64,000 bases of DNA from Streptomyces sp. NBC_01451. GTDB taxonomy: Bacteria > Actinomycetota > Actinomycetes > Streptomycetales > Streptomycetaceae. The stretch spans positions 7,564,001-7,628,000 of the forward strand of contig NZ_CP109479.1 in assembly GCF_036227485.1 (NCBI RefSeq). The letters run 5' to 3'. Positions 1 through 64,000 of the stretch are shown piece after piece. The position numbers and the translations under genes are program-made. Numbering within the stretch: the first letter of the stretch is position 1; each line of letters opens with the position of its first letter. The notes under the pieces were generated by a model. That model made no database searches and was not told the DNA's origin. It saw only the letters and a list, made by a program, of their open reading frames with translations.

Positions 1-282
1 GAGCTTGCCGGGCTGCTGGGGGAGTGGCTGTCGGGGGACCGGGCGGGGGTCGAGCTGGAGTGCGAGCTGTATCTGGCGGCGCTCCGGCGGCCGGCGCTGC
101 GGTCCGTTGCCGCCGAATGGGCCGAGGGGGTCGCCGAGTTGCTGGGCGGGCGGACGGACGCGGTCACCGCGCGGGCGCTGGTGGCGGTGATGGACGGGAT
201 CTGTCTCCAGGTGCTGCTCACGGGCGGTGTCTACGACGAGGGGTTCGCCCGGGAGGTGTTCGGGAGGGTGCTGCGGGTCTGA
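1..282 (+). CDS. C-terminal end of a TetR-family regulator (partial)
   Basis: Reading frame 1 is open from the first base to a TGA at 280-282 and gives the last 93 residues of a protein. The piece is helical and Ala/Leu-rich, and ends in a pattern typical of TetR ligand-binding domains (an ALVAVMDGICLQVLL helix followed by a short basic tail). The DNA-binding N-terminus lies outside the window, so its operator and ligand class cannot be judged. It is followed by a Streptomyces intergenic repeat and then dapD. The frame has the codon bias of the real genes nearby, which supports it being genuine. Confidence 0.6.
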   Translation, partial: ELAGLLGEWLSGDRAGVELECELYLAALRRPALRSVAAEWAEGVAELLGGRTDAVTARALVAVMDGICLQVLLTGGVYDEGFAREVFGRVLRV

Positions 283-291
283 CGCGGGAGG

Positions 292-384
292 GTTTCCGTC
301 CCCGCCGCCCGTGCCCGTCCCCTCCTCGGGGGTCCGCCCCCGAACGCCCGCTCCTGGAACGCCGGAGGGGCTGGATGATGCCTG
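292..384 (+). repeat. Streptomyces-type intergenic repeat, shortened copy
   Basis: A GC-rich block running from GTTTCCGTCCCCGCCGCCC to GCTGGATGATGCCTG matches, base for base over most of its length, the block at 21357-21470. It lacks about 25 bases in the middle relative to that copy. It contains the hairpin CGGGGG-TCCG-CCCCCG. It sits just after the stop codon of the TetR-like gene, so it may act as, or carry, its terminator. Confidence 0.6.
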
Positions 385-463
385 CCGGGGGACTGTGACC
401 GGCCCTTGAGATCCGTTCCGTGCTGGTTCGCCCCTGCGGGCTCGGGCAAGTTAGGTTTTCTCC

Positions 464-1453
464 ATGACCGACACGACTGCTTCCCGCACCACCGGCGCCG
501 TGGCCGCCGGGCTTGCCACCGTCGCCGCCGACGGCACCGTTCTCGACACCTGGTTCCCCGCCCCCGAACTGTCCGCCGAGCCCGGCCCCGCCGGTACCGA
601 GCGGCTGTCCGTCGAGCGGGCCGTCGAGGCGCTCGGCGAGGGTGCGGCGAAAGCGGTCGGACCGGACGCGCGCCGGGGCGTCGAGGTGGTCGCCGTCCGT
701 ACGGTCATCGCCTCCCTCGACGACAAGCCGCTCGACGCGCACGACGTCTACCTCCGCCTCCACCTGCTCTCGCACCGGCTCGTGAAGCCGCACGGGCAGT
801 CCCTGGACGGCATGTTCGCCCACCTCGCCAACGTCGCCTGGACCTCGCTCGGCCCGGTCGCGGTGGACGACGTCGAGAAGGTGCGGCTCAACGCCCGCGC
901 CGAGGGCCTGCACCTCCAGGTCACGTCCATCGACAAGTTCCCCCGCATGACCGACTACGTGGCTCCCAAGGGCGTCCGCATCGCCGACGCCGACCGGGTG
1001 CGCCTCGGCGCGCACCTCGCCGAGGGCACGACCGTCATGCACGAGGGCTTCGTCAACTTCAACGCGGGCACGCTCGGTACGTCGATGGTCGAGGGCCGCG
1101 TCTCCGCCGGAGTCGTGGTCGGCGACGGTTCCGACATCGGCGGCGGTGCCTCGACGATGGGCACGCTGTCCGGTGGCGGCCAGGTCCGTATCACCATCGG
1201 CGAGCGCTGCCTGGTGGGCGCCGAGGCCGGCGTGGGAATCGCGCTCGGCGACGAGTGCGTGGTCGAGGCCGGGCTGTACGTCACCGCCGGCACCCTCGTC
1301 ACCATGCCCGACGGACAGATCGTCAAGGCCCGTGAACTCTCCGGCGCCTCCCACATCCTCTTCCGCCGCAACTCCGTCACGGGCAGGGTCGAGGCCCGTC
1401 CGAACAACGCGGTCTGGGGCGGCCTGAACGAGGTCCTGCACAGCCACAACTGA
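464..1453 (+). CDS. dapD: 2,3,4,5-tetrahydropyridine-2,6-dicarboxylate N-succinyltransferase
   Basis: 329 residues. DapD succinylates tetrahydrodipicolinate with succinyl-CoA in the succinylase branch of the diaminopimelate/lysine pathway, in the cytoplasm. The N-terminal part (about 1-150) is the actinobacterial DapD type. The middle (about 165-275) is a left-handed parallel beta-helix made of hexapeptide repeats ([45 protein letters not shown]). The C-terminus ends with the substrate-binding stretch [16 protein letters not shown]. Length and order match actinobacterial DapD. The ATG follows an AT-rich TTAGGTTTTCTCC stretch with little Shine-Dalgarno character, so a very short leader is possible. 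It converges with a dapA-like gene. Confidence 0.93.
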
Positions 1454-1552
1454 CGTACGCCGCCTACCCCGGCCGCGGTCCGCGGGTTCCGGCGGGAGCG
1501 GTTCTGGAAGGGTCGTGAGTCGTATCGCGCGCCGACGCGACGGTACGGTTCC

Positions 1553-1584
1553 CGGCCCTTCCCGGGTTTCCGGTCCCCGGGCCG
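1553..1584. terminator. Possible bidirectional terminator in the dapD/dapA convergent gap
   Basis: The 150-base gap between the two convergent genes holds several GC-rich inverted repeats. The clearest pairs CGGCCC with GGGCCG across a 20-base interior that can pair further (CCCGGG / CCCCGGG). A second near-perfect palindrome, CCGCGGTCCGCGG, lies near 1475. There is no T-run, as usual in Streptomyces. This is a structural guess only. Confidence 0.35.
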
Positions 1585-1603
1585 TCGGCCTCCGGCGGGG
1601 TGG

Positions 1604-2506
1604 CTACGCGGTCAACTCCTCGTACGCCGCCAGTAGTTCGTCCGTTGCCGCCCGGTCGGCCGGTCGCAGCGGTGCCCGCACCGGGCCCGAGGGCAGGCCC
1701 AGCGCGCCGAGCAGGGCCTTGGCCGTGACCGCGCCCGGCAGTCCGGACGCCATCATCAACTCGATGAGCGGAAGCGCCTGTTGCTGGAGGCGGGCGGCCT
1801 CGGTGGTCCCGCCCGCGCCGAACGCGTCGATGACGGACCGGAAGTGCCGGGGGACCGCGTTGGCCACGGTGCTGATGTAGCCGGCGCCACCCAGCGCGTA
1901 CAGTGCCAGCACGTATTCGTCGCAGCCCGTGTAGAACGCCAGGCCGGTCCGGGACAGGACCTTCTGGGTGCCCATCAGGTCGTACGCGCAGTCCTTCACG
2001 GCGACGATCCTCGGGTGGCCGGAGAGGCGGATCATCGTCTCCGGCTCGATACGGACACCGGTGCGGCCCGGGATGTCGTACAGGGCCAGGGGGAGGGCGG
2101 AGGCGTCCGCCAGTTCGCGGAAGTGGGCCTCGATCGCGTCCTGCGGAGGGCGGCTGTAGTAGGGGGCGACCGCCAGCAGGGCGTCCGCGCCCGCCTTTTC
2201 GGCAGCCCGGGCCAGCTCGGCGGAGTGCAGGGTGTCCGCGGTGCCGATGCCCGCCACGATCGACGCGCGCGCACCGACCGCCTCCCGCACCGCCCGTACC
2301 AGCGCCGACTTCTCCGCGTCCGATGTGGTCGGGGACTCGCCCGTCGTGCCGGAGAGGACGAGGCCGTCGCAGCCCCCGGCCACCAGCCGGTCGGCGAGCC
2401 GCTGGGCGCCGTCGAGGTCCAGGGCGCCCTCGCCGGTGAAGGGCGTGACCATCGCGCACAGGGCGCGGCCGAAGGGGGGAGGGGACGGCACGGGTGGTGT
2501 TGTCAT
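1604..2506 (-). CDS. dapA: Dihydrodipicolinate synthase (DapA) family protein
   Basis: 300 residues from the ATG at 2506; the frame runs further upstream but that part looks non-coding. The protein is a (beta/alpha)8 class I aldolase. It keeps the DHDPS hallmarks: SGTTGES near residue 53 (the Thr-Thr pair), YDIPGRTG near 142 (Tyr and Arg) and the Schiff-base lysine in VAVKD near 170. These fit condensation of pyruvate with aspartate semialdehyde, the first step of lysine and diaminopimelate synthesis. The convergent dapD gene supports that role, although actinomycetes carry several DapA paralogues and some act on other 2-keto acids. Two other DHDPS-family genes in this window lack the Thr-Thr pair or belong to sugar-acid operons. 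Confidence 0.78.
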   Translation of the reverse strand: MTTPPVPSPPPFGRALCAMVTPFTGEGALDLDGAQRLADRLVAGGCDGLVLSGTTGESPTTSDAEKSALVRAVREAVGARASIVAGIGTADTLHSAELARAAEKAGADALLAVAPYYSRPPQDAIEAHFRELADASALPLALYDIPGRTGVRIEPETMIRLSGHPRIVAVKDCAYDLMGTQKVLSRTGLAFYTGCDEYVLALYALGGAGYISTVANAVPRHFRSVIDAFGAGGTTEAARLQQQALPLIELMMASGLPGAVTAKALLGALGLPSGPVRAPLRPADRAATDELLAAYEELTA

Positions 2507-2680
2507 ACGAGCAGTCTCGACAAGCCTTCCGTGAAGCTCCACTTAATTCTTTTGCAGGGTATTCATAAGCGATGCTTCCAGGTTCGGAAATTCGGCGGTG
2601 GGAGGCGCTGGTGCCAACTCGGGCCTCCATGGGTCACCATGGTCGGGACGGTCACCGAACAGCAGGTCATGGGAGGCGTC

Positions 2681-2812
2681 ATGAGGCTCGGTAAGGCACT
2701 CGCCACCGGTGTCGCGGAGGAACAGGCCCCCGGGCAGGAGGAGGAACTCCTGCTTCCGGAAGAAATGGACGAGTCGGAGGCAACCGCCGAAGAGGCTCCG
2801 GTCGCACGATGA
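2681..2812 (+). CDS. Small acidic protein, 43 residues
   Basis: An ATG at 2681 is preceded by GGGAGG four bases upstream; another in-frame ATG lies at 2669. The product begins MRLGKALATG and continues into a strongly acidic tail rich in Glu, Pro and Ala (QEEELLLPEEMDES). Its TGA overlaps the ATG of the next gene (ATGA at 2809-2812), so the two are translationally coupled. No domain is recognised and the function is unknown. The acidic tail could bind a basic partner, possibly the Cys/Arg-rich protein encoded next, but this is inference. Confidence 0.6.
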   Translation: MRLGKALATGVAEEQAPGQEEELLLPEEMDESEATAEEAPVAR

Positions 2813-3513
2813 GGCTGCGGCTCCCCGAGGAACGTCCGGCGGAGCCGCCGACCGGATACAAGATCGCCCACCCGGTGCTGTCCCAGGACGGCACCCGGGC
2901 CGGGTTCACCGGAGTGTCGCTCGGCGGTGCGCTGCCGTACGGGGTTCTCGCCGACGCGTCCTGTGTCTACGGCCTGCGGCACCGCGCACCGCACCGCCGC
3001 TGCGACTGCGGCTTCCACTGCGTGCACGACCGGGCGACGGCCGAAGGGCTGCTGTGCACCGCCGAGCACCGGACGGCCGTCCTGCTCGACGTCACCGTCC
3101 TCGGTGCCTACATCCGCTTCGAACTCGGCTTCCGCTACGCCCGCCAGCGGGTGCGCGTCGCGACCGTCGGACCCTGCGCCTGCGGTGCGGTCGCCGCTGT
3201 GCTCGCCGACGCCGGCTGGGGAAGACCCGGGTGGCGCGGCCTGGCCGCCGCGTGCGCGGGCTGCGCGAGGGGGCGTACGTCCGTGTCGCTCGCGGGGTTC
3301 GCGCGGCTGGCCGGCGGCGGTCTGCGGGTCGTGGCGGGGAGCGGCGCCGTCACCGCGGTCGTCGGCCGACCGGGTGTGGCCGAGGGCCTGGGGGTGCCCG
3401 AACTCGTCGCCGAGGCCGCGCTGTTGCAGGCCCGGCTCGACTGGTTCCAGGGCCAGTTGGCGCGACTGGACGAGCGGGGACCCGGCAACGGGCCCAAAGG
3501 GCAGGGGAGTTGA
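2809..3513 (+). CDS. Cysteine-rich protein of unknown function
   Basis: 234 residues. The start overlaps the stop of the 43-residue gene by four bases. The N-terminal two-thirds holds repeated metal-ligand-like motifs: CDCGFHC near residue 65, an isolated Cys and His following, CACG near 124 and CAGCARG near 145. These would fit one or two structural zinc sites. The C-terminus (about 195-225) looks like a short coiled coil (ELVAEAALLQARLDWFQGQLARL). There is no signal peptide or membrane segment, so it is probably cytoplasmic. I do not recognise the family. The strict coupling with the acidic peptide suggests they work together. Confidence 0.7.
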   Translation: MRLRLPEERPAEPPTGYKIAHPVLSQDGTRAGFTGVSLGGALPYGVLADASCVYGLRHRAPHRRCDCGFHCVHDRATAEGLLCTAEHRTAVLLDVTVLGAYIRFELGFRYARQRVRVATVGPCACGAVAAVLADAGWGRPGWRGLAAACAGCARGRTSVSLAGFARLAGGGLRVVAGSGAVTAVVGRPGVAEGLGVPELVAEAALLQARLDWFQGQLARLDERGPGNGPKGQGS

Positions 3514-3596
3514 TGTCCAGCAGGGCTTGACCTCAACCGCGGTCGAGGTCGGAGGCTGGTCGGCGGACCCATCGATGCCGACCAGTGGAGGCCGTC

Positions 3597-4301
3597 ATGG
3601 CCCGTCGTACCGACGCACACCCCGACCTCACCCGCCCCGACGTCGAGGCGCCCTTCTTCGGCACCTGGCGGGTCGGCACGCCCGAGCGGCAGCGGGAGAC
3701 GGTCGACGCCATCGCCGCGACCTGGGTGCGTCAGGGCTGGCCGGTGGGGGGAGGGCTCGGCTACTTCGTCTACGCCGGTCATGACGGGACCACTCTGCTC
3801 CATCACTCCCAGTGGGCCCGGGAGCAGGACCACGAGGCCTTCGTCAAGACCCAGCGGCAGGCGCGCGTCGACGAGATCGACACCGCCGTACCGGGGATCG
3901 AGCGGGTCGCCCTCGACCGGTACCGGCGGTACCGCAGCCAGGAGCGGGCCGCCGGGGACACGCGCGTTCCCGGGCTCGTCGTGACCGTCCGGATCGACTT
4001 CGAGGAGGGGACCGCGGAGCGGCGGCGCGAATGGGTCGACCTGGTGCTCGGCGCCCTCGCCGAGTCGCCGGAGAGGGACCGCGGCCTCGTCTCCGCGCAC
4101 TTCCATCTCAGCCAGGACGGCACCCACGTCCTGAACTACGCCGAGTGGGAGAGCCCGGAGTCCTACGGCGCGGCCGTCGCCGAGCCGGGGGAGGGTGCCG
4201 AGGCGGCCGGCGCCCGGTGGGAGCGCGTACGGACGTGTCCCGCGGTCAAGTCGATCAGCGGCAGCCGGTACTCGTACGTCCTCGGGCTCGTCCCCGAGTG
4301 A
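3597..4301 (+). CDS. Antibiotic-biosynthesis-monooxygenase-fold protein, two tandem ABM domains
   Basis: 234 residues from the ATG at 3597, which has GGAGG five bases upstream; an in-frame GTG at 3585 would add four residues. Two ferredoxin-like ABM halves are visible, about 18-115 (GTWRVGTPERQRETVDAI through FVKTQRQARVDE) and about 125-225 (VTVRIDFEEGTAERRREW through SYVLGL). ABM proteins are small cytoplasmic dimers that act as cofactorless oxygenases or haem-degrading enzymes, but many have no known substrate. Fusion of two ABM units mimics the usual dimer. It stands alone between the Cys-rich gene and an ArsR regulator. Confidence 0.75.
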   Translation: MARRTDAHPDLTRPDVEAPFFGTWRVGTPERQRETVDAIAATWVRQGWPVGGGLGYFVYAGHDGTTLLHHSQWAREQDHEAFVKTQRQARVDEIDTAVPGIERVALDRYRRYRSQERAAGDTRVPGLVVTVRIDFEEGTAERRREWVDLVLGALAESPERDRGLVSAHFHLSQDGTHVLNYAEWESPESYGAAVAEPGEGAEAAGARWERVRTCPAVKSISGSRYSYVLGLVPE

Positions 4302-4324
4302 TCCGACCGGCTTCGCCGAGGTCT

Positions 4325-4366
4325 CACCGAAGACTTTTCTCCCCTGGACAAAAAAAGTGTTCGGTG
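4325..4366. promoter_or_regulatory. Long inverted repeat upstream of the ArsR-type gene
   Basis: Arms CACCGAAGACTTTT (4325-4338) and AAAAGTGTTCGGTG (4353-4366) pair over 13 of 14 positions across a 14-base spacer that includes an A7 run. The repeat lies between the ABM gene stop (4301) and the regulator start (4380). It could be the operator for the ArsR-type protein, a terminator of the upstream gene, or both. The AT-rich centre would favour a promoter with an operator. Confidence 0.55.
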
Positions 4367-4379
4367 GGACGGTGGAGCC

Positions 4380-5069
4380 ATGCTGGACGTCACCGTGATC
4401 GAGGACCCGGCGGCTGCCGCCGTCTCGCTGGACCCCATAAGGGGCCGGCTGCTCGCCGAGCTGGCCGCCGGACCCGCGTCGGCCGCCATGCTGGCCGGCA
4501 AGGTCGGACTGCCCCGGCAGAAGGTGAACTACCACCTCAAGGCGCTGGAGCGGCACGGTCTGGTCGAGCTGGCCGGGGAGCGCCGCAAGGGCAACGTCAC
4601 CGAGCGGCTGATGCGGGCGACCGCCGCGTCGTACGTCATCTCGCCGCTCGCTCTGGCCGCCGTACAGCCCGATCCCGACCGCTTCCGGGACCAGCTCTCC
4701 GCGCGCTGGCTGCTGGCGGTCGGGGCGCGGCTGGTGCGGGACGTCGGCACGCTGATCACCGGCGCCGACCGGGCCCGTAAGAGGCTCGCCACCTATGCGC
4801 TCGACGGCGAGGTGCGGTTCGCCTCCGCCGGCGACCGGGCCGCGTTCATCGAGGAGTTGACGGCGGGCGTCAGCGCGTTGCTGCGCAAGTACGACTCGCC
4901 CGGTGCCGAGGGCGGGCGCGATCACCGGATCGTCGTGGCCGTGCACCCGACGGTCAAGCCCCGGCCCGGTGAACCGACGTCAGGCACGACGGGGCCCGCG
5001 GACGTCACCGGCACGGCAGACCTCACCGGCACCACACACATCACAGGCACCGCGGAAATCCAGGAGTGA
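4380..5069 (+). CDS. ArsR-family winged-helix regulator
   Basis: 229 residues. The N-terminal 75 residues form a winged helix-turn-helix (LLAELAAGPASAAMLAGKVG, then LPRQKVNYHLKALERHGLVE). The central part (about 80-175) is helical and probably dimerises. The tail (about 195-229) is a low-complexity run of TGTADLTGTTHITGTAEIQE-like units. No metal-binding Cys pair is seen, so a ligand other than metal is likely. The stop overlaps the upstream GTG of the SRPBCC gene. ArsR-SRPBCC pairs are a common operon type in actinomycetes, where the SRPBCC partner binds or processes a small hydrophobic ligand. A long inverted repeat just upstream fits autoregulation. Confidence 0.83.
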   Translation: MLDVTVIEDPAAAAVSLDPIRGRLLAELAAGPASAAMLAGKVGLPRQKVNYHLKALERHGLVELAGERRKGNVTERLMRATAASYVISPLALAAVQPDPDRFRDQLSARWLLAVGARLVRDVGTLITGADRARKRLATYALDGEVRFASAGDRAAFIEELTAGVSALLRKYDSPGAEGGRDHRIVVAVHPTVKPRPGEPTSGTTGPADVTGTADLTGTTHITGTAEIQE

Positions 5070-5074
5070 GCGCC

Positions 5075-5821
5075 ATGTCCAAGGAAGTCTCCAAGGAGTT
5101 CGAGATCGCGCGCGAGTTCGAGGTCGACGCCAGTCCGGAGGAGGTGTGGGAGGCGGTCACCACCAGGACCGGAGGGTATCTGTGGCCGATGGAGCCGCCG
5201 GAGCCACGGGTCGGCGGCAAGGGGCCCTTCGGTTCCAGGGTCGTCGCCTGGGACCCGCCGCACCGCTACACCAACCGCGTCGAGGACGTCGAGGGCATCT
5301 CCGAGCAGACCCTCAACCAGCTCGACTACACCGTCGAACCGCGCGACGAGGGCCGCCGGGCCTGGGTGCGTTACGTGCACAGCGGGATCTTCGTCGACGA
5401 CTGGGACAACCAGTACGACGGCGCCGCCCGGCACACCGACTTCTACCTGCACACCCTGCGCGAGTACCTGACCCATTTCGCGCCCCGCCCGGCCGCGTTC
5501 GCCACCTTCGACGGGCCCGAGGCGTCCAAGGCCGCCGACGCCCTCGCCGTCGTCGGGCGGGCGCTCGGGGTCGGGGAGGACGTGCCCGTCGGTACGCGGG
5601 TGACGGTCCGGGGACCCGACGAGTTCGAGGCCGTGGTCGACTTCCGCAACCCGTACTTCATCGGGCTGCGCACGGACCGGGGCCTCACCCGCTTCTTCGG
5701 GCGGAACCACTGGGGTTACCCGGTGGGCATCTCCCTGCACGACTTCACGCCGGACACCGACATCAAGGAGTGCGAGACCGCCTGGCAGGACTGGCTGAAC
5801 GGCGTGTTCAGCCAGTCCTGA
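5075..5821 (+). CDS. SRPBCC (AHSA1-like) domain protein
   Basis: 248 residues from the ATG at 5075 with AGGAG eight bases upstream; a GTG at 5066 overlapping the previous stop is an alternative. The first part (about 10-150) is a START/Bet-v-1 helix-grip fold (IAREFEVDASPEEVWEAVTT, then WVRYVHSGIFVDDW). The second part (about 155-245) looks like a further small alpha/beta domain. Such proteins have a deep hydrophobic pocket; the ligand is unknown. It is translationally coupled to the ArsR regulator. Confidence 0.82.
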   Translation: MSKEVSKEFEIAREFEVDASPEEVWEAVTTRTGGYLWPMEPPEPRVGGKGPFGSRVVAWDPPHRYTNRVEDVEGISEQTLNQLDYTVEPRDEGRRAWVRYVHSGIFVDDWDNQYDGAARHTDFYLHTLREYLTHFAPRPAAFATFDGPEASKAADALAVVGRALGVGEDVPVGTRVTVRGPDEFEAVVDFRNPYFIGLRTDRGLTRFFGRNHWGYPVGISLHDFTPDTDIKECETAWQDWLNGVFSQS

Positions 5822-5899
5822 GCGGCCGTACGACGACTGCTACTGCTGCGATTACTGGGACTGCTGGGACTGCTGGGACCTACCGGGACCGGTCGGCGG

Positions 5900-7729
5900 T
5901 CACGGCTGGAACCGCAGCACCTGCGGGTCGTGGTCGCTGATCTGGTCGTTGAACTCCGAGTTGATGTGCACGGAGTCGTAGTCGAAGTCGCAGCTGCGGC
6001 TGATCGACGGGCTGACCAGGATCTGGTCCAGGACCTGGCTGTTGCCCTGGTAGTCGTAGGTGTAACGCTCGCTCTTGGGCAGCGACTTGATCGCCGACCA
6101 CAGTTCGCCGTCGCCTTCCAGCAGCTTGGCGGTGTCGGAGAACTCGAAGTCGTTGATGTCGCCGAGCGTGATCACGTCCGCGTTCTTCTGGACCTTCAGG
6201 ATGTCCTTGACGAACGAGTTCACCGCGGTCGCCTGGAGGTGACGCTGGGTCTCCGAGCTGCGCGCCGGCGGCTGGAACTGCGAGGTGAGGCCCTGGTCGC
6301 CGCCCTTCGACGCGAAGTGGTTGGCGATCAGGATGACGGTCTTGCCGCGGAAGACGAACTCGCCCGCGAGCGGCTTGCGGCTGTTCGTCCAGGCCGCGTT
6401 GGCCGGGTCTATCCGGCCCGGCGAGAGGGTCAGGGCCGCCTTGCCGTGGTCCTTGGTGACACCGGTGGCGGTCGTGGCGTCGCCGCCCGGCCGGTCGGTG
6501 AAGGAGACCCGCGCCGGGTTGAACAGGAACACCTGACGGATGTTGCCGCCGGGCTCGCCGCCGTCCGCGAGGTCCACCGGGTCGATGGAGCGCCAGTCGT
6601 ACGCCGGGCCGCCCGCCGCCACGATCGCGTCGATCAGTTTCTTGACGGTCTGGTCGGCGGCGACCGTGCCGTCCTTCGTCGCGCCGTTGTTGTCCTGGAT
6701 CTCCTCCAGGGACAGGATGTCGGGCGACTGCAGGTTGTTCACGATCGCGGCGGCGTGCGCGGCGAAGCTGGTGTCCGACGGGTCGAGGTTCTCGACGTTG
6801 TACGTCGCCACCGCGAGCTCGTTCCGCGACTGCTTGCGGGTCGTCTCGCGCTTCAGGCCGCCCTGCTTGAGGGTGCCGATCTCGTTGGCGACGAGGGTGT
6901 AGCCACCGAACTGGTTGTAGTCCAGCGGGCCGGTCGTGGTGCCCGTGAGGCTGTCGCCGACGTTCGCGGTCGGGAAGTCGGCGACCGCGCCCAGGGACTG
7001 GATCTGGAGCCGGCCGGTGTTCTGCGAGGTGTACGAGCCGTACACCGTGCCGCCGCGCCGGTTGTCGTTCTCGTCCGGCTTCACCGTGACCCACAGCTCG
7101 GTGTACGGGTCGGTGGCGGTGACCACGCGGGCGTTCTTGACCTGGACGTTCATGCCCTCAAGGGACTCGTAGTAGTCCAGGGCGTACTTCTTGGGCCGCA
7201 GCGTCAGCGCGTTCACCGAGCCGCTCGCGGCGGTGTCGCCCGCCGGGGTGTAGGCGGCCGGTACGGACCGGGCGTCGACGACGACCGGCGCCGGGACCGC
7301 GTTGCCGCTGGAGAGGACGGTGACCGTCGGCTTGACGATCTCCGTCACCGACTGGTTGCCGGTCGAGGCGCCGCCGGGCACGTACTCCGAGACGGTGCCG
7401 GTGACGGTGACCGAGTCGCCGACGGCGACGGTCGGCTTGGTGCTGGTGAAGACGAAGACGCCCTCGCTGGTGGCCGGGTCGGCGTCCGGGGCCGTGTCCT
7501 GGAGCCAGAAACCGCGCGACGAACCGTAGGTACGGACACCGGTGACGATTCCCGCCACGTCCGTGACCTTCTGGCCCGAGAGCGGGGACAGGCGCGTGGT
7601 GCCCTGGATGTCATGAATATGCACGGTGTCGGCGTGTGCGGCCGACGGCACCACGACCATGGTGGCGACAGTGGAACAGACAGCGGCGACAGTGAGCGCG
7701 GCAAGACGCGCAGAGGACTTGCTCGGCAA
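5900..7729 (-). CDS. Secreted endonuclease/exonuclease/phosphatase-family nuclease
   Basis: 609 residues from a TTG start at 7729, chosen because GGAGGG lies seven bases upstream and the frame then begins with a good signal peptide (PSKSSARLAALTVAAVCS, cut after AAHA). Residues about 40-200 resemble the OB-fold module that precedes ExeM/YhcR-type extracellular nucleases (HDIQGTTRLSPLSGQ, GVFVFTS). The C-terminal 300 residues are an EEP fold: VATYNVENL, LSLEEIQDN, VILIANHFASKGGD, TLGDINDF and the terminal SDHDPQV. It would degrade extracellular DNA or RNA to scavenge nucleotides. The catalytic Asn, Glu, Asp and His of the family are all visible. It is monocistronic. Confidence 0.85.
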   Translation of the reverse strand: MPSKSSARLAALTVAAVCSTVATMVVVPSAAHADTVHIHDIQGTTRLSPLSGQKVTDVAGIVTGVRTYGSSRGFWLQDTAPDADPATSEGVFVFTSTKPTVAVGDSVTVTGTVSEYVPGGASTGNQSVTEIVKPTVTVLSSGNAVPAPVVVDARSVPAAYTPAGDTAASGSVNALTLRPKKYALDYYESLEGMNVQVKNARVVTATDPYTELWVTVKPDENDNRRGGTVYGSYTSQNTGRLQIQSLGAVADFPTANVGDSLTGTTTGPLDYNQFGGYTLVANEIGTLKQGGLKRETTRKQSRNELAVATYNVENLDPSDTSFAAHAAAIVNNLQSPDILSLEEIQDNNGATKDGTVAADQTVKKLIDAIVAAGGPAYDWRSIDPVDLADGGEPGGNIRQVFLFNPARVSFTDRPGGDATTATGVTKDHGKAALTLSPGRIDPANAAWTNSRKPLAGEFVFRGKTVILIANHFASKGGDQGLTSQFQPPARSSETQRHLQATAVNSFVKDILKVQKNADVITLGDINDFEFSDTAKLLEGDGELWSAIKSLPKSERYTYDYQGNSQVLDQILVSPSISRSCDFDYDSVHINSEFNDQISDHDPQVLRFQP

Positions 7730-8210
7730 CGGAATCCCTCCGGGGACAAACATGGGTGCCGGGACGAAGGTGGTAACGGTGGTGCCGTGGGGGGAACGCG
7801 ACCTGCTGGGCGGCTGGCGACGCGCGTAGACATCCGGTGAACACCCGGTGCGGAAGGCTCCGCGCCGAGGGCTCGGCACCAGGCGATCGGCAGTGAACGC
7901 CCGGCTTGGGAGAACAGTGAACATGATGGAGCACGGTGGAAGGCAAGGGGATGCGGTGAATCGGCGTCCTCTCCACTTCTACGCGCGTCAATCTCCTGCC
8001 TGGTCAGGCCACTTGTCAAGGTTTCAGCCATCTACCGCCTCTGACAGGTACATGAACCGGGCGGCATGGTGCCAAATCCGTCTAGGCTGAGCGGCTGAGT
8101 CGTACGGCCCTCAACACAAAGTCGTACGGTCGTCAGACGCCGTCGTCGGACTCCGGGCTCATCCGGGTGCCGCCGTACGGCCTTTCGGGCGCCTGAGGAG
8201 AAAACAGCCG
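7730..8210. other. Divergent intergenic region between the nuclease and the 489-residue protein
   Basis: No gene is supported in these 481 bases. Two identical GTCGTACGG words (8099-8107 and 8121-8129) lie 22 bases apart, two DNA turns, in the presumed leader of the rightward gene. A TAGGCT hexamer at 8083-8088 could be its -10 box. The base composition is otherwise unremarkable. Confidence 0.4.
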
Positions 8211-9680
8211 ATGTCAGACAGCTCCCCCCTGCCGCCGGTGCGACTGCACTCCGAAGCGGAGCTGGCGCGGGACGCGCTCGCCGCCCCGCTGGTCTCCCGC
8301 GCCGTCCGCCTCGCCCGCTGGGCCGGACCGGACACCCGCGTCGAGACCGGCGGCGTACTCGTCGAGGAGCAGCTCCCGGCGGCGGCCCACGAGCTGGGGC
8401 TGATCGGCGCCGAGGGCGCGGGCGACGCGGGTGACGTGAGTGTCGAGGACGCGCTCGCCAGTGCCAGTGAGGCCTGGCGGGTCGCCGTGGACACAGGGCT
8501 CGTCGAGGTCGTCGACGAGGACGAGGGCACCGTCACGGTGGGCGAGGACCTGGCGCTGCTCACCTCGGGGGCACCGCACGAGGTGCTCGCGGTGTGGCTC
8601 GGGGCGCTGGAGACCGTCCTCGCCGACGCGAGCGTGCCCGACCTCGACGATCTTGTCGACGCCATGGGCGAGGACGGCGAGGTCGACTTCTCCCGGCTGG
8701 ACTGGGACCCCGACGCGGAGGCCGACTTCCTCGACGCCGTGCTCGCCAACCTGTACCTGCTCAGCGTCAGCGAGGGCGGCCCCGCCGACGTCCCGGTACC
8801 GCTGCCGGCGCTGGCCGCGTCCATGGTCGTACCGAGCGACATGGGCGAGCCCACGAACGACGTCCTGGAGCAGGTCTCGGACATGATGATGCGCCTCGAC
8901 GACCAGTTCAGGCTGCTCGAACCCGTCGGGCTCGTCGCCTACCGGCCCGTCGACGAGGCGCTCATGGCGGACACCGACGACCCCGCCGAGGGCGCGCTGG
9001 CGGGTGACGAGACCGACGTCTCCCGCTACGGCATGGTGCGGCTCACCCCGCTCGGCCTGTACGGCGTACGGGCGCGGCTGCTGGAGTCCGGCTTCGAGGC
9101 GCCCGCCGTCGGAGACCTCGCCGACAAGGGCGCGGACGCGCTGCTCGACGGCACGGCGGCCTTCCCCGCCACGGCGGCGCGGGCCGAGACCGAGCAGTGG
9201 CTGACGCGCCGCGAACCCCTCGCCGCGGCAAGGGAGTTGCTGGCGGCGGCCCGGGGCGGCGACGCCGGTGCGCCACTGCGGCGGCTGCGCTGCCAGCAGG
9301 CACTGTCCCTCGTCGGCGGCGAGGCCGAGCCCGCGCTGCGCGAGGTCCTCGACGACGCCGAACTGGGCGGCCTCGCCCGCGTCTGGCTCAGCGAGTACGG
9401 CGCGCCGGACGTGCCCGCCCCGTCCGAGGCGATGGTGTTCTGGCTGACCATCGACACGGTCGCCGCCCAGCTGGCGGCCGAGGGCAACTCGGCGGAGCTG
9501 CGCGGACTGGTGGAGGGGCTGGCGCAGCAGCACGGCGGTTTCTTCGAGGCGGCCTGGCGCGTGGACCACCCGGCGACACCGGACGTGCTGGAGGCGATGG
9601 GACGGCTGCACCCGGACAAGCGGGTGGCCAAGGAGGCGCGGAAGGCCGCGTTCAAGGCGCGGTCGCAGCAAGGAGGTTGA
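8211..9680 (+). CDS. Conserved acidic protein of unknown function
   Basis: 489 residues with no signal peptide, no membrane span and no domain I recognise. It is strongly acidic in the first 270 residues (VDEDEGTVTVGEDL, DAMGEDGEVDF, DTDDPAEGALAGDETD) and becomes helical and Ala/Leu/Arg-rich after 300 (ARELLAAARGGDAG, LRCQQALSLVGGEAEP), with the feel of HEAT-like helical repeats. The tail is basic (KRVAKEARKAAFKARSQQ). That charge layout suggests a soluble interaction or scaffold protein. It is transcribed alone and ends at a strong hairpin shared with the convergent operon. Confidence 0.72.
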   Translation: MSDSSPLPPVRLHSEAELARDALAAPLVSRAVRLARWAGPDTRVETGGVLVEEQLPAAAHELGLIGAEGAGDAGDVSVEDALASASEAWRVAVDTGLVEVVDEDEGTVTVGEDLALLTSGAPHEVLAVWLGALETVLADASVPDLDDLVDAMGEDGEVDFSRLDWDPDAEADFLDAVLANLYLLSVSEGGPADVPVPLPALAASMVVPSDMGEPTNDVLEQVSDMMMRLDDQFRLLEPVGLVAYRPVDEALMADTDDPAEGALAGDETDVSRYGMVRLTPLGLYGVRARLLESGFEAPAVGDLADKGADALLDGTAAFPATAARAETEQWLTRREPLAAARELLAAARGGDAGAPLRRLRCQQALSLVGGEAEPALREVLDDAELGGLARVWLSEYGAPDVPAPSEAMVFWLTIDTVAAQLAAEGNSAELRGLVEGLAQQHGGFFEAAWRVDHPATPDVLEAMGRLHPDKRVAKEARKAAFKARSQQGG

Positions 9681-9688
9681 GCGTGACA

Positions 9689-9724
9689 CCGCGACCCGCG
9701 TGGCAGGTGGCACGCGGGTCGCGG
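9689..9724. terminator. Bidirectional terminator hairpin
   Basis: Perfect 14-bp stem CCGCGACCCGCGTG / CACGCGGGTCGCGG with an 8-base loop. It sits between two convergent stops (9680 and 9741) and can serve both directions. Confidence 0.8.
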
Positions 9725-9740
9725 TCGGGAACCGGTCGGC

Positions 9741-10193
9741 TCAGCAGTGGTAGATCGTCGTGTGCTTGAACGACGACGTCGCCCCGTTGAAGCCGTACGT
9801 CCCCCGGTACGCCGGCGGGTTCTGGTACTCGCCGATCAGGGTGAGCGTCGCTGCGCAGCTTCCGCCGCTGCTCGCGTTCGTGGCGTCCAGGCGGATCGTC
9901 TGGCCCATGAAGCCGCCCGTGATGTTCCAGGTGCTGCCGCAGATCGTGCCGGTGATCCGGCCGCCCACGACGACGTACGGGTAGGTGTTGGGGTTGTACT
10001 TGACCTCCAGCTGCCAGGTGACCGCGGCCCCGTTGTGCAGCTCCAGCTTCGCCGACGTGGCCAGCGCCTCCGGCGAGACGCCCGTCTCGGCGGCGAAGGC
10101 CTCGTCGCGCGTCTTGACCTCGGCGCCCTGCGCGTTGTGGAAGCGGTGCTCGGGCGTGCTCGCGCCCTTCTTCTTCTGTGCCTGGGTGGTCAT
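9741..10193 (-). CDS. Small beta-rich protein in the protease operon
   Basis: 150 residues; ATG at 10193 with AAGGAG nine bases upstream. The first 45 residues are polar and helical. The rest looks like an all-beta barrel or sandwich (AAVTWQLEVKYNPNTYPYVVV, GGRITGTICGSTWNITGGFM, CAATLTLIGEYQNPPAYRG) with three cysteines, one of them the last residue (HTTIYHC). It has no signal peptide. It is the third gene of an operon with a trypsin-like protease and a copy of that protease's N-domain, so it may be a substrate, regulator or carbohydrate-binding partner. I do not recognise the family. Confidence 0.65.
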   Translation of the reverse strand: MTTQAQKKKGASTPEHRFHNAQGAEVKTRDEAFAAETGVSPEALATSAKLELHNGAAVTWQLEVKYNPNTYPYVVVGGRITGTICGSTWNITGGFMGQTIRLDATNASSGGSCAATLTLIGEYQNPPAYRGTYGFNGATSSFKHTTIYHC

Positions 10194-10230
10194 GGGAACA
10201 CTCCTTCTCCCATACGGATTCGGGTGACCG

Positions 10231-11385
10231 TCAGGCCAACTGCTCGGCGATCTCGATGCGCAGCAGTGCGCGGACGTTCTCGATGTGGTTGGCGACCGTC
10301 ACCACCGAGGACCCGGCGAACAGGAGCCCCACCGCGACGTTGTCGAGCGAGGTGACCAGCGAACCGGAGTCGCCGCCCGCCGAGATGTTCGTCGTCAGGA
10401 TCTGGTCCTTGAAGCGGGCCGTGCCCGCGGCGCCGTAGTTGACGTCGATCGTCGCGTCGACCGAGATGACCCGGCCGAAGCTGATGTTGGTCGTCCGGCC
10501 GGTCTTCTTCACCAGGTCGCCGACCGACACCTTGGACCTGCGCCGCCAGGCCCGCGGCGCCCCGCTGAAGTACTGCTCGCGGGTGGCGTCCTGGAAGTCC
10601 ACCGAGGCCAGTGCCGCGTCCACCACGTTGTCGTGCCGCTCCAGCGGGATCTGCGGAGCGAACTGGATCGGGATGAACCGCTCCAGGGTCGCGATCCGGT
10701 CCGCCGGGTCCGTACCGCCGTCGAAGACGCCCGGCTGCACGATCGGGCTGCCCAGCTGGGCCCGGTTGGAGTCGGCCAGCACGTGGTTGTTGGACAGGAT
10801 GTAGAACTTCGACGGTACGCCCAGACCCGCGCCCGGCGGGTCGACCGTGGCGGTCGGCAGGAAGTCGTACACCACACTGCCGAGCGTGCCCGCCGTCACC
10901 CGTACGTTGCCGACCGAGAACCCCGAGGGGCACGGCCGCATCCGGCGCCGCAGGAGCTGCGGCTCGAACGCGGCCGGACCGCCCATCTCCTCCAGCAACG
11001 GCTGGGACAGACGGGCGAGTTGCTCCTCCACACCGCCGTCGGCGCTGTACTGCGTCCCGTGCCGTTCCGCACGCCGGACACCCGGCTGCCGCTGGGCCGA
11101 GACATGGCCGACCGCCACCACGTCGGTGGGGGTGCTGTCGTCCATCTGGTACGGGATCACGTCCCGTTCGGGCAGCATCGACTCCGGGACCTTCTGGGTC
11201 ACGAACACCAGCACGGCCGGTTCGCCGGTCGGCCGGCCCTCGCTCCACTTCACGCCGTGGCCGAAGCCGACGACGTTCGCCAGCGGCTGTTCGCGCCGCA
11301 GGAAGTCCGACAACGCCTGCCGGCGTGAGCTGTCGCTCAGCTGCCCGCCGGTGGGCCCTCGCATCAGTTCGGGCTGGCTCGTCAC
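10231..11385 (-). CDS. Trypsin-like serine protease, apparently cytoplasmic
   Basis: 384 residues from a GTG at 11385. Residues about 35-105 form an N-domain (VVGFGHGVKWSEG, VLVFVTQKVPESML, VVAVGHVSAQ). The second part is a chymotrypsin-type fold: His in SNNHVLA near 205, Asp in DNVVDAALASV near 262, and Ser in GGDSGSLV near 345. All three catalytic positions are present. There is no signal peptide, unlike most trypsin-like proteins of Streptomyces, so it may act inside the cell or leave by another route. The small upstream gene encodes a free copy of the N-domain, and the downstream one a beta-rich protein; spacings are 51 and 37 bases, consistent with one operon. Confidence 0.8.
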   Translation of the reverse strand: MTSQPELMRGPTGGQLSDSSRRQALSDFLRREQPLANVVGFGHGVKWSEGRPTGEPAVLVFVTQKVPESMLPERDVIPYQMDDSTPTDVVAVGHVSAQRQPGVRRAERHGTQYSADGGVEEQLARLSQPLLEEMGGPAAFEPQLLRRRMRPCPSGFSVGNVRVTAGTLGSVVYDFLPTATVDPPGAGLGVPSKFYILSNNHVLADSNRAQLGSPIVQPGVFDGGTDPADRIATLERFIPIQFAPQIPLERHDNVVDAALASVDFQDATREQYFSGAPRAWRRRSKVSVGDLVKKTGRTTNISFGRVISVDATIDVNYGAAGTARFKDQILTTNISAGGDSGSLVTSLDNVAVGLLFAGSSVVTVANHIENVRALLRIEIAEQLA

Positions 11386-11436
11386 GGCCAGACCACCTTC
11401 TTCCCCGGTCAGCGCGGTTCCGGGGCACCCGAGCGG

Positions 11437-11667
11437 CTACTCCTGTGCGGAGACCTCGCCGATCGCGAGCACGCGCACGGGTACGCCGTCGAGCTCGTCC
11501 GGAACCACGTCCTCGTCCCTGAGCCGGTCCCGGGGCACCTTGCGGGTCACGAAGACGATCACGACGTCCTCGCCCGAGTGCTCGTCCTTCCCGGTCCCGA
11601 CTCCCGTCACCTGGGGCAGGCTCATCAGCCGGCCCTCGTGGAGGCTGCGCGCCTGTTGTGCGTTCAC
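11437..11667 (-). CDS. Stand-alone copy of the protease N-domain
   Basis: 76 residues from a GTG at 11667. It aligns along its whole length with residues about 30-105 of the next gene's protease: VTGVGTGKDEHSGEDVVIVF against VVGFGHGVKWSEGRPTGEPA, then FVTRKVPRDRLRDEDVVP against FVTQKVPESMLPERDVIP, and AIGEVSAQ against AVGHVSAQ. A domain that occurs both fused to a protease and free beside it suggests an inhibitor, chaperone or assembly module, as with some propeptide and inhibitor pairs. That role is inference. It is the first gene of the three-gene operon. Confidence 0.72.
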   Translation of the reverse strand: MNAQQARSLHEGRLMSLPQVTGVGTGKDEHSGEDVVIVFVTRKVPRDRLRDEDVVPDELDGVPVRVLAIGEVSAQE

Positions 11668-11890
11668 GTCGGCTCGCCTCCCTGGGTACTTCAGGTAGTT
11701 GGGTGTCTATGGCAATGGACACCGGCGGTCAAGGCGTTGCGCCATAAATCATGGGATTACGCACGATCCGCACCGGATGACCTTCTTTACGAAGATTCGT
11801 CGGATCGATTCCTCGGGTGCGAGGGCCCCATGGTTCCTGCGGGCAAGGGCGTGCGGATTCACGGAAGCGGGTCGCAGGACGTCGTCCGGT

Positions 11891-11912
11891 GTTCAACTCC
11901 CGTTCAGGCGTG
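11891..11912 (+). promoter_or_regulatory. Candidate PHO box
   Basis: Two adjacent 11-base units, GTTCAACTCCC (11891-11901) and GTTCAGGCGTG (11902-11912), fit the direct-repeat PHO box of Streptomyces PhoP, whose units begin with a GTTCA-type core. The site lies about 70 bases before the start of a PhoX/DUF839-type phosphatase gene, which is the position and target expected of phosphate-starvation control. Confidence 0.65.
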
Positions 11913-11981
11913 GGCGGGACGGTGGCTCAGAAGACCCGAGGTCCCCCACCCTCCAGGCCACACACCGTCACAGGAGACACC

Positions 11982-13430
11982 ATGTCGCTCACCCGCAGGG
12001 ACTTCGGCAGACAGTCGGCGATCACCTCGGCCGGGGTCGCGCTGGCCGGCACCGTCGGCGCCCTCGCCACCGCGCCGAACGCCCTCGCGTCCACGGAGAC
12101 CGGGAGTGCGTCCGGGGAATCGGCGGACCTGCACCACGGAGTCGGCTACGGCCCGCTCCTGCCCGACCCCAAGGGCCTGCTGGCGCTTCCCGCCGGATTC
12201 TCGTACCGCGTGATCACGTACAGCGGGAAGACCAGGCTGGACTCCGGCGAGATCACCCCGTCCAACCACGACGGTACCGCCGCCTTCCCGGGCCCGCGCG
12301 GCACCACCCTCCTCGTCAACAACCACGAGCTGAAGGGCCCGCGCGCCGACTGGACCTACCCGGTGCCGCTCACCGAGGGCCTCGTCTACGACCCCGCCGC
12401 GTCCGGCGGCTGCACGGTCGTCGAGGTGCGTCCCGACGGGCATGTCGCCGAATGGGTGGGCATCGCGGGCACCTCCACCAACTGCGCGGGCGGCAGCACC
12501 CCTTGGGGTACGTGGCTCACCTGCGAGGAGAACTCCGACCGCGCCGGCGTCAACGGCATGACCAAGGACCACGGATACGTCTTCGAGGTCGACCCCAGCG
12601 ACAAGCGTGCCAACCGGAGCCCCAAACCCCTCAAGTTCTTCGGGCGTTACAACCACGAGGCCGTCGTCATCGACCCCAAGCGCGGCGACGCCTACCTCAC
12701 CGAGGACGCCGCGTCCCCCAACGGCCTTCTCTACCGCTGGACCCCGCCGCAGCACTGCCACCACGGCCACGGCAACCTCCGCACCCTGTCCGACACCGCG
12801 GGCACCCTCCAGGCGCCCAAGTGCTTCGACTCCGCGGGCCAGTTCGTCGACGACCTCTCCCGCGCCACGAAGATCGGCACGGTGTACGGCGTCGACTGGG
12901 TCGACGTGCCCGACCGCGACGCCAGGACCGTCGACGTGCGCAAGCAGTTCGGCGCCGGGGAGATCACCCGGGCCCGCAAGCTCGAAGGCATGTGGTGGGG
13001 CGACGGCGGCGCCTACATCGTCTCCTCCTACGCCCGCTCCGAGAGTCCCGTCCAGCACGACGGCCAGGTCTGGTTCTACGACCCCAAGCGCCGCACGCTC
13101 ACCCTCAAGGTCCTGCTGGGCGTGAACCCCGACCCGTCGGCCGACGGCGCCTTCGACGGCCCCGACAACATCACCGTCTCCCCGTACGGCGGCCTGGTCA
13201 TCGCCGAGGACGGCGAAGGCGTCCAGCACCTGTTCGGCGCGACGGACAGCGGACGGACGTATCCGATCGCCCGCAACGAACTCAACGCCGGCACCGAAGA
13301 GGCGCCCGAATACAGTGAGTTCACGGGGGTCACCTTCTCGCCCGACGGCAAGACCCTGTACGCGAACATCCAGACTCCGGGAATCATGCTCGCGATCACC
13401 GGACCCTGGAAGCGGCAGAAGCGCGGATAG
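11982..13430 (+). CDS. PhoX/DUF839-family Tat-exported phosphatase
   Basis: 482 residues; ATG at 11982 with AGGAG nine bases upstream. The N-terminus is a Tat signal (SLTRRDFGRQSAITSAGVAL, likely cut after NALA). The mature part is a PhoX/DUF839 beta-propeller: LPAGFSYRVITYSG, the metal-site stretch VNNHEL, TNCAGGSTPWGTWLTCEE (family Cys residues near the Ca/Fe centre), YNHEAVVID, and FDGPDNITVSPYGGLVIAEDG near the end. PhoX enzymes are Ca/Fe-dependent phosphomonoesterases in the cell envelope or outside. A PHO box upstream supports induction under low phosphate. Confidence 0.85.
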   Translation: MSLTRRDFGRQSAITSAGVALAGTVGALATAPNALASTETGSASGESADLHHGVGYGPLLPDPKGLLALPAGFSYRVITYSGKTRLDSGEITPSNHDGTAAFPGPRGTTLLVNNHELKGPRADWTYPVPLTEGLVYDPAASGGCTVVEVRPDGHVAEWVGIAGTSTNCAGGSTPWGTWLTCEENSDRAGVNGMTKDHGYVFEVDPSDKRANRSPKPLKFFGRYNHEAVVIDPKRGDAYLTEDAASPNGLLYRWTPPQHCHHGHGNLRTLSDTAGTLQAPKCFDSAGQFVDDLSRATKIGTVYGVDWVDVPDRDARTVDVRKQFGAGEITRARKLEGMWWGDGGAYIVSSYARSESPVQHDGQVWFYDPKRRTLTLKVLLGVNPDPSADGAFDGPDNITVSPYGGLVIAEDGEGVQHLFGATDSGRTYPIARNELNAGTEEAPEYSEFTGVTFSPDGKTLYANIQTPGIMLAITGPWKRQKRG

Positions 13431-13434
13431 TTAA

Positions 13435-13469
13435 TTGGGTCGCCCGGCCCGCGGTACGCCTCCTAGAGT
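13435..13469 (+). promoter_or_regulatory. Candidate promoter of the Y-RNA/Ro60 locus
   Basis: TAGAGT at 13464-13469 is a good Streptomyces housekeeping -10 box. Its predicted start, 6-8 bases downstream, falls at about 13476, exactly where the outer stem of the first Y RNA begins (GTCCAG at 13477). TTGGGT at 13435-13440 is the only -35-like word but is 23 bases away, so the -35 part is weak. Confidence 0.55.
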
Positions 13470-13476
13470 GATGAAC

Positions 13477-13614
13477 GTCCAGGTGCGAAGGCAGGACCTA
13501 CTTCCACTCATAATGGGGCGGCCGCGGGTTCGAGTCCCGTCACCGGCACAACGCGCCGGTGTAGCTCAGGGGTTAGAGCACCTACGTCGGTTCCGCCGGC
13601 TTCGATCTCTGGAC
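13477..13614 (+). ncRNA. YrlA-type Y RNA, copy 1 (permuted tRNA-like module)
   Basis: The ends pair: GTCCAG (13477-13482) with CTGGAC (13609-13614), then CGAAG (13486-13490) with CTTCG (13600-13604), then GCAGGACC (13491-13498) with GGTTCCGC (13589-13596) past a bulged CGG. The 5' strand TGCGAAGGCAG resembles the Ro60-binding CCGAAGGUAG of animal Y RNAs. Inside is a tRNA in permuted order: T arm GCGGG-TTCGAGT-CCCGT (13524-13540), acceptor strand CACCGGC, a closed 7-base loop, acceptor strand GCCGGTG (13555-13561), then D arm GCTC-AGGGGTTA-GAGC (13564-13579). This order and the absence of a free CCA end match YrlA RNAs, whose tRNA-like domain is thought to bind an effector while the stem binds Ro60. 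The Ro60/Rsr gene is 287 bases downstream. Confidence 0.8.
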
Positions 13615-13631
13615 ACCCGGAACTTCATGCA

Positions 13632-13662
13632 CCTCCCGGTGCGCTATTCGATCTCGGGGAGG
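13632..13662 (+). ncRNA. Degenerate mini Y-RNA or hairpin between the two copies
   Basis: CCTCCC (13632-13637) pairs with GGGAGG (13657-13662). The enclosed sequence begins CGGTGCGC, identical to the 5' strand of copy 2 (CCCGGTGCGC occurs at 13635 and 13681), and ends TTCGATCTC, identical to the 3' strand of copy 1. It looks like a Y-RNA stem from which the tRNA-like insert has been lost. It could equally work as a terminator for copy 1. Confidence 0.4.
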
Positions 13663-13675
13663 CGCGGCAACAGGT

Positions 13676-13830
13676 GGGTGCCCGGTGCGCAGGCAGCGGA
13701 TACTTCGGGAACTGGTGGGGTTGACTCCTCATGCGGGTTCGAATCCCGTCATCGGCCCAGGGCCGGTGTGGCGGAACGGAAGACGCGCCAGTTGATAAGC
13801 GACCGTCGCCGATTTCGACCTCGGCCATCC
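13676..13830 (+). ncRNA. YrlA-type Y RNA, copy 2 (permuted tRNA-Leu-like module)
   Basis: The outer stem GGGTGCCCGG (13676-13685) pairs with TCGGCCATCC (13821-13830) with one C-C mismatch. GCAGCGG (13693-13699) pairs with CCGTCGC past a bulged CGA, the same architecture as copy 1 but with changed, still pairing bases. The 5' strand GGTGCGCAGGCAG differs from copy 1 at one core base. Inside: AACTGG (13710-13715) pairs with CCAGTT (13788-13793) as an anticodon-stem equivalent, GGGG-TTGA-CTCC is a class II-like variable arm, then T arm GCGGG-TTCGAAT-CCCGT (13733-13749), acceptor strands CATCGGC and GCCGGTG closed by CCAGG, and a tRNA-Leu-like D arm GCG-GAACGGAAGA-CGC. No CCA end or normal anticodon position exists, so it is not a tRNA gene. 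Confidence 0.78.
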
Positions 13831-13900
13831 TCCTATTGCCGTGCCTCCCTCCAAAACCGTTCCACGCACGAAGTGCTGGCGAATGGGGGGGGAATTCATC

Positions 13901-15484
13901 ATGGCGCGATTCAACACCAAGGCCGCCAAGGCGCAGCCCACTTCGCGGGTCACCTCGACGGGGCGCGTGCTCCGGACGTACCAGGGCGGCCGAGGCCGTG
14001 AGCGGGACGAGCGTTCGGAACTGTTCCTGCTGTCGATCGCCAACTTCGTCGCGCAGAAGACCTTCTACGAGAGCGGCGAGGACCGGGACGACCGGTTCGC
14101 CGCGCTCGTAAGCCGGCTCGCCGTCACCGACCCGGCGTGGACGGCAGGCCTCCTCGGCTGGCTGCGCGGCGAGGGCAACCTCCGTACGGCAGCCATCGTG
14201 GGCGCCGCCGAGTACGTGAAGGCCCGCCTCGACGCGAACGTCACCGACGGCCCCACCAACCGGCAGGTCGTCGACTCCGTACTGCGCCGCCCCGACGAGC
14301 CCGGCGAACTGCTCGCCTACTGGACCTCCCGGTACGGCCGCAGCATTCCCAAGCCCGTCAAGCGCGGTGTCGCCGACGCCGTACGTCGGCTCTACAGCGG
14401 CAAGTCGCTGCTGAAGTACGACACCGCGTCCAAGGGCTACCGCTTCGGCGACATCCTCAACCTGGTGCACGCGGCGCCGGATCCGGACAAGCCGTGGCAG
14501 GGCGACCTGTTCCAGTACGCGCTGGACCGGCGCCACAACCCGGACACGGCCGTCGTCCCCAAGTCGCTGCCCGTGCTCGCCGCACACCGTGACCTGATGG
14601 CGCTGCGGCCCGCGAAGCGGCGCAAGGTCGTGACCGGGGCGCGCGGCGCCGAGCGGCTGGCGGAGGCGGGTATGACCTGGGAGGCGCTGGCCGGCTGGCT
14701 TCAGGGGCCGATGGACAAGGCGGCCTGGGAGGCCGTCATCCCGTCCATGGGCGCGATGGCCCTCGTCCGGAACCTGCGGAACTTCGACGAGGCGGGCGTG
14801 AGCGACGAGGTCGCGGCGCGGGTCGCGGCGAAGATCAGCGACCCGGCCGAGGTCGCGCGCTCGCGGCAGTTCCCCTTCCGCTACCTCGCCGCGTACCGCC
14901 ACGCGCCCTCGCTGCGCTGGGCGTACCCGCTGGAGCAGGCGCTCGGGCACTCGCTGGCCAATGTGCCGGCGTTGGGCGGGCGGACGCTCGTCCTCGTCGA
15001 CCGCTCCGGCTCGATGTTCTACTCCCGGCTGTCCGAACGCTCGGAACTCACCCGGGCCGACGCGGCGGCGGTCTTCGGCTCGGCGCTCGCCCTGCGGGCG
15101 GCGGGCGCGGATCTCGTCGAGTTCGGTACGTCGAGCAAGCGCGTGACGTACCGCGAGGGCGAGTCGGTGCTGAAGATCCTGGACCGCTTCGGCGACCTGG
15201 GCGGCACCGACACCACCGAGGCGGTGCGGCGCCACTACCGAGGGCACGACCGGGTCCTGATCGTCACGGACGAGCAGTACGCGCACAGCGTGCACGGCGA
15301 TCCCACCGAGCAGGTGCCGGCCGACGTACCGGTCTACACCTGGAACCTCGCCGGGTACCGGGCGGGCCACGGCCCGTCGGGGACGGGGAACCGGCACACG
15401 TTCGGCGGGCTGTCGGACGCGGCCTTCCGGATGATTCCGCTGCTGGAAGGGGCGCACGACTCGGACTGGCCGTGGGTCGGCTGA
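13901..15484 (+). CDS. rsr: TROVE/vWA-domain Ro60 orthologue (Rsr)
   Basis: 527 residues from the ATG at 13901, preceded by a G-rich GGGGGGGGAATTCATC ribosome site; the frame is open 20 codons further upstream, but that stretch overlaps the Y-RNA leader. Residues about 15-345 are the ring of HEAT-like helices of the TROVE domain (RGRERDERSELFLLSIANFV, PKPVKRGVADAVRRLY, WEAVIPSMGAMALVRNLRNF). From about 360 a von Willebrand A domain follows with an intact MIDAS: DRSGS near 367 and GGTDTT near 434. Ro60 proteins bind Y RNAs and misfolded RNAs and, in bacteria, help stress recovery and can tether PNPase. The two Y-RNA-like elements directly upstream, on the same strand, support this assignment strongly. 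Confidence 0.9.
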   Translation: MARFNTKAAKAQPTSRVTSTGRVLRTYQGGRGRERDERSELFLLSIANFVAQKTFYESGEDRDDRFAALVSRLAVTDPAWTAGLLGWLRGEGNLRTAAIVGAAEYVKARLDANVTDGPTNRQVVDSVLRRPDEPGELLAYWTSRYGRSIPKPVKRGVADAVRRLYSGKSLLKYDTASKGYRFGDILNLVHAAPDPDKPWQGDLFQYALDRRHNPDTAVVPKSLPVLAAHRDLMALRPAKRRKVVTGARGAERLAEAGMTWEALAGWLQGPMDKAAWEAVIPSMGAMALVRNLRNFDEAGVSDEVAARVAAKISDPAEVARSRQFPFRYLAAYRHAPSLRWAYPLEQALGHSLANVPALGGRTLVLVDRSGSMFYSRLSERSELTRADAAAVFGSALALRAAGADLVEFGTSSKRVTYREGESVLKILDRFGDLGGTDTTEAVRRHYRGHDRVLIVTDEQYAHSVHGDPTEQVPADVPVYTWNLAGYRAGHGPSGTGNRHTFGGLSDAAFRMIPLLEGAHDSDWPWVG

Positions 15485-15528
15485 GCTGAGCCGGGCCGCG
15501 CCGAGTCGCGGCGAGTGGGACGAGTGGG

Positions 15529-15558
15529 GTGTGGCCCGTACTTCGGTGCGGGCCACAC
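15529..15558 (+). terminator. Terminator with UUCG tetraloop after the Ro60 gene
   Basis: A 13-bp stem GTGTGGCCCGTAC / GTGCGGGCCACAC closes a TTCG loop in the stable C(UUCG)G setting and is followed by TTTCG. It begins 44 bases after the stop codon of the Ro60 gene. Confidence 0.85.
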
Positions 15559-15618
15559 TTTCGTCCGCGTGCTCAGCGCCCTTGTGTGCCCGCCTCTCTG
15601 ACATCTAACATTTCAGTT

Positions 15619-16266
15619 GTGGAAGCGATGCGACCCGTCCCCCGGACCCTGCTCAGGGATCGCGCGTACGAAGCGATCCGCGACGCCATCGTCTCCGGGG
15701 AGATCGAACCCGGTGCCGTGGTGCGGGACGCCGAGTTCGCCGAGCGGCTCGGGCTGTCCCGGGCGCCGGTGCGTGAGGCGTTCGCGCGGCTGGTCGACGA
15801 GGGGCTGCTGGAGAGCAAGCCGCAGAGCTACACCAAGGTGACGCCGGTCGTGGCCGCCGACGTGCGGGACGCGGCCGCCGTGGTCGGGGCCATGCACGAG
15901 CTGGTCACCCGGGTCGCCGTACCCCGGCTGTTCGCCGCGGACGTCGAGGCGATGCGCGCGGCCAACGAGCGGTTCGCGGCGGCCGTCCGTGCCGGTGACG
16001 TGGAGTCCGCCCTGCGCGCCGACGACCAGCTGCACGACGTCCTCGTCCGGGTCAGCGGCAATCGCGCGGCGGCCGCGACCGCCGCGCGCTACACACCGCT
16101 CATCCGCCGTCTGGAGCGACGACGCTTCAGCGAGGGCGGCAACTGTCGTTCGGCCGGCCTGCACGACAGGCTCCTCGATGCCTGCGCGGCCGGAGACGTG
16201 GACGAGGCGGTCCGTGTCACCGCGGAGATCTGGCGTGGGCTGGCCGAGCTCGCGGACAGCGACTGA
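15619..16266 (+). CDS. GntR/FCD-family regulator next to ACC deaminase
   Basis: 215 residues from a GTG at 15619; the ATG at 15628 is the alternative, and neither has a clear Shine-Dalgarno, so the transcript may be nearly leaderless. The N-terminal winged helix ([39 protein letters not shown]) is typical GntR. The C-terminal helical domain (about 85-210) is FCD-like with metal-site style Asp/His residues ([27 protein letters not shown]). It precedes the ACC deaminase gene by 20 bases, so it is probably its dedicated regulator and co-transcribed with it. Confidence 0.85.
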
Positions 16267-16286
16267 TCCCGACTCCCGGAGGACCC

Positions 16287-17303
16287 ATGTCCCTTGACTC
16301 GTACGAGCGTTACCCCCTTCTCTTCGGGCCCTCGCCCGTGCACCCGCTGGAGCGGCTCACCGCGCATCTCGGCGGTGCCGCCCTCTGGGCCAAGCGGGAG
16401 GACTGCAACTCCGGTGTCGCCTACGGCGGCAACAAGACCCGCAAGCTGGAGTACCTCGTTGCCGACGCCCTCGCCCAGGGCTGCGACACGCTCGTCTCGA
16501 TCGGCGGTGTGCAGTCCAACCACACCCGTCAGGTCGCCGCCTGCGCGGCCCGCGCCGGGCTCAAGTGCGTCCTCGTGCAGGAGAGTTGGGTGGAGTGGCC
16601 CGACTCCGTCTACGACAAGGTCGGCAACATCCTGATCAGCCGGCTCGCCGGGGCCGATGTCCGGTTGGTGCGCGCCGGGTTCGGTATCGGGTTCAAGGAG
16701 AGCTGGGAACTGGCGCTGCGGGAGGTGGAGGAAGGGGGCGGCAAGCCGTACGCGATTCCGGCGGGCGCCTCCGACCATCCGCTCGGCGGCCTCGGGTTCG
16801 CCGGCTGGGCGTACGAAGTCGCCGAACAGGAAAGGGAGTTGGGGGTCTTCTTCGACACCGTGGTGGTGTGCTCGGTGACCGGGTCGACCCAGGCCGGCAT
16901 GGTCGCCGGGTTCGCGGCGCTTGAGGAGGCGGGCGGCCGTACGCGGCGTGTGCTCGGCATCGACGCGTCGGCGGCGCCCGCCCGGACCAAGGAGCAGATC
17001 GCGCGGATCGCCCACAACACCGGGCAACTCATCGGCGTAAAGCGGGAGTTGACGCAGGCGGACGTCGAGCTGGACGAGCGCTACCATGCGGGCACGTACG
17101 GGATCCCCGACGACACCACCCTGGACGCGATGCGGCTCGCCGCCCGTACGGAGGGGATGGTCACCGATCCCGTGTACGAGGGGAAGTCGATGGCCGGGAT
17201 GGTCGACCTGGTGACGCGGGGGGAGATCGGACGCGACTCCACCGTGCTGTACGCGCACCTGGGCGGACAGCCCGCGCTGAACGCGTACAGCGCGCTGTTC
17301 TAG
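16287..17303 (+). CDS. acdS: 1-aminocyclopropane-1-carboxylate deaminase
   Basis: 338 residues, the usual length. A PLP-dependent fold-type II enzyme that converts the ethylene precursor ACC to 2-oxobutyrate and ammonia in the cytoplasm. The PLP lysine is in [11 protein letters not shown] near residue 50, and [13 protein letters not shown] is the typical phosphate and carboxylate site. The residues that separate true ACC deaminases from D-cysteine desulfhydrases are the deaminase type: Glu in PVYEGKSM near 295 and Leu in AHLGGQPAL near 322. A GntR regulator gene lies directly upstream. ACC deaminase lowers plant ethylene and is typical of plant-associated bacteria. Confidence 0.92.
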
Positions 17304-18532
17304 TCCGCGACCTGGTCCGCGACCTGGGCCGGGACTGTGCTCCGGCGCTGGTTTCCGAAGGGGCCCGTCGTCGTGAAGGCGAGTTCGGCGAAGCGTTCGC
17401 CGATGCGGCGGTGGGTGGCCGCGTCCGGGTGGAGCTGGTCGGGCAGGGGGAGTTCGGCGAAGTCGGACTCCCCGTACAGCGCGCGGCCGTCGAGGTGGTG
17501 GAGGTGCGGGTCGTCAGCCGACCGCTGTCTCGCGATGCGGGACAGCTCCTCCCGGATGACGTTGAGCGTCAGTTTGCCGGCGGCGCGCTCGGCGGGGTCG
17601 CCCATGGGCTGGAAGCGCACTTCACCGGCGCCGATCGTGGACAGGTCCAGCGCGGTGGGGCCCGGCGTGTCCTCGTGCATGGGGCAGTAGAGAGGTGAGA
17701 CGAGCAGGAGCGGTGTGGCCGGATGGCCCTCGCGGATGGTGTCGAGGAAGCCGTGCACCGCAGGGCCGAAGGCACGCAGACGCATCAGATCGGTGTTGAC
17801 CAGGTTGATGCCGATCTTGACGCTGATCAGATCGGCGGGGGTGTCGCGCATCGCCCGGGCGGTGAACGGGTCGAGCAGGGCGCTGCCGGCCAGGCCCAGG
17901 TTGATCAGTTCCACGCCGCCGAGGGACGCGGCGAGCGCGGGCCAGATGGCGGTGGGGCTCGCGGCGTCGGAACCGTGACTGATCGAACTGCCGTGGTGCA
18001 GCCAGACCTTCCGGCCCCCGTCGCGTGCGGCGACGGGCTCGACCGGGTCGTCGGTGCGCAGGGCGACGAGCTCGGTGGTCTCGTTGTGGGGCAGCCAGAT
18101 CTCGACGCGCTTCATGCGGTCCGGCAGGCCGGTGAAGCGGAGGGTGCCGGGCGGGCCGGGTTCGTGCGTCGCGGTGCCGGCGGTCATGTCGACGGTCAGG
18201 GTGTTGCCGCCCCCGGCCACGGTGGACTGGGCGCTCAGCCGGCCGTCGACGAGGAGGTCGTACACGCCGTCGGGGCGGGGTGGGGCGCCCACGTAGACCC
18301 GCCTGGTGGGCAGCGTGTCCAGTTCGACGGAGGTCGCTCGGGTGCGGAAGACCAGCCGTACGCCCGAGGGCTGGGATTCCGCCGAGGCGAGCTGGGGGTC
18401 CGTGCACTGGGCGCGGGCCCGGGCCGGCAGACGGTGGGGGAGTACGCCGTGCGGGGTGTGCTCCAGGTCCAGGGCGCCGCGTACGAGGTCCGCGGTGATG
18501 TGCGTGGTCGTCCACTGGGTCTCGGTGTGCAT
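17300..18532 (-). CDS. SGNH-family hydrolase/esterase
   Basis: 410 residues from the ATG at 18532; the longer upstream frame is non-coding shadow. The N-terminal 170 residues form a beta-rich jelly-roll-like module ([34 protein letters not shown]). The C-terminal part is SGNH: the nucleophile block [11 protein letters not shown] near 190, [11 protein letters not shown], and the Asp-His block [13 protein letters not shown] near 365. No signal peptide is visible. The C-terminus ends in QVADQVAD, encoded by a 12-base tandem repeat. The stop codon shares a CTAG with the convergent acdS stop. A TetR gene lies 53 bases upstream, so this hydrolase is its likely target. Confidence 0.82.
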
Positions 18533-18585
18533 GTGTGTCCTCCGTCTGTCCTCGGTCCGTCCTCGGTCCGTTCTCGGCCTGTCGG

Positions 18586-19164
18586 TCAACGGGTGGGAAG
18601 GGTCGGCCAGTTGCGCAGCAGGGCGTCGAGGGCGTCGAGGATCCGGGTCCAGCTCTCCTCCGAGTCGGGGGCGCTGTGGCTGAAGCCGCCTGCCGTTTCC
18701 AGGCTGGTGAACCCGTGGAAGACGCTGCCCAGAAGGCGGACCGCGTGGGTCTGGTCGGGCTCCGTCAGCTCGTAACCGCGCAGGATGGACCGCGTCATCC
18801 GGGCGTGCCGGACGCCCGCACCGGCCGCGGCCGTCTCGGGGTCGAGCCTCATCCGGGTGGCGGCGGCGCGGCCGGGGTGTTCCCGGCCGTAGTCGCGGTA
18901 GACGTTCGCGAAGGCGGTCAGGGCGTCCTTGCCGGCCCGTCCGGCCACGGCGTCGGCGGCCCGGTCGGCGAGTTCCTCCAGGGCGAACAGGGCGATCCTG
19001 GTCCTGAGGTCCTGGGTGTTCCTGACGTGCGAGTACAGGCTCGCGACCTTGACGCCGAACCGCCGGGCCAGCTCCGAGGCGGTCACCTGGTCGAAGCCGA
19101 CCTCGTCGGCGAGTTCCGCTCCGGCTCTGGTCAGGCGTTCCGCGGTGAGTCCTACGCGTGCCAT
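18586..19164 (-). CDS. TetR-family regulator
   Basis: 192 residues. The N-terminal helix-turn-helix is clear (LTAERLTRAGAELADEVGFD, VTASELARRFGVKVASLYSHV). The C-terminal domain (about 80-190, ending SWTRILDALDALLRNWPTL) belongs to the WHG-like type seen in many actinobacterial TetR proteins. It heads a two-gene unit with the SGNH hydrolase and faces the FBP zinc-finger gene across a short gap holding a perfect palindrome, which should be its operator and would control both sides. Confidence 0.88.
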   Translation of the reverse strand: MARVGLTAERLTRAGAELADEVGFDQVTASELARRFGVKVASLYSHVRNTQDLRTRIALFALEELADRAADAVAGRAGKDALTAFANVYRDYGREHPGRAAATRMRLDPETAAAGAGVRHARMTRSILRGYELTEPDQTHAVRLLGSVFHGFTSLETAGGFSHSAPDSEESWTRILDALDALLRNWPTLPTR

Positions 19165-19198
19165 GACCCTCCTCCTGTTCGGCTAAGGAGAATATAGG

Positions 19199-19221
19199 TT
19201 TGCCTAAAATATTTAGGCAAA
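19199..19221. promoter_or_regulatory. 23-bp palindromic operator between the TetR and FBP genes
   Basis: Ten-base arms TTTGCCTAAA and TTTAGGCAAA flank an ATA centre with no mismatch. The site is AT-rich in GC-rich surroundings. It lies 34 bases before the TetR start and 13 bases before the FBP start, so binding would block both promoters. A TAAAAT word inside it could be the -10 box of the FBP gene. Confidence 0.85.
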
Positions 19222-19234
19222 TTAGCCTGCCGTT

Positions 19235-19726
19235 ATGGAGCCACTGACTGAGCGGGAGATCCGCGCCGCGTTCGTGAACTGCAGCAAGGGTGAGGCGCAG
19301 CGCCTGTCCGTGCCACGGGACCTGGCCGACCGGCCCTGGGACGACCTGGACTTCCTCGGCTGGCGGGACCCCCAGGCCCCCGACCGCGCCTACCTCGTCA
19401 CCGTGCTGGACGGCCGTACGACCGGACTCGCCCTGCGCGCTTCCGCGCCCGCCTTCGGGCAGACGCGGCGCAGCATGTGCTCGATGTGCCTGACGTCCCA
19501 CACCGGAGGCGTGTCCCTGATGGTCGCGCCCAGGGCGGGGAAGGCGGGGAAACAGGGCAACTCGGTGGGCGCGTACATATGCGGCGACCTCTGCTGCTCG
19601 CTGTATGTGCGGGGCAGGAAGGACGCGGGAGCCGGGGCCCGGCTCCACGAGACGATCACTCTGGAGGAGAAGATCCGGCGGACCGCGGGGAACGTCGCCG
19701 CGTTCATCGCCAAGGTGACGGCTTGA
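19235..19726 (+). CDS. FBP-type treble-clef zinc-finger protein
   Basis: 163 residues. It resembles the FBP C-terminal zinc-finger family, named after a fibronectin-binding protein of mycobacteria. The zinc ligands are CSMC near residue 87 and CGDLCC near 118, separated by a basic loop (VAPRAGKAGKQGNSVGAYI). The N-terminus begins TEREIRAAFVNCSKGEAQRL, and the C-terminus is helical (TLEEKIRRTAGNVAAFIAKV). No signal peptide is seen; a nucleic-acid or ribosome-related role is as likely as adhesion. The start codon follows the TetR operator by 13 bases without a Shine-Dalgarno, suggesting a leaderless mRNA. Confidence 0.8.
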   Translation: MEPLTEREIRAAFVNCSKGEAQRLSVPRDLADRPWDDLDFLGWRDPQAPDRAYLVTVLDGRTTGLALRASAPAFGQTRRSMCSMCLTSHTGGVSLMVAPRAGKAGKQGNSVGAYICGDLCCSLYVRGRKDAGAGARLHETITLEEKIRRTAGNVAAFIAKVTA

Positions 19727-19743
19727 CGGTGGAACGGTGTGAC

Positions 19744-19762
19744 GGGGCGGCGGTGCCGCCCC
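19744..19762. terminator. Bidirectional hairpin between FBP and TerD genes
   Basis: Perfect 8-bp stem GGGGCGGC / GCCGCCCC with a GGT loop, placed between two convergent stops (19726 and 19819). Confidence 0.7.
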
Positions 19763-19818
19763 ACGGTCCGCTTCGGTGGGTCGTTCGGTGAGTGGTTGGT
19801 TGGGTGGGTTGCGCGTGG

Positions 19819-21039
19819 CTACAGGGACTGGGCTGCCGGTTTCACCATGCCCCGGACCGTGCGGGACTTGACGAAGTCGCCGATCGCCGTCATCTCCCAC
19901 TCGCCCGAGAACTGCTTGATCATCTTCGCCATCATCACGCCCGTCTGCGGTTCGGCGCTGGTCAGGTCGAAGCGGACCAGTTCCTCGCCCGTCGCCGCGT
20001 CCAGGAGACGGCAGTACGCCTTCGCCACCTCGGTGAACTTCTGCCCCGAGAAGGAGTTGACCGTGAAGACCAGGCCGGTGACCTCCTGGGGGAGGCGGCC
20101 CAGGTCGACCACGATGACCTCGTCGTCGCCGCCGCCCTCGCCCGTGAGGTTGTCGCCGGAGTGCTTGATCGCGCCGTTCACGATGGAGAGCTTGCCGAAG
20201 TAGCAGCTGTCGATGTGGTTGCGCTGCGGGCCGTACGCGATGACCGACGCGTCCAGGTCGATGTCCTTGCCCCGGTACGCGGGCTCCCAGCCGAGGCCCA
20301 TCTTGACCTGGGAGAGCAGCGGCCGGCCGCCCTTGACCAGGGACACGGTCTGGTTCTTCTGGAGGCTTACGCGGCCCTTGTCGAGGTTGATCTTTCCGGC
20401 GCCGAGGGTCGGGGCGGGGGGAGCCGGGGGTGCGGCGGGGGCGGGGGGAGAGGCGAACGACCCGGCCGGGGCGGGCGGTGCCATCGGGGGTGCCGGGGGC
20501 TGGACCGGGGCCGGCTGCGCGGCCGGTGCCGGTGTCGGCTCCTCCACGCTCACGCCGAAGTCCGTGGCGATGCCGGCCAGGCCGTTCGCGTAGCCCTGGC
20601 CCACCGCGCGGGCCTTCCAGGCGCCGTTGCGGAGGTAGACCTCGACGATCACCAGCGCGGTTTCCGTGCCGAGCCGGGGCGGGGTGAACGTCGCCAGTAC
20701 GGAGCCGTCGTCCGCGTTGCGGATCGTGGCCGTCGGCTCGATGCCCTGGAAGGACTGGCCCGCGGCGTCCGGGCTCGCCGTGACGACGATCTTCTCGATG
20801 CCCGGGGGGACGGCGGCGGTGTCGACCGTGATCGAGTCGGGGGCGGTGCCGCCGCCGGAGCGGTATGTCACGCCGGGGCCGGTCGGCTGGTTGTAGAAGA
20901 TGAAGTCGTCGTCGGAGCGCACCTTGCCGTCGGCGGTGAGCAGCAGGCTCGATACGTCGAGCCGCACCGGGGCAGCGACGTCCACCGTCACTCGGGCGAC
21001 GGGAAGAGGGATGTTCGAGCCGGGTGTCATAGCTGTCAT
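19819..21039 (-). CDS. Double TerD-domain (tellurium-resistance family) protein
   Basis: 406 residues. The first half (about 10-165) is a degenerate TerD-like beta-sandwich (DDDFIFYNQPTGPGVTYRSG, FGVSV). A Pro/Ala linker of about 55 residues follows (APAAQPAPVQPPAPPMAPP). The second TerD domain (about 225-400) carries the Ca-binding pattern of the family (LGWEPAYRGKDIDLDASVIA, GEGGGDDEVIVVDL, and KMIKQFSGEWEMTAIGDFV). TerD proteins are cytosolic, Ca-binding and linked to stress response and differentiation in Streptomyces rather than only tellurite. Two ATGs, at 21039 and 21030, are possible; neither has a strong ribosome site. Confidence 0.85.
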   Translation of the reverse strand: MTAMTPGSNIPLPVARVTVDVAAPVRLDVSSLLLTADGKVRSDDDFIFYNQPTGPGVTYRSGGGTAPDSITVDTAAVPPGIEKIVVTASPDAAGQSFQGIEPTATIRNADDGSVLATFTPPRLGTETALVIVEVYLRNGAWKARAVGQGYANGLAGIATDFGVSVEEPTPAPAAQPAPVQPPAPPMAPPAPAGSFASPPAPAAPPAPPAPTLGAGKINLDKGRVSLQKNQTVSLVKGGRPLLSQVKMGLGWEPAYRGKDIDLDASVIAYGPQRNHIDSCYFGKLSIVNGAIKHSGDNLTGEGGGDDEVIVVDLGRLPQEVTGLVFTVNSFSGQKFTEVAKAYCRLLDAATGEELVRFDLTSAEPQTGVMMAKMIKQFSGEWEMTAIGDFVKSRTVRGMVKPAAQSL

Positions 21040-21094
21040 GACCGGTGAACGAGCGGACCCGCTTTGCCGTTCCCTTACCTTGCGGCCAATTGGT

Positions 21095-21316
21095 TCAGTG
21101 CCGGTTTCTGGGGTGGTTACGGGCCGTCCGCTCGTTGCCGCGCTTGTAGTTGCCGGTCCAGCGGGCCATGACCAGCTGGGGGTCGCCGGATTCCACCTCC
21201 GCCAGGAACTCGGTGGCCCTGGGGCCGCGGAGGGTGGTGGCGGGGTGGGCGCCGTGTGTGATCCTCACTGTGCCGTCGGGGTGGTGGGTGTAGGCGAAGC
21301 CGTTGGGGCGGGGCAT
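21095..21316 (-). CDS. Small conserved protein, 73 residues
   Basis: Begins MPRPNGFAYTHHPDGTVRIT and ends in a basic tail (RWTGNYKRGNERTARNHPRN). No signal, membrane span or known domain. It looks like a small soluble nucleic-acid-associated or stress-related protein common in streptomycetes, but this is only an impression. It lies 55 bases upstream of the TerD gene on the same strand and could be co-transcribed with it. Confidence 0.6.
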   Translation of the reverse strand: MPRPNGFAYTHHPDGTVRITHGAHPATTLRGPRATEFLAEVESGDPQLVMARWTGNYKRGNERTARNHPRNRH

Positions 21317-21356
21317 GGGGGGATGCTAGGCGGGTGGGGTGGGTGCCGCCCAGGGG

Positions 21357-21470
21357 TTTTCGCCCCCGCCGCCCCTTCCCGTCCCGTCCCTGGGGGCCGC
21401 GCCCCCGGACCCCCGCTGCCGGCCCTGAAGGGGCCTTGTCCTCATACGCCGGACGGGCTGGGAATGCCTG
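21357..21470 (+). repeat. Streptomyces-type intergenic repeat, full copy
   Basis: Starts TTTTCGCCCCCGCCGCCCC and ends GGACGGGCTGGGAATGCCTG, with the hairpin CTGGGGG-CCGCG-CCCCCGG in the first half and CCGGCCCTGAAGGGGCC in the second. It is the longer partner of the copy at 292-384. It lies between the 73-residue gene and the dehydrogenase, in a 271-base gap with no gene. Confidence 0.7.
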
Positions 21471-21587
21471 GGCCTGTTCTGAAGGAGCTGTGGGGGCGAG
21501 TGGGTGGGAAACCTGGTGTGGGTGGAGATGCCTCGGCCCGCGCTGGACAGAAGCGGTGAACGGGTGGGTGAGCGGGTGGGAAACGGA

Positions 21588-22577
21588 CTACGGCACCACC
21601 ACGGTCTTTCGGCCCACGCCTGAGGCGAACTGGTCCAGGGCTCGGGGGTACTGGTCCAGGGGCAGGCGGTCGCTGATGAAGACCTCGGGGTCCAGGACGC
21701 CTGCCGCGAACAGTTCCGCCGCCCGTTCGAAGCTGTGCAGCACCGCCATCGACCCGGTGATGGTGATCTCCTGGTTGTAGATGCGGTAGGGGTCGATCGT
21801 GACCCGGGTCGCGTAGTCCGCCACGCCGAACTGGAGGAACGTGCCCGCCTTCGCCACCCGGTCCAGGCCGTCCTGGATCGCCGCCGCGTTGCCCGTCGCG
21901 TCCACCACCACGTCCCAGCCCTGCGGACGCTCCAGCTCGTCCGCGTTCGTCGCCGAGCCCGACACGCCCAGCAACTGGGCCGTCGACAGGCGCTGCGCGT
22001 TGATGTCGACAACGTCGACGCTCGCCGCGCCCGTCCGCTTGGCCAGCTCCAGCATCATCAGGCCCATCGTTCCCGAGCCGTAGATCAGGACGTGGGCGCC
22101 CAGACGGGACTGGAGCACGTCGTAGCCGCGTACCGCGCACGACAGGGGCTCCACCAGGGCCGCGTCCTGGGTGCGGATGTGCTCCGGCAGACGTACACAG
22201 TTCGCGGCCGGGGCCACCGCGTACTGCGCCGCGCCGCCCGCCGTCGTCACACCGATCGCCGCCCAGCGTTCGCAGAGGTTGTTGTGGCCTGTGCGGCAGT
22301 AGCGGCACTCGTGGCAGTAGAGGGAGGGGTCCACGGCCACGCGGTCGCCCGGTGCCAGTTCCGTGACCGCCGTGCCCACGCCCACCACCTCGCCCGCGAA
22401 CTCGTGTCCCGGCACGATCGGCAGTGTGGGGGCGAACTCGCCCTGGAGGATGTGCAGGTCGGTGCCGCACAGGCCGCAGGCCGCGACCTCGACGACCACC
22501 TCGCGGGGGCCCGGGGTCGGGTCCGGGACCTCAAGGACGACGGCCTTGCCCGCGGACTCGATGACGGCTGCCTTCAC
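21588..22577 (-). CDS. Zinc-dependent medium-chain alcohol/polyol dehydrogenase
   Basis: 329 residues from a GTG at 22577 whose TGA-overlapping start (GTGA) couples it to the preceding permease gene. It has the catalytic-zinc pattern ACGLCGTDLH near residue 34 and GHEFAGEVVGVG, the four-Cys structural zinc site CHECRYCRTGHNNLC near 88-102, and a Rossmann motif YGSGTMGLMML near 165. It resembles sorbitol/threonine-dehydrogenase-type enzymes that oxidise a sugar alcohol or sugar with NAD(P). As the last gene of a sugar-import operon it should act on the imported substrate, probably a polyol. Confidence 0.87.
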   Translation of the reverse strand: MKAAVIESAGKAVVLEVPDPTPGPREVVVEVAACGLCGTDLHILQGEFAPTLPIVPGHEFAGEVVGVGTAVTELAPGDRVAVDPSLYCHECRYCRTGHNNLCERWAAIGVTTAGGAAQYAVAPAANCVRLPEHIRTQDAALVEPLSCAVRGYDVLQSRLGAHVLIYGSGTMGLMMLELAKRTGAASVDVVDINAQRLSTAQLLGVSGSATNADELERPQGWDVVVDATGNAAAIQDGLDRVAKAGTFLQFGVADYATRVTIDPYRIYNQEITITGSMAVLHSFERAAELFAAGVLDPEVFISDRLPLDQYPRALDQFASGVGRKTVVVP

Positions 22578-23455
22578 TTCACGGCTCCCAGGGACAGGCC
22601 CTGGACCAGTTTGTCCTGGGCGGCGAACCCCGCGGCGAGCACCGGCAGGGAGATGACGAGCGACGCGGCGCACACCTTCGCCAGGAACAGGCCCTGGCTG
22701 GTGATGAAGCCGGTCAGGAAGACGGGAGCCGTCTCCGCGACCACACCCGTCAGCACTCGTGCGAACAGCAGTTCGTTCCAGCTGAAGATGAAGCAGATCA
22801 GGGCCGTCGCGGCGATGCCGGGGAGGGCTATCGGGGCGACCACCCGGGTGAGGACCGTGGGCAGCCGGGCCCCGTCCACCCGCGCCGCCTCGATGATCGC
22901 CACCGGGACCTCGGAGAGGAAGGACTGCATCATCCACACCGCGATCGGCAGGTTCATGGACGTGTAGAGGACGACCAGCAGCCAGATGTTGTCCAGCAGG
23001 TCCGTGTTCTTGGCGAACAGGTAGATCGGGAGCAGGCCCGCCACCACCGGCAGCATCTTCGTCGACAGGAAGAAGAACAGGACGTCCGTCCACTTCCGCA
23101 CCGGGCGGATGGACAGGGCGTACGCCGCCGGGAGCGCCAGCAGCAGGACGCACAGTGTCGATGTCACCGACGCGACCGTCGAGTTGATCAGGGACGGCCA
23201 GGGACTCGCGCCGCCTCCCGTGCCGAAGAACTCGCGGTAGCCGTCGAGGGTCAGCGCGGCGCCGAAGGACGGGGGGTTGGTCGCCGCGTCCTCCTCCGAG
23301 TGGAAGGACGTCAGGGCCATCCACGCGATCGGGAGGAAGAAGAGGATGCCCGCCAGCCAGGCCAGCAGCCCCAGGCCCGCTCCCCGGCTGCGGCGGGGAC
23401 GTACAACACGGACCGCCGCTTCCGGCGCTTCGGCCGTTTCTGTCGTGGCGCTCAT
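22574..23455 (-). CDS. ABC sugar transporter permease (MalG type)
   Basis: 293 residues, six membrane helices. The N-terminus has a basic cytoplasmic tail before the first helix (GLGLLAWLAGILFFLPIAWM). The EAA-loop that contacts the ATPase is IIEAARVDGARLPTVLTRVV near 205, ending with the typical QGLSLGAVK tail. The start overlaps the stop of the partner permease by four bases and the stop overlaps the dehydrogenase start. No ATPase gene is in the operon, so the shared MsiK ATPase is the expected energiser. Confidence 0.9.
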   Translation of the reverse strand: MSATTETAEAPEAAVRVVRPRRSRGAGLGLLAWLAGILFFLPIAWMALTSFHSEEDAATNPPSFGAALTLDGYREFFGTGGGASPWPSLINSTVASVTSTLCVLLLALPAAYALSIRPVRKWTDVLFFFLSTKMLPVVAGLLPIYLFAKNTDLLDNIWLLVVLYTSMNLPIAVWMMQSFLSEVPVAIIEAARVDGARLPTVLTRVVAPIALPGIAATALICFIFSWNELLFARVLTGVVAETAPVFLTGFITSQGLFLAKVCAASLVISLPVLAAGFAAQDKLVQGLSLGAVK

Positions 23456-24393
23456 GCTCGGGACGCCTCCTCGCGGAACAGGGACGAGACCACGCGCAGG
23501 GCGAAGGTCGCGATGATGATCGAGCCGATGACCACCAGGACACCGGCGGCGGAGGCCAGGCCGTTCTCGTGGGCCTGGTAGAAGCTCTGGTAGACGGTGT
23601 AGGGGAGGTTCGCCGTGCCGAGGCCGCCCGACGTGATCGTGAAGACCGCGTCGAAGTTCTGGACGATGTAGATCGAGCCCAGCAGCGCGCCCAGTTCCAG
23701 GTAGCGGCGCAGGTGGGGGAGGGTCAGGTGGCGGAAGACCTGCCAGTCGTTCGCGCCGTCCACCTTCGCCGCCTCGATCTGCTGCTGGTCGCGGCTCTGC
23801 AGTCCCGCCAGCAGGATCAGCATCATGAACGGCGTCCACTGCCAGACCAGTGACATCTCCACCGCGAGCAGCGGGGTGTTGGAGATCCAGTCGGGCTGTG
23901 GGCCCCCTACGTAGTGCAACAGGCCGTTCAGCAGGCCGTATTCGGGGTTGTAGAGCACGTGCTTCCAGAGCAGGGCCGCCGCGACCGGGACCACCAGGAA
24001 GGGGGCGATGAGGAGGGTGCGGACGATGCCCCTGCCGCGGAACCCGCGGTCCAGGAGGAGGGCGAGACCCAGGCCCAGGATCAGGCTGGCCAGGACCACC
24101 GCCGCGGTGAGCAGGACGGTCGTCCACACGGAGTGACGCAGGTCCGCGTCGGTCAGGACCTCCGTGTAGTTGGCGAAGCCCGTGAAACGGCGGGCGTTCG
24201 GGTAGAGCGCGTTCCAGTCGAAGAACGAGATCACCAGGGTTGCCACGAAGGGGAGTTGGGTCACGGCGATCATGAAGATCAGGGCCGGGAGCAGCGGTGC
24301 CCGGGTGGCCCAGGCGCGCACGCGGTTCGAGGGGCGCTGCACGGCGCGTACGGATGGTGCGGCGGTGGTCGGGGCTGTCGTGGTCGCGGTCAT
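23452..24393 (-). CDS. ABC sugar transporter permease (MalF type)
   Basis: 313 residues, six predicted helices (LLPALIFMIAVTQLPFVATL, VLLTAAVVLASLILGLGLAL and others). The EAA loop is QQIEAAKVDGANDWQVFRHL near 215. The start overlaps the stop of the solute-binding protein gene (ATGA). Order binding protein, MalF-like, MalG-like, dehydrogenase suggests a sugar or polyol importer of the CUT1 family. Confidence 0.9.
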   Translation of the reverse strand: MTATTTAPTTAAPSVRAVQRPSNRVRAWATRAPLLPALIFMIAVTQLPFVATLVISFFDWNALYPNARRFTGFANYTEVLTDADLRHSVWTTVLLTAAVVLASLILGLGLALLLDRGFRGRGIVRTLLIAPFLVVPVAAALLWKHVLYNPEYGLLNGLLHYVGGPQPDWISNTPLLAVEMSLVWQWTPFMMLILLAGLQSRDQQQIEAAKVDGANDWQVFRHLTLPHLRRYLELGALLGSIYIVQNFDAVFTITSGGLGTANLPYTVYQSFYQAHENGLASAAGVLVVIGSIIIATFALRVVSSLFREEASRA

Positions 24394-25748
24394 CGTCCCT
24401 CGTACTCCTCGGAGATCTCCTCTGCCAGCTTCTGGGACTTCCTCAGGGCCGACTCGACGGACTGGCGTCCGGCGATGGCCGCGCTGATCTCCTGCGAGAC
24501 CCTGGTGCCGAGATCGGTGAACTCGGGGATCCCGACGAACTGGATGCCGGGTGCCGGCCGTGGCTGTACTCCGGGGTCGTCGGGGCGGGCGCCCTCGATG
24601 GCCTCCTTCGTCGTCTCCTGGAAGGCGGCGGCCTCCTGGCGGTAGGCGGGGTTCTCGTACGTCGACGCGCGCTTGCCGGCCGGGACGTCGGACCAGCCGA
24701 TCTCGTCGCCGACCAGTTGCTCGTACTGCTTGCCGGCCGCCCAGGACACGAACCTCCAGGCGTCGTCGGGGTTGCGGGAGGCCTTCTGGATGCCCCAGGC
24801 CCAGGTGTAGAGCCAGCCGGAGGACTCCGTCTTCTCGACGGGTGCCGGTACGTATCCGATCCTGCCCTTGACCGGTGAGTTCGCCGACTCCAGGGAACCG
24901 GCCGCGGAGGTGGCGTCGTACCACATGGCGACCTTGCCCTGGGTCATGTTGTTGAGGCACTCGGCGAAGCCGGCCTGGGGGGCGCCGGACTCGCCGTGGT
25001 CGCGGACGAGGCCGACGTAGAAGTTCACCGCCCGCTGCCACTCGGGGGAGTCGAGCCTCGCCTTCCAGTTCTTGTCGAACCAGGTGCCGCCGAAGGTGTT
25101 CACCACGGTGGTGAGGGGTGCCATGACCTCGCCCCAGCCCGGCAGACCGCGCAGACAGATGCCCTTCATGCCCGGCTCGGCGCCGTCGGCCTTCGCCGCC
25201 AGGTCGGCGACCTGGGTCCAGGTGGGGTGCGGGGGCATGGTCAGGCCCTTCGCGTCGAACACGTCCTTGCGGTACATCAGGAAGGACGACTCGCCGTAGA
25301 AGGGCTGGCCGTACAGCTTGCCGTCATCCCCGGTGAGGGACTGGCGCATAGGTGTGAGGACGTCCTGTTCGTCGTACGCGCTGTCCTTCGCGACGTACGT
25401 GTCCATCTCGTGCAGCCAGCCGTTGCGGGCGTAGATCGGTATCTCGTAGTTGGAGAGGGTCGCCACGTCGTACTGGCCCGCCTGGTTGGCGAAGTCCTGG
25501 CTGATCTTGTCGCGGACGTCGTTCTCGGGCAGAACGGTGAAGTTGACCTTGATGCCGGTCTCCTTGGTGAAATGGGCCGCGGTGAGCTTCTGCAACTCGA
25601 CCATCTGCGGGTTGTTCACCATCAGGACGTTGACGGCGTCGCCGCCGGAACCGGACCCGCCCGCTCCGGCCCAGCAGCCGGAGAGCAGCGTCCCTGCGGC
25701 GGCCAGGGCGAGTGTGGCTCGCGGCCTCCGTCGGCTCGGGGTTCGCAT
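24390..25748 (-). CDS. Solute-binding lipoprotein of the polyol/sugar ABC importer
   Basis: 452 residues; ATG at 25748 with AGGAG seven bases upstream. A lipoprotein signal with an LLSGC lipobox places the mature protein on the outer face of the membrane. The mature part is a family 1 extracellular solute-binding protein (VNVLMVNNPQMVELQKLTAA, SNYEIPIYARNGWLHEMD, MWYDATSAAGSLESANS). It is the first gene of the transport operon, 96 bases downstream of the DeoR regulator. Its pattern is like sorbitol/mannitol-binding proteins, but the ligand cannot be read from sequence. Confidence 0.9.
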   Translation of the reverse strand: MRTPSRRRPRATLALAAAGTLLSGCWAGAGGSGSGGDAVNVLMVNNPQMVELQKLTAAHFTKETGIKVNFTVLPENDVRDKISQDFANQAGQYDVATLSNYEIPIYARNGWLHEMDTYVAKDSAYDEQDVLTPMRQSLTGDDGKLYGQPFYGESSFLMYRKDVFDAKGLTMPPHPTWTQVADLAAKADGAEPGMKGICLRGLPGWGEVMAPLTTVVNTFGGTWFDKNWKARLDSPEWQRAVNFYVGLVRDHGESGAPQAGFAECLNNMTQGKVAMWYDATSAAGSLESANSPVKGRIGYVPAPVEKTESSGWLYTWAWGIQKASRNPDDAWRFVSWAAGKQYEQLVGDEIGWSDVPAGKRASTYENPAYRQEAAAFQETTKEAIEGARPDDPGVQPRPAPGIQFVGIPEFTDLGTRVSQEISAAIAGRQSVESALRKSQKLAEEISEEYEGR

Positions 25749-25844
25749 GGATCGCTCCTGGAGGTATGGGGGCATAACGGGCTCGTGTGGGCGTGGGGGT
25801 GCCGGTAAGGGGTGAAAGGGTCGAGGGGTGGGCGAGTCGGGGGC

Positions 25845-26612
25845 TCAGACTCGGACGACCTGTGGGCCGCGCAGGGAGTAGCGGTGGGCTTCCGCCGTGG
25901 GCAGCAGGGTGCTCGTGACGATCGTGTCCAGGTCGCCGACCTCGGCGAACCGGCAGAAGCTGACCGCCCCGAACTTGGTGTGCACGCCCGCGAACACCGT
26001 GCGCCGGGAGGCCCGGATCGCCTGGGCCTTGACCTCGCTGACGGCGGGGTCGGGTGTGGTCAGGCCGCGTTCGCGGGAGATGCCGTTGGCGCCGATGTAG
26101 GCCAGGTCGAGGACGAAGCCGGCCAGCATCTTCGTCGTCCAGTGGTCGACCGTCGCGAGGGTGCCGGGGCGGACCCGGCCGCCGAGCAGCAGGACCGAGG
26201 TGTTCTCGGCCTCCGCGAGCGCGCCCGCGACAGGCAGGGACGCGGTGACCACGGTCAGCGGCCGGTCCCCGGGCAGCGCCTCCGCGATGAGCTGGGGGGT
26301 GAATCCCTCGTCGACGAAGACCGTTTCGGCGTCCCCGAGCAGTTCGGCCGCCGCGGCGGCGATCCGGCGCTTCTCGGGCACATGGCTGGTGGCGCGGAAG
26401 GCGAGCGTCGTCTCGAAACCGGCGCTCTCCACGGGATAGGCGCCGCCGTGGGTGCGGCGGACCAGGCCGTGGTCCTCCAGGGCGCGCAGATCGCGCCGTA
26501 CGGTCTCCTTGGCCACGCCCAGATCGGCGGCGAGGGTGGTCACGTCGACCGAGCCGGTGGCGCGGGCGGCGCGCACGATGTGCCGCTGGCGGTCTTCGGC
26601 GGTGTTGGCCAT
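25845..26612 (-). CDS. DeoR-family repressor
   Basis: 255 residues. N-terminal DeoR helix-turn-helix (RQRHIVRAARATGSVDVTTL, LGVAKETVRRDLRALEDHGL, followed by RTHGGA). The C-terminal DeoRC domain (about 75-240) is phospho-sugar-binding (VFVDEGFTPQLIAEAL, VVTASLPVAGALAE, LLGGRVRPGT). It is directly upstream of the importer/dehydrogenase operon on the same strand and probably represses it until a phosphorylated sugar or polyol accumulates. Confidence 0.88.
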   Translation of the reverse strand: MANTAEDRQRHIVRAARATGSVDVTTLAADLGVAKETVRRDLRALEDHGLVRRTHGGAYPVESAGFETTLAFRATSHVPEKRRIAAAAAELLGDAETVFVDEGFTPQLIAEALPGDRPLTVVTASLPVAGALAEAENTSVLLLGGRVRPGTLATVDHWTTKMLAGFVLDLAYIGANGISRERGLTTPDPAVSEVKAQAIRASRRTVFAGVHTKFGAVSFCRFAEVGDLDTIVTSTLLPTAEAHRYSLRGPQVVRV

Positions 26613-26812
26613 GTCGTCGCCCGCTTCCTGCCGCGTTGCCCGTTCGGGCCCTGTGGGGGAAGTTCTACAGCGGGCGCGGGGTGGTGACCAGGTCTGTTAC
26701 GGGGGTGATAGTGACCGCGTCTGCCCGTTCGGGCGGGGTGGGCCCACTGGCCCGGTCGGTGCGGTCGGGTCGCGGCCGCCGGTGCGTTGTGGCTGGTCGC
26801 GCAGTTCCCCGC
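26613..26812. other. Gap upstream of the DeoR gene
   Basis: No gene supported. The region holds the DeoR promoter side near 26613-26700 and low-complexity G-rich sequence. The words TGGTCGCGCAGTTCCCCGCGCC near 26792-26813 start a common Streptomyces repeat that continues into the hairpin at 26813-26849 and recurs at 46700. Confidence 0.4.
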
Positions 26813-26849
26813 GCCTCTGATGGTGCGCTGTCGCGGCACCATCAGAGGC
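26813..26849 (-). terminator. Repeat-associated terminator hairpin after the uronate dehydrogenase gene
   Basis: Perfect 14-bp stem GCCTCTGATGGTGC / GCACCATCAGAGGC, 9-base loop, just past the CGCAGTTCCCCGCGCC repeat word. It lies 75 bases downstream of the dehydrogenase stop (26925), read on the minus strand. Confidence 0.75.
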
Positions 26850-26924
26850 GGTCGTTCCTGCCCGAATGCGATGGCGGGCAGGCCCGTTCGGTGCCCGCCC
26901 GCCTCGGGAGTGCGCTCCGTGCGC

Positions 26925-27734
26925 TCAGTACGGCCAGATCGGCGGGTCGCTCACGAAGTGGCCGCCCAGGTGGGCGTGGGCCACGTTCTCCGGGTCGAGG
27001 TCGCCCTGCTCGGCGATCAGCTTCTCGGCGTACGGCTCCGAGTCGTCCTGCGGCGCGTAGCCGAGTGCCCGCGCGGTGCTCAGGTCCCACCACAGGCGTG
27101 TGTTGGCGGAGGAGCCGTAGACGACGGTGTGGCCGACATTCTCGGCGGTCAGGGCCGCGTGGAGGAGGCGGGCGCCGTCGGCGGGGCTCATCCACAGGGA
27201 CAGCATGCGCACGCTGGTCGGCTCGGGGAAGCAGGAGCCGATGCGGACGGAGACGGTCTCCAGGCCGTGCTTGTCCCAGTAGAGCTGGGCCAGGTCCTCG
27301 CCGAAGGACTTGGAGAGGCCGTAGAAGGTGTCCGGGCGGTGCGGGGTGTCGACCGGGATCAGCGGGTCGGTGCCCTGGGGGCGGGGGGTGAAGCCCACCG
27401 CGTGGTTCGAGGAGGCGAAGACGACGCGCCCGACGCCCTCCTGCCGGGCGGCCTCGTACAGGTTGTAGGTGCCCTCGATGTTCGCCCTGAGGATCTTCTC
27501 GAAGGAGGATTCCAGCGAGATGCCGGCGAGGTGGACGATCGCGTCGACGCCCCGCACGGCCTCGCGCAGCGCCGCCATGTCGGTGAGGTCCGCGGTGATC
27601 GCGTCGGGTTCGCCCTCGACGGGGAGCAGGTCGAACAGGCGCAGTTCGTAGCCGTGGGACGGGAGCAGGTCCCGCATCAGGGTGCCGAGTCCGCCGGCGG
27701 CGCCGGTGAGCAGAACGGTGCGGGGAGCGGGCAT
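26925..27734 (-). CDS. NAD-dependent uronate dehydrogenase-like SDR
   Basis: 269 residues from the ATG at 27734 with AAGGAG upstream; the frame extends further but lacks coding character. It is an extended SDR: TGAAGGLGTLMRDLL near residue 9 binds NAD, the catalytic Tyr-Lys is YGLSKSFGEDLAQLY near 137, and the Ser is in FASSNHAVGF near 111. Length and motifs fit bacterial uronate dehydrogenase, which oxidises D-galacturonate or D-glucuronate to the aldarolactone. The divergent gene is 5-dehydro-4-deoxyglucarate dehydratase, a later step of the same pathway, and pectinases fill the region. The middle step, galactarate dehydration, is not in the window. Confidence 0.82.
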   Translation of the reverse strand: MPAPRTVLLTGAAGGLGTLMRDLLPSHGYELRLFDLLPVEGEPDAITADLTDMAALREAVRGVDAIVHLAGISLESSFEKILRANIEGTYNLYEAARQEGVGRVVFASSNHAVGFTPRPQGTDPLIPVDTPHRPDTFYGLSKSFGEDLAQLYWDKHGLETVSVRIGSCFPEPTSVRMLSLWMSPADGARLLHAALTAENVGHTVVYGSSANTRLWWDLSTARALGYAPQDDSEPYAEKLIAEQGDLDPENVAHAHLGGHFVSDPPIWPY

Positions 27735-27893
27735 CCTCGGGTCTCCTTGGGGCTCCTGGCGGGGTCTTCTCGGGGCGAAGGTCGCATGCGTGTACGACAT
27801 TCACATCCATGGACACGCTATGGAGGGGTGGCCGCTGCCGTCAAGTGTGACGCAGAGCTGGGGATTCTGCCCCGTTGTTGACTGCCGGTCGGC

Positions 27894-27923
27894 TTGACCT
27901 GTCCCGCGAGGGGCCCTTAGCGT
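27894..27923 (+). promoter_or_regulatory. Promoter of the kdgD gene within a divergent control region
   Basis: TTGACC (27894-27899) and TAGCGT (27918-27923) are 18 bases apart, a good housekeeping-type promoter. The 253-base divergent gap with the uronate dehydrogenase gene otherwise has no gene. AAGTGTTCAGAAATGTAGAC at 27926-27945 lies over the expected start site and looks operator-like, but no symmetric repeat is clear. Confidence 0.55.
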
Positions 27924-27987
27924 GAAAGTGTTCAGAAATGTAGACGTCAATCAGAAGCATGCACGAACGTATTCCCAGGGAGAGCCC

Positions 27988-28983
27988 GTGACGCCAGCCC
28001 CTCTCACCGCCGCCCTTGCCACCAGACTCTCCGTCCCGAGCGGTCCGCTGTTCTTCCCCGTCACCGCGTACGGCCCCGACGGCTCCCTCGACCTCGACGT
28101 CTTCCGCACGCATGTGCGCCGGGGTGTGGAGGCGGGGGCCGCTGCCGTCTTCGCGTGCTGCGGCACAGGGGAGTTCCACGCGCTGACGCCCGAGGAGTTC
28201 CAGGACTGCGTACGGGCGGCGGTGGAGGAGACGGCCGGGCGCGTGCCCGTGGTCGCGGGCGCCGGATACGGCACCGCGCTCGCCGTGCGCTACGCGCGTC
28301 TCGCGGAGGAGGCCGGCGCCGACGGGCTGCTCGCCATGCCGCCGTATCTGGTCGTGGCCGGCCAGGAGGGGCTGCTGCGCCACTACCGGGAGCTGGCCGC
28401 GGCCACCACCCTGCCGGTCGTCGTCTACCAGCGGGACAACGCGGTGTTCACCCCCGAGACCGTCGTCGGCCTGGCGCGCACCGAGGGGATCATCGGGCTC
28501 AAGGACGGGCTCGGCGACCTGGACCTGATGCAGCGCATCGTGAGCGCCGTACGCGCCGAGCACCCCGGTGACTTCCTGTACTTCAACGGGCTGCCGACCG
28601 CGGAACTGACCGGGCTGGCCTACCGGGGCATCGGCGTCACCCTCTACTCGTCGGCCGTCTTCTGCTTCGCGCCCGAGATCGCGCTCGCCTTCCACCGGGC
28701 GCTCAACACCGGTGACGACGTGACCGCGAACCGGCTCCTGGACGGCTTCTACCGGCCGTTCGTCGAGCTGCGGGCGCAGGGGCGCGGGTACGCCGTCTCG
28801 CTCGTCAAGGCAGGCGTACGGCACACCGGGCTCGACGTCGGGGAGGTCCGGCCGCCGCTGCACGAGCCGACCGAGGACCATGTGAAGCAGCTCGTACGGC
28901 TCGTCGAGCGCGGTCACGCGCTGCTGGACGCCGGGCCCGAGTCCGCGGTTGTCGTCGGTTCCGAGTTCGAGGAGCGCGTGTGA
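27988..28983 (+). CDS. kdgD: 5-dehydro-4-deoxyglucarate dehydratase
   Basis: 331 residues from a GTG at 27988. A DHDPS-superfamily class I aldolase-fold enzyme that dehydrates and decarboxylates 5-keto-4-deoxy-D-glucarate to 2-oxoglutarate semialdehyde. The family block is CCGTGEFHALTPEEFQDCV near residue 52, the tyrosine is in VVYQRDNAVF near 148 and the Schiff-base lysine is in IIGLKDGLGDLDLM near 170. It keeps the KdgD-type FFPVTAY start rather than a DHDPS one. The next gene starts four bases before its stop. Divergence from uronate dehydrogenase gives two steps of oxidative galacturonate breakdown. Confidence 0.87.
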   Translation: MTPAPLTAALATRLSVPSGPLFFPVTAYGPDGSLDLDVFRTHVRRGVEAGAAAVFACCGTGEFHALTPEEFQDCVRAAVEETAGRVPVVAGAGYGTALAVRYARLAEEAGADGLLAMPPYLVVAGQEGLLRHYRELAAATTLPVVVYQRDNAVFTPETVVGLARTEGIIGLKDGLGDLDLMQRIVSAVRAEHPGDFLYFNGLPTAELTGLAYRGIGVTLYSSAVFCFAPEIALAFHRALNTGDDVTANRLLDGFYRPFVELRAQGRGYAVSLVKAGVRHTGLDVGEVRPPLHEPTEDHVKQLVRLVERGHALLDAGPESAVVVGSEFEERV

Positions 28984-30152
28984 AGGCGTCCGCATTCGTC
29001 TATCCCTGGGACGTCAACGGCGATCCCGGCGCCGCCCGCAGGATCGCGGCGCTCGGCGTGGAACAGGTGACCCTCGCCTCCGCCTACCACTCCACGCGCG
29101 CGTTGACCCCCCGGCACCCGCGCCACCGCATCGTCACCGCCGAGCACGCGGCCGTGCTGTACCCCACCGACCCGACGGACGAGCGCTGGGCGGGCCGCGC
29201 ACTGCGCCCCTGCGCCGCCGGGTCCTGGGCGCCCGGGGACGCCTACGGCGAGGCCGCCGACGCCCTCGCCGACGCGGGTCTCGACGTGCACACCTGGGTC
29301 GTCCTCGCCCACAACTCCCGCCTGGGCGCCGACCATCCGGACACCTCCGTGGTCAACGCCTACGGGGACCGCTACCCGTGGGCGCCCTGCATCGCACAGC
29401 CCGCCACGCGCGCGTACCTCGTCGACCTCGCCGCCGAGGCCGCCGTCAGGCCCGGGGCGCGCGGTACGGAACTGGAGTCCCTCGGCTGGTACGGACTCAC
29501 GCATCTGCACGCCCACGACAAGACCGGCGCGATCGGCCTCGGCGACGCCGGCCAGTATCTGATGGCCCTGTGCTTCTGCCCGTCCTGCCGGGCGGGGTAC
29601 GGCGGCCAGGGCCTCGATCCCGACGAGCTCGCGGCGGCCGTACGCGCCGCGCTGGAGCCGCTCTGGCGGGGCGAGCCGGACCACGGGGGGTGGGCCGGTG
29701 TCGAGAAGACCCTCGGCGAGGAGAAGGCGGCCCTCACGCGCGCGTGGCGCGAGGAAACGGCCCGCACACTCCAGGAAGCGGCCGTCGCGGCGGTCCGGGC
29801 GGCGGCCCCGGCCGGTTTCCGGGTACTGCTGCACGCCGACCCCGTCTCGTACCACGTCGGCGCCAACGTGGGCGTGGACCCCGCGCACATCCTGTCCGTC
29901 GCGGACGGCGTGGTGGTGCCGTGCACGGGCGGGGCGGGCCTGCTGACGCCGTTCGCGGAGGTGGAGCGGGATGGCGCTGTCCTGGCCGCCAACTTCGTCG
30001 TGGTCTCCGGGATGGGCGGCAGGCCGGGCACCCTCGCGGCGGACGCGGAGCGCGCTGCCGGACTCGGGGCCACCGAACTGCGGCTCTATCACGCCGGGTT
30101 GGCATCGGACGCCGACCTGGACTCCGTACGGGACGCGCTGGCCCGGCGCTGA
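28980..30152 (+). CDS. Protein of unknown function, possible TIM-barrel hydrolase
   Basis: 390 residues; GTG start overlaps the kdgD stop by four bases. The beginning (KASAFVYPWDVNGDPGAARR, then VEQVTLASAYHSTRA) and the later DAGLDVHTWVVLAHNSRLG, LESLGWYGLTHLHAHDKTGA, VLLHADPVSYHVG and ELRLYHAGL strands suggest a (beta/alpha)8 barrel of glycosidase type. A CFCPSCRAGYGG motif near 195 could bind metal. There is no signal peptide, so it would act on an imported compound. I do not recognise the family. Strict coupling with kdgD suggests it handles an oligo-uronide or related intermediate. The 3' end overlaps the convergent MFS gene by 64 bases. Confidence 0.7.
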   Translation: MKASAFVYPWDVNGDPGAARRIAALGVEQVTLASAYHSTRALTPRHPRHRIVTAEHAAVLYPTDPTDERWAGRALRPCAAGSWAPGDAYGEAADALADAGLDVHTWVVLAHNSRLGADHPDTSVVNAYGDRYPWAPCIAQPATRAYLVDLAAEAAVRPGARGTELESLGWYGLTHLHAHDKTGAIGLGDAGQYLMALCFCPSCRAGYGGQGLDPDELAAAVRAALEPLWRGEPDHGGWAGVEKTLGEEKAALTRAWREETARTLQEAAVAAVRAAAPAGFRVLLHADPVSYHVGANVGVDPAHILSVADGVVVPCTGGAGLLTPFAEVERDGAVLAANFVVVSGMGGRPGTLAADAERAAGLGATELRLYHAGLASDADLDSVRDALARR

Positions 30153-31360
30153 GACGGCGCGACCGCGGCCAGCAGCAGGGCGAGGGCGCAGCCGACGAGG
30201 ATCACCTGGTGGTCGACGGGTTCGACCAGCGCCGCGCCCACGGCCAGCCCGATCGCCGTGGGCGCGAACATCAGGGTGTTGGCGGTCGCCGCGGTACGGC
30301 CGAGCAACTCCTCCGGGGTCTCCCGCTGCACGGCGGTGAGGCCCGCGATCAGGACGCACGGCAGGCCCGCCCCGGCGGCCACGGCGGAGCCGAGGACCGC
30401 GAGGTCGGCCGGGACCGCCCGCAGGGCCATGGCGGCGCCGGTCAGGGCGATCCCGTACGCCGCGAACCGGCGCTCCCCGAGGCGCCGCAGCAGCGGGCCC
30501 GAGGCCAGGCCGACCGCCACCGAGCCGACGCCCTGGAGGACGTACAGCGGACCGGCGTACGCGGGGGAGTGGCCGAGCCCCTCGACGACGGCGTAGAGGG
30601 TGGCGCCGCTCAGGCCCGACAGGAACATCGTCGTGCCGCCCGCCAGGACGAGCGGGCGCAGCCGGTCGTGCCGCCACAGGAAGGCGGCGCCCTCGGCGGT
30701 CCGGGTGCGCCAGCCGGTCGGCGGGGGTGGCGGGGCGCTCTCGCGGACGCGCAGACCGGCGTACAGGAGTGTGGCGAGGACGAACGTGACGGCGTCCAGG
30801 AGGGCCACGCCCGGGCCGCCGTACGCCGCGTAGAGGCCGGCGCCGGCCAGCGGGGCGATCAGTTTCATGCTCTCGTTCGCCGTCATGCGCAGGCCGTTGA
30901 AGTCGCCCAGGAGCGACTTGTCGACGGCCGAGGCGACCAGTGCCGCCTCGGTCGCGTCATGGACGACGCCCGCCGCGCCGTACACCACCAGGACGGCGAA
31001 GAGGATCCACACACGCCCCGCGGAGTCGACCGCGAACAGGACCGGCAGGAGTGCCGCGAGGGTCAGGTTCGTCCGGATCAGGAGCGGTTTGCGGCGATGG
31101 GGGCACCGCCCGGTCGAGCGAAGCCGAGACCGGGGGAGGTCGGCGAGTGTGCCCAGCAGCGGGCCCGCCAGGCTCGGCGCCCACATCGCGAACAGGCAGA
31201 GCGCGGCGAGGCCGTCGGAGCCGGTGAGGTCCTTGACCCAGATCCCGGATGCCAGCCACAGGGCCGACGTGCCGAAGCCGGAGATCACGACTCCGGTGAG
31301 ACAGAGCCTGGCGTTGCGGTCCCGGAGGACGCGTTTTACGGACCAGTTTCGAGTCGTCAT
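30089..31360 (-). CDS. MFS transporter
   Basis: 423 residues, about twelve predicted helices. The motif-A-like loop after helix 2 is LGTLADLPRSRLRSTGRCPHRRKPLLIR; part of it (LPRSRLRSTGRC) is encoded by a common Streptomyces palindromic repeat. Other segments: LTLAALLPVLFAVDSAGRVW, VLIAGLTAVQRETPEELLGR, and a final helix VILVGCALALLLAAVA. It resembles drug-exporter type MFS proteins of the enterobactin/macrolide class. The last 21 codons lie antisense to the end of the preceding gene and read as low-complexity sequence, so the natural C-terminus may have drifted. No substrate can be inferred. Confidence 0.85.
   Translation of the reverse strand: MTTRNWSVKRVLRDRNARLCLTGVVISGFGTSALWLASGIWVKDLTGSDGLAALCLFAMWAPSLAGPLLGTLADLPRSRLRSTGRCPHRRKPLLIRTNLTLAALLPVLFAVDSAGRVWILFAVLVVYGAAGVVHDATEAALVASAVDKSLLGDFNGLRMTANESMKLIAPLAGAGLYAAYGGPGVALLDAVTFVLATLLYAGLRVRESAPPPPPTGWRTRTAEGAAFLWRHDRLRPLVLAGGTTMFLSGLSGATLYAVVEGLGHSPAYAGPLYVLQGVGSVAVGLASGPLLRRLGERRFAAYGIALTGAAMALRAVPADLAVLGSAVAAGAGLPCVLIAGLTAVQRETPEELLGRTAATANTLMFAPTAIGLAVGAALVEPVDHQVILVGCALALLLAAVAPSQRRASASRTESRSASDANPA
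31101..31140 (-). repeat. Streptomyces palindromic repeat inside the MFS gene
   Basis: The inverted repeat CCCGGTC (31109-31115) / GACCGGG (31128-31134), with GAGCGAAGCCGA between and GGAGGT after it, matches the short palindromic element scattered through Streptomyces genomes. Here it is read in frame and encodes a loop of the transporter. Confidence 0.55.
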
Positions 31361-31503
31361 GCCTGGTCATCGTGGGGCTAAGGGGTGGGTGGGGGGATCG
31401 GGAAGATGCCTTAGAAGGGAGGGCGGGAAGGGGCGGGCGATGAGTTTCGCGTACGGCGTCGGTCCACCTCTCCGCAGAGTCGACCAGCCCAGGGGAGAAG
31501 CCG

Positions 31504-32094
31504 ATGACCGACCAGACGACCCTCGACCTCGGACCGCAGGCCAGGACCGTGGCCCGGATCGCGGAGCGGGTGACCGACGAGCAGCTCGCGGCCGGGACGC
31601 CGTGCCCGGCGTACGCCGTGCGCAATCTGCTGGGCCACGTCGCCGGGTTGTCCGTCGCCTTCCGCGACGCCGCGCGCAAGGACCTCGGCGCGACGACGGA
31701 CACCGGTCCGGGCTCCTCGGTGCCGGACATCGCGGCCGGCTGGCGCGAGAGCCTGCCGAAGGCGCTCGACGAACTCGCCGACGCCTGGCGCGACCCGGCC
31801 GCCTGGACCGGCGAGACCCGCGCCGGTGGGGTGACCCTGCCGGGCGCGGTCGCCGCGGCCGTCGCGGCCGAAGAACTCGTCGTCCACGGCTGGGATCTGG
31901 CCCGTGCCACCGGGCAGGAGTACGAGCCCGACCCGGCCGCCGTGGAGGCGGCGTACGGCTTCCTGGCCGCCGCGGCCGAGCAGAACGGCGGGAACGGCGT
32001 CTTCGGCCCGGTCGTTCCCGTACCGGACGACGCGCCCCTGCTGGACCGGGTGATCGGGCTCAGCGGGCGCGATCCGCGGTGGACGACGGCGTGA
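31504..32094 (+). CDS. TIGR03086-type DinB/MDMPI-fold metal-binding protein
   Basis: 196 residues. Four-helix mycothiol-dependent maleylpyruvate-isomerase N-terminal fold: LGPQARTVARIAERVTDEQL, CPAYAVRNLLGHVAGLSVAF with a His likely to bind metal near residue 49, and AEELVVHGWDLARATGQEY near 125 with the second metal His. The C-terminus ends VIGLSGRDPRW, typical of the family. Such proteins are thought to use mycothiol and a divalent metal, but the substrate is unknown. It is monocistronic with a good GGGGAGAAG site before the ATG. Confidence 0.83.
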   Translation: MTDQTTLDLGPQARTVARIAERVTDEQLAAGTPCPAYAVRNLLGHVAGLSVAFRDAARKDLGATTDTGPGSSVPDIAAGWRESLPKALDELADAWRDPAAWTGETRAGGVTLPGAVAAAVAAEELVVHGWDLARATGQEYEPDPAAVEAAYGFLAAAAEQNGGNGVFGPVVPVPDDAPLLDRVIGLSGRDPRWTTA

Positions 32095-32173
32095 GCGGAG
32101 CGGGCCACGCCCCCTGCCTGCGCGGCCTGCGAATCCCCGGACACCTGCCCGCGCCGCCCCGTACGCTCCCCGC

Positions 32174-32926
32174 ATGCCCCTGAGCCTCACCGTCCTCGGC
32201 ACCGCCTCTCCGCATCCGGAGCCGGGACGCCCCTGCTCCGGCTATCTGGTGCGCGGCGGCGGTGCCGAGGTGTGGGTGGACGCCGGGCCCGGCACCTTCG
32301 CGGAGTTGCAGAGGCACACGGATCCCGCACGGCTCACCGCGATCTGGATCTCCCATCTGCACGCCGACCACAACGCCGATCTGCTCGCCGCCGTGTACGG
32401 GTTCGCGTACGGCGGGCTGACCCCGCCCGCGCCGATTCCCGTCTACGCGCCCCGTGAGTGCGCGCGCCGGATCGCGGGATTCTTCGGGCAGCCCAACCTC
32501 GGCTTCCTGAGCGGAATCCTCGACTTCAGGCCGCTGTACGACGGCCATGCCGTCCGGCACTGGAACCTGCGGCTGACGACCCGCGCGGTCTCCCACGGCA
32601 TGGAGGCGTACGGGCTGCGCGCCGAGTCGCAGGGGAAGGTTCTCGCGTACTCGGGGGACACCGGCCCCTGCGACGCGCTCGGCGAACTCGCCCGGGGCGC
32701 CGACCTGTTCCTGTGCGAGGCCGACATCGACCGGCATGACGATAGCGATGGCGAACAGGTGCATCTGACGCCGGAGGACGCCGGGGCATACGCGAAGGGG
32801 GCCGCTTCGCTGCTCGTCACCCACGTCGGGCCCACGCTCACTCCCGACGCGGCCACCGACCGGGCCGCCGCCGTCTTCGGCGGGCCCACCGACACCGCGT
32901 ACGAAGGCACCACGAAGCTCATCTGA
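32174..32926 (+). CDS. Metallo-beta-lactamase-fold hydrolase
   Basis: 250 residues. The zinc motif HLHADHN lies near residue 61, HG near 138 (VSHGMEAYGL), the bridging Asp near 160 (AYSGDTGPCDAL) and the last His in VTHVGP near 215. It is the RNase Z-like branch of the fold often annotated as MBL-fold metallohydrolase or cyclic nucleotide/phosphodiesterase-type enzyme. Its substrate is unknown. All expected metal ligands are present, so it should be active. It lies alone before a divergent-looking promoter region. Confidence 0.85.
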   Translation: MPLSLTVLGTASPHPEPGRPCSGYLVRGGGAEVWVDAGPGTFAELQRHTDPARLTAIWISHLHADHNADLLAAVYGFAYGGLTPPAPIPVYAPRECARRIAGFFGQPNLGFLSGILDFRPLYDGHAVRHWNLRLTTRAVSHGMEAYGLRAESQGKVLAYSGDTGPCDALGELARGADLFLCEADIDRHDDSDGEQVHLTPEDAGAYAKGAASLLVTHVGPTLTPDAATDRAAAVFGGPTDTAYEGTTKLI

Positions 32927-32980
32927 CCCGCGCGGCGGCCCCCGCATCACGCGTCTTCATTTGTTTCTTTGTCGGAAGCG

Positions 32981-33009
32981 TTGACGAAACACGGCACCCC
33001 TCCTACCTT
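32981..33009 (+). promoter_or_regulatory. Promoter of the GntR/aldonate operon
   Basis: TTGACG (32981-32986) and TACCTT (33004-33009) are separated by 17 bases. The predicted start near 33016 places a leader of about 100 bases, containing a triple 14-base repeat, before the GntR gene at 33114. Confidence 0.6.
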
Positions 33010-33032
33010 CAAGCCGTCGTACTTCGTACGTC

Positions 33033-33074
33033 ATATATGAGACGCGATATGTGAGATCCGATACGCGAGATCTG
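33033..33074. repeat. Three tandem 14-bp direct repeats in the GntR leader
   Basis: Units ATATATGAGACGCG, ATATGTGAGATCCG and ATACGCGAGATCTG follow one another without gaps. All keep the ATA...GAGA core. They lie between the promoter and the GntR start, where a bound regulator would act as a roadblock. The 14-bp spacing does not match one helical turn, which argues for side-by-side binding around the helix. Confidence 0.6.
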
Positions 33075-33113
33075 ATCCGGTGGGTCAGGTCCGTCAAGAT
33101 CCGAGAGGCACGC

Positions 33114-33782
33114 ATGACCTCTGTGCCCACGCCGATCCCGTCCCGCACGCAGTTCGTGCTGGAGGGGATCAAACACCGCATCCTCACCGGGCAGTTGACA
33201 CCGGGTCAGGCCCTGGTCGAGACCGAGCTCGCCGCACAGTTCGGGGTCTCGAAGACCCCGGTGCGCGAGGCGCTCAAGACGCTGGCCGGCACCGGACTCG
33301 TCGTGATGAACCAGTACAAGGGCGTCACGGTGCGCATGGTGGACGCGGACATGGCGCGCGAGGTCTACGACGTACGGCTGCTGCTGGAGCCGGAGGCCCT
33401 CAAGCGTTCCGTGCGCAGAGGCGCCTCGCTCGACGCCGCCCGTGACGCGCTCACCCGGGCCGACGAGGCCACCGACACCGCCGAACGCTCCCTGGCCAAC
33501 CGGGAGTTCCACCGCTCCCTGTACGTCCGGTGCGGCAATCCGCTGCTCGGCCGGATGCTCGACGAGGTGCGCGACCAGGCCGCCCTGGTCTCCGCCGTCG
33601 CCTGGGCCGCCAACCCCTCCTGGGAGCGGGAAGCGGACGAGCACCGGGAGATCCTGCGGCTCGCCCTCGCCGGTGACTCCGACGGCGCGGCGCGCGCCCT
33701 GCACGCGCATATCGAGTCGTTCGTGCAACGGGCTTACCCCTCAGGGGAGTCCGAGGCCCAGGGAGAGGACGGTCAGGAATGA
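33114..33782 (+). CDS. GntR/FCD-family regulator of the aldonate/pectin operon
   Basis: 222 residues from the ATG at 33114 with GAGAGG upstream. Winged helix (VLEGIKHRILTGQLTPGQAL, AAQFGVSKTPVREALKTLAG), then an all-helical FCD domain (about 85-210) with the usual metal-site Asp and His residues (DAARDALTRADEATD, NREFHRSLYVRCGNPLL, DEHREILRLALAGDSDGA). FCD regulators typically sense sugar acids. The stop overlaps the start of a DHDPS-family enzyme gene. It likely controls the downstream catabolic and transport genes and itself. Confidence 0.88.
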   Translation: MTSVPTPIPSRTQFVLEGIKHRILTGQLTPGQALVETELAAQFGVSKTPVREALKTLAGTGLVVMNQYKGVTVRMVDADMAREVYDVRLLLEPEALKRSVRRGASLDAARDALTRADEATDTAERSLANREFHRSLYVRCGNPLLGRMLDEVRDQAALVSAVAWAANPSWEREADEHREILRLALAGDSDGAARALHAHIESFVQRAYPSGESEAQGEDGQE

Positions 33783-34690
33783 GCGGCGTGGTGTTCGAGG
33801 CCCAACGGGCGGCCCTGGCCGACGTGGTGGCGATCCCGGTGACCCCGTTCGCCGAGGACGGTACCGTCGACCAGCCCGCCCACCGGGCCCTGCTGCGCCG
33901 ACTCCTCGACGGCGGCATCACCACCCTCACGCCGAACGGCAACACGGGCGAGTTCTACACCCTGACTCCCGAAGAGCGGCGCCTGGTCACCGAGTTGACC
34001 GTCGACGAGGTCGGCGACCGGGCCGTGATCCTCGTCGGCGTCGGGCACGACGTGCCGACCGCGGTGGCCGCCGCCCGGCACGCCCAGGACTGCGGGGCCG
34101 CGATGGTGATGGTCCATCAGCCCATCCACCCGTACGTCTCGGAGGGCGGCTGGGTCGACTACCACCGGGCCATCGCCGAGGCCGTGCCCGGACTCGGGGT
34201 CGTTCCGTACATCCGCAACGCCTCGCTGAGCGGCCTCAGGCTCGCCGAACTCGCCGACGTCTGCCCGAACGTCATCGGCGTGAAGTACGCCGTCCCGGAC
34301 GCCGCCCGGTTCGCCGCGTTCGCACGGGACGCCGGGCTCGAACGCTTCGTGTGGGTGGCCGGGCTCGCCGAGCCCTACGCGCCCTCCTACTTCTCGGCCG
34401 GCGCCACCGGCTTCACCTCCGGCCTGGTGAACGTCACCCCGGCCGTCTCGCTGAACATGATCGAAGCGCTCCGTTCGGGGGACTACCCGGGCGCCATGAA
34501 GGTCTGGGAGCAGATCCGCCGCTTCGAGGAACTGCGCGCCGCCAACGCCTCCGCGAACAACGTGACCGTCGTCAAGGAGGCCCTCGCCTCCCTCGGCCTG
34601 TGCCGCCGCGACGTCCGCCCGCCGAGCCGCGCGCTGCCCGAGAACGAACGCGCCGAGGTCGCCGAGATTGCCGCCGGGTGGTCGATATGA
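33779..34690 (+). CDS. DHDPS-family 2-keto-3-deoxy sugar-acid dehydratase or aldolase
   Basis: 303 residues, starting within the regulator stop (ATGA). Class I aldolase fold with the Schiff-base lysine in VIGVKYAVPD near 164 and the tyrosine in VVPYIRNASL near 141. The DHDPS Thr-Thr pair is replaced: PNGNTGEFYTL near residue 53 instead of TTGE, so it is not a lysine-pathway enzyme. The gene couples to an L-arabinonate-dehydratase-like enzyme. The best guess is 2-keto-3-deoxy-L-arabinonate dehydratase or a related keto-acid aldolase. The exact sugar cannot be settled by sequence. Confidence 0.78.
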   Translation: MSGVVFEAQRAALADVVAIPVTPFAEDGTVDQPAHRALLRRLLDGGITTLTPNGNTGEFYTLTPEERRLVTELTVDEVGDRAVILVGVGHDVPTAVAAARHAQDCGAAMVMVHQPIHPYVSEGGWVDYHRAIAEAVPGLGVVPYIRNASLSGLRLAELADVCPNVIGVKYAVPDAARFAAFARDAGLERFVWVAGLAEPYAPSYFSAGATGFTSGLVNVTPAVSLNMIEALRSGDYPGAMKVWEQIRRFEELRAANASANNVTVVKEALASLGLCRRDVRPPSRALPENERAEVAEIAAGWSI

Positions 34691-36426
34691 AGCCCGACCA
34701 GGCGCGCAAAGCGCCGGAGGAGCTCAGGAGTCATCAGTGGTACGGGACGGACGGGCTGCGCTCCTTCAGTCACCGGGCCCGCACCCGCCAGCTCGGCTAT
34801 CTCCCCGAGGAGCACCTCGGCAAGCCCGTCATCGCGATCCTCAACACCTGGTCGGACATCAATCCCTGTCATGTGCACCTCCGTGACCGGGCGCAGGCCG
34901 TGAAGCGGGGCGTGTGGCAGGCGGGCGGATTCCCCTTGGAGTTCCCGGTCTCCACGCTCAGTGAGACCTTCCAGAAGCCGACCCCCATGCTCTACCGCAA
35001 CCTCCTCGCCATGGAGACGGAGGAGCTGCTGCGCTCGTACCCGGTCGACGGGGCCGTCCTGATGGGCGGCTGCGACAAGTCCACGCCCGCCCTGCTCATG
35101 GGGGCGGCCAGCGTCGACCTGCCGGCCGTGTTCGTGCCCGCCGGGCCCATGCTGCCCGGGCACTGGCGCAACGAGATCCTCGGCTCCGGCACCGACATGT
35201 GGAAGTACTGGGACGACAAGCGCGCCGGGCTCATCGGCGACTGCGAGATGACGGAGCTGGAGAGCGGCCTCGCCCGTTCCCCCGGGCACTGCATGACCAT
35301 GGGCACGGCGTCCACGCTCACCGCCGCCGCCGAGGCGCTCGGCGTGACCGTGCCGGGGGCGTCCAGCATCCCCGCCGTCGACTCCGGGCACGACCGGATG
35401 GCCGCCGCGTCGGGTCTGAGGATCGTCGAACTGGTCCACCAGGACCGCAAGTTGAGCGACATCCTCACCGCCGACGCCTTCACCGACGCGGTCACGACCG
35501 TCCTCGGCCTCGGCGGTTCCACCAACGCCGTGATCCATCTGATCGCCATGGCGGGCCGGGCCGGCGTCCGGCTCACCCTCGACGACTTCGACCGCATCGC
35601 GCGGACCGTACCGGTGCTCGCCAACGTACGGCCAGGTGGACAGACGTACCTCATGGAGGACTTCCACTTCGCCGGCGGCCTGCCCGGGTTCCTCTCCCGG
35701 ATCACCGACCTGCTGCATCTGGACCGGCCGACGGTGTCGTACGACAGCATGCGCGAGCAGCTCGACGGCGCGCAGGTGCACAACGACGAGGTGATCCGCC
35801 CGCGCGACAGGCCGGTCGCGAGCGAGGGCGGGGTCGCCGTCCTGCGCGGCAACCTCTGTCCGGACGGCGCGGTCATCAAGCACATCTCCGCCGAGCCGCA
35901 CCTGCTCAAGCACACCGGGCGCGCGGTCGTCTTCGACGACTACCGCACCATGCAACGCACCATCAACGACCCCGAGCTGGGCATCACCGCCGACACGGTC
36001 CTGGTGCTGCGCGGCTCCGGTCCCAAGGGCGGCCCGGGCATGCCCGAGTACGGGATGCTGCCCATCCCCGACCACCTGCTCAAGCAGGGCGTACGGGACA
36101 TGGTGCGGATCTCCGACGCCCGGATGAGCGGCACGAGTTACGGCACGTGCGTGCTGCACGTGGCCCCCGAGTCGCATGTCGGCGGGCCGCTCGCGCTCGT
36201 CCGCACCGGGGACTCCATCACCCTCGACGTCGAGGGAAGGTCGCTCCAACTCAACGTGGACGAAGACGAGTTGGCGCGCAGGCGGGCGGAGTGGACGCCT
36301 CCGGCCGAACGGTACGAGCGCGGCTACGGGGCGCTCTACAACGAGCAGATCACGCAGGCCGACACCGGCTGCGACTTCGAGTTCCTGGCCAGGCCGGGCA
36401 AGGTGCGCGACCCGTACGCGGGCTGA
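34687..36426 (+). CDS. IlvD/Edd-family sugar-acid dehydratase (L-arabinonate dehydratase-like)
   Basis: 579 residues, the usual length of L-arabinonate dehydratases. It is an Fe-S dehydratase: cluster cysteines in NTWSDINPCHVHL near 59, LMGGCDKSTPA near 127 and SPGHCMTMGTASTL near 200, with PKGGPGMPEYGML and SDARMSGTSYGTCVLHVAPE near the C-terminus. It starts within the stop of the DHDPS-family gene. Such enzymes remove water from aldonates to give 2-keto-3-deoxy acids. Arabinan-type GH43 enzymes downstream make arabinonate plausible, but rhamnonate, galactonate or xylonate are alternatives. Confidence 0.85.
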   Translation: MKPDQARKAPEELRSHQWYGTDGLRSFSHRARTRQLGYLPEEHLGKPVIAILNTWSDINPCHVHLRDRAQAVKRGVWQAGGFPLEFPVSTLSETFQKPTPMLYRNLLAMETEELLRSYPVDGAVLMGGCDKSTPALLMGAASVDLPAVFVPAGPMLPGHWRNEILGSGTDMWKYWDDKRAGLIGDCEMTELESGLARSPGHCMTMGTASTLTAAAEALGVTVPGASSIPAVDSGHDRMAAASGLRIVELVHQDRKLSDILTADAFTDAVTTVLGLGGSTNAVIHLIAMAGRAGVRLTLDDFDRIARTVPVLANVRPGGQTYLMEDFHFAGGLPGFLSRITDLLHLDRPTVSYDSMREQLDGAQVHNDEVIRPRDRPVASEGGVAVLRGNLCPDGAVIKHISAEPHLLKHTGRAVVFDDYRTMQRTINDPELGITADTVLVLRGSGPKGGPGMPEYGMLPIPDHLLKQGVRDMVRISDARMSGTSYGTCVLHVAPESHVGGPLALVRTGDSITLDVEGRSLQLNVDEDELARRRAEWTPPAERYERGYGALYNEQITQADTGCDFEFLARPGKVRDPYAG

Positions 36427-36463
36427 CCGGACAAGCCCGGCAGCGCACACCCCTGCACAAGGA

Positions 36464-36475
36464 GAAAGCGCTTCC
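36464..36475. promoter_or_regulatory. LacI-type operator-like site before the transport genes
   Basis: GAAAGCGCTTCC is a near palindrome centred on the GCGC typical of LacI-family operators. It lies 64 bases before the first permease start. No LacI gene is in the window, so the regulator would be elsewhere. Confidence 0.45.
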
Positions 36476-36480
36476 TGAAC

Positions 36481-36524
36481 GACGCAGGCACGACGCAGGC
36501 ACGACGCACGCACGACGTACCGAG
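36481..36524. repeat. Tandem 11-bp direct repeats before the permease gene
   Basis: GACGCAGGCAC occurs twice in tandem, followed by GACGCACGCAC and a partial fourth unit GACGTACCGAG. The 11-base period matches one DNA turn, so proteins would stack on one face. It sits between the LacI-like site and the start codon at 36539. Confidence 0.55.
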
Positions 36525-36538
36525 AACGGAGAACAGTC

Positions 36539-37474
36539 ATGGCCCAAGCCGCAGTCGTGGCGAAACCGCCCACGCCACCCCGGCGGCGGCGTGCCTCCGC
36601 GACGCCGCGAAGGCTCCCGTATCTGCTGATCGCACCGGCAGCCCTGCTCATGGTGGGCTTCATCGCCTACCCGGTCATCAGCGTCTTCTACTACAGCCTG
36701 CAGAACTTCAACCCCACCAAGCCGTGGCGCAACGGCTTCGCGGGTCTCGACAACTTCACGCACGCCTTCACCGACGACCCCCAGTTCTGGGACACGCTGG
36801 TCTTCAGCGGCAAGTGGGTCGTCGTCGAGGTCGGCCTGCAGCTGATGTTCGGTCTGGCGCTCGCGCTGATCGTCAACCAGACCTTCGTGGGGCGGTCGAT
36901 CGGCCGCGCGCTGGTCTTCTCGCCCTGGGCCGTCTCGGGCGTACTCACCTCCGCGATCTGGGTGCTGCTCTACAACTCCCAGACAGGCATCACCCGTTAC
37001 CTCGCCGACGCGGGCATCGGCACGTACGGCACGAGCTGGCTGTCGGACACGTCGACCGTGTTCCCGGCGGCGATCGTCGCCGACCTGTGGCGAGGCGTGC
37101 CCTTCTTCGCGATCCTCATCCTGGCCGACCTCCAGTCCGTCTCGAAGGACCTGTACGAGGCCGCCGAGGTCGACGGCGCCAGCCGGATCAAGCAGTTCTG
37201 GCACATCACGCTGCCGCACCTCAAGGACGCCATCGTCCTGTCCACGCTGCTGCGCGCGGTCTGGGAGTTCAACAACGTCGACCTCCTCTACACCCTCACG
37301 GGCGGCGGACCGGCCGGCGAGACCACGACCCTCCCGCTCTACATCGCCAACACCAGCGTCGACGCCCACAACTTCGGCTACGCGTCGGCCCTCACCACGG
37401 TCGCGTTCGTGATCCTGCTCTTCTTCTCGATCGTCTACCTGCGGCTGAGCAAGTTCGGAGGGGAGAACAAGTGA
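36539..37474 (+). CDS. ABC sugar transporter permease (MalF type)
   Basis: 311 residues, six membrane helices (LPYLLIAPAALLMVGFIAYP, VVEVGLQLMFGLALALIVNQ, IVYLRLSKFGGENK at the end). EAA loop DLYEAAEVDGASRIKQFWHI near 205. It overlaps the partner permease (GTGA). No ATPase is encoded; MsiK would supply energy. The gene order with pectin lyases suggests import of oligogalacturonides or rhamnogalacturonan or arabinan oligosaccharides. Its binding protein is probably the one at 45.3 kb, eight kilobases downstream in the same array. Confidence 0.9.
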   Translation: MAQAAVVAKPPTPPRRRRASATPRRLPYLLIAPAALLMVGFIAYPVISVFYYSLQNFNPTKPWRNGFAGLDNFTHAFTDDPQFWDTLVFSGKWVVVEVGLQLMFGLALALIVNQTFVGRSIGRALVFSPWAVSGVLTSAIWVLLYNSQTGITRYLADAGIGTYGTSWLSDTSTVFPAAIVADLWRGVPFFAILILADLQSVSKDLYEAAEVDGASRIKQFWHITLPHLKDAIVLSTLLRAVWEFNNVDLLYTLTGGGPAGETTTLPLYIANTSVDAHNFGYASALTTVAFVILLFFSIVYLRLSKFGGENK

Positions 37475-38370
37475 TCACCAAGGAAGCCACCGTGATCGTG
37501 CCCATGCCCGTGGACGACGTTCCCGAGCCGCCGCGCCCGACCAGGAAGCAGCGGCGCGCCTGGGACGAGGCCCCGCGCTGGCAGATCTACCTCCCCCTGG
37601 GGATCTACCTCGTCTTCACCCTCATCCCCTTCTACTGGATCCTCCTCTTCGCGCTGCGCCCGGCCGGTTCGACCTCCCTGGTCCCCTGGCCGATGACCCT
37701 CGACCACTTCGACAAGGTGTGGACCGAGCGAAGCTTCGGCACGTACTTCGAGAACAGCATCCTCGTCGGCGTCGCCACGCTGGTGATGACGACGCTCGTC
37801 GCCCTGGCCGGCGGCTACGCCCTCGCCCGCTTCGACTTCAAGGTCAAGCGCGCCTTCATGCTGGCCCTGCTCTGCTCCCAGTTCGTGCCGGGCGCCCTGC
37901 TGCTGGTGCCGCTGTTCCAGATCTTCGCCGAGCTCCAGATGATCAACTCGCTGGGCGCGGTCATCATCGCCGAGACGGTCTTCCAGCTCCCGCTGTCGAT
38001 GATCCTCATCAGCGGATTCATCAAGAACGTGCCGTACTCGCTGGAGGAGGCCGCCTGGGTCGACGGCTGCAACCGCTTCACCGCGTTCCGTATCGTCGTA
38101 CTGCCCCTGCTGCGGCCCGGGTTGATCGCCGTCGGCTCCTTCGCCTTCGTGCACTCCTGGAACCACTTCCTGTTCGCCCTGATGTTCCTCAGCGACCAGG
38201 GCAAGCAGACCATCCCGGTCGGCCTCAACACCCTGATGAGCGCGGACAGCGTCGACCTGGGCGCCCTCGCGGCGGGCGGCATCATCGCCGCCGTACCCGT
38301 GGTCATCGTCTTCGCCTTCATCCAGAAGTGGCTGATCACCGGCTTCAGCGCGGGGGCGGTGAAGGGATGA
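37471..38370 (+). CDS. ABC sugar transporter permease (MalG type)
   Basis: 299 residues from a GTG overlapping the previous stop with GGAGGGGAG upstream. The long cytoplasmic N-terminus has a Pro-rich segment (PEPPRPTRKQRRAWDE). Helices such as LPLGIYLVFTLIPFYWILLF follow, and the EAA loop is SLEEAAWVDGCNRFTAFRIV near 190. The tail GFSAGAVKG is typical of CUT1 permeases. Stop and next start overlap (ATGA), tying it to the pectate lyase gene. Confidence 0.9.
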   Translation: MITKEATVIVPMPVDDVPEPPRPTRKQRRAWDEAPRWQIYLPLGIYLVFTLIPFYWILLFALRPAGSTSLVPWPMTLDHFDKVWTERSFGTYFENSILVGVATLVMTTLVALAGGYALARFDFKVKRAFMLALLCSQFVPGALLLVPLFQIFAELQMINSLGAVIIAETVFQLPLSMILISGFIKNVPYSLEEAAWVDGCNRFTAFRIVVLPLLRPGLIAVGSFAFVHSWNHFLFALMFLSDQGKQTIPVGLNTLMSADSVDLGALAAGGIIAAVPVVIVFAFIQKWLITGFSAGAVKG

Positions 38371-39665
38371 GACGCGTTCTGCAAGTCGCCGCCGCCATCG
38401 CCCTGTTGGGTGCGGTACTGAGCACCCCGGCCGGCGCCGACGCCCGCGACGTCAGCCGCGACACCCTGCCGGCGAACGACGGCTGGGCCGCCGCCGGCGG
38501 TGGCACCACCGGCGGCGCGGCGGCGGACGACGCCCACGTGTTCACCGTACGCAGCCGCGCCGAACTCGTCCGCGCCCTCGACGCCGGCAGCACCACCCCG
38601 AAGATCATCCGCATCGCAGGGGTCATTGACGCCAACACCACTGATGACGGTGGGCACTTGGGGTGTGGTGACTACGCGTCCGGGACCGGCTACACGGTCC
38701 GGAAATACCTGGCCGCGTACGACCCCCGCACCTGGGGTTCCGCCAGGCCGAGCGGGGCGGCGGAGGAGGCCCGGCAGGCCGCGGCGGCCCGGCAGGCCGA
38801 GCGGGTCGTGCTGCCCGTCGGCTCCAACACGACCGTCGTCGGGCTCGGTTCGGGCGCCGTCCTCAAGGGCGCGAGCCTCCAGGTCAGGAACGCGGACAAC
38901 GTGATCGTCCGCAACCTCGAACTCCGCGACGCCTACGACTGCTTCCCCGTCTGGCAGCCCAACTCCGGTGGCCTGGGCGACTGGAAGACGGCCTACGACA
39001 ACCTCTGGCTGAACGGCGCCACCCATGTGTGGGTCGACCACGTCACCGCCTCCGACAAGGGGCACCCGGACGCCGACGAGCCCACCTACTTCGCCCGCAA
39101 CTACCTGCGCCACGACGGCCTGTTGGACATCACCAACCGCTCCGACCTGGTCACCGTCTCCTGGAGCCGGTTCGCCGACCACGACAAGGCGATGCTCATC
39201 GGCTCCGGCGACACCGCCACCGGCGACCGCGGGAAACTCCGGGTCACCCTGCACCACAACGAGTTCCGCTCGGTGACGCAGCGCGCCCCGCGCGTCCGCT
39301 TCGGACAGGTGCACGTCTACAACAACCGCTACCTCGTCGACCACGGCGACGACTACCGCTACTCCGTCGGTGTGTCCACCGAGTCCGCCGTGTACGCCGA
39401 GAACAACGCCTTCACCACCCCGGGGCACGTCGAGGCCGCCGACCTGGTCAAGAGCTGGAACGGCACCGCCCTGCACCAGACGGGCACCCTCTTCAACGGC
39501 TTCCCCGTCGATCTTCTGACCATCCACAACGCCTACAACTCGGGCAGCGAGCGCGATCTCACGGCCGACGTCGGCTGGACGCCTACCCTGCACACAAAGA
39601 TCGACAGCGCCGACACGGCCGACCGAGAGGTGGCACGCGGCGCGGGCGCAGGGAGGCTCACATGA
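38367..39665 (+). CDS. Secreted pectate lyase, PL1 family
   Basis: 432 residues with a Sec signal (MRRVLQVAAAIALLGAVLST, cut after AGADA). A right-handed beta-helix lyase that cleaves polygalacturonate by beta-elimination. Family signs: VIVRNLELRDAYDCFP near 190, THVWVDHVTASD near 220, and the catalytic-face motif RAPRVRFGQVHVYNN near 310. The start overlaps the permease stop, so an extracellular enzyme is translationally coupled to its importer. It lacks a binding module. It is one of three PL1 domains in the locus. Confidence 0.88.
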   Translation: MRRVLQVAAAIALLGAVLSTPAGADARDVSRDTLPANDGWAAAGGGTTGGAAADDAHVFTVRSRAELVRALDAGSTTPKIIRIAGVIDANTTDDGGHLGCGDYASGTGYTVRKYLAAYDPRTWGSARPSGAAEEARQAAAARQAERVVLPVGSNTTVVGLGSGAVLKGASLQVRNADNVIVRNLELRDAYDCFPVWQPNSGGLGDWKTAYDNLWLNGATHVWVDHVTASDKGHPDADEPTYFARNYLRHDGLLDITNRSDLVTVSWSRFADHDKAMLIGSGDTATGDRGKLRVTLHHNEFRSVTQRAPRVRFGQVHVYNNRYLVDHGDDYRYSVGVSTESAVYAENNAFTTPGHVEAADLVKSWNGTALHQTGTLFNGFPVDLLTIHNAYNSGSERDLTADVGWTPTLHTKIDSADTADREVARGAGAGRLT

Positions 39666-40825
39666 ACACGACACACCTGACGACACCGGTTCCGGTAGTG
39701 CTCGCGGGAGCGCGCGGCCACGGGCACTGGCATCTGGCGAACATCCGCCGGCTCCAGGACAAGGGGCTCGTACGGCTGGCGGGCGTCTGCGAGCTGACCC
39801 CGCTCACCGACGAGGAGCTGGACGGGCTCGGCACGCCCGAGCAGTCCGCCGACTTCGGCGCGCTCCTCGACTCCACCGGCGCCGCCGTCGCCGTGATCTG
39901 CACGCCGATCCCCACCCACACCGACCTCGCGCTCATCGCCGCCGCGAAGGGCGTGCACCTGCTGCTGGAGAAGCCGCCGGCGCCGTCGTACGCCGAGTTC
40001 CGGCGTATGGCCGACGGGGTCGCCGCGGCCGGGGTCGCCTGCCAGATCGGTTTCCAGTCGCTGGGGTCGCACGCCGTGCCGGCGATCCGGGAACTGATCG
40101 CCGAGGGCGCCATCGGCACGGTGACCGGCGTCGGCGGGGCGGGCGCGTGGGCGCGCGACGAGGCGTACTACCGGCGCGCGCCCTGGGCGGGCAAGCGCAG
40201 GCTGAACGGAGTGGACGTCATCGACGGCGTGCTCACCAACCCGCTCGCGCACGCCGTCGCCACCGGCCTCGTCCTCGGCGGCACCACCCGCGCCGAGGAC
40301 GTCACCGGCATCGAGACCGAGCTGCTGCGCGCCAACGACATCGAGTCCGACGACACCTCGTGCGTCCGCGTCAGCACGGCGAACGGCGTCCCGGTCACCG
40401 TCGCCGCGACCCTGTGCGCCGAGCACCCGGACGACCCGTACGTCCTCGTGCACGGCACCAGCGGCCGGATCACCTTCTGGTACAAGCAGGACCGCGTGCT
40501 CCTCCAGCGCTCCGGACACGGCCCGGAGGAGTACGAGTACGACCGCACCGACCTGCTGGAGAACCTCGTCGACCATCTCACCGAGGGCGCCGAACTGCTG
40601 GTCGTGCCCGACGCGACCGGTGCGTTCATGCGGGTCGTCGAGGCGATCCGCCAGGCCCCCGACCCGGCCGAACTCCCCTCCGAAGCCTGGGAGTTCATGC
40701 CCGGGGAAACCCGCCGCCGAGTGGTCCCCGGTATCGACGGCCTCGTCGCTGCCGCCGCCGACACCCTCTCCCTCTACTCCGAGCTGGGCGCCTCCTGGGC
40801 GCTCCCGAAAGAGGTGAGCACCTGA
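39662..40825 (+). CDS. Gfo/Idh/MocA-family oxidoreductase
   Basis: 387 residues; ATG overlaps the lyase stop and follows an AGGGAGG site. N-terminal Rossmann fold (VVLAGARGHGHWHLANIRRL; VICTPIPTHTDLALIAAAKG; LLLEKPPAPSYAEF with the family EKP). The C-terminal domain (about 130-340) shows NPLAHAVATGLVLGG with a catalytic-type His. It would oxidise or epimerise a sugar or sugar-acid intermediate with NAD(P). No signal peptide, so it works on imported sugars. Confidence 0.87.
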   Translation: MNTTHLTTPVPVVLAGARGHGHWHLANIRRLQDKGLVRLAGVCELTPLTDEELDGLGTPEQSADFGALLDSTGAAVAVICTPIPTHTDLALIAAAKGVHLLLEKPPAPSYAEFRRMADGVAAAGVACQIGFQSLGSHAVPAIRELIAEGAIGTVTGVGGAGAWARDEAYYRRAPWAGKRRLNGVDVIDGVLTNPLAHAVATGLVLGGTTRAEDVTGIETELLRANDIESDDTSCVRVSTANGVPVTVAATLCAEHPDDPYVLVHGTSGRITFWYKQDRVLLQRSGHGPEEYEYDRTDLLENLVDHLTEGAELLVVPDATGAFMRVVEAIRQAPDPAELPSEAWEFMPGETRRRVVPGIDGLVAAAADTLSLYSELGASWALPKEVST

Positions 40826-41676
40826 TGAACCAGATGCCCAACGAGTCGCTGGTCCTGCGGATCGCGGGCCGCCCGGTCGGCCGCTACACCGGCCGGCCGG
40901 AGCTGCCGCTCCGCCACGCGCCCCGCCCGTACCTGCACCCCGTCACCACCCTGGCCGGCACCGCTGTCACCGAGCTCAGCCCCGCCGACCACACCCACCA
41001 CCTCGGCGTCGGTGTCGCCATACCCGACGTCGAGGGGAACAACTTCTGGGGCGGGCGCACCTATGTACGGGACCAGGGGCCGACCGAGCTGGACAACCAC
41101 GGCGCCCAGCGGCACACCGCCTACCAGCTCCGGGACCCCGACGGCTTCGTCGAGGAACTGCGCTGGATGGTCGGCCCGGCCGAGCTGCTGCGCGAGCGGC
41201 GAACGGTCGCCGCCACCGAACTCACCCGCTCCGCCTGGGCGTTGGACTTCACCTTCTCCCTCACCAACATCACCGACGCCCCCCTCTCCATCGGCAGCCC
41301 CGCCACCAACGGCCGCCCCGGCGCGGCCTACGGCGGCTTCTTCTGGCGGGCGCGCAAGGAGGCCGGCACCCCCGACGTCTTCACGCCCGACGCCGAGGGC
41401 GAGTCCGCGGTCCACGGCACCCGTGCCGACTGGCTCGCCCTGGCCGGCAGCAACTGGACGCTCGTCTTCGCAGGCGCCACCGAACAGACGCGCCGCGACC
41501 CGTGGTTCGTCCGGGCCGAGGAGTACCCGGGGGTCGGCTCCTCGCTCGCCTTCGCCGAGCGGCTGCCGATCGGCGCGGGCGAGACCGCCGTACGCCGGAT
41601 CGTCACGGTCGTCGCCGACGGGCGCCTGGACCGGGGCGAGGCCGCGGCTCTCGTACGGAAGGCGGTGAGCGCGTGA
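40825..41676 (+). CDS. PmoA-like (DUF6807) protein
   Basis: 283 residues; its ATG shares one base with the previous stop. The family was named after a misassigned methane-oxygenase subunit and is common in carbohydrate loci of actinomycetes and planctomycetes. Features: RPYLHPVTTLAGTAVTEL, DHTHHLGVGVAIPDVEGNNF with a His cluster near 55, and NGRPGAAYGGFFWRARKE near 160. The fold resembles galactose-mutarotase-like supersandwich proteins. Its role here is unknown; mutarotase, epimerase or glycan binding are possible. It is always placed with oxidoreductases of the Gfo type, as here. Confidence 0.75.
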   Translation: MNQMPNESLVLRIAGRPVGRYTGRPELPLRHAPRPYLHPVTTLAGTAVTELSPADHTHHLGVGVAIPDVEGNNFWGGRTYVRDQGPTELDNHGAQRHTAYQLRDPDGFVEELRWMVGPAELLRERRTVAATELTRSAWALDFTFSLTNITDAPLSIGSPATNGRPGAAYGGFFWRARKEAGTPDVFTPDAEGESAVHGTRADWLALAGSNWTLVFAGATEQTRRDPWFVRAEEYPGVGSSLAFAERLPIGAGETAVRRIVTVVADGRLDRGEAAALVRKAVSA

Positions 41677-43226
41677 TCACCGGTGCCGATCTCGGCGACG
41701 GGACCTACCGCAACCCGGTCCTGAACTCCGACTGGTCCGACCCGGACGTCGTCCGCGTCGGTGACGACTTCTACCTCACCGCGTCCAGCTTCGGCAGGGC
41801 GCCCGGCCTGCCCCTCCTGCACTCCCGGGACCTCGTCAACTGGACCCTCGTCGGCCATGCCCTCGAACGCCTCCGCCCGGCGGCCGAGTTCAGGGTCCCG
41901 CGCCACGACTGCGGTGTCTGGGCGCCCTCGCTCCGGCATCACGACGACCGGTTCTGGATCTTCTGGGGCGACCCCGACCACGGTATCTTCCAGGTCAACT
42001 CCCCGGAGATACGTGGTCCTTGGACCAAACCGCACCTGGTCGAGGAGGGCAAGGGCCTCATCGACGCGTGCCCGCTGTGGGACGAGGAGACCGGCGAGGC
42101 GTACCTCGTGCACGCCTGGGCCAGGTCCCGCTCGGGCATCAAGAACCGGCTCACCGGCCACCGGATGCACCCCGAGGGCACGGGACTTCTGGACGAGGGA
42201 AAGGTGATCGTCGACGGCGACCGCATCCCGGGCTGGTTCACCCTTGAGGGCCCGAAGCTCTACCGGCACGACGGCTGGTTCTGGATCCTGGCACCCGCCG
42301 GGGGAGTGGAGACCGGCTGGCAGGGCGCCTTCCGCTCCCGTGACTTCTTCGGGCCGTACGAGGAGCGGATCGTCCTGGAGCAGGGGGACACCGACGTCAA
42401 CGGGCCTCACCAGGGCGGCTGGGTGCGCACCCCGTCCGGCGAGGACTGGTTCCTCCACTTCCAGCAGCGCGGCCCGTACGGCCGTGTCGTGCACCTCCAG
42501 CCGATGAGCTGGGGTGGAGCGGAGGAGCCGGGGGGTGCGGGCGGCTGGCCCGTGCTCGGTGACTCCGGCACCCCCGTCGCCGTACACCGCAAGCCCGATC
42601 TGCCGGTGCAGACGCCCGCGGCGCCCGCCACCGACGACGACTTCCCCGGCGGACGGTACGGCCGTCAGTGGCAGTGGACGGCCAACCCCCAGGACGGCTG
42701 GGCCACCCAGCACTCGGGGGACGGGCTACGGCTGACCTGCGTACGCAGTGCCGACGCCCATGACCTGCGGAAACTCCCGAACGTCCTCACCCAGCGGCTG
42801 CCCGGCGTCGAATGCGTGGCCGAGGTGGAGCTGCGGCTCGACAGCGAGGAGCCCGGGGCGCGGGCCGGGCTCGCCGTGCTCGGCGACTCCTTCGGCTGGA
42901 TCGGTCTGGAGCGGGCGGAGGACGGGACGGTCCGGCTCGTCCACCGGTTCGCCGAGTCCGTCGCCGACCGGGAACGGGACGCCGGCCGTCCGAAGGCGGC
43001 CCCCGAGGGGCGGGTCCGGTTGCGGATCGCGATCGGGGCGGGGGCGCGCTGCCGGTTCGCGTACGACGTCGGCGCCGGGGACGGCTGGGAGTCGTCCGGG
43101 CCGGTGTTCGCCGCCACCCCCTGGCGCTGGGTCGGCGCCCTGCTCGGCCTCTTCGCACTCGCACCCGTCGGCGGGGGACACGCCGGCGCGGCCACGTTCA
43201 CGCGGTTCAGCGTCACCTCTCCATAA
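41673..43226 (+). CDS. Glycoside hydrolase family 43 (intracellular)
   Basis: 517 residues from a GTG overlapping the previous stop. Five-bladed propeller GH43: catalytic base Asp in DWSDPDVVRVGDDFYLT near 13, pKa-tuning Asp in GLIDACPLWDEETGEAYLVH near 130, acid Glu in TLEGPKLYRHDGWFWI near 192. The second half (about 320-517) is a beta-sandwich GH43 C-domain. No signal peptide, so it cleaves imported arabino- or xylo-oligosaccharides. It lies among pectinase genes, pointing to alpha-L-arabinofuranosidase or beta-galactosidase/xylosidase activity on side chains. Confidence 0.87.
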   Translation: MITGADLGDGTYRNPVLNSDWSDPDVVRVGDDFYLTASSFGRAPGLPLLHSRDLVNWTLVGHALERLRPAAEFRVPRHDCGVWAPSLRHHDDRFWIFWGDPDHGIFQVNSPEIRGPWTKPHLVEEGKGLIDACPLWDEETGEAYLVHAWARSRSGIKNRLTGHRMHPEGTGLLDEGKVIVDGDRIPGWFTLEGPKLYRHDGWFWILAPAGGVETGWQGAFRSRDFFGPYEERIVLEQGDTDVNGPHQGGWVRTPSGEDWFLHFQQRGPYGRVVHLQPMSWGGAEEPGGAGGWPVLGDSGTPVAVHRKPDLPVQTPAAPATDDDFPGGRYGRQWQWTANPQDGWATQHSGDGLRLTCVRSADAHDLRKLPNVLTQRLPGVECVAEVELRLDSEEPGARAGLAVLGDSFGWIGLERAEDGTVRLVHRFAESVADRERDAGRPKAAPEGRVRLRIAIGAGARCRFAYDVGAGDGWESSGPVFAATPWRWVGALLGLFALAPVGGGHAGAATFTRFSVTSP

Positions 43227-43259
43227 CTCACCTTATTCGTATGCCTGTTGGGAGCCGCA

Positions 43260-45284
43260 ATGACGCACTTCCCTAGCAAGCGCTTACCGGGCGCCGGTGG
43301 CCCCGTCGCCGTCGGCAGAACCCTGGCGACCGTCGTGGCCCTGGTGGCTGCTCTGGCCCTCGGGGCGGCCGGTGAGGCGACGGCCGCCACCTCCGTGACG
43401 GCCGTTCCCTCCACCGCCGAGGGCACCGCACCGGCGGCCCCCCGCTGGACCGACCGGGCCCACGGTTTCGCCTCACTCGACGGCGGCACCGACGGCGGCG
43501 CGGGCGGCAAAGTCGTCACGGTCACCGACCAGGCCTCGCTGGTGAAGTACGCGGCGGCCGAGGAGCCGTACGTCATCCGGGTCGCGGGCTCGATAGACGT
43601 GGCGCCCTTCGGCGCGGATGTCGTCGTCACCTCAAACAAGACGATCATCGGTGTCGGTGACACCGGCGAGATCGTCCACGGCGAGCTGCACCTCAACCCC
43701 GGCACCAGCGACGTGATCATCCGCAATCTGACGATCCGTGACTCGTACGTCGAGGGCGACTGGGACGGCAAGACGACCGACTTCGACGCCATCCAGATGG
43801 ACACCGTCGACCACGTCTGGATCGACCACAACCGCTTCACACACATGGGCGACGGACTGCTCGACATCCGCAAGGACAGCCGGTACATCACCGTCTCCAA
43901 CAACCAGTTCACCAACCACAACAAGGCGTTCGGGATCGGCTGGACGCCCAACGTGCTCACCCAGATCACCATCGACCACAACTGGTTCACCGGCACGAAG
44001 CAGCGCAACCCGTCCGCCGACAACTGCGCCTACGCCCACCTCTACAACAACTACGTGTCGGCGCAGGTCTCCGACGGCGATCCCGTCTGGACGTACGGCA
44101 ACTGGTCGCGCGGCAGGACCAGGATGGTCATCGAGAACAGCTACTACGACGGTGTCCAGCATCCCTACCAGGCGGACGCCACCGCCGAGTTGGTGCAGCG
44201 CGGGTCGATCCTGAAGCACGTCACCGGACGGCAGGACGAGTGGGGCACCGCCTTCGAACCCCGTGACTTCTACGCGTACCGGCTGGACCCGGCCGCCGCC
44301 GTGCCCGCGCTGGTCAAGCGTTTCTCCGGGCCGCAACGGCGGATCGGCGCCGCGGTGACGCTCCAGGTCCCCGCCGACTACCCGACCGTCCAGGCCGCCG
44401 TGGACGCCGTGCCCGTCGGCAACACCGGGCCGGTGACCATCGCCGTCGCGCCGGGAACGTACCGTGCGAAGGTCTTCATCCCGGTCGGCAAGTCGAACAT
44501 CCTGCTCCAGGGGACCGGCCGGAACCGCTCCGACACCGTCATCGTCTTCGACACGCCCGCCGAGTACGGCGGTTCGACGGGCAGCGCGACGGTACGCATC
44601 GCCGCGAGCGACGTCACCGCCCGCAACCTCACCTTCAGCAACGACTTCGACGAGGCCGCGGTCGTGCTCAACGGCGAGCAGGCGCTCGCGATGAAGACGA
44701 CCGGCGACCGGATCGTCTTCGAGAACACCGCCTTCCTGGGCAACCAGGACACCCTGATGACCGACAGCCCCAAGCTGGACGTGATCAGCCGCGTCTACGT
44801 CCGCGACTCGTACATCGAGGGCGACGTCGACTTCGTCTACGGCCGGGCGACGACCGTCATCGAGCGGTCGGTGATCCGCGCGCTGAGCCGAGGTTCCACC
44901 ACCAACAACGGGTACATCACCGCCGCTTCGACCTGGACGGGCAATCCGTACGGCTTCCTGATCACCCGCTCGAAGATCGTGAGCGACGCGCCCGCCGGAT
45001 CCTTCCACCTCGGCAGGCCCTGGCACCCGGGCGGCGAGCCGAACGCCATCGCCCAGGTCCTGTTCCGGGAGACCGAACTGCCCGCCGCGATCAAGGCCTC
45101 GCCGTGGACCGACATGAGCGGCTTCTCGTGGCGGGACGCTCGCTTCACCGAGTACCGGACGTACGGCCCAGGTGCCGAAGTGACCGCCGACCGGCCGCAG
45201 TTGAGCGAAGCCGACGCGGCCACTCACACCGTGGCCGACTACCTGAACGGTACGGATGGCTGGGCCCCGTACGCCCGCCGCTGA
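43260..45284 (+). CDS. Secreted bifunctional pectate lyase (PL1) and pectin methylesterase (CE8)
   Basis: 674 residues from the ATG at 43260 with GGGAG upstream. A signal peptide (ATVVALVAALALGAA) is followed by a PL1 beta-helix (about 65-355; VWIDHNRFTHMGDGLLDI, RNPSADNCAYAHLYNN) and then a CE8 esterase (about 362-670). CE8 marks are FLGNQDTLM near 495, YIEGDVDFVYGRAT near 518 with the catalytic Asp, and HLGRPWHPGG near 580. One chain would remove methyl esters and then cut the freed galacturonan. Codon 9 is TTA (43284-43286), the only TTA in the genes I assigned, inside a GCGC palindrome AAGCGCTT. Confidence 0.92.
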   Translation: MTHFPSKRLPGAGGPVAVGRTLATVVALVAALALGAAGEATAATSVTAVPSTAEGTAPAAPRWTDRAHGFASLDGGTDGGAGGKVVTVTDQASLVKYAAAEEPYVIRVAGSIDVAPFGADVVVTSNKTIIGVGDTGEIVHGELHLNPGTSDVIIRNLTIRDSYVEGDWDGKTTDFDAIQMDTVDHVWIDHNRFTHMGDGLLDIRKDSRYITVSNNQFTNHNKAFGIGWTPNVLTQITIDHNWFTGTKQRNPSADNCAYAHLYNNYVSAQVSDGDPVWTYGNWSRGRTRMVIENSYYDGVQHPYQADATAELVQRGSILKHVTGRQDEWGTAFEPRDFYAYRLDPAAAVPALVKRFSGPQRRIGAAVTLQVPADYPTVQAAVDAVPVGNTGPVTIAVAPGTYRAKVFIPVGKSNILLQGTGRNRSDTVIVFDTPAEYGGSTGSATVRIAASDVTARNLTFSNDFDEAAVVLNGEQALAMKTTGDRIVFENTAFLGNQDTLMTDSPKLDVISRVYVRDSYIEGDVDFVYGRATTVIERSVIRALSRGSTTNNGYITAASTWTGNPYGFLITRSKIVSDAPAGSFHLGRPWHPGGEPNAIAQVLFRETELPAAIKASPWTDMSGFSWRDARFTEYRTYGPGAEVTADRPQLSEADAATHTVADYLNGTDGWAPYARR

Positions 45285-45336
45285 CCCCCCACAACTTCAT
45301 AGTTTCCGATTGATCCAGAAGAGAGAGTGCCGACCA

Positions 45337-46674
45337 ATGAAGATCAGCATCCGCAGAAGCAGGCGCGCGGCCATCGCCGTGGCCCTGGGTTCCGTGCTCG
45401 CCCTGACCGCCACCGCCTGCGGTGACGACGGCAGCGGGGCGGGCGGGGACAAGGGCAACGAGGGTTCGGGCAAGGGCCAGATCACCTTCTGGGACAACAA
45501 CGGCGGTGTGCGCACCGACGTCTGGAAGGAGATCATCGCCGACTTCGAGAAGGCCAACCCCGACATCAAGGTCAAGTACGTCGGGATACCGTCCGACAGC
45601 ATCCAGTCCAAGTACGACACCGCGATCCAGGGCGGCGGCCTGCCCGACGTCGGCGGGGTCGGCGCGGCCATGCTCGCCGGCATCGCCGCCCAGAACGCCC
45701 TGGAGCCGCTGGACGACCGGCTCAAGAACAGTTCGCTGAACGGCAAGCTGACCCCGGGCATGATCGACAGCGTGCGCAGCGCGGGCGGCGGCGACGAACT
45801 GTTCACCGTCCCGACCTCCGCGAACAACGGCACGCTCTGGTACCGCACCGACCTGTTCGAGGCGGCGAAGCTGGACCCGCCGACGACCTGGTCGAAGTTC
45901 TACACCGCCGCCGACAAGCTCACCGACGCGAGCAAGAACAGGTTCGGTTACACCATTCGTGGTGGCGAGGGGTCGATCGCGCAGGCCCTGGACGCGATGT
46001 ACGGGCAGTCCGGCATCACGTCGTTCTGGAAGGACACGAAGACCACCGTCAACGACCCGAAGAACGTGGCGGCGCTGGAGAAGTACACCGCGCTGTTCAA
46101 GAAGGACACTCCGTCCGCCGACGTCAACAACGACTTCAAGAAGATGGTCGCCCAGTGGGACAGCGGCGACATCGGCATGCTGAGCCACAACCTCGGCTCC
46201 TACCAGGACCACCTGAAGGCGCTGAACGGCAAGTTCCGGGGAATTCCGAACCCGACGCAGGACGACGGGACCCGGGTGCAGGTCTCCAACCCCGTCGACG
46301 GGCTGGGTCTGTTCAAGTCCAGCAAGAACAAGACGGCCTCGTGGAAGTTCATCGAGTTCGCCGTCTCGCACGCGTCCAACAGCAAGTGGAACGAGTCCGC
46401 GGGCGCCATTCCGTCCAACACGGAGGCGGCGAAGGACGCGTGGATCCAGTCGGCGGAGGCGACGAAGCTGGCGGCCGAGTCGCTGAACAGCGGCACGATC
46501 AAGATCGTGCAGCTGCCGTACTACCTGCCCGACTGGAACACGATCTCGAAGGCGGACAACGAGCCCAACTTCCAGAAGGTGCTGCTGAAGAAGATGAGCG
46601 CGAAGGAGTTCCTGGACACGTTGGCCGACCAGCTGAACGCCGCGCAGGCCGAGTGGAATGGGCAGATGGGTTAG
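45337..46674 (+). CDS. Solute-binding lipoprotein for pectin-derived oligosaccharides
   Basis: 445 residues from the ATG at 45337. Signal and lipobox (LGSVLALTATAC) put it on the outer membrane face. Family 1 binding protein (ITFWDNNGGVRTDVWKEIIA, GGGLPDVGGVGAAMLAGIAA, WDSGDIGMLSHNLGSYQDHL). It lies 52 bases after the PL1-CE8 fusion and is followed by a hairpin. The only permeases it can pair with on this strand are those at 36.5-38.4 kb. Separation of binding protein from permeases by seven kilobases of enzymes is unusual. Confidence 0.88.
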   Translation: MKISIRRSRRAAIAVALGSVLALTATACGDDGSGAGGDKGNEGSGKGQITFWDNNGGVRTDVWKEIIADFEKANPDIKVKYVGIPSDSIQSKYDTAIQGGGLPDVGGVGAAMLAGIAAQNALEPLDDRLKNSSLNGKLTPGMIDSVRSAGGGDELFTVPTSANNGTLWYRTDLFEAAKLDPPTTWSKFYTAADKLTDASKNRFGYTIRGGEGSIAQALDAMYGQSGITSFWKDTKTTVNDPKNVAALEKYTALFKKDTPSADVNNDFKKMVAQWDSGDIGMLSHNLGSYQDHLKALNGKFRGIPNPTQDDGTRVQVSNPVDGLGLFKSSKNKTASWKFIEFAVSHASNSKWNESAGAIPSNTEAAKDAWIQSAEATKLAAESLNSGTIKIVQLPYYLPDWNTISKADNEPNFQKVLLKKMSAKEFLDTLADQLNAAQAEWNGQMG

Positions 46675-46718
46675 GTCGCTTTTCGGCCGCGGGTCCGCCG
46701 TGGCTGTTCGCGCAGTTC

Positions 46719-46746
46719 CCCGCGCCCCCAGAAACAGGGGCGCGGG
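46719..46746 (+). terminator. Repeat-associated hairpin after the binding-protein gene
   Basis: A 10-bp stem CCCGCGCCCC / GGGGCGCGGG with an 8-base loop follows the repeat word GTTCGCGCAGTTCCCCGCG also seen near 26795. It may attenuate or end the transport transcript before the CE12 gene. Confidence 0.65.
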
Positions 46747-46776
46747 TGCCCGACTCCTCTCGAAAGGCACAACGTC

Positions 46777-47577
46777 GTGTCTCTTAGCCGTCGGCAAGTG
46801 TCCGCAGCTGCCATCGCTGCTGTTCCTCTCGCCATCGCATCCTCGGGAAACGCGTCGGCGCATTCCAGCCGGTGTTCCCGCACGATCTACATCGCCGGTG
46901 ATTCCACCGCCGCCCAGAAATACGCCGACGCCGCCCCGGAGACCGGGTGGGGAATGGCGCTCCCCTTCTTTCTCCAGAAGGATCTGCCTGTCGCCAACCA
47001 CGCGGTGAACGGGCGCAGTTCCAAGAGCTTCTTCGACGAAGGGCGTCTTGGCGCCATTCTCGATGTGATCGCCCCCGGTGACTTCCTGCTCATCCAGTTC
47101 GGGCACAACGACGAGAAGAGCGCCGACCCCGTCCGTTACACCGAGCCCTGGACGACGTACCAGGACTATCTGCGGCTGTACATCGACGGTGCGCGGGCCC
47201 GGGGTGCCCGGCCGGTGCTCGCCACCTCCGTAGAGCGGAGAAAGTTCGACGCGAGCGGCAACGCGCTGCCGACCCACGGCGACTACCCGGCGGCGATGCG
47301 TGCGCTCGCCGAGGCGGAGAGCGTGGCGCTGCTCGACATCCAGGCCCTGTCGATCGCGCTCTGGCAGGAGCTGGGGGTCGAGGAGACGAAGAAGTACTTC
47401 AACTGGACAGCGACCGAGCAGGACAACACGCACTTCAACCCGCCGGGTGCCATCGCGGTGGCCCGGCTCGTCGCCGCCGGGCTGGTGCGGCGCCGGGTGC
47501 TGGCACGCCGGGACGTGCGCCGCCTCGACGACGTGATCCCGGAGTCCTGGATCACCTGGCCGTCGGCCACCGCGTAG
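46777..47577 (+). CDS. Secreted rhamnogalacturonan acetylesterase, CE12 family
   Basis: 266 residues from a GTG at 46777. A Tat-like signal (SLSRRQVSAAAIAAVPLAIA) is followed by an SGNH fold: YIAGDSTAAQKYAD near 38 with the nucleophile Ser, NHAVNGRSSKSF near 75, IQFGHNDEKS near 107, and the DNTHFNPPGA block with Asp and His near 213. It removes acetyl groups from rhamnogalacturonan I so that lyases can act. It begins the second run of secreted enzymes in the array. Confidence 0.88.
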   Translation: MSLSRRQVSAAAIAAVPLAIASSGNASAHSSRCSRTIYIAGDSTAAQKYADAAPETGWGMALPFFLQKDLPVANHAVNGRSSKSFFDEGRLGAILDVIAPGDFLLIQFGHNDEKSADPVRYTEPWTTYQDYLRLYIDGARARGARPVLATSVERRKFDASGNALPTHGDYPAAMRALAEAESVALLDIQALSIALWQELGVEETKKYFNWTATEQDNTHFNPPGAIAVARLVAAGLVRRRVLARRDVRRLDDVIPESWITWPSATA

Positions 47578-47630
47578 CCGCTTCCCCCGCAAGTCCCCCC
47601 AGCCTGTTCCTCCAGAAGGAGAGCCGCACC

Positions 47631-48950
47631 ATGAACGCTCGCGCATGTCATGATCATGTCACCATGAAGGCCGCCGCCCTGCTCGGCTGCACCGCCCTCG
47701 TCCTCACCGTCACCGGCCCCGCCGCACAGGCCGCCGCCCCGGCCCGCGACCTCGGCCGCCAGACCCTCGCCGCCGGAGACGGCTGGGCGTCCGACGCGGG
47801 CGGCACGACCGGCGGTTCGGCCGCCACCGCCGACCACGTCTACACGGTCACCACCTGGGCGCAGTTCAAGGCCGCGCTGGAGGACGGCGGCAGCGCACCC
47901 AGGATCATCAAGGTCAAGGGCATGATCGAGGCCGTGTCCGAGGGCTGCGAGGCCTTCGTCGCCGGGGGCTACGACCTCCAGCAGTACCTCAAGGACTACG
48001 ACCCGGCGGTCTGGGGCAACGACAAGGTCGCCAGCGGCCCGCAGGAGGACGCGCGGGTCGCGTCCGCCGCCAACCAGGACACGGAGATCAAGGCCAACAT
48101 CCCGAGCAACACCACCATCGTCGGCGTCGGCAGGAACTCCGGCATCCTCGGCGGCAGCCTCCAGGTCAAGGGCGTCTCCAACGTCATCCTGCGCAACCTC
48201 ACCATCGAGGCCCCCCTCGACTGCTTCCCGAAGTGGGACCCCACCGACGACAACAACACCGGGGCCTGGAACTCCGAGTACGACGCCGTGGTCGTCTACG
48301 GCACCGACCACGTGTGGATCGACCACAACACCCTCACCGACGGCCGCTACCCCGACCGCGAGCGGCCGAGCTACTTCGGCAAGATCTTCCAGCAGCACGA
48401 CGGGCTGACGGACATCGTGCGCGGCGCCAACTACGTCACCGTGTCCTGGAACTCCTTCAAGGACCACGACAAGAACATGCTGATCGGGAACAGCGACAGC
48501 ACCGCCACCACGGACGCGGGCAAGCTCAAGGTCACCATGCACCACAACAAGTTCGACGGCATCCTCCAGCGCTCCCCGCGCGTGCGCTTCGGGCAGGTCG
48601 ACGTCTACAACAACAGCTATGTGGTGACCGAGGAACAGAAGTCCGACTACTACATCTTCGGCGTCGGCATCTCCTCGCAGCTGTACGCCACCGACAACGC
48701 CATCTCGCTGCCGGCCGGCGCCAGTGTCGGCCAGGTGCTGAAGAAGTGGAAGGAGTCGCCGCTCACCGCCGAGAACAACTACGTCAACGGCAGGCTGACC
48801 GACCTGATCGCCGTCCACAACGCCGAGATCCCCGCCGAGACACTCCAGTCGGGCGCCGGCTGGACGCCCACCCTCCGCACGAAGGTCGACCCGCCGCGGG
48901 CGGTGCCGCACATCGTCGACCGCGGTGCGGGCGCGGGCAAGGTCTGCTGA
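47631..48950 (+). CDS. Secreted pectate lyase, PL1 family (second copy)
   Basis: 439 residues; ATG at 47631 with AAGGAG nine bases upstream, or the in-frame ATG at 47664. Signal near the N-terminus (LLGCTALVLTVTGPAAQAA). The mature beta-helix is close to the lyase at 38.4 kb: VILRNLTIEAPLDCFPKWD, DHVWIDHNTLTD, RSPRVRFGQVDVYNNSYVV. Paralogy with the first suggests local duplication and some division of substrate preference. The CE8 gene starts two bases after its stop. Confidence 0.88.
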   Translation: MNARACHDHVTMKAAALLGCTALVLTVTGPAAQAAAPARDLGRQTLAAGDGWASDAGGTTGGSAATADHVYTVTTWAQFKAALEDGGSAPRIIKVKGMIEAVSEGCEAFVAGGYDLQQYLKDYDPAVWGNDKVASGPQEDARVASAANQDTEIKANIPSNTTIVGVGRNSGILGGSLQVKGVSNVILRNLTIEAPLDCFPKWDPTDDNNTGAWNSEYDAVVVYGTDHVWIDHNTLTDGRYPDRERPSYFGKIFQQHDGLTDIVRGANYVTVSWNSFKDHDKNMLIGNSDSTATTDAGKLKVTMHHNKFDGILQRSPRVRFGQVDVYNNSYVVTEEQKSDYYIFGVGISSQLYATDNAISLPAGASVGQVLKKWKESPLTAENNYVNGRLTDLIAVHNAEIPAETLQSGAGWTPTLRTKVDPPRAVPHIVDRGAGAGKVC

Positions 48951-48952
48951 TC

Positions 48953-50074
48953 ATGGCCGACCTTCAACCCCCTCTCAACAGAAGGTCGTTCGTCGTCGCG
49001 AGCACCGGGGCCGCACTGGCCCTGGGGCTCGCGGCCCCCGCCCGCGCGGCCGGCCGGACCCGCTTCGGCCGCTACGGCTCCCCGTCCCGCCGTCTGACCG
49101 AGCGGACCCTGTACGTCGACGCGGCGGGCACCGGCGACTTCACCGGCGTCCAGGCCGCCGTGACCGCCGTCGGCGGCACCGGATACACGCTGGTCGTCGC
49201 GCCGGGCGTCTACCGCGAGACCGTCGCCGTCACGGCCGCCCGTACGGAACTGACCCTGATCGGCGCCTCCGAGAACCCGCGCGACGTCGTCATCGTGTAC
49301 GACAACGCGGCCGGCACCCCGAAACCGGGCGGCGGCACCTACGGCACCACCGGCTCCGCCACCACCCTCGTACAGGCCGCCGACTTCACGGCCCGCTGGA
49401 TCACCTTCGCCAACGACTGGCTGCGCGCCGACCACCCGGAGATCGCGGGCACCCAGGCCGTCGCCATCAAGGTGCAGGGCGACCGTGCCGCGTTCCACCA
49501 CTGCCGGTTCCTCGGCCACCAGGACACCCTGTACGCCGACTCGATGAGCCGTGAGGCGTACGCCCGGCAGTACTTCGCGCACTGTTACGTCGAAGGGGAC
49601 GTCGACTTCGTCTTCGGCCGGGCAACCGCCGTGTACGAGCGCTGCCACTTCCGCACGCTCGACCGCACCGACCTCGCCGGCACCCCCTACGGCTTCGCCT
49701 TCGCGCCCTCCACCGTGGGCACCAACCCCCGCGGCTACCTGGTGACCGGCAGCCGCGTCACCAGCGAAGCCCCGGACGCCGCCTACAAGCTGGCCCGCCC
49801 CTGGGTGCCCAGCTCCGACACCACCGCCCGCCCGATGCTCACCGTCCGGGACACCCACCTCGGGCCCGGCATCGACGCGGTCGCGCCCTACACCAACATG
49901 TCGGACAGCTACCCGTGGCAGAGCCAGCGGTTCGCCGAGTTCCGGAACACGGGCCCGGGAGCCAGGATCCTGGTCGCCGAGAACCGCCCCCAGCTCACGG
50001 CCACCGAAGCCGAGTCGGCGACCCGTGAGGCCTACCTCGGCGACTGGACGCCGTGGCGCGGACGGTGGTGCTGA
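48953..50074 (+). CDS. Secreted pectin methylesterase, CE8 family
   Basis: 373 residues with a Tat-like signal (NRRSFVVASTGAALALGLAA). Beta-helix esterase that removes methyl groups from homogalacturonan. Active-site strands are FLGHQDTLYAD near 186, CYVEGDVDFVFGRATAVYER near 207 with the catalytic Asp pair, and LARPWVPSS near 280. It directly follows the PL1 gene and precedes its own paralogue by one base. Confidence 0.9.
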   Translation: MADLQPPLNRRSFVVASTGAALALGLAAPARAAGRTRFGRYGSPSRRLTERTLYVDAAGTGDFTGVQAAVTAVGGTGYTLVVAPGVYRETVAVTAARTELTLIGASENPRDVVIVYDNAAGTPKPGGGTYGTTGSATTLVQAADFTARWITFANDWLRADHPEIAGTQAVAIKVQGDRAAFHHCRFLGHQDTLYADSMSREAYARQYFAHCYVEGDVDFVFGRATAVYERCHFRTLDRTDLAGTPYGFAFAPSTVGTNPRGYLVTGSRVTSEAPDAAYKLARPWVPSSDTTARPMLTVRDTHLGPGIDAVAPYTNMSDSYPWQSQRFAEFRNTGPGARILVAENRPQLTATEAESATREAYLGDWTPWRGRWC

Positions 50075-50075
50075 G

Positions 50076-51119
50076 ATGCGCCGACGCACACTGCTCACCG
50101 GGTTCGCGGGCGGGCTGCTCGCCACCGGTACGGCCCCCGCGTTCGCGTCCGGGGCCCGCCGGGTCCGGCACGTCCGCCCCGGCGACTCCGTCCAGGCAGC
50201 GGTGGACGCCGTGGTGGCGGCGGGCGGGACCGGGTGGACGATCGCCGTGCACCCGGGAACGTACCGCGAAGTCATCGACATCCCGGCCCAGGCAGCCGAG
50301 TTGACGATCCGCGGCGCCACCCGCGACCCGCGCGACACCGTCATCGTGTACGACAACGCCAACGGCACCCCGAAACCCGACGGTTCGGGCACCTACGGCA
50401 CCGCCGGCTCCGCCACCTTCACCTCGGCGGCGCCCGGCCTGACCGTACGCGACCTGACCCTCGCCAACGACTGGCTGCGCGCCGACCACCCGGAGATCAC
50501 GGGAACGCAGGCTGTCGCCGCGTATGTCACGGGGGACCGGTCGCAGTTCACCCGGGTCCGGTTCCTCGCCCACCAGGACACCCTGTTCGCGGACACGACG
50601 GCACTGACCGCCTTCGACCGGCACTACTACCGCGACTGCTACATCGAGGGCGACGTCGACTTCGTCTTCGGGCGGGCCCGGGCCGTCTTCGAGCGCTGCC
50701 ACTTCCACACCCTCGACCGGGACGTCGCCTTCAAACCCGAGGGCATGGTCTTCGCCCCCGCCACGGCCCGCGCCAACCCCTACGGCTTCCTGGCGGTACG
50801 CGGACTGGTGACCTCGGGCGCGGAGGACGGCGCGTACAGGATCGCCCGGCCCTGGGTGCCGTCCTACGAGACAACCGCCTGGCCCTCGTTGGTCGTCCGG
50901 GACACCTGGCTCGGCCCGGGCATCGACGCCGTGACCCCGTACACCAACATGCGCGAGGCCTATCCGTGGCAGACCATGCGGTTTCGCGAGTACGGCAACT
51001 CCGGTCCCGGCGCGCTGATCACGGTGCCGGAGAACCGGCCGCAGCTCACGGCGGCGGAGGCCGGCGAACACACGCGGCGGACGTATCTCGGCGACTGGTG
51101 CCCGGATGAACGGCCGTGA
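50076..51119 (+). CDS. Secreted pectin methylesterase, CE8 family (paralogue)
   Basis: 347 residues, starting at 50076. Tat-like signal MRRRTLLTGFAGGLLATG. Same core as the preceding gene: FLAHQDTLFAD near 167, CYIEGDVDFVFGRARAVFER near 188, IARPWVPSY near 258. Blocks such as NDWLRADHPEI and GTYG are shared word for word with the neighbour, so this is a tandem duplication that has since diverged. Overlaps the next gene by 14 bases. Confidence 0.9.
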   Translation: MRRRTLLTGFAGGLLATGTAPAFASGARRVRHVRPGDSVQAAVDAVVAAGGTGWTIAVHPGTYREVIDIPAQAAELTIRGATRDPRDTVIVYDNANGTPKPDGSGTYGTAGSATFTSAAPGLTVRDLTLANDWLRADHPEITGTQAVAAYVTGDRSQFTRVRFLAHQDTLFADTTALTAFDRHYYRDCYIEGDVDFVFGRARAVFERCHFHTLDRDVAFKPEGMVFAPATARANPYGFLAVRGLVTSGAEDGAYRIARPWVPSYETTAWPSLVVRDTWLGPGIDAVTPYTNMREAYPWQTMRFREYGNSGPGALITVPENRPQLTAAEAGEHTRRTYLGDWCPDERP

Positions 51120-52290
51120 TCCGGCGGTGGGGCGGCGGACGTTCGTCGTGGGGGCGGGGGCCGCGCTGATCAACGGAGCCGGCGTCGCCCAGCCCGCCCA
51201 TGCGGACGTCGGCCTGGAGTCGGCCGTCGTCGACGGTCCGCTGCCCGGCTTCTACCCGGCGCTCAAGGACGAGCTGGACTTCCCGCTCGCCTGGGGCAGA
51301 TCCGGCGTCCGGGACTTCCGGTCCTGGCGTCGGATCGCCCGCGCCAAGGTGGAGGAAACGCTCCTCGTCGAGCCGGACGGCGACGAGACCCCGTACCGCC
51401 CCGAGTTCAGCGCACGTGCCGAAACACCCACCTACACAAGGGAGTTGGTGACTCTCGCCCTCACCCGGTACGAGCCCGTGCGCGGCGCGCTGCTCACCCC
51501 GCACGGCCCCGGCCCCTTCCCCGCCGTACTGCTGCTCCACGACCACGGGGCGAAGTTCGACATCGGGAAGGAGAAGCTGGTCCGGCCCTGGTACGACGAC
51601 ATCCGGCTCGCCTCCGCGCAGGCCTGGGCGGACCGGTACTTCAGTGGACGGTTCGTCGGCGACGAGCTGGCCCGGCGCGGATACGTCGTGCTGGCACTCG
51701 ACGCGCTCGGCTGGGCCGACCGGGGGCCACTCGCCTACGACCAGCAGCAGGCCCTGGCGAGCAACCTGTACAACCTCGGCTCGTCCCTCGCCGGACTCAT
51801 GGCCCGCGAGGACGTACGCGCAGCCCGCTTCCTCGCCGGGCTCGACCGCGTGGACCGGCGACGGGTCGCGGCCGTCGGGTTCTCCATGGGCGCCTACCGG
51901 GCCTGGCAGACCGCCGCGCTCAGCGACGACATCGCCGCCGCGGCCAGTGTCTGCTGGATGACCGGGCTGAAGGAAATGATGGTTCCCGGCAACAACACCC
52001 TGCGCGGCCAGTCCAGTTACCACATGCTCCACCCCGGGCTCGCCCGGCATCTCGACTTCCCCGACGTGGCGAGCATCGCCGCACCCAGGCCGATGCTGTT
52101 CTTCCACGGCGCCCAGGATCCGCTGTTCCCGGCGGAGGGCGTACGCGTGGCCCACGAGAAGCTGCGCGCCGTCTGGCGCTCGCGTCGCGCCGGGGAGCGG
52201 CTGCACACCAGGATCTGGCCGGACCTCGGCCATGTGTTCACCGCACCCATGCAGGACGACGTCTTCTCATGGCTGGACGCCGTCCTGTGA
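51106..52290 (+). CDS. Secreted alpha/beta hydrolase, probable acetyl- or carboxyl-esterase
   Basis: 394 residues with a Tat-like signal (GRRTFVVGAGAALINGAGVA). Alpha/beta-hydrolase fold: oxyanion region LLLHDHGAKFDIG near 145, nucleophile elbow VGFSMGAYRAW near 264, Asp in FHGAQDPLFPAEG near 331 and His in PDLGHVFTAP near 372. Related secreted hydrolases occur in pectin and xylan loci and are thought to remove acyl groups from polysaccharides. Its substrate is not certain. The start overlaps the CE8 stop by 14 bases, so it belongs to the same transcript. Confidence 0.78.
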   Translation: MNGRDPAVGRRTFVVGAGAALINGAGVAQPAHADVGLESAVVDGPLPGFYPALKDELDFPLAWGRSGVRDFRSWRRIARAKVEETLLVEPDGDETPYRPEFSARAETPTYTRELVTLALTRYEPVRGALLTPHGPGPFPAVLLLHDHGAKFDIGKEKLVRPWYDDIRLASAQAWADRYFSGRFVGDELARRGYVVLALDALGWADRGPLAYDQQQALASNLYNLGSSLAGLMAREDVRAARFLAGLDRVDRRRVAAVGFSMGAYRAWQTAALSDDIAAAASVCWMTGLKEMMVPGNNTLRGQSSYHMLHPGLARHLDFPDVASIAAPRPMLFFHGAQDPLFPAEGVRVAHEKLRAVWRSRRAGERLHTRIWPDLGHVFTAPMQDDVFSWLDAVL

Positions 52291-52335
52291 CTTCCGCTCC
52301 ACTCTTCCCCGTTACGACGAAAGGACCCGCACGTC

Positions 52336-53478
52336 ATGCGTCGTATCACTCGTAGTGCCCGTGCCGCCGGCATCAGGAACTCGCTCGTCGCTCTCGCCGT
52401 CACCACCGCCGGGGCCGGCCTCGCGGTACTCCCCACCCCCGCCCAGGCCGCGACCGTGGTCGTCTCCACCTCCGCACAGCTGAGCAGCGCGCTGTCCAGT
52501 GCCACCGCGGGCACCGTCATCCAGGTGCGCGCCGGGACGTACTACCCGACGGCCACCCTCCAGTCGACGGCCAACGGCACGTCCGCCAGCCGCATCTACC
52601 TCCAGCCCTACGGCTCGGAGACGGTCAAGATCGACGGGTCGAACCTGCCCGACGGCGACTGGATCTTCAAGCTGACCGCCGACTACTGGACCGTCTCCGA
52701 CATCACGTTCCAGAACTCGCCGGACAGCGCGGTCGTCTGCCAGTCCTGCGCCTCCACGGTCTGGAGCAACATCAAGACCATCAACGGCGGCGACTCCGGG
52801 TTCACGCTCACCGGCGACAACACCACCAACAACACGGTGAAGAACATCGACTCGTACGGCAACTACGATCCCGCCAACCACGGCGAGAACGCCGACGGCG
52901 TCGCCGTGAAGTTCGGCTCCGGCACCGGCAACCTCATCACCGGCGCCCGTCTCTACAACAACTCGGACGACGGGCTCGACTTCTGGTCCTTCTCCTCGCC
53001 CGTCACCGTCGAGCACACCTGGGCGATGGGCAACGGGAAGAACCGCTGGTCCGACTCGGCGTTCGCGGGCGACGGCAACGGCTACAAGCTGGGCGGCGAC
53101 GGCGAGACCGTGGCCCATGTCGTCAACAACTCGGCCGCCTGGGACAACGCGGGCAACGGCTTCACCGAGAACAGCAACAAGGGCGCCATCGTCATCAACC
53201 GCACCACCGCCTACGCCAACGCCAAGTGGGGCTACTACTTCGCCACCGGCGCGGCCAGGCTGGGCAAGAACCTGGCCGTCGGCAACAGCTCCGGTTCGGT
53301 GAGCAAGGGCTCGTCGGTCACCTCGTCCGGCAACAACTGGGACTCCGGGATCTCGACCCCGTCCTTCGTGTCCACGAACGCGTCGACCACGTACAACTCC
53401 CGTGCCTCGGACGGGACGTTGCCCGCGACGACGTTCCTGACGACGGGCAGCAGCACGATCGGGTCGACGATGAACTGA
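52336..53478 (+). CDS. Secreted pectate lyase, PL9 family
   Basis: 380 residues with a signal peptide (LVALAVTTAGAGLAVLPT, cut after AQAA). Ten-coil beta-helix lyase: VIQVRAGTYYPTATLQSTAN near 57, then NGGDSGFTLTGDNTTNN, ENADGVAVKFGSGTGN and NNSDDGLDFWSF, whose Asp residues bind calcium in PL9. The terminal stretch STIGSTMN is the same in its paralogue at 57 kb. It is the last gene of the co-directional array and is followed by a strong hairpin. Confidence 0.87.
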   Translation: MRRITRSARAAGIRNSLVALAVTTAGAGLAVLPTPAQAATVVVSTSAQLSSALSSATAGTVIQVRAGTYYPTATLQSTANGTSASRIYLQPYGSETVKIDGSNLPDGDWIFKLTADYWTVSDITFQNSPDSAVVCQSCASTVWSNIKTINGGDSGFTLTGDNTTNNTVKNIDSYGNYDPANHGENADGVAVKFGSGTGNLITGARLYNNSDDGLDFWSFSSPVTVEHTWAMGNGKNRWSDSAFAGDGNGYKLGGDGETVAHVVNNSAAWDNAGNGFTENSNKGAIVINRTTAYANAKWGYYFATGAARLGKNLAVGNSSGSVSKGSSVTSSGNNWDSGISTPSFVSTNASTTYNSRASDGTLPATTFLTTGSSTIGSTMN

Positions 53479-53510
53479 CCTCCGCCGGGGCGAGCCGCGA
53501 GGTGAGCCGG

Positions 53511-53536
53511 GGAGTGCGGTGCGGCTGCCGCACTCC
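53511..53536 (+). terminator. Terminator at the end of the pectin array
   Basis: A 9-bp perfect stem GGAGTGCGG / CCGCACTCC with an 8-base loop, 33 bases after the PL9 stop. Confidence 0.75.
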
Positions 53537-53632
53537 TCAGGCCTCAATGGCTGGTTTCCAACCCCTATGGACTTGATATAGATCAGGCAAAAGGTCTGGC
53601 AACCACCAGGGTGACGCGCGTAGAAACCTGTC

Positions 53633-54427
53633 ATGCATAAGCCATTCCGTTTCGCGACGCTCGCCGTCGCCTGTGCCGTCGCGGGCGCCGCCCTGTACGG
53701 CACCGGCGCGGCCACCGCCGGACAGTCCACGGCGAACTCCACGCACGAGCCCCACAACATCGGGCTCCTGGTCCAGGAGATCGACTCCTACTACGGCACC
53801 ACGCTCGACAGTGCCGGTGTCTACCAGGCCTCCACCACCAGCCCGTACGCCAAGGACCTGGCGCAGATCGAGTCGGCGGCGAAGAAGTACATCGACAAGG
53901 CGGCCCGCAAGGCGCTGCACAAGGGTGAGAAGCCCGCGGTCGTCTTCGACATCGACGACACGCTGCTGCTCTCCCTCGACTACGAGAAGAAGACCAACTA
54001 CACCTACAACTCGGCCACTTGGGCCGACTATGTGGCCAAGGCCGACCGCCCCGCCGTCTTCGGCACGCCCCAGCTGGTCGCCTACGCCAAGGCCAAGGGC
54101 GTCGAGGTGTTCTACAACTCCGGTCTGAAGGAGTCGCAGCGCGCCGCGGCCGTCGCGAACCTGAAGAAGGTCGGCGCCGACATCAACCTCGACGCCGACC
54201 ACATGTTCCTCAAGGACGCGGCCAACCCGCCCGCCTACCTGAGCGCCTGTGCCACGGCCGGCGCCTGGACCTGCACGACCGTGCAGTACAAGTCCGGCAC
54301 CCGCAAGCACATCGAGGACCTCGGGTACGACGTCATCGCCAACTTCGGCGACCAGTACTCGGACCTGGAGGGCGGCTACGCCGACAGGACGTACAAGCTC
54401 CCCAACCCGACGTACTTCGTGAGCTGA
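53633..54427 (+). CDS. Secreted HAD-family acid phosphatase
   Basis: 264 residues with a signal peptide (LAVACAVAGAALYGTGAATA). HAD subfamily IIIB, related to class B and plant vegetative-storage phosphatases: motif I VVFDIDDTLLLS near 104, motif II FYNSGLKES near 161, motif III/IV region GYDVIANFGDQYSDLEGG near 230. It would release phosphate from organic esters outside the cell. No PHO box was seen upstream; TATAGA near 53576 may be the -10. It stops three bases from the convergent GH43 stop. Confidence 0.83.
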   Translation: MHKPFRFATLAVACAVAGAALYGTGAATAGQSTANSTHEPHNIGLLVQEIDSYYGTTLDSAGVYQASTTSPYAKDLAQIESAAKKYIDKAARKALHKGEKPAVVFDIDDTLLLSLDYEKKTNYTYNSATWADYVAKADRPAVFGTPQLVAYAKAKGVEVFYNSGLKESQRAAAVANLKKVGADINLDADHMFLKDAANPPAYLSACATAGAWTCTTVQYKSGTRKHIEDLGYDVIANFGDQYSDLEGGYADRTYKLPNPTYFVS

Positions 54428-54430
54428 GCC

Positions 54431-56680
54431 TCACTTCCCGACCGGTTGGATCGACTCCAGGGTCGGTACGACCGGCAGGATCGCCCCGTCGGCCGCGAAC
54501 CGCATCCGGTCGATGGTGGTCTCCCGGTGCATGCCGTCACCGCCCGCCTTGCCGGGGCCGTTGACGGCGAACCGGTGGTACACCATGTACCAGTCGTCGG
54601 TGCCGGGCACGTTCACCACCGAGTGGTGGCCGGTGGCCCTGATGCCGTACTCGGGGCGCTTGGACAGGATCGTCCCCCGCTCGGTCCACGGGCCGAGCGG
54701 GGACGGTCCGGTCGCGTAGGCGACGTGGTAGTTCTCGCTGCGGGTGTCGTCCTCGGACCACATGAAGTAGTAGGTCCCCTGCCGCTTCACCACGAAGGAA
54801 CCCTCGCGGAAGTTGTCCGGAGTGATGTCCCGCACCTGCGCCGCGTCGAACGACACCATGTCGTCGTTCAGCGGCACGACGTATCCGTGCCCGTTGCCCC
54901 AGTAGAGATACGCCTGGCCGTCGTCGTCCGTGAACACGGCCGGGTCGATCATCTGGCCGCTCAACTGCCCCTTCGCCACCAGGGGTTTGCCGAGCGCGTC
55001 CCTGAACGGGCCCGCCGGGGAGTCGGCCACCGCCACCCCGATCGCCTGCTCGGCGCAGAAGTAGAAGTAGTACTTGCCGTTCCGCTCGGCGATCGCCGGC
55101 GCCCAGGCGTTCCTGTCCGCCCAGGACACATCGGGACCCAGGTCGAGGATCACGCCGTGGTCGGTCCAGTGGACCAGGTCCTTCGACGAGAACGCCTTGA
55201 ACTGCGTGCCGCCCCAGCCCTGGAAGCCGTCGGTGGTCGGGTAGATCCAGTAACGGCCGTCCAGGTACTGGATGTCGGGGTCGGCGTACAGCCCCGGCAG
55301 GACCGGGCTGCGGGTGGGCACGGCCTCGACCGTCCACGTGCGGCGCGTCCCGTCCGCCGCCGTCACCGTGTACTTCTGCGGCTTGCGGAAGTCGCGCCGC
55401 GTACCGGATCCCGGGGTCACCTTCGCGCCCTCGCCCACCCACAACTTAGGAGCCAGGTGGGCCAGTTCGGCGTCCGGACGCATCGGCAGCACGACCTTGG
55501 CGGCGGCCTCCGTGACGACCGCGTACCCCTTCTGCCCACTGGCCGTCGCGTCCACGACGGATGTCGGGGTCTCCGGGTAGGCGGCCAGCAGCCGGTCGTA
55601 CTCCACCTTGGTCACCGGCATCACCGTGCCGTGGCGGGGGCTGGCGGGCAGCTGGTAGTTCGCGGACATGGTCCACTTGCCCGAGTCGAGATCGGTGGTC
55701 TCGAAGGGGACGTACCCGCGACCCCCGTACTCGTCGATGAACAGGTACCACTTGTTCCCGGTGTTGGACTTGAAGACCGTCGGTCCCTCGCCCCGGTCGA
55801 TGGACCCGCTGCCGACGCAGTCGGAGACGAAGTCGTAGGAGGTGTCCGTCAGCGAGGTCGACTTCTCCGCGGTGATGAACTTCGAGCAGGGGCTGGAGGA
55901 GGTGGGGTCCCGCTCGTCCTTCGTGTAGCGGTAGTAGGTCCCCCTGTGCTCCACGACCGTCGAGTCGATCACCGAGTAGCCCGGGTCGTCCCAGACCTTC
56001 GGATCGCTGAAGGTGCGGAAGTCCTTCGTCGTCGCGTACATCATCTTGTTGTACGTCGAGCCGGTGTGCCCGGGGTCGTCGTCGCCGTACAGCTTCGACG
56101 CCCAGAAGACGACGTACGAGCCGAGTTCGCTGTCGTAGTACGCCTCCGGCGCCCAGGTGTTGCCCGCCGAGTCGGGGGAGACCTTCACCAGCCGCTGGTC
56201 GGTCCAGTGGACCAGGTCGGTCGACTCCCAGACCATGATCGACTTGCTGCCGTGGCGCTGGACGTAGTCCCAACTGCCGCTGCTGTTGCGGTACATGCGA
56301 AGGTCGGTCGCGATCATGTAGAACCTGTCGCCCTCGGGGGAGCGGATCACGAACGGGTCGCGCAGGCCCTTCTCACCGGTGGTGGAGGTGAGGACCGGCT
56401 TGCCCGCGTTCAACTCCCGCCAGTGCAATGGGTCGTTGCCGCGGCTGAGGGCGTACCGGATCTGCTCGCCGTCGGCGGTGCCCTCGCCGGTGAAGTAGGC
56501 GAAGAGGTAACCGGCGTACTTCTGGGCGGACTTGGGCTCGGTCTGCTGCTCGTGCTTCTGCTGGGTCACGGGTGGGGCTCCAGAGGCGGCGGGGCTGGGC
56601 GGGGCGGCGAGCAGGGCGAGGAGAAGGGCCGCCAGGGGGATGAGGGGGAGCAGGAGGGTGCGGGCGAGGTGGGGGCGCAT
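54431..56680 (-). CDS. Secreted protein with two GH43-type catalytic domains
   Basis: 749 residues from the ATG at 56680 after AGGATG. Signal peptide rich in Leu and Ala (LLLPLIPLAALLLALLAA). The first propeller (about 50-350) has GLRDPFVIRSPEGDRFYMIA, NTWAPEAYYDSELGSYVVFW and DRGEGPTVFKSNTGNKWYLF. A beta-sandwich linker (about 375-445, ending YTVTAADGTRRTWTVE) follows. The second GH43 (about 455-745) has GLYADPDIQYLDGRYWIYPT, MIDPAVFTDDDGQAYLYWGN and REGSFVVKRQGTYYFMWS. It would remove arabinose or related side chains, with two active sites of perhaps different specificity. Confidence 0.87.
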   Translation of the reverse strand: MRPHLARTLLLPLIPLAALLLALLAAPPSPAASGAPPVTQQKHEQQTEPKSAQKYAGYLFAYFTGEGTADGEQIRYALSRGNDPLHWRELNAGKPVLTSTTGEKGLRDPFVIRSPEGDRFYMIATDLRMYRNSSGSWDYVQRHGSKSIMVWESTDLVHWTDQRLVKVSPDSAGNTWAPEAYYDSELGSYVVFWASKLYGDDDPGHTGSTYNKMMYATTKDFRTFSDPKVWDDPGYSVIDSTVVEHRGTYYRYTKDERDPTSSSPCSKFITAEKSTSLTDTSYDFVSDCVGSGSIDRGEGPTVFKSNTGNKWYLFIDEYGGRGYVPFETTDLDSGKWTMSANYQLPASPRHGTVMPVTKVEYDRLLAAYPETPTSVVDATASGQKGYAVVTEAAAKVVLPMRPDAELAHLAPKLWVGEGAKVTPGSGTRRDFRKPQKYTVTAADGTRRTWTVEAVPTRSPVLPGLYADPDIQYLDGRYWIYPTTDGFQGWGGTQFKAFSSKDLVHWTDHGVILDLGPDVSWADRNAWAPAIAERNGKYYFYFCAEQAIGVAVADSPAGPFRDALGKPLVAKGQLSGQMIDPAVFTDDDGQAYLYWGNGHGYVVPLNDDMVSFDAAQVRDITPDNFREGSFVVKRQGTYYFMWSEDDTRSENYHVAYATGPSPLGPWTERGTILSKRPEYGIRATGHHSVVNVPGTDDWYMVYHRFAVNGPGKAGGDGMHRETTIDRMRFAADGAILPVVPTLESIQPVGK

Positions 56681-56784
56681 GACACATCCTGTGGGAGTGT
56701 GATGGTTTCTGTTGAGTGATCGTCCTCGGAATCTCACCAGCAGGGGGACAGCACGTCAATCGGTGCGGACGGGACCGCTGGGAC

Positions 56785-56799
56785 CGAAAGTCTCGAACG
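56785..56799. promoter_or_regulatory. CGAAAG-type operator-like motif between GH43 and PL9
   Basis: CGAAAGTCTCGAACG is one base from the palindrome CGAAAGTTTCG, a form reported for LacI-family regulators of plant-polysaccharide genes in Streptomyces. It lies in the divergent region and could control both directions. A minus-strand promoter TTGACG-N17-TGAGAT lies nearer to the GH43 gene (about 56715-56760). Confidence 0.4.
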
Positions 56800-56816
56800 C
56801 TTTTGTGCGGACCGGG

Positions 56817-56844
56817 GCAACCCTTTTCGGCCGGGCGGCAACAG
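56817..56844 (+). promoter_or_regulatory. GCAACC-N16-CAACAG element before the second PL9 gene
   Basis: GCAACC (56817-56822) and CAACAG (56839-56844) are separated by 16 bases with CTTTTCGGCCGGGCGG between. The same layout, with CTTTCCCCGCGGGCGG and CGACCA, lies upstream of the PL3 gene. It has the shape of an ECF sigma promoter with -35 GCAACC, followed in both cases by a hairpin. Confidence 0.45.
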
Positions 56845-56851
56845 GACAGCG

Positions 56852-56895
56852 GAGCCGGGCTGCGGTCTCACCTCATCGGGGCCGCAGCCCGGCTC
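56852..56895 (+). promoter_or_regulatory. Long leader hairpin before the second PL9 gene
   Basis: Perfect 14-bp stem GAGCCGGGCTGCGG / CCGCAGCCCGGCTC with a 16-base loop, ending 48 bases before the start codon. It may be an attenuator, an RNA stabiliser, or a protein site. Confidence 0.65.
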
Positions 56896-56943
56896 GCCAG
56901 TCAGGAAGCGAACGCAGTCCCAGCCCCGAGGAAAGGAACGCCC

Positions 56944-58098
56944 GTGCGCATCGGCACCGGCCGCCACCGCAGGAACCGCACCCTCTCCATCGCCGCGGCG
57001 GTGGCCCTCTCCTCGGGTGCGGGCGGCGTCTACCTGGGTCTCTCGCCCGACGGTGCGAGCGCTGCCGGCACCACGGTCACCGTGTCCAGCACCGCCCAGC
57101 TGGAGTCCGCGGTGAGGAACGCGGCGGCCGGCAGCGTCATCCAGGTGCGTGCCGGTACGTACTACCCGACGGCCACCCTCAAGTCGACCGCGAACGGCAC
57201 GAGTTCGGCGCGGATCACGCTCCAGGCGTACGGTGGCGAGAAGGTGAGGATCGACGGCTCGAAGCTGCCCGCCGGGTCCTGGCTGGCCGGCATCTACGGC
57301 GACCACTGGACGGTCCAGAACCTCACCTTCCAGAACTCCCCGGCCCAGGGCTTCGTCGTCACCTCGTCCGTCGGCGGGATCTTCAGGAACCTCGTCACCG
57401 CCCGCAACGGCGACTCCGGTTTCACCCTGCGGGGCGACGGCACCAGCGACAACCTCGTGCAGAACCTGGACAGTTACCTCAACTACGACCCCGCGGCCCA
57501 TGGCCAGAACGCCGACGGCCTGGCCATCAAGTTCGGCTCCGGCACCGGCAACAGGATCACCGGAGCGCGCCTCTACGACAACGCGGACGACGGGCTCGAC
57601 CTCTGGCAGTTCTCCACCCCCGTCACCGTCGAGCACAGTTGGGCCTTCGGCAACGGCAGGAACCGCTGGAACGACTCCGCGTTCGAGGGGAACGGCAACG
57701 GCTTCAAGCTGGGCGGCGGGGGAGTCTCGGTCGCGCACGTCGTCAACAACAACGCGGCCTGGGACAACAATCTGCACGGGTTCACCGAGAACTCCAACAC
57801 CGGCGCGATCCTGCTCAACCGCAACACGGCCTACGCCAACGCCCAGTCCGGCTTCTACTTCGCCACCGGCAGGGCCCGCCTCGCCAGGAACCTCGCGGTG
57901 AGCAACAAGGGCACCCCGGCCGAGCTGGGCCCGGCCACCGTGTCGGCCGCCGACAACTGGGACAGTGGCGTCCCGGCGCCGGCGCCGAAGTCGAAGGACG
58001 CTACGACCGCGTACGGTGCCCGGCAGCCGAACGGCTCGCTGCCGGCGACCACGTTCCTGACGGTGGACTCGACGGTCATCGGGTCGACCATGAACTGA
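56944..58098 (+). CDS. Secreted pectate lyase, PL9 family (second copy)
   Basis: 384 residues from a GTG at 56944 with AAAGGA seven bases upstream. A Sec signal (TLSIAAAVALSSGAGGVYLG) precedes a beta-helix almost colinear with the lyase at 52.3 kb: VIQVRAGTYYPTATLKSTAN, NGDSGFTLRGDGTSDN, QNADGLAIKFGSGTGNRITG, DNADDGLDLWQFSTPVTVEH. Calcium-site Asp residues are kept. It has its own promoter region with an unusual leader, unlike its operon-borne paralogue. Ends before a bidirectional terminator. Confidence 0.87.
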   Translation: MRIGTGRHRRNRTLSIAAAVALSSGAGGVYLGLSPDGASAAGTTVTVSSTAQLESAVRNAAAGSVIQVRAGTYYPTATLKSTANGTSSARITLQAYGGEKVRIDGSKLPAGSWLAGIYGDHWTVQNLTFQNSPAQGFVVTSSVGGIFRNLVTARNGDSGFTLRGDGTSDNLVQNLDSYLNYDPAAHGQNADGLAIKFGSGTGNRITGARLYDNADDGLDLWQFSTPVTVEHSWAFGNGRNRWNDSAFEGNGNGFKLGGGGVSVAHVVNNNAAWDNNLHGFTENSNTGAILLNRNTAYANAQSGFYFATGRARLARNLAVSNKGTPAELGPATVSAADNWDSGVPAPAPKSKDATTAYGARQPNGSLPATTFLTVDSTVIGSTMN

Positions 58099-58133
58099 CG
58101 TACTGGCGCACCGGCGTGCGCCGCAAGAAGAAC

Positions 58134-58167
58134 GAGTCCCCTGCCGGTCGTCACCGGCAGGGGACTC
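58134..58167. terminator. Bidirectional terminator between PL9 and rhamnogalacturonan lyase genes
   Basis: Perfect 15-bp stem GAGTCCCCTGCCGGT / ACCGGCAGGGGACTC with a CGTC loop, between convergent stops at 58098 and 58188. AAGAAGAACG precedes it. Confidence 0.9.
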
Positions 58168-58187
58168 TCTGACTGGCCGAGGGGGGC

Positions 58188-59870
58188 TCAGGCCAGCAGA
58201 TCCAGGCAGTCGAACGAGGTGCCCGGGCTGAGGAACGCCGTGCCGCTCGAACCACTGACGATGTTGATCTTCAGTACGTTGTACTGACTCGTGTCCGTCT
58301 TCCACGCACTACTAGGGACGCTGTAAGTGATCGTACGGTTGTTCCCTCGATATGAACCCGTCGTGAGCGAGCGCGTCGACGGCTGAGCGGATGCGGAGGG
58401 GACGGCCGACACCCAGTCGTTGACCGTGACGCGCGGGCGCCCGCCCGCGAAGGCGTCCGTCACGCCGATGCGCAGGGTGTGCGCGGCGGCGGCCTGGGCG
58501 GCGGTCAGCTTGAAGTACACGAGGATGCCGTCGTTGACACCGCTCCACATGTACGCCGGGAAGGCCGCCGCCTGCGGGCCGCTGCCGATGGTGACGTTCC
58601 CCGTCCACTTCGCCGCGCGGCCGTCCGACGGATGCGCGTACGTCATCAGCGCGGCGTTCTTGAACTCGCCGGGCGTGCCGTCCCAGTCCCCGAGCCGCCA
58701 GATCGTCTTCGCGGCGGACGGGTCCCCGGTCACGGTGATGCTGTTCAGCGCGGTCGCGCTTCCCGCCCTCACCGTCACCGAGGCGGTGTGCACGGCCAGC
58801 TCACCCTTGTACACGGTCAGCGTGTACGTGCCCGGCAGCATCCCCTTGCAGGAGAAGGCGCCGGTGCCGGCCGCGGCCTTCGCCCAGTACTGGGCGCCCG
58901 CGTTCGCGAAGCCCACGGTGTACGGGTGCTTCGCGTCCATCCCCTTGATGCCGACGCCGGCCACCTTGCCGCGCCCGGCCGCGCCGACCCAGCCCGTGAT
59001 GCCGAGCCCGTCCACCCAGGAGGTGTCGAGGCGGGCGGCGGCGAGGGAGGGCGAGGGGGCGCCGCCGTCCGTGAAGGCGAGGACGTACGGGCCCTGTAGG
59101 CCGAAACGTTCCGGCTCCGTCTGGGCCTCGTTGTAGTGCAGGATCTCGTACAGCCCCGCGCCCTTGTCGTTCGAGTGGCGCAGCAGTGAGCGGTAGAAGG
59201 GGCCGCCGGACGCCTTCTCGTGGTTGGAGCGCACGATCCACAGGCCGACCGAGCCGGTGGTGAAGCCGATGTGGTCGTAGTCGATGACCCGCTTGCCCGA
59301 GTAGTGCTTGGAGTGCGTGGTGCCGTCCGCCCGCTTCCAGACGTCCCCGGCCTCGATGATCCTGTCGGAGGCCTCGATCCAGGAGTCGGAACCCTCGTTC
59401 GGGAACATCCCCGGCCTGAGGCGGACCAGGAAGCGGGTCGCCGTGAAGGAGGCGTCCGCCTTGTTCGTCCACAGGTAGACGTTGTTCTGGCCGCTGCGCG
59501 CCGCGTACCACTGGGTGATCGCCCCGTGCACGACCTTGACCAGGATCGTCGACCCGGACTGCTTCACCGTCACCGTGGACGCGCCGAGCCCCGACTCGAC
59601 GTGCGAGTGCCTGCCGCCGTAGCCCTCGTACTCCTTGCCCCGGTAGACCAGGGAGGTGAGGTCGCCGGTCTTCTTGGAGATCTTGAAGACGAGGGAGGCA
59701 CCCGTGTTGACCACGAAGTTGGAACCGTCGTCGGTGTGGCCGAAACCAGCCGCTGAGGCGGACGACAGCAGACCGCTGCCGGTCGCCACCGCGGCGCCCG
59801 TCCCGGCCACTCCCACCGCCGAAGCGGCCAGCAGCCTGCGGCGACCGATGTTTCTCTTGTGCGTGCTCAC
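58188..59870 (-). CDS. Secreted rhamnogalacturonan lyase, PL4 family
   Basis: 560 residues with a Tat-type signal (NIGRRRLLAASAVGVAGTGA). Three-domain PL4 enzyme: N-terminal supersandwich (about 40-310; SLVFKISKKTGDLTSLVYRG, YDHIGFTTGSVGLWIVRSNH), a fibronectin-like domain (about 315-395; GTGAFSCKGMLPGTYTLTVY), and a C-terminal carbohydrate-binding-like jelly roll (about 400-560; TIWRLGDWDGTPGEF, ending TAFLSPGTSFDCLDLLA). It cleaves the rhamnosyl-galacturonic acid backbone by elimination. It follows the PL3 gene by 32 bases on the same strand, likely one transcript. Confidence 0.88.
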   Translation of the reverse strand: MSTHKRNIGRRRLLAASAVGVAGTGAAVATGSGLLSSASAAGFGHTDDGSNFVVNTGASLVFKISKKTGDLTSLVYRGKEYEGYGGRHSHVESGLGASTVTVKQSGSTILVKVVHGAITQWYAARSGQNNVYLWTNKADASFTATRFLVRLRPGMFPNEGSDSWIEASDRIIEAGDVWKRADGTTHSKHYSGKRVIDYDHIGFTTGSVGLWIVRSNHEKASGGPFYRSLLRHSNDKGAGLYEILHYNEAQTEPERFGLQGPYVLAFTDGGAPSPSLAAARLDTSWVDGLGITGWVGAAGRGKVAGVGIKGMDAKHPYTVGFANAGAQYWAKAAAGTGAFSCKGMLPGTYTLTVYKGELAVHTASVTVRAGSATALNSITVTGDPSAAKTIWRLGDWDGTPGEFKNAALMTYAHPSDGRAAKWTGNVTIGSGPQAAAFPAYMWSGVNDGILVYFKLTAAQAAAAHTLRIGVTDAFAGGRPRVTVNDWVSAVPSASAQPSTRSLTTGSYRGNNRTITYSVPSSAWKTDTSQYNVLKINIVSGSSGTAFLSPGTSFDCLDLLA

Positions 59871-59902
59871 GGCTGCGGGCTCCGTCGTGCTTGAAGGATC
59901 AC

Positions 59903-60733
59903 TTACTTGTACGTGATGTCAGATGGCGAGAACTTGCAGGTGGTTCCGTTCGGACCGCTGCCGATCTCGGTCGGTTCCTTGCTCTTGTTGTTGCCCTTGA
60001 AGCGCACGCACGGCTTGATCTTCTTCCTGGGGTCGCCGTGGATACGGATCCTGCTCAGCGTCGCCGTGTCGCCGTAGTTCGCGTTCACGCCGACCAGCAC
60101 CTTGCCCGGCGCGGTCGCGTCGATGTCGCTGATCACGATCGTGCGCTTGTACTGCGTCCGGCAGTTGCCGCACGAGCGCACCAGCTTGCCGAAGTTCTCG
60201 ACGCGGAAGCCGGTGATGCTGAGCCTGCCGGCCCCGTTGAACTGGAACACCTTGTCGGAGGCGGACCTCGCGCCGCCGCCGATCACCTTGTACACGGCCG
60301 TCGGCTTCTTGCCCTTGAAGCTGGCGGCGTCCTCCCCGACGTCCAGCCACCACACGTTCTCCAGGGTGCAGGAGCCGGTGCAGTGGACGCCGTCCGCGCC
60401 CGGCGTGCCGATGATCACGTTCCTGAGGACCGCGCCGTCCTTCAGCTCGAAGATCGGGTCCTGGCCCTCCTCCTGGCTGCCGTTGTCGAGCGCGCCACTG
60501 CCGAAGAACTTCTTCAGCCTGCCGTCGTACGTGCCCGACACCGTGATCTTCGACGACACGGCCTTGCTGCCCTTGGCCGTCGGCCAGACGGCGGCGGCAC
60601 CGGCCGAGGACAGCAGCGTCGTCGTCAGGACCGCCGCTCCGGTGAGGCCGAGAGCGGCGGTACCGGCGATCACGGCCCGCCGCCCGGTGACCCGGCGGCG
60701 GTGGCGGACGCGCTGTTCGACTCGTGCGGTCAT
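59903..60733 (-). CDS. Secreted pectate lyase, PL3 family
   Basis: 276 residues with a Tat-like signal (RRVTGRRAVIAGTAALGLTG). Short beta-helix lyase with calcium dependence. The family core is DPIFELKDGAVLRNVIIG near 93, then GVHCTGSCTLENVWWLDVGE with paired Cys and the calcium acidic residues, and DKVFQFNGAGRLSITGFRVE near 160. It leads a two-gene unit with rhamnogalacturonan lyase. Its leader carries an ECF-type promoter-like element and a hairpin. The ECF sigma operon lies just upstream on the same strand. Confidence 0.88.
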   Translation of the reverse strand: MTARVEQRVRHRRRVTGRRAVIAGTAALGLTGAAVLTTTLLSSAGAAAVWPTAKGSKAVSSKITVSGTYDGRLKKFFGSGALDNGSQEEGQDPIFELKDGAVLRNVIIGTPGADGVHCTGSCTLENVWWLDVGEDAASFKGKKPTAVYKVIGGGARSASDKVFQFNGAGRLSITGFRVENFGKLVRSCGNCRTQYKRTIVISDIDATAPGKVLVGVNANYGDTATLSRIRIHGDPRKKIKPCVRFKGNNKSKEPTEIGSGPNGTTCKFSPSDITYK

Positions 60734-60773
60734 GAACCGTGTTCCTTGGGGGCGAGGAGATGCGTTCGTCTCC

Positions 60774-60801
60774 TGGTCGCCGCCCGCGGGGAAAGGGTTG
60801 C
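60774..60801 (-). promoter_or_regulatory. GCAACC-N16-CGACCA element before the PL3 gene
   Basis: On the minus strand GCAACC (60801-60796) and CGACCA (60779-60774) are 16 bases apart. It matches the element at 56817-56844 in order and spacing, with the shared CCCTTT and GGGCGG words. A 6-bp hairpin AGGAGA / TCTCCT (60755-60774) follows directly. Confidence 0.5.
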
Positions 60802-60840
60802 CGAGTCCGCGGAACTTTTTTACGAGGTGCCGCTACCGCT

Positions 60841-61710
60841 TCACGAGTCGCCCTCGGCGGAGTCGTCCTTGCCGTCCTGGCCTGCGAAGTCGCCCTTCAC
60901 GGCCAGTTGTCCGCCCGCCGTTTCGGCCGTCACCGTGTACGTGTCGTCCTTCGCGTCCCGGCCGCCGCGCGTGTGGTCGTACTGGCCGGCGAAGACCCAC
61001 TCGCCCGGCCAGACCGTACGGCCCTCCTTGAGCACCCACGTGTAGACCAGGAAGCCGTCGCGCTCGGCGACCGTCAGGTCGAAGTCGTCCTCCGGAGCCG
61101 ACCGCCAGGCACCCGCCGAGGTGACCCCTCCGGTGTCGGCGACCTTCAACTCGATGGTGAGCGCGGTGAGTTGCTTGGACGTCTTGATGGTGACGTTGCT
61201 CTGCGCCCAGAAGTCGTTGCTGTGCGGATCGATCGAGCCGTCCGACCACAGGGGCCCGTCCTCGGTGCCCTTCGCGGCAGGAGCCGCCACGGTGTCCGAG
61301 GCCTTCGGCGTCGGGGTGGGCGTCGGCGTCGAACTCGGCTCGTCGTCCTGGGCGTTGCCGCCCGAAGGGTCCGGGGCCGGCTGGACCGGTGCCCGGCTGG
61401 TCGCGTCCGGCGACGGGGTCGGCAACGGCGAGACCGAGACGGTCGGGTCGGCCGGGGTCTCGTCGCTCTTCACCACGGAGGCCAGCGCGTACCCGCCCAT
61501 CGCCAGGATTCCGGACACCGCGGCGGTGGCACCCGCGACCCGGGCCCAGGCCAGCAGCGGCGGACGCGTCGCCCGGCGCCGGGGGCGCTTCTCCTCGGGA
61601 CCGGCGGCCATGCCGCGCTCGACCCGCGCGAGGATGCGCGCGCGGTCGGGCTCGTACGCCTCGGCCGTCTCGTGCAGCCCGGCGCGCAGCTCGTCGTGCG
61701 GCGTCCTCAT
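60841..61710 (-). CDS. Membrane protein partner of the ECF sigma factor (probable anti-sigma)
   Basis: 289 residues. The cytoplasmic N-terminus (about 1-45) is basic and helical (ELRAGLHETAEAYEPDRARI). One membrane span follows (VAGATAAVSGILAMGGYALA near 55), then a Pro/Thr/Ser linker with SSTPTPTPTPKA, and an extracytoplasmic beta-rich domain (about 150-270; FWAQSNVTIKTSKQLTALTI, WPGEWVFAGQYDHTRGG). It starts within the stop of the sigma gene (ATGA). The topology suits a signal-sensing anti-sigma factor. No zinc anti-sigma HxxxCxxC motif is present. Confidence 0.75.
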   Translation of the reverse strand: MRTPHDELRAGLHETAEAYEPDRARILARVERGMAAGPEEKRPRRRATRPPLLAWARVAGATAAVSGILAMGGYALASVVKSDETPADPTVSVSPLPTPSPDATSRAPVQPAPDPSGGNAQDDEPSSTPTPTPTPKASDTVAAPAAKGTEDGPLWSDGSIDPHSNDFWAQSNVTIKTSKQLTALTIELKVADTGGVTSAGAWRSAPEDDFDLTVAERDGFLVYTWVLKEGRTVWPGEWVFAGQYDHTRGGRDAKDDTYTVTAETAGGQLAVKGDFAGQDGKDDSAEGDS

Positions 61711-62273
61711 CGGTTGGTCCCTCCCGCTCCGCCGGTGGTGCGCACAGGGGTGCGCATCCGAAGCGGGGCCTCGTCGGTGCCAAGGAGCCGCTGCAGTTCG
61801 GCCATTCCCTTGGACGTCTGGCTCTTAACCGTACCGACAGTAACTCCCAGGGCGAGCGCGGTGTCCTTCTCCGAGAGGTCGAAGGCGTGCCGCAGCACCA
61901 CACACGCCCGCTTGCGGAACGGCAGCCTGCGCAGGGCCTCCTGGACGTCTATGACGCCAGGTATGTCGGGATTCTCCGTCTTCTCTTCCCGCTGCGACCA
62001 GAACAGGGTGATCCTCCGGCGCTCCCGGACCGCACTGCGGATCCGGGTCTTGGCCAGATTGGCGACCACGCCACGCGCGTACGCCACCGGATGATCGGCG
62101 GCCCGCACCCGGTCCCAGCGGTGCCACAGCGCGAGCAGCGCATCGGCCGCCAGGTCGTCGGCGGCGTCCGCCTCGCCCGTCAGCATGTGGGCCAGGCGCG
62201 CGAGTTCGGCGTAGTGCCGCTCGAAGAAGGCATGGAACTCCACGGAGGCTGCGTCGTCGACGACAGTGCCCAC
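61707..62273 (-). CDS. ECF sigma factor, SigE family
   Basis: 188 residues from a GTG at 62273 with GGGGGAGAGG upstream. Region 2 (about 10-75): FHAFFERHYAELARLAHMLT, DLAADALLALWHRWDRV. Region 4 (about 110-165): LRRLPFRKRACVVLRHAFDL, LALGVTVGTVKSQTSKGMAE. It couples to the membrane protein by a four-base overlap. A likely job is extracytoplasmic sensing. The nearby pectin lyase genes with matching promoter-like elements are possible targets, but this is inference. Confidence 0.88.
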   Translation of the reverse strand: MGTVVDDAASVEFHAFFERHYAELARLAHMLTGEADAADDLAADALLALWHRWDRVRAADHPVAYARGVVANLAKTRIRSAVRERRRITLFWSQREEKTENPDIPGVIDVQEALRRLPFRKRACVVLRHAFDLSEKDTALALGVTVGTVKSQTSKGMAELQRLLGTDEAPLRMRTPVRTTGGAGGTNR

Positions 62274-62423
62274 GGGCGACCTCTCCCCCTTAGTTTCACT
62301 GAGTTTTCCCAGGCCGGCGGCGGCTGCCGGCCGAAACCGGGCGTCTGCGTCACGGCCGCTGTGGTGCGCCGGTGAAGGGATGGTGATCGTTTGGCGCGAG
62401 AGCCGAGAGAGTATCAGGCGTGT

Positions 62424-62446
62424 GTACGGCCCTTCGAGGGTCGTAC
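62424..62446 (+). promoter_or_regulatory. Leader hairpin between the ECF and NCS2 genes
   Basis: GTACGGCCCT and AGGGTCGTAC pair over 10 positions (one G-T) round a TCG loop, 113 bases before the permease start. The whole divergent gap (62274-62558) has no gene. The hairpin may be part of the permease leader. No known purine riboswitch pattern was seen. Confidence 0.45.
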
Positions 62447-62558
62447 GACGGGTCGATCCTGATTCCGTAACACGGAGAAAACCTGAGAACGGTTCAACAC
62501 AGGAACAATCCAGCCAGCATCCGCACACCGATCAACCAGGCAACGAGGAGTAACCGCC

Positions 62559-64000
62559 ATGTCCGAACCACAGAAGGTGGCTGACCGGCCGAACGCCGCG
62601 CCCCCCGCGGCGAACAGCGTCGACGGCTTCTTCAAGATCTCCGAGCGGGGATCCACCTTCGCCCGTGAAGTACGCGGCGGCTTCGCCACCTTCTTCACGA
62701 TGGCCTACATCCTTGTCCTGAATCCCATCATCCTGGGCAGCGCCAAGGACAAGTTCGGCCACCAGCTCGACAACGTCCAGCTCGTCACCGCCACCGCCCT
62801 GGTGGCCGCGGTCATGACGATCATCATGGGCGTCGGCGGCAACCTCCCGCTCGCCCTCGCCGCGGGCCTCGGCCTCAACGCGGTGGTCGCCTTCCAGATC
62901 GCCCCGCTGATGAGCTGGGACGACGCGATGGGCCTGGTCGTCCTGGAGGGCCTGCTGATCTGCGTCCTTGTGGTGACCGGCCTCAGAGAGGCGATCATGC
63001 ACGCCATCCCGGGGCCGCTCAAGGCGGCGATCGGGGTGGGCATCGGCCTGTTCATCGCCTTCATCGGCTTCGTCGACGCCGGTTTCGTCAGCCGCATCCC
63101 GGACGCCGCGAACACCACGGTCCCGGTGCAGCTCGGCGGCACGGGCACGCTCAGCGGCTGGCCCGTCCTGGTCTTCTGTCTCGGCGTCCTGCTGACCATC
63201 GGCCTGATCGCGCGCAAGGTGAAGGGCGCGATCCTGATCAGCATCGTCACGATGACGCTCGTCGCGCTCATCATCAACTCGGTCGCCGACGTCAAGAGCT
63301 GGGGCCTGACCACGCCGGCCTGGCCCGACAAGATCGCGGACACCCCCGACTTCGGGCTGATCGGCGACTTCAGCCTGTTCGGCGCGTTCGGTGAGACCAC
63401 GGTGATCACCGTCGTCCTGCTGATCTTCACCCTGGTCCTGTCGGACTTCTTCGACACCATGGGCACGGTCGTCGGCATCAGCGCCGAAGCCGGTCTCCTG
63501 GACGAGGAGGGGAAGGTCCCCAACCTCGGCCGCGTGCTGCTCATCGACGGCGCGGCGGCGGTGGCGGGCGGCGCGAGCTCCTCGTCCTCGGCGACCTCGT
63601 TCATCGAGTCGGCGGCGGGTGTCGGTGAGGGTGCGCGCACCGGCTTCGCCAACCTGGTCACCGGCGGCCTGTTCGCCTGCGCGCTCTTCTTCACGCCGAT
63701 CCTGACGATCGTCCCGATGCAGGCCGCCGCCCCCGCCCTGGTCGCGGTGGGCTTCCTGATGATGACCCAGGTCAAGCACATCGACTGGGACAAGTACGAG
63801 ATCGCCATCCCCGCGTTCCTGACGATCGCCGTGATGCCGTTCACGTACTCCATCACCAACGGCATCGGCGCCGGCTTCCTGGCCTTCGTCCTCATCAAGT
63901 CGGTCCTCGGCAAGGCGAAGGAGGTCCACTGGCTGCTGTGGGGCACGAGCGCCCTGTTCCTGATCTACTTCGCGATCGACCCCATTCAGCAGCTCTTCGG
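62559..64000 (+). CDS. NCS2-family purine/xanthine permease, AzgA-like (runs off the window)
   Basis: At least 480 residues from the ATG at 62559 with GAGGAG eight bases upstream; the frame is still open at the window end. Signature of AzgA-type NCS2 carriers: GGFATFFTMAYILVLNP near 42, LPLALAAGLGLNAVVAF near 98, AIGVGIGLFIAFIGFVDAGF near 152, LSDFFDTMGTVVGISAEAG near 300 and SSSSSATSFIESAAGVGEGA near 340. It imports hypoxanthine, guanine, adenine or xanthine with protons. About 10-14 helices are expected; the missing part is small. Confidence 0.9.
   Translation, partial: MSEPQKVADRPNAAPPAANSVDGFFKISERGSTFAREVRGGFATFFTMAYILVLNPIILGSAKDKFGHQLDNVQLVTATALVAAVMTIIMGVGGNLPLALAAGLGLNAVVAFQIAPLMSWDDAMGLVVLEGLLICVLVVTGLREAIMHAIPGPLKAAIGVGIGLFIAFIGFVDAGFVSRIPDAANTTVPVQLGGTGTLSGWPVLVFCLGVLLTIGLIARKVKGAILISIVTMTLVALIINSVADVKSWGLTTPAWPDKIADTPDFGLIGDFSLFGAFGETTVITVVLLIFTLVLSDFFDTMGTVVGISAEAGLLDEEGKVPNLGRVLLIDGAAAVAGGASSSSSATSFIESAAGVGEGARTGFANLVTGGLFACALFFTPILTIVPMQAAAPALVAVGFLMMTQVKHIDWDKYEIAIPAFLTIAVMPFTYSITNGIGAGFLAFVLIKSVLGKAKEVHWLLWGTSALFLIYFAIDPIQQLF

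Follow-up and report, generated by a model that had tools for sequence, protein, structure and literature searches.

Predicted Y RNAs with two kinds of permuted tRNA-like head, one retaining an anticodon arm, upstream of a Ro60-family gene in Streptomyces

Ro60 is the human lupus protein, and a gene of its family lies within the 64,000-nucleotide stretch of Streptomyces sp. NBC_01451 DNA that we analyzed (contig NZ_CP109479.1; hereafter the window). An earlier note made from the sequence alone had placed two permuted tRNA-like RNAs directly upstream of this gene. How are these RNAs built, and what could their tRNA-like parts be good for? On balance, we favor reading the locus as a Ro60-Y RNA operon in which a promoter is followed by an array of Y RNAs with tRNA-like heads and then by the Ro60 gene (Table 1).

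Table 1. Features of the Ro60-Y RNA locus (positions within the window)
Feature	Position	Strand	Basis and details
Promoter-like stretch	13431..13469	+	TTAATT 13431-13436, TAGAGT 13464-13469; ends 7 nt before Y1
Y1 RNA (copy 1)	13477..13614	+	R1 match, standard pairs, covariation
Putative Ro60-binding-type motif GGTGCGAAGGCAG	13482..13494	+	5' strand of Y1 stem; exact
UACUUC motif of Y1	13499..13504	+	Common to most Y1, Y2 and Y3 sequences
Inner anticodon stem and loop of Y1	13504..13516	+	Fixed-register test; loop CUCAUAA 13507-13513, pseudo-anticodon CAU
tRNA positions 42-43 of Y1	13517..13518	+	Paired with 27-28 (13581-13582) 3' of D arm; covarying
T arm of Y1	13524..13540	+	Standard pairing, covariation
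Closed acceptor stem of Y1	13541..13561	+	7 bp, 7-nt loop, no CCA; 3' strand 13541-13547, loop 13548-13554, 5' strand 13555-13561
D arm of Y1	13564..13579	+	Standard pairing, covariation
Y2 remnant, stem of middle Y RNA	13632..13662	+	Head deleted in this genome, longer in relatives; covariation
Y3 RNA (copy 2)	13678..13828	+	R2 match
Motif GGTGCGCAGGCAG of Y3	13684-13696	+	Exact
UACUUC motif of Y3	13701..13706	+	Sequence
Positions 39-43 of Y3 (ACTGG)	13711..13715	+	Paired with 27-31 (CCAGT, 13788-13792)
Class II (Leu-like) variable arm of Y3, 17 nt	13716..13732	+	Leu-type module comparison
T arm of Y3	13733..13749	+	Standard pairing
Closed acceptor stem of Y3	13750..13768	+	7 standard pairs; 3' strand 13750-13756, loop 13757-13761, 5' strand 13762-13768
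D arm of Y3 (GCGG...ACGC, Leu-like)	13771..13786	+	Pairing; host tRNA comparison
TROVE/vWA protein (Ro60 family), 527 aa, MIDAS intact	13901..15484	+	Pfam, motif, alignment, predicted fold
UUCG hairpin, likely terminator	15526..15561	+	Folding energy

That the gene encodes a Ro60 orthologue with intact MIDAS, as had been proposed, is borne out by a Pfam TROVE match (48.8 bits versus a cut-off of 23, in one 60-aa stretch), by fold matches to Ro60 structures and by the MIDAS residues D367, S369, S371, T436 and D457, which are invariant in a 32-row alignment (DRSGSM at aa 367). The predicted structure (pLDDT 88.8), together with this alignment, displays the HEAT-ring and vWA fold with MIDAS, and it matches Xenopus Ro60 (1yvp, TM 0.71), Deinococcus radiodurans Rsr (2nvo) and a Thermus phage Ro60 (9l5y). 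The NCBIfam Rsr equivalog model NF041674 gave 19.3 bits, below its cut-off of 900.

Adjoining this gene, Y1 and Y3 each contain a tRNA-like domain in which the T, acceptor and D arms stand in permuted order. The arm order described in the earlier note (T arm, acceptor 3' strand, loop, acceptor 5' strand, D arm) fits the coordinates of both RNAs, and seven of seven acceptor pairs are standard in each. Its count of two RNAs of the same build had to be revised: a third, headless Y RNA (Y2) had been overlooked, the extent of copy 1 is corrected to end at 13614, and the two heads are opened at different sites, with copy 1 having an anticodon arm of its own. The Y1 head is predicted to be a complete tRNA whose opening falls between nucleotides 28 and 29; the anticodon arm is retained, and the head therefore keeps a free 7-nt anticodon loop; this is not the YrlA layout, which is opened in the anticodon loop. 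All 37 pairs of our first Y1 structure are standard in the present copy, which matches covariance model R1 with 149.2 bits (E 7.6e-35), the same sequence (L002) being part of the training set. In an alignment of 36 of the 44 distinct Y1 sequences (A1, which excludes eight lacking a regular head or anticodon arm), 97.1% of the inner anticodon-stem pairs and 100% of the pairs between 27-28 and 42-43 are formed. A local hairpin with all five anticodon-stem pairs reached 89.3% and was rejected in favor of a better-fitting structure in which 27-28, located 3' of the D arm, pair with 42-43. RNAalifold run on A1 did not predict the anticodon arm unaided and drew a 2-bp helix there. R1 and R2, the model matched by Y3, both predate the refinement of the Y1 structure at 27-28/42-43.

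The Y3 head is predicted to be a tRNA opened in the anticodon loop, i.e., to have the known YrlA layout, so that its anticodon stem runs on into the Ro60 stem. It matches R2 with 77.4 bits (E 2e-16), and the present copy lies outside the training set. A free search found a 5/5 partner in 32 of the 37 distinct Leu-type modules, in 16 sequence variants; given a chance rate of 20% in shuffled sequences, the split pairs of this type rest mainly on these variants. In alignment A2 (23 of the 58 Y3s), where rows were not selected on split pairs, helix 3 is 93.5% paired. The Leu-like character ascribed to this copy was confirmed, with Leu(gag) nearest of the host tRNAs collected and Leu(cag) a close second. 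Y2 has no tRNA in its head at most loci; short forms like the present one, which is unremarkable when folded alone (z -0.33), also occur at L012 and L026.

Sequence layout and covariation point to a conserved stem of the Ro60-binding type. The motifs GGTGCGAAGGCAG and GGTGCGCAGGCAG, which the earlier note had located exactly, presumably resemble the Y RNA motifs of animals. Two motif matches with at most one mismatch occur in 25 of 100 shuffles, and the motif alone therefore proves nothing. At 78 of 90 family loci we found at least one unit composed of outer stem, GUGCG-like and GAUCU-like elements and the returning outer stem, with four units at two loci, three at 25, two at 44, one at seven and none at 12. 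Covariation was scored on Y1 and Y3 structures that had been drawn by hand from one row and are thereby favored over slid versions: in A1, 99.2% of pair cells are formed, 18 of 37 pairs show changes on both sides, and the score is 0.272 (shuffled 0.110, slid at most 0.064), while the respective values in A2 are 95.9%, 17 of 39 and 0.314 (shuffled 0.110, slid at most 0.089). For Y2 (A3, 50 of the 69 sequences), 97.5% are paired and 6 of 15 pairs changed on both sides, on a structure that RNAalifold had derived as the consensus of these very rows. The stem covariation previously seen between the two copies thus holds among relatives and above chance, as do the tRNA-like modules, unlike single-sequence minimum-energy folding, which is no better than shuffles for Y1 and Y3 (z -0.94 and 0.29). 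Comparison across relatives establishes these predicted structures, their covariation, the linkage to TROVE and the modeled protein fold.

Scores of 52.9 bits (R1) and 39.3 bits (Rfam YrlA) were obtained for a genuine tandem tRNA-Asn pair in this genome, as might be expected if the Y RNAs were remnants of tandem tRNA genes with a permuted look arising from the junction of two neighbors. We give this very little credence, since the pair matches only positions 26-104 of R1 while Y1 and Y3 are full length with covarying stems, and since ARAGORN calls no tRNA gene in the window. As a description of present function it is refuted by the conserved stems; tandem tRNA pairs may be the origin of the permuted modules. 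Because tandem tRNAs match R2, we did not count as evidence that this model finds 192 of 200 genomes at E<=0.01. Among the matches listed (down to 73.5 bits) are at least 103 genomes, 102 of them belonging to the 128 of 200 that are TROVE-positive; the other 26 of these 128 have no R2 match among those listed, and seven of the 26 have only weak protein matches. In some genomes, Y RNAs lie away from any TROVE gene, so the Y RNA and TROVE unit is not always an operon.

At 18 loci where Y1 comes first, the present one included, a ttaAttcgctcgcccg...cctccTAnaGTgatg consensus precedes the first Y RNA, and most Y2-first loci have a similar promoter-like motif before Y2. A sigma-70 scan found no promoter at the stretch 5' of Y1. 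Of the strong UUCG terminator proposed previously, the hairpin stands (-29.4 kcal/mol, z -4.62 versus shuffles), but a strict terminator scan found none, and only TTT follows the GC-rich part. The Y RNAs lie 5' of TROVE on the same strand and could thus be cis-regulatory leaders of its mRNA, e.g., a tRNA-sensing leader, rather than free RNAs. However, the module search covered only the region upstream of TROVE, so this position is no independent test, and such a leader is improbable because loci carry multiple self-contained units, every one closed by a stem of its own, and because orphan Y loci exist.

In the operon that we favor, the Y RNA array and then the Ro60 gene would be transcribed from one promoter before Y1. 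The common lower stem (outer helix, GUGCG/GAUCU internal loop and GGC helix) would be the handle by which Ro60 binds each Y RNA, while the heads differ. These heads may be modified by tRNA enzymes, with Psi55 and D as in YrlA and, because U36-A37-A38 is kept, t6A37 in Y1. They would recruit a tRNA-recognizing partner, for which PNPase, the partner in Deinococcus, is the likeliest candidate, and one Ro60 could thereby be coupled to varied tRNA-like adaptors in RNA decay or tRNA surveillance.

The closest known RNA is YrlA (Rfam RF02553; Salmonella structure PDB 6CU1), which likewise is encoded next to a Ro60 gene and carries, on a stem of the Ro60 type, a permuted T arm, acceptor hairpin and D arm. 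Its Rfam consensus is opened in the anticodon loop like Y3 and lacks the full anticodon arm of Y1, at which site L035 has a 12-nt insertion. Unlike YrlA, the family studied here has class II heads and heads whose closest tRNAs are, at low scores, those for Gln and Glu, and a bacterial locus can hold as many as four units. The YrlA covariance model suggested as a check in the earlier note gave 30.8 and 15.6 bits, below the gathering score of 69, so Y1 and Y3 fall outside RF02553 as modeled; none of 121 family genomes exceeded this cut-off. The Rsr-Y RNA-PNPase complex of D. radiodurans (RYPER) also combines a Ro60-fold protein with a Y RNA, and its PNPase partner is carried over to the Streptomyces locus by analogy, as a candidate. 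Ro-like proteins of actinophages (Alone3, BRock, GiJojo, VanLee and others) belong to the same family, with 49-52% full-length identity in these four. Their genes have Y-like RNAs upstream as well, up to about five units as counted by eye, and lie in or near phage tRNA genes at seven of the eight loci fetched, with one beside an RNA ligase. Among the actinobacteria is also Propionibacterium propionicum. Ro60 RNPs with Y RNAs have been precipitated from this species, according to a review (PMC11277228), and another paper reports the tRNA-like domain of YrlA, its modification by DusA and TruB and a link to PNPase in other bacteria (PMC8394870). Beyond Actinomycetes, we examined four cellular records and one phage. 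An opening beside the anticodon stem is common to Y1 and a non-permuted cyanobacterial form; insertion of a Ro60 hairpin into tRNAs at this place may, tentatively, have been the origin of Y RNAs.

Variation of the pseudo-anticodon was followed in 262 modules from 195 partly overlapping loci (family genomes and named records, sometimes of the same strain; 28 loci had no module). An anticodon arm is present in 111 of the modules, 86 are split, and the remaining 65 are mostly Leu-type heads. Membership of the first class required three inner pairs plus a variable loop of 4-5 nt, irrespective of the loop bases, and that of the split class at least four of five pairs, which inflates the pairing percentages of the split class. 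Across the 111 anticodon arms (61 distinct), U33 and A38 are invariant and 102 have U36. A TROVE gene tree of 75 loci, nearly all from Streptomyces, places at least 35 changes at positions 34 and 35, a count that recombination may inflate, and none at positions 32, 33, 36 and 38. The natural anticodons among which Y1 would switch are those of Met, Ile, Lys, Asn, Ser, Thr and Arg. Exchanges between C and G make up 20 of the 22 changes at position 34, and transversions account for 31/35 changes at 34-35 versus 0/25 at positions 47 and 59 (Fisher p 4.6e-13) or, with the control widened by 37 and 44 (11/11 transversions), 11/36 (p 6.5e-7). Mutual information revealed no pairing partner of 34/35 in the 520 nt upstream (maximum 0.245; null 95% 0.253).

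This switching between species suggests that the cell uses the Y1-type head to imitate real tRNAs. Tentatively, Y1 may be a complete tRNA mimic tethered to Ro60, its loop selected as t6A-class (NNU) and its fast-switching anticodon making it a changeable decoy or bait. It is rather doubtful that the arm more specifically deceives or senses enzymes attacking or reading tRNA anticodon loops while Ro60 holds the bait, and we also find it somewhat unlikely that pseudo-anticodon turnover follows changing threats. The substitution pattern at 34-35, the missing pairing partner and the phage genes near tRNA genes would fit such a role. However, t6A enzymes or the structure of the loop would explain the constant U36 equally well, an anticodon loop is missing from Y3 heads, some Y1s lack a regular head or arm as described above, and no nuclease is known for the present set. 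One paper proposes competitive inhibition of an anticodon nuclease as a possible action of YrlA and reports that YrlA fragments were not detected in Salmonella with the nuclease active (PMC7790460).

While the YrlA layout of Y3 is known, the Y1 type differs from it by its predicted anticodon arm, and the odd substitution pattern at bases 34-35 sets its head apart. For searches of this family, it matters that Rfam YrlA at its cut-off fails to reach Y RNAs of the Streptomyces type and that tandem tRNAs mimic YrlA. The natural swaps of heads on one type of stem, together with an anticodon loop that varies at 34-35, make the partner of the tRNA-like heads testable.

The Y RNAs of the window lie upstream of a TROVE gene (see table) in a genome assembled as one contig of 10.3 Mb, and the nearest named relatives by TROVE protein are Streptomyces (e.g., Streptomyces sp. 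SID12488, 96%). A promoter-like element kept in relatives stops 7 nt 5' of the first Y RNA, Y1. Most of the Streptomyces loci read carry a palindrome-like element, GAATTCGGGGGAATTC, ahead of the TROVE start codon; in the window it is partly decayed. The encoded protein is a divergent Ro60, as it scores 48.8 bits on Pfam TROVE (cut-off 23), fits the NCBIfam Rsr equivalog too poorly to match (19.3 bits, cut-off 900), and yields a structure model (from a 32-row alignment; pLDDT 88.8) that matches Ro60 of Thermus phage phiLo (9l5y), Xenopus Ro60 (1yvp, TM 0.71), and D. radiodurans Rsr (2nvo), with MIDAS residues D367, S369, S371, T436, and D457 invariant in the 32-row alignment. The Ro60 homologue with intact MIDAS described in an earlier note is thereby confirmed.

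TROVE homologues are present in 128 of 200 genomes of the family. The upstream regions of 90 loci were scanned for closed units with a Y-type lower stem, which gave two units at 44 loci, three at 25, four at 2, one at 7, and none at 12; these are undercounts, e.g., in the window, since the unit finder needs six perfect outer pairs. At two loci (L071 and L045, the latter the second TROVE copy of its genome), a single Y-like hairpin without tRNA head was seen upstream by eye. Structures were scored on MAFFT alignments made from sequence only, where 99.2% of cells were paired in Y1 (36 sequences; both sides changed in 18 of 37 pairs), 95.9% in Y3, the TROVE-proximal RNA (23 sequences; 17 of 39), and 97.5% in Y2, the middle RNA, which is a short stem in the window (50 sequences; 6 of 15). 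Covariation reached 0.272 for Y1 (0.110 shuffled, ≤0.064 slid) and 0.314 for Y3 (0.110 shuffled, ≤0.089 slid), with controls of which shuffling loses relatedness and sliding keeps it but favors a structure drawn from one row. The stem covariation first claimed from the copies in the window is thus borne out among relatives.

In Y3-type heads, tRNA positions 27-31 after the D arm pair with 39-43 before the variable loop, and this helix is paired in 93.5% of cells of the Y3 alignment, with both sides changed in four of five pairs. The Y3 head is a tRNA opened in the anticodon loop whose helix continues into the Ro60 stem, the same layout as the Rfam YrlA consensus. In Y1-type heads, it is again the strand following the D arm that forms the outer pairs (61 distinct arms; 27-43: CG 49, GC 10; 28-42: CG 49, UA 5, GC 5, AU 1). 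Their inner pairs 29-41, 30-40, and 31-39 are made with the strand that follows UACUU and enclose a 7-nt loop; these are formed in 97.1% of cases in the Y1 alignment (100% in the 61 distinct arms, an effect of how the arms were selected), and the variable loop mostly has 5 nt. With outer and inner pairs drawing on two strands, Y1 is a full cloverleaf whose break falls between 28 and 29 and whose acceptor is shut by a short loop.

A screen with register set by the UACUUC motif and only stem pairing and a 4-5-nt variable loop as criteria found such an anticodon arm in 111 of 262 modules from 195 loci (inner pairing by chance, 6.7%). All 111 have U33 and A38, 108 have C32, 103 A37, and 102 U36; among their 20 distinct loops are 18 pseudo-anticodons, i.e., CAU, GAU, CUU, UUU, GUU, GCU, ACU, CGU, GGU, UGU, CCU, and UCU with U36 and six further ones without it. 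Parsimony on a tree of 104 non-identical TROVE genes required, for the 75 loci with a Y1 arm, 22 changes at 34, 13 at 35, 4 at 37, and none at 32, 33, 36, or 38, though on a gene tree rather than a species tree recombination may inflate the counts. C and G were exchanged in 20 of the 22 changes at 34. Positions 47 and 59 changed by transitions only (16 and 9), 44 and 37 by transversions only (7 and 4), and transversions at 34-35 are in excess over 47 and 59 (p 4.6e-13) and over all four positions together (p 6.5e-7). Neutral drift at 34 should often yield U, hence UAU, an anticodon absent among the host tRNAs collected; independently of the tree, U and A occur at 34 in only 1 each of 75. No column within 520 nt co-varies with 34 or 35. 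In tRNAs that read ANN codons, t6A is placed in the context U36-A37-A38, and t6A modification of Y1 is a prediction. That Y1 would be a decoy is the boldest reading that these data allow, and we regard it as doubtful. The likeliest reading is a Ro60-Y RNA mechanism in which, by analogy with Deinococcus, PNPase would be the partner of the tRNA-like heads.

The Leu-like nature proposed for the window's Y3 holds: of the collected host tRNAs, Leu(gag) comes closest to it, and its variable arm is 17 nt long. Across 93 tree tips, the TROVE-proximal head changed type 24 times; 45 tips have a class I head, 44 a Leu-like one, and 4 another kind. Other Actinomycetes include heads nearest Gln and Glu tRNAs, with low scores, and one (L133) nearest tRNA-Asn (score 37.2) that bears its GUU loop. 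A tandem tRNA-Asn pair in the window's genome matches Y1 positions 26-104 with 52.9 bits. Since the permuted order arises when the 3' half of one tRNA is read on into the 5' half of its neighbor, such a pair is a plausible origin of permuted heads; tandem tRNA genes are also a pitfall for permuted-RNA searches. This tRNA-Asn pair (locus L094) mimics a permuted YrlA head and beats the window's own Y RNAs on the Rfam YrlA model (39.3 versus 30.8 bits), so low-scoring genomic YrlA hits should be checked.

Actinophages encode Ro-like proteins 40-52% identical over the whole length (best 22 phage records, some being GenBank/RefSeq doubles). By eye, Y-like units lie upstream of the Ro-like gene in seven of eight phage loci fetched; in the eighth (JustBecause), one such unit lies beyond an RNA ligase gene immediately 5' of the Ro-like gene. 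Ro60 is linked to RNA repair in other bacteria, which this ligase recalls. The Y-like unit of VanLee matches R1, the search model built from Y1, with 106.4 bits, and three phage features annotated as tRNAs fall inside full-length R1 matches and are probably Y RNAs. On two Picosynechococcus plasmids, almost identical at the locus, tRNA-like RNAs in normal order carry an extra hairpin where the D arm meets the anticodon arm; of the three on pAQ7, one has the loop CUGUUAA and two score above the Rfam tRNA cut-off (47.1 and 37.0 bits), while ARAGORN calls none a tRNA. A Y RNA upstream of TROVE on a Rhodococcus rhodochrous plasmid also has the loop CUGUUAA, with a different anticodon stem, UUCGA/UCGAG. 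Among the listed matches to R2, the model built from Y3, are orphan Y RNAs with a GUGCG/GAUCU-type stem and tRNA-like heads; the window TROVE protein had no match at E≤1 in their 5-kb stretches, neighboring genes were unrelated where scanned, and the whole genome of one (G023, locus L125) gave no TROVE match. At L297, L303, and L305, ARAGORN calls tRNA-Cys where R2 matches.

Features of the Y RNA/TROVE locus in the window and of further loci (L) fetched from genomes, plasmids, and phages
Feature	Location	Strand	Remark
Y1	13477-13614	+	locus map
Y2, short stem	13632-13662	+	locus map
Y3	13678-13828	+	locus map
Palindrome-like element	13885-13900		5' of TROVE start codon
TROVE gene	13901-15484	+	locus map
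Strong UUCG hairpin	15526-15561	+	3' of TROVE gene
PhoX-family gene			flank on one side of unit
GntR regulator and ACC-deaminase gene			flank on other side of unit
Tandem tRNA-Asn genes	L094 1475-1627
RNA ligase and Ro-like genes, JustBecause	L293 1729-4165
Annotated tRNA-Ser(gct)	L288 2274-2347		R1 39.9 bits
Annotated tRNA-Arg(cct)	L294 2269-2343		R1 44.0 bits
Annotated tRNA-Arg(tct)	L290 2204-2275		R1 106.4 bits
Three tRNA-like RNAs, Picosynechococcus PCC 7002 plasmid pAQ7	L311 889-1292		upstream of TROVE; L312 nearly same
Y RNA, R. rhodochrous plasmid	L309 1323-1447
Orphan Y RNAs	L125 3277-3425; L296 2558-2695; L298 2382-2517
Orphan Y RNAs	L299 2199-2336; L300 2608-2743; L301 2195-2336
Orphan Y RNAs	L302 2476-2614; L303 2427-2567; L304 2539-2675

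PMC8394870 describes YrlA as a Y RNA with a tRNA-like domain, its modification by DusA/TruB, and PNPase tethering by Y RNA; the circularly permuted YrlA fold (structure 6CU1) is likewise described, and PMC11277228 reports Y RNAs in one actinobacterium. The Rfam YrlA model had no match at cut-off in 121 family genomes. Among the listed literature titles and abstracts on bacterial Y RNAs, Ro60, phage, and tRNA mimics, none dealt with a Y RNA that has an anticodon arm, which is no proof of novelty, and no paper was found joining Y RNA, Ro60, and Streptomyces. The Ro60-Y RNA system itself is of a known kind; here it varies in a new way, with exchangeable heads in the arrays and an anticodon on Y1.
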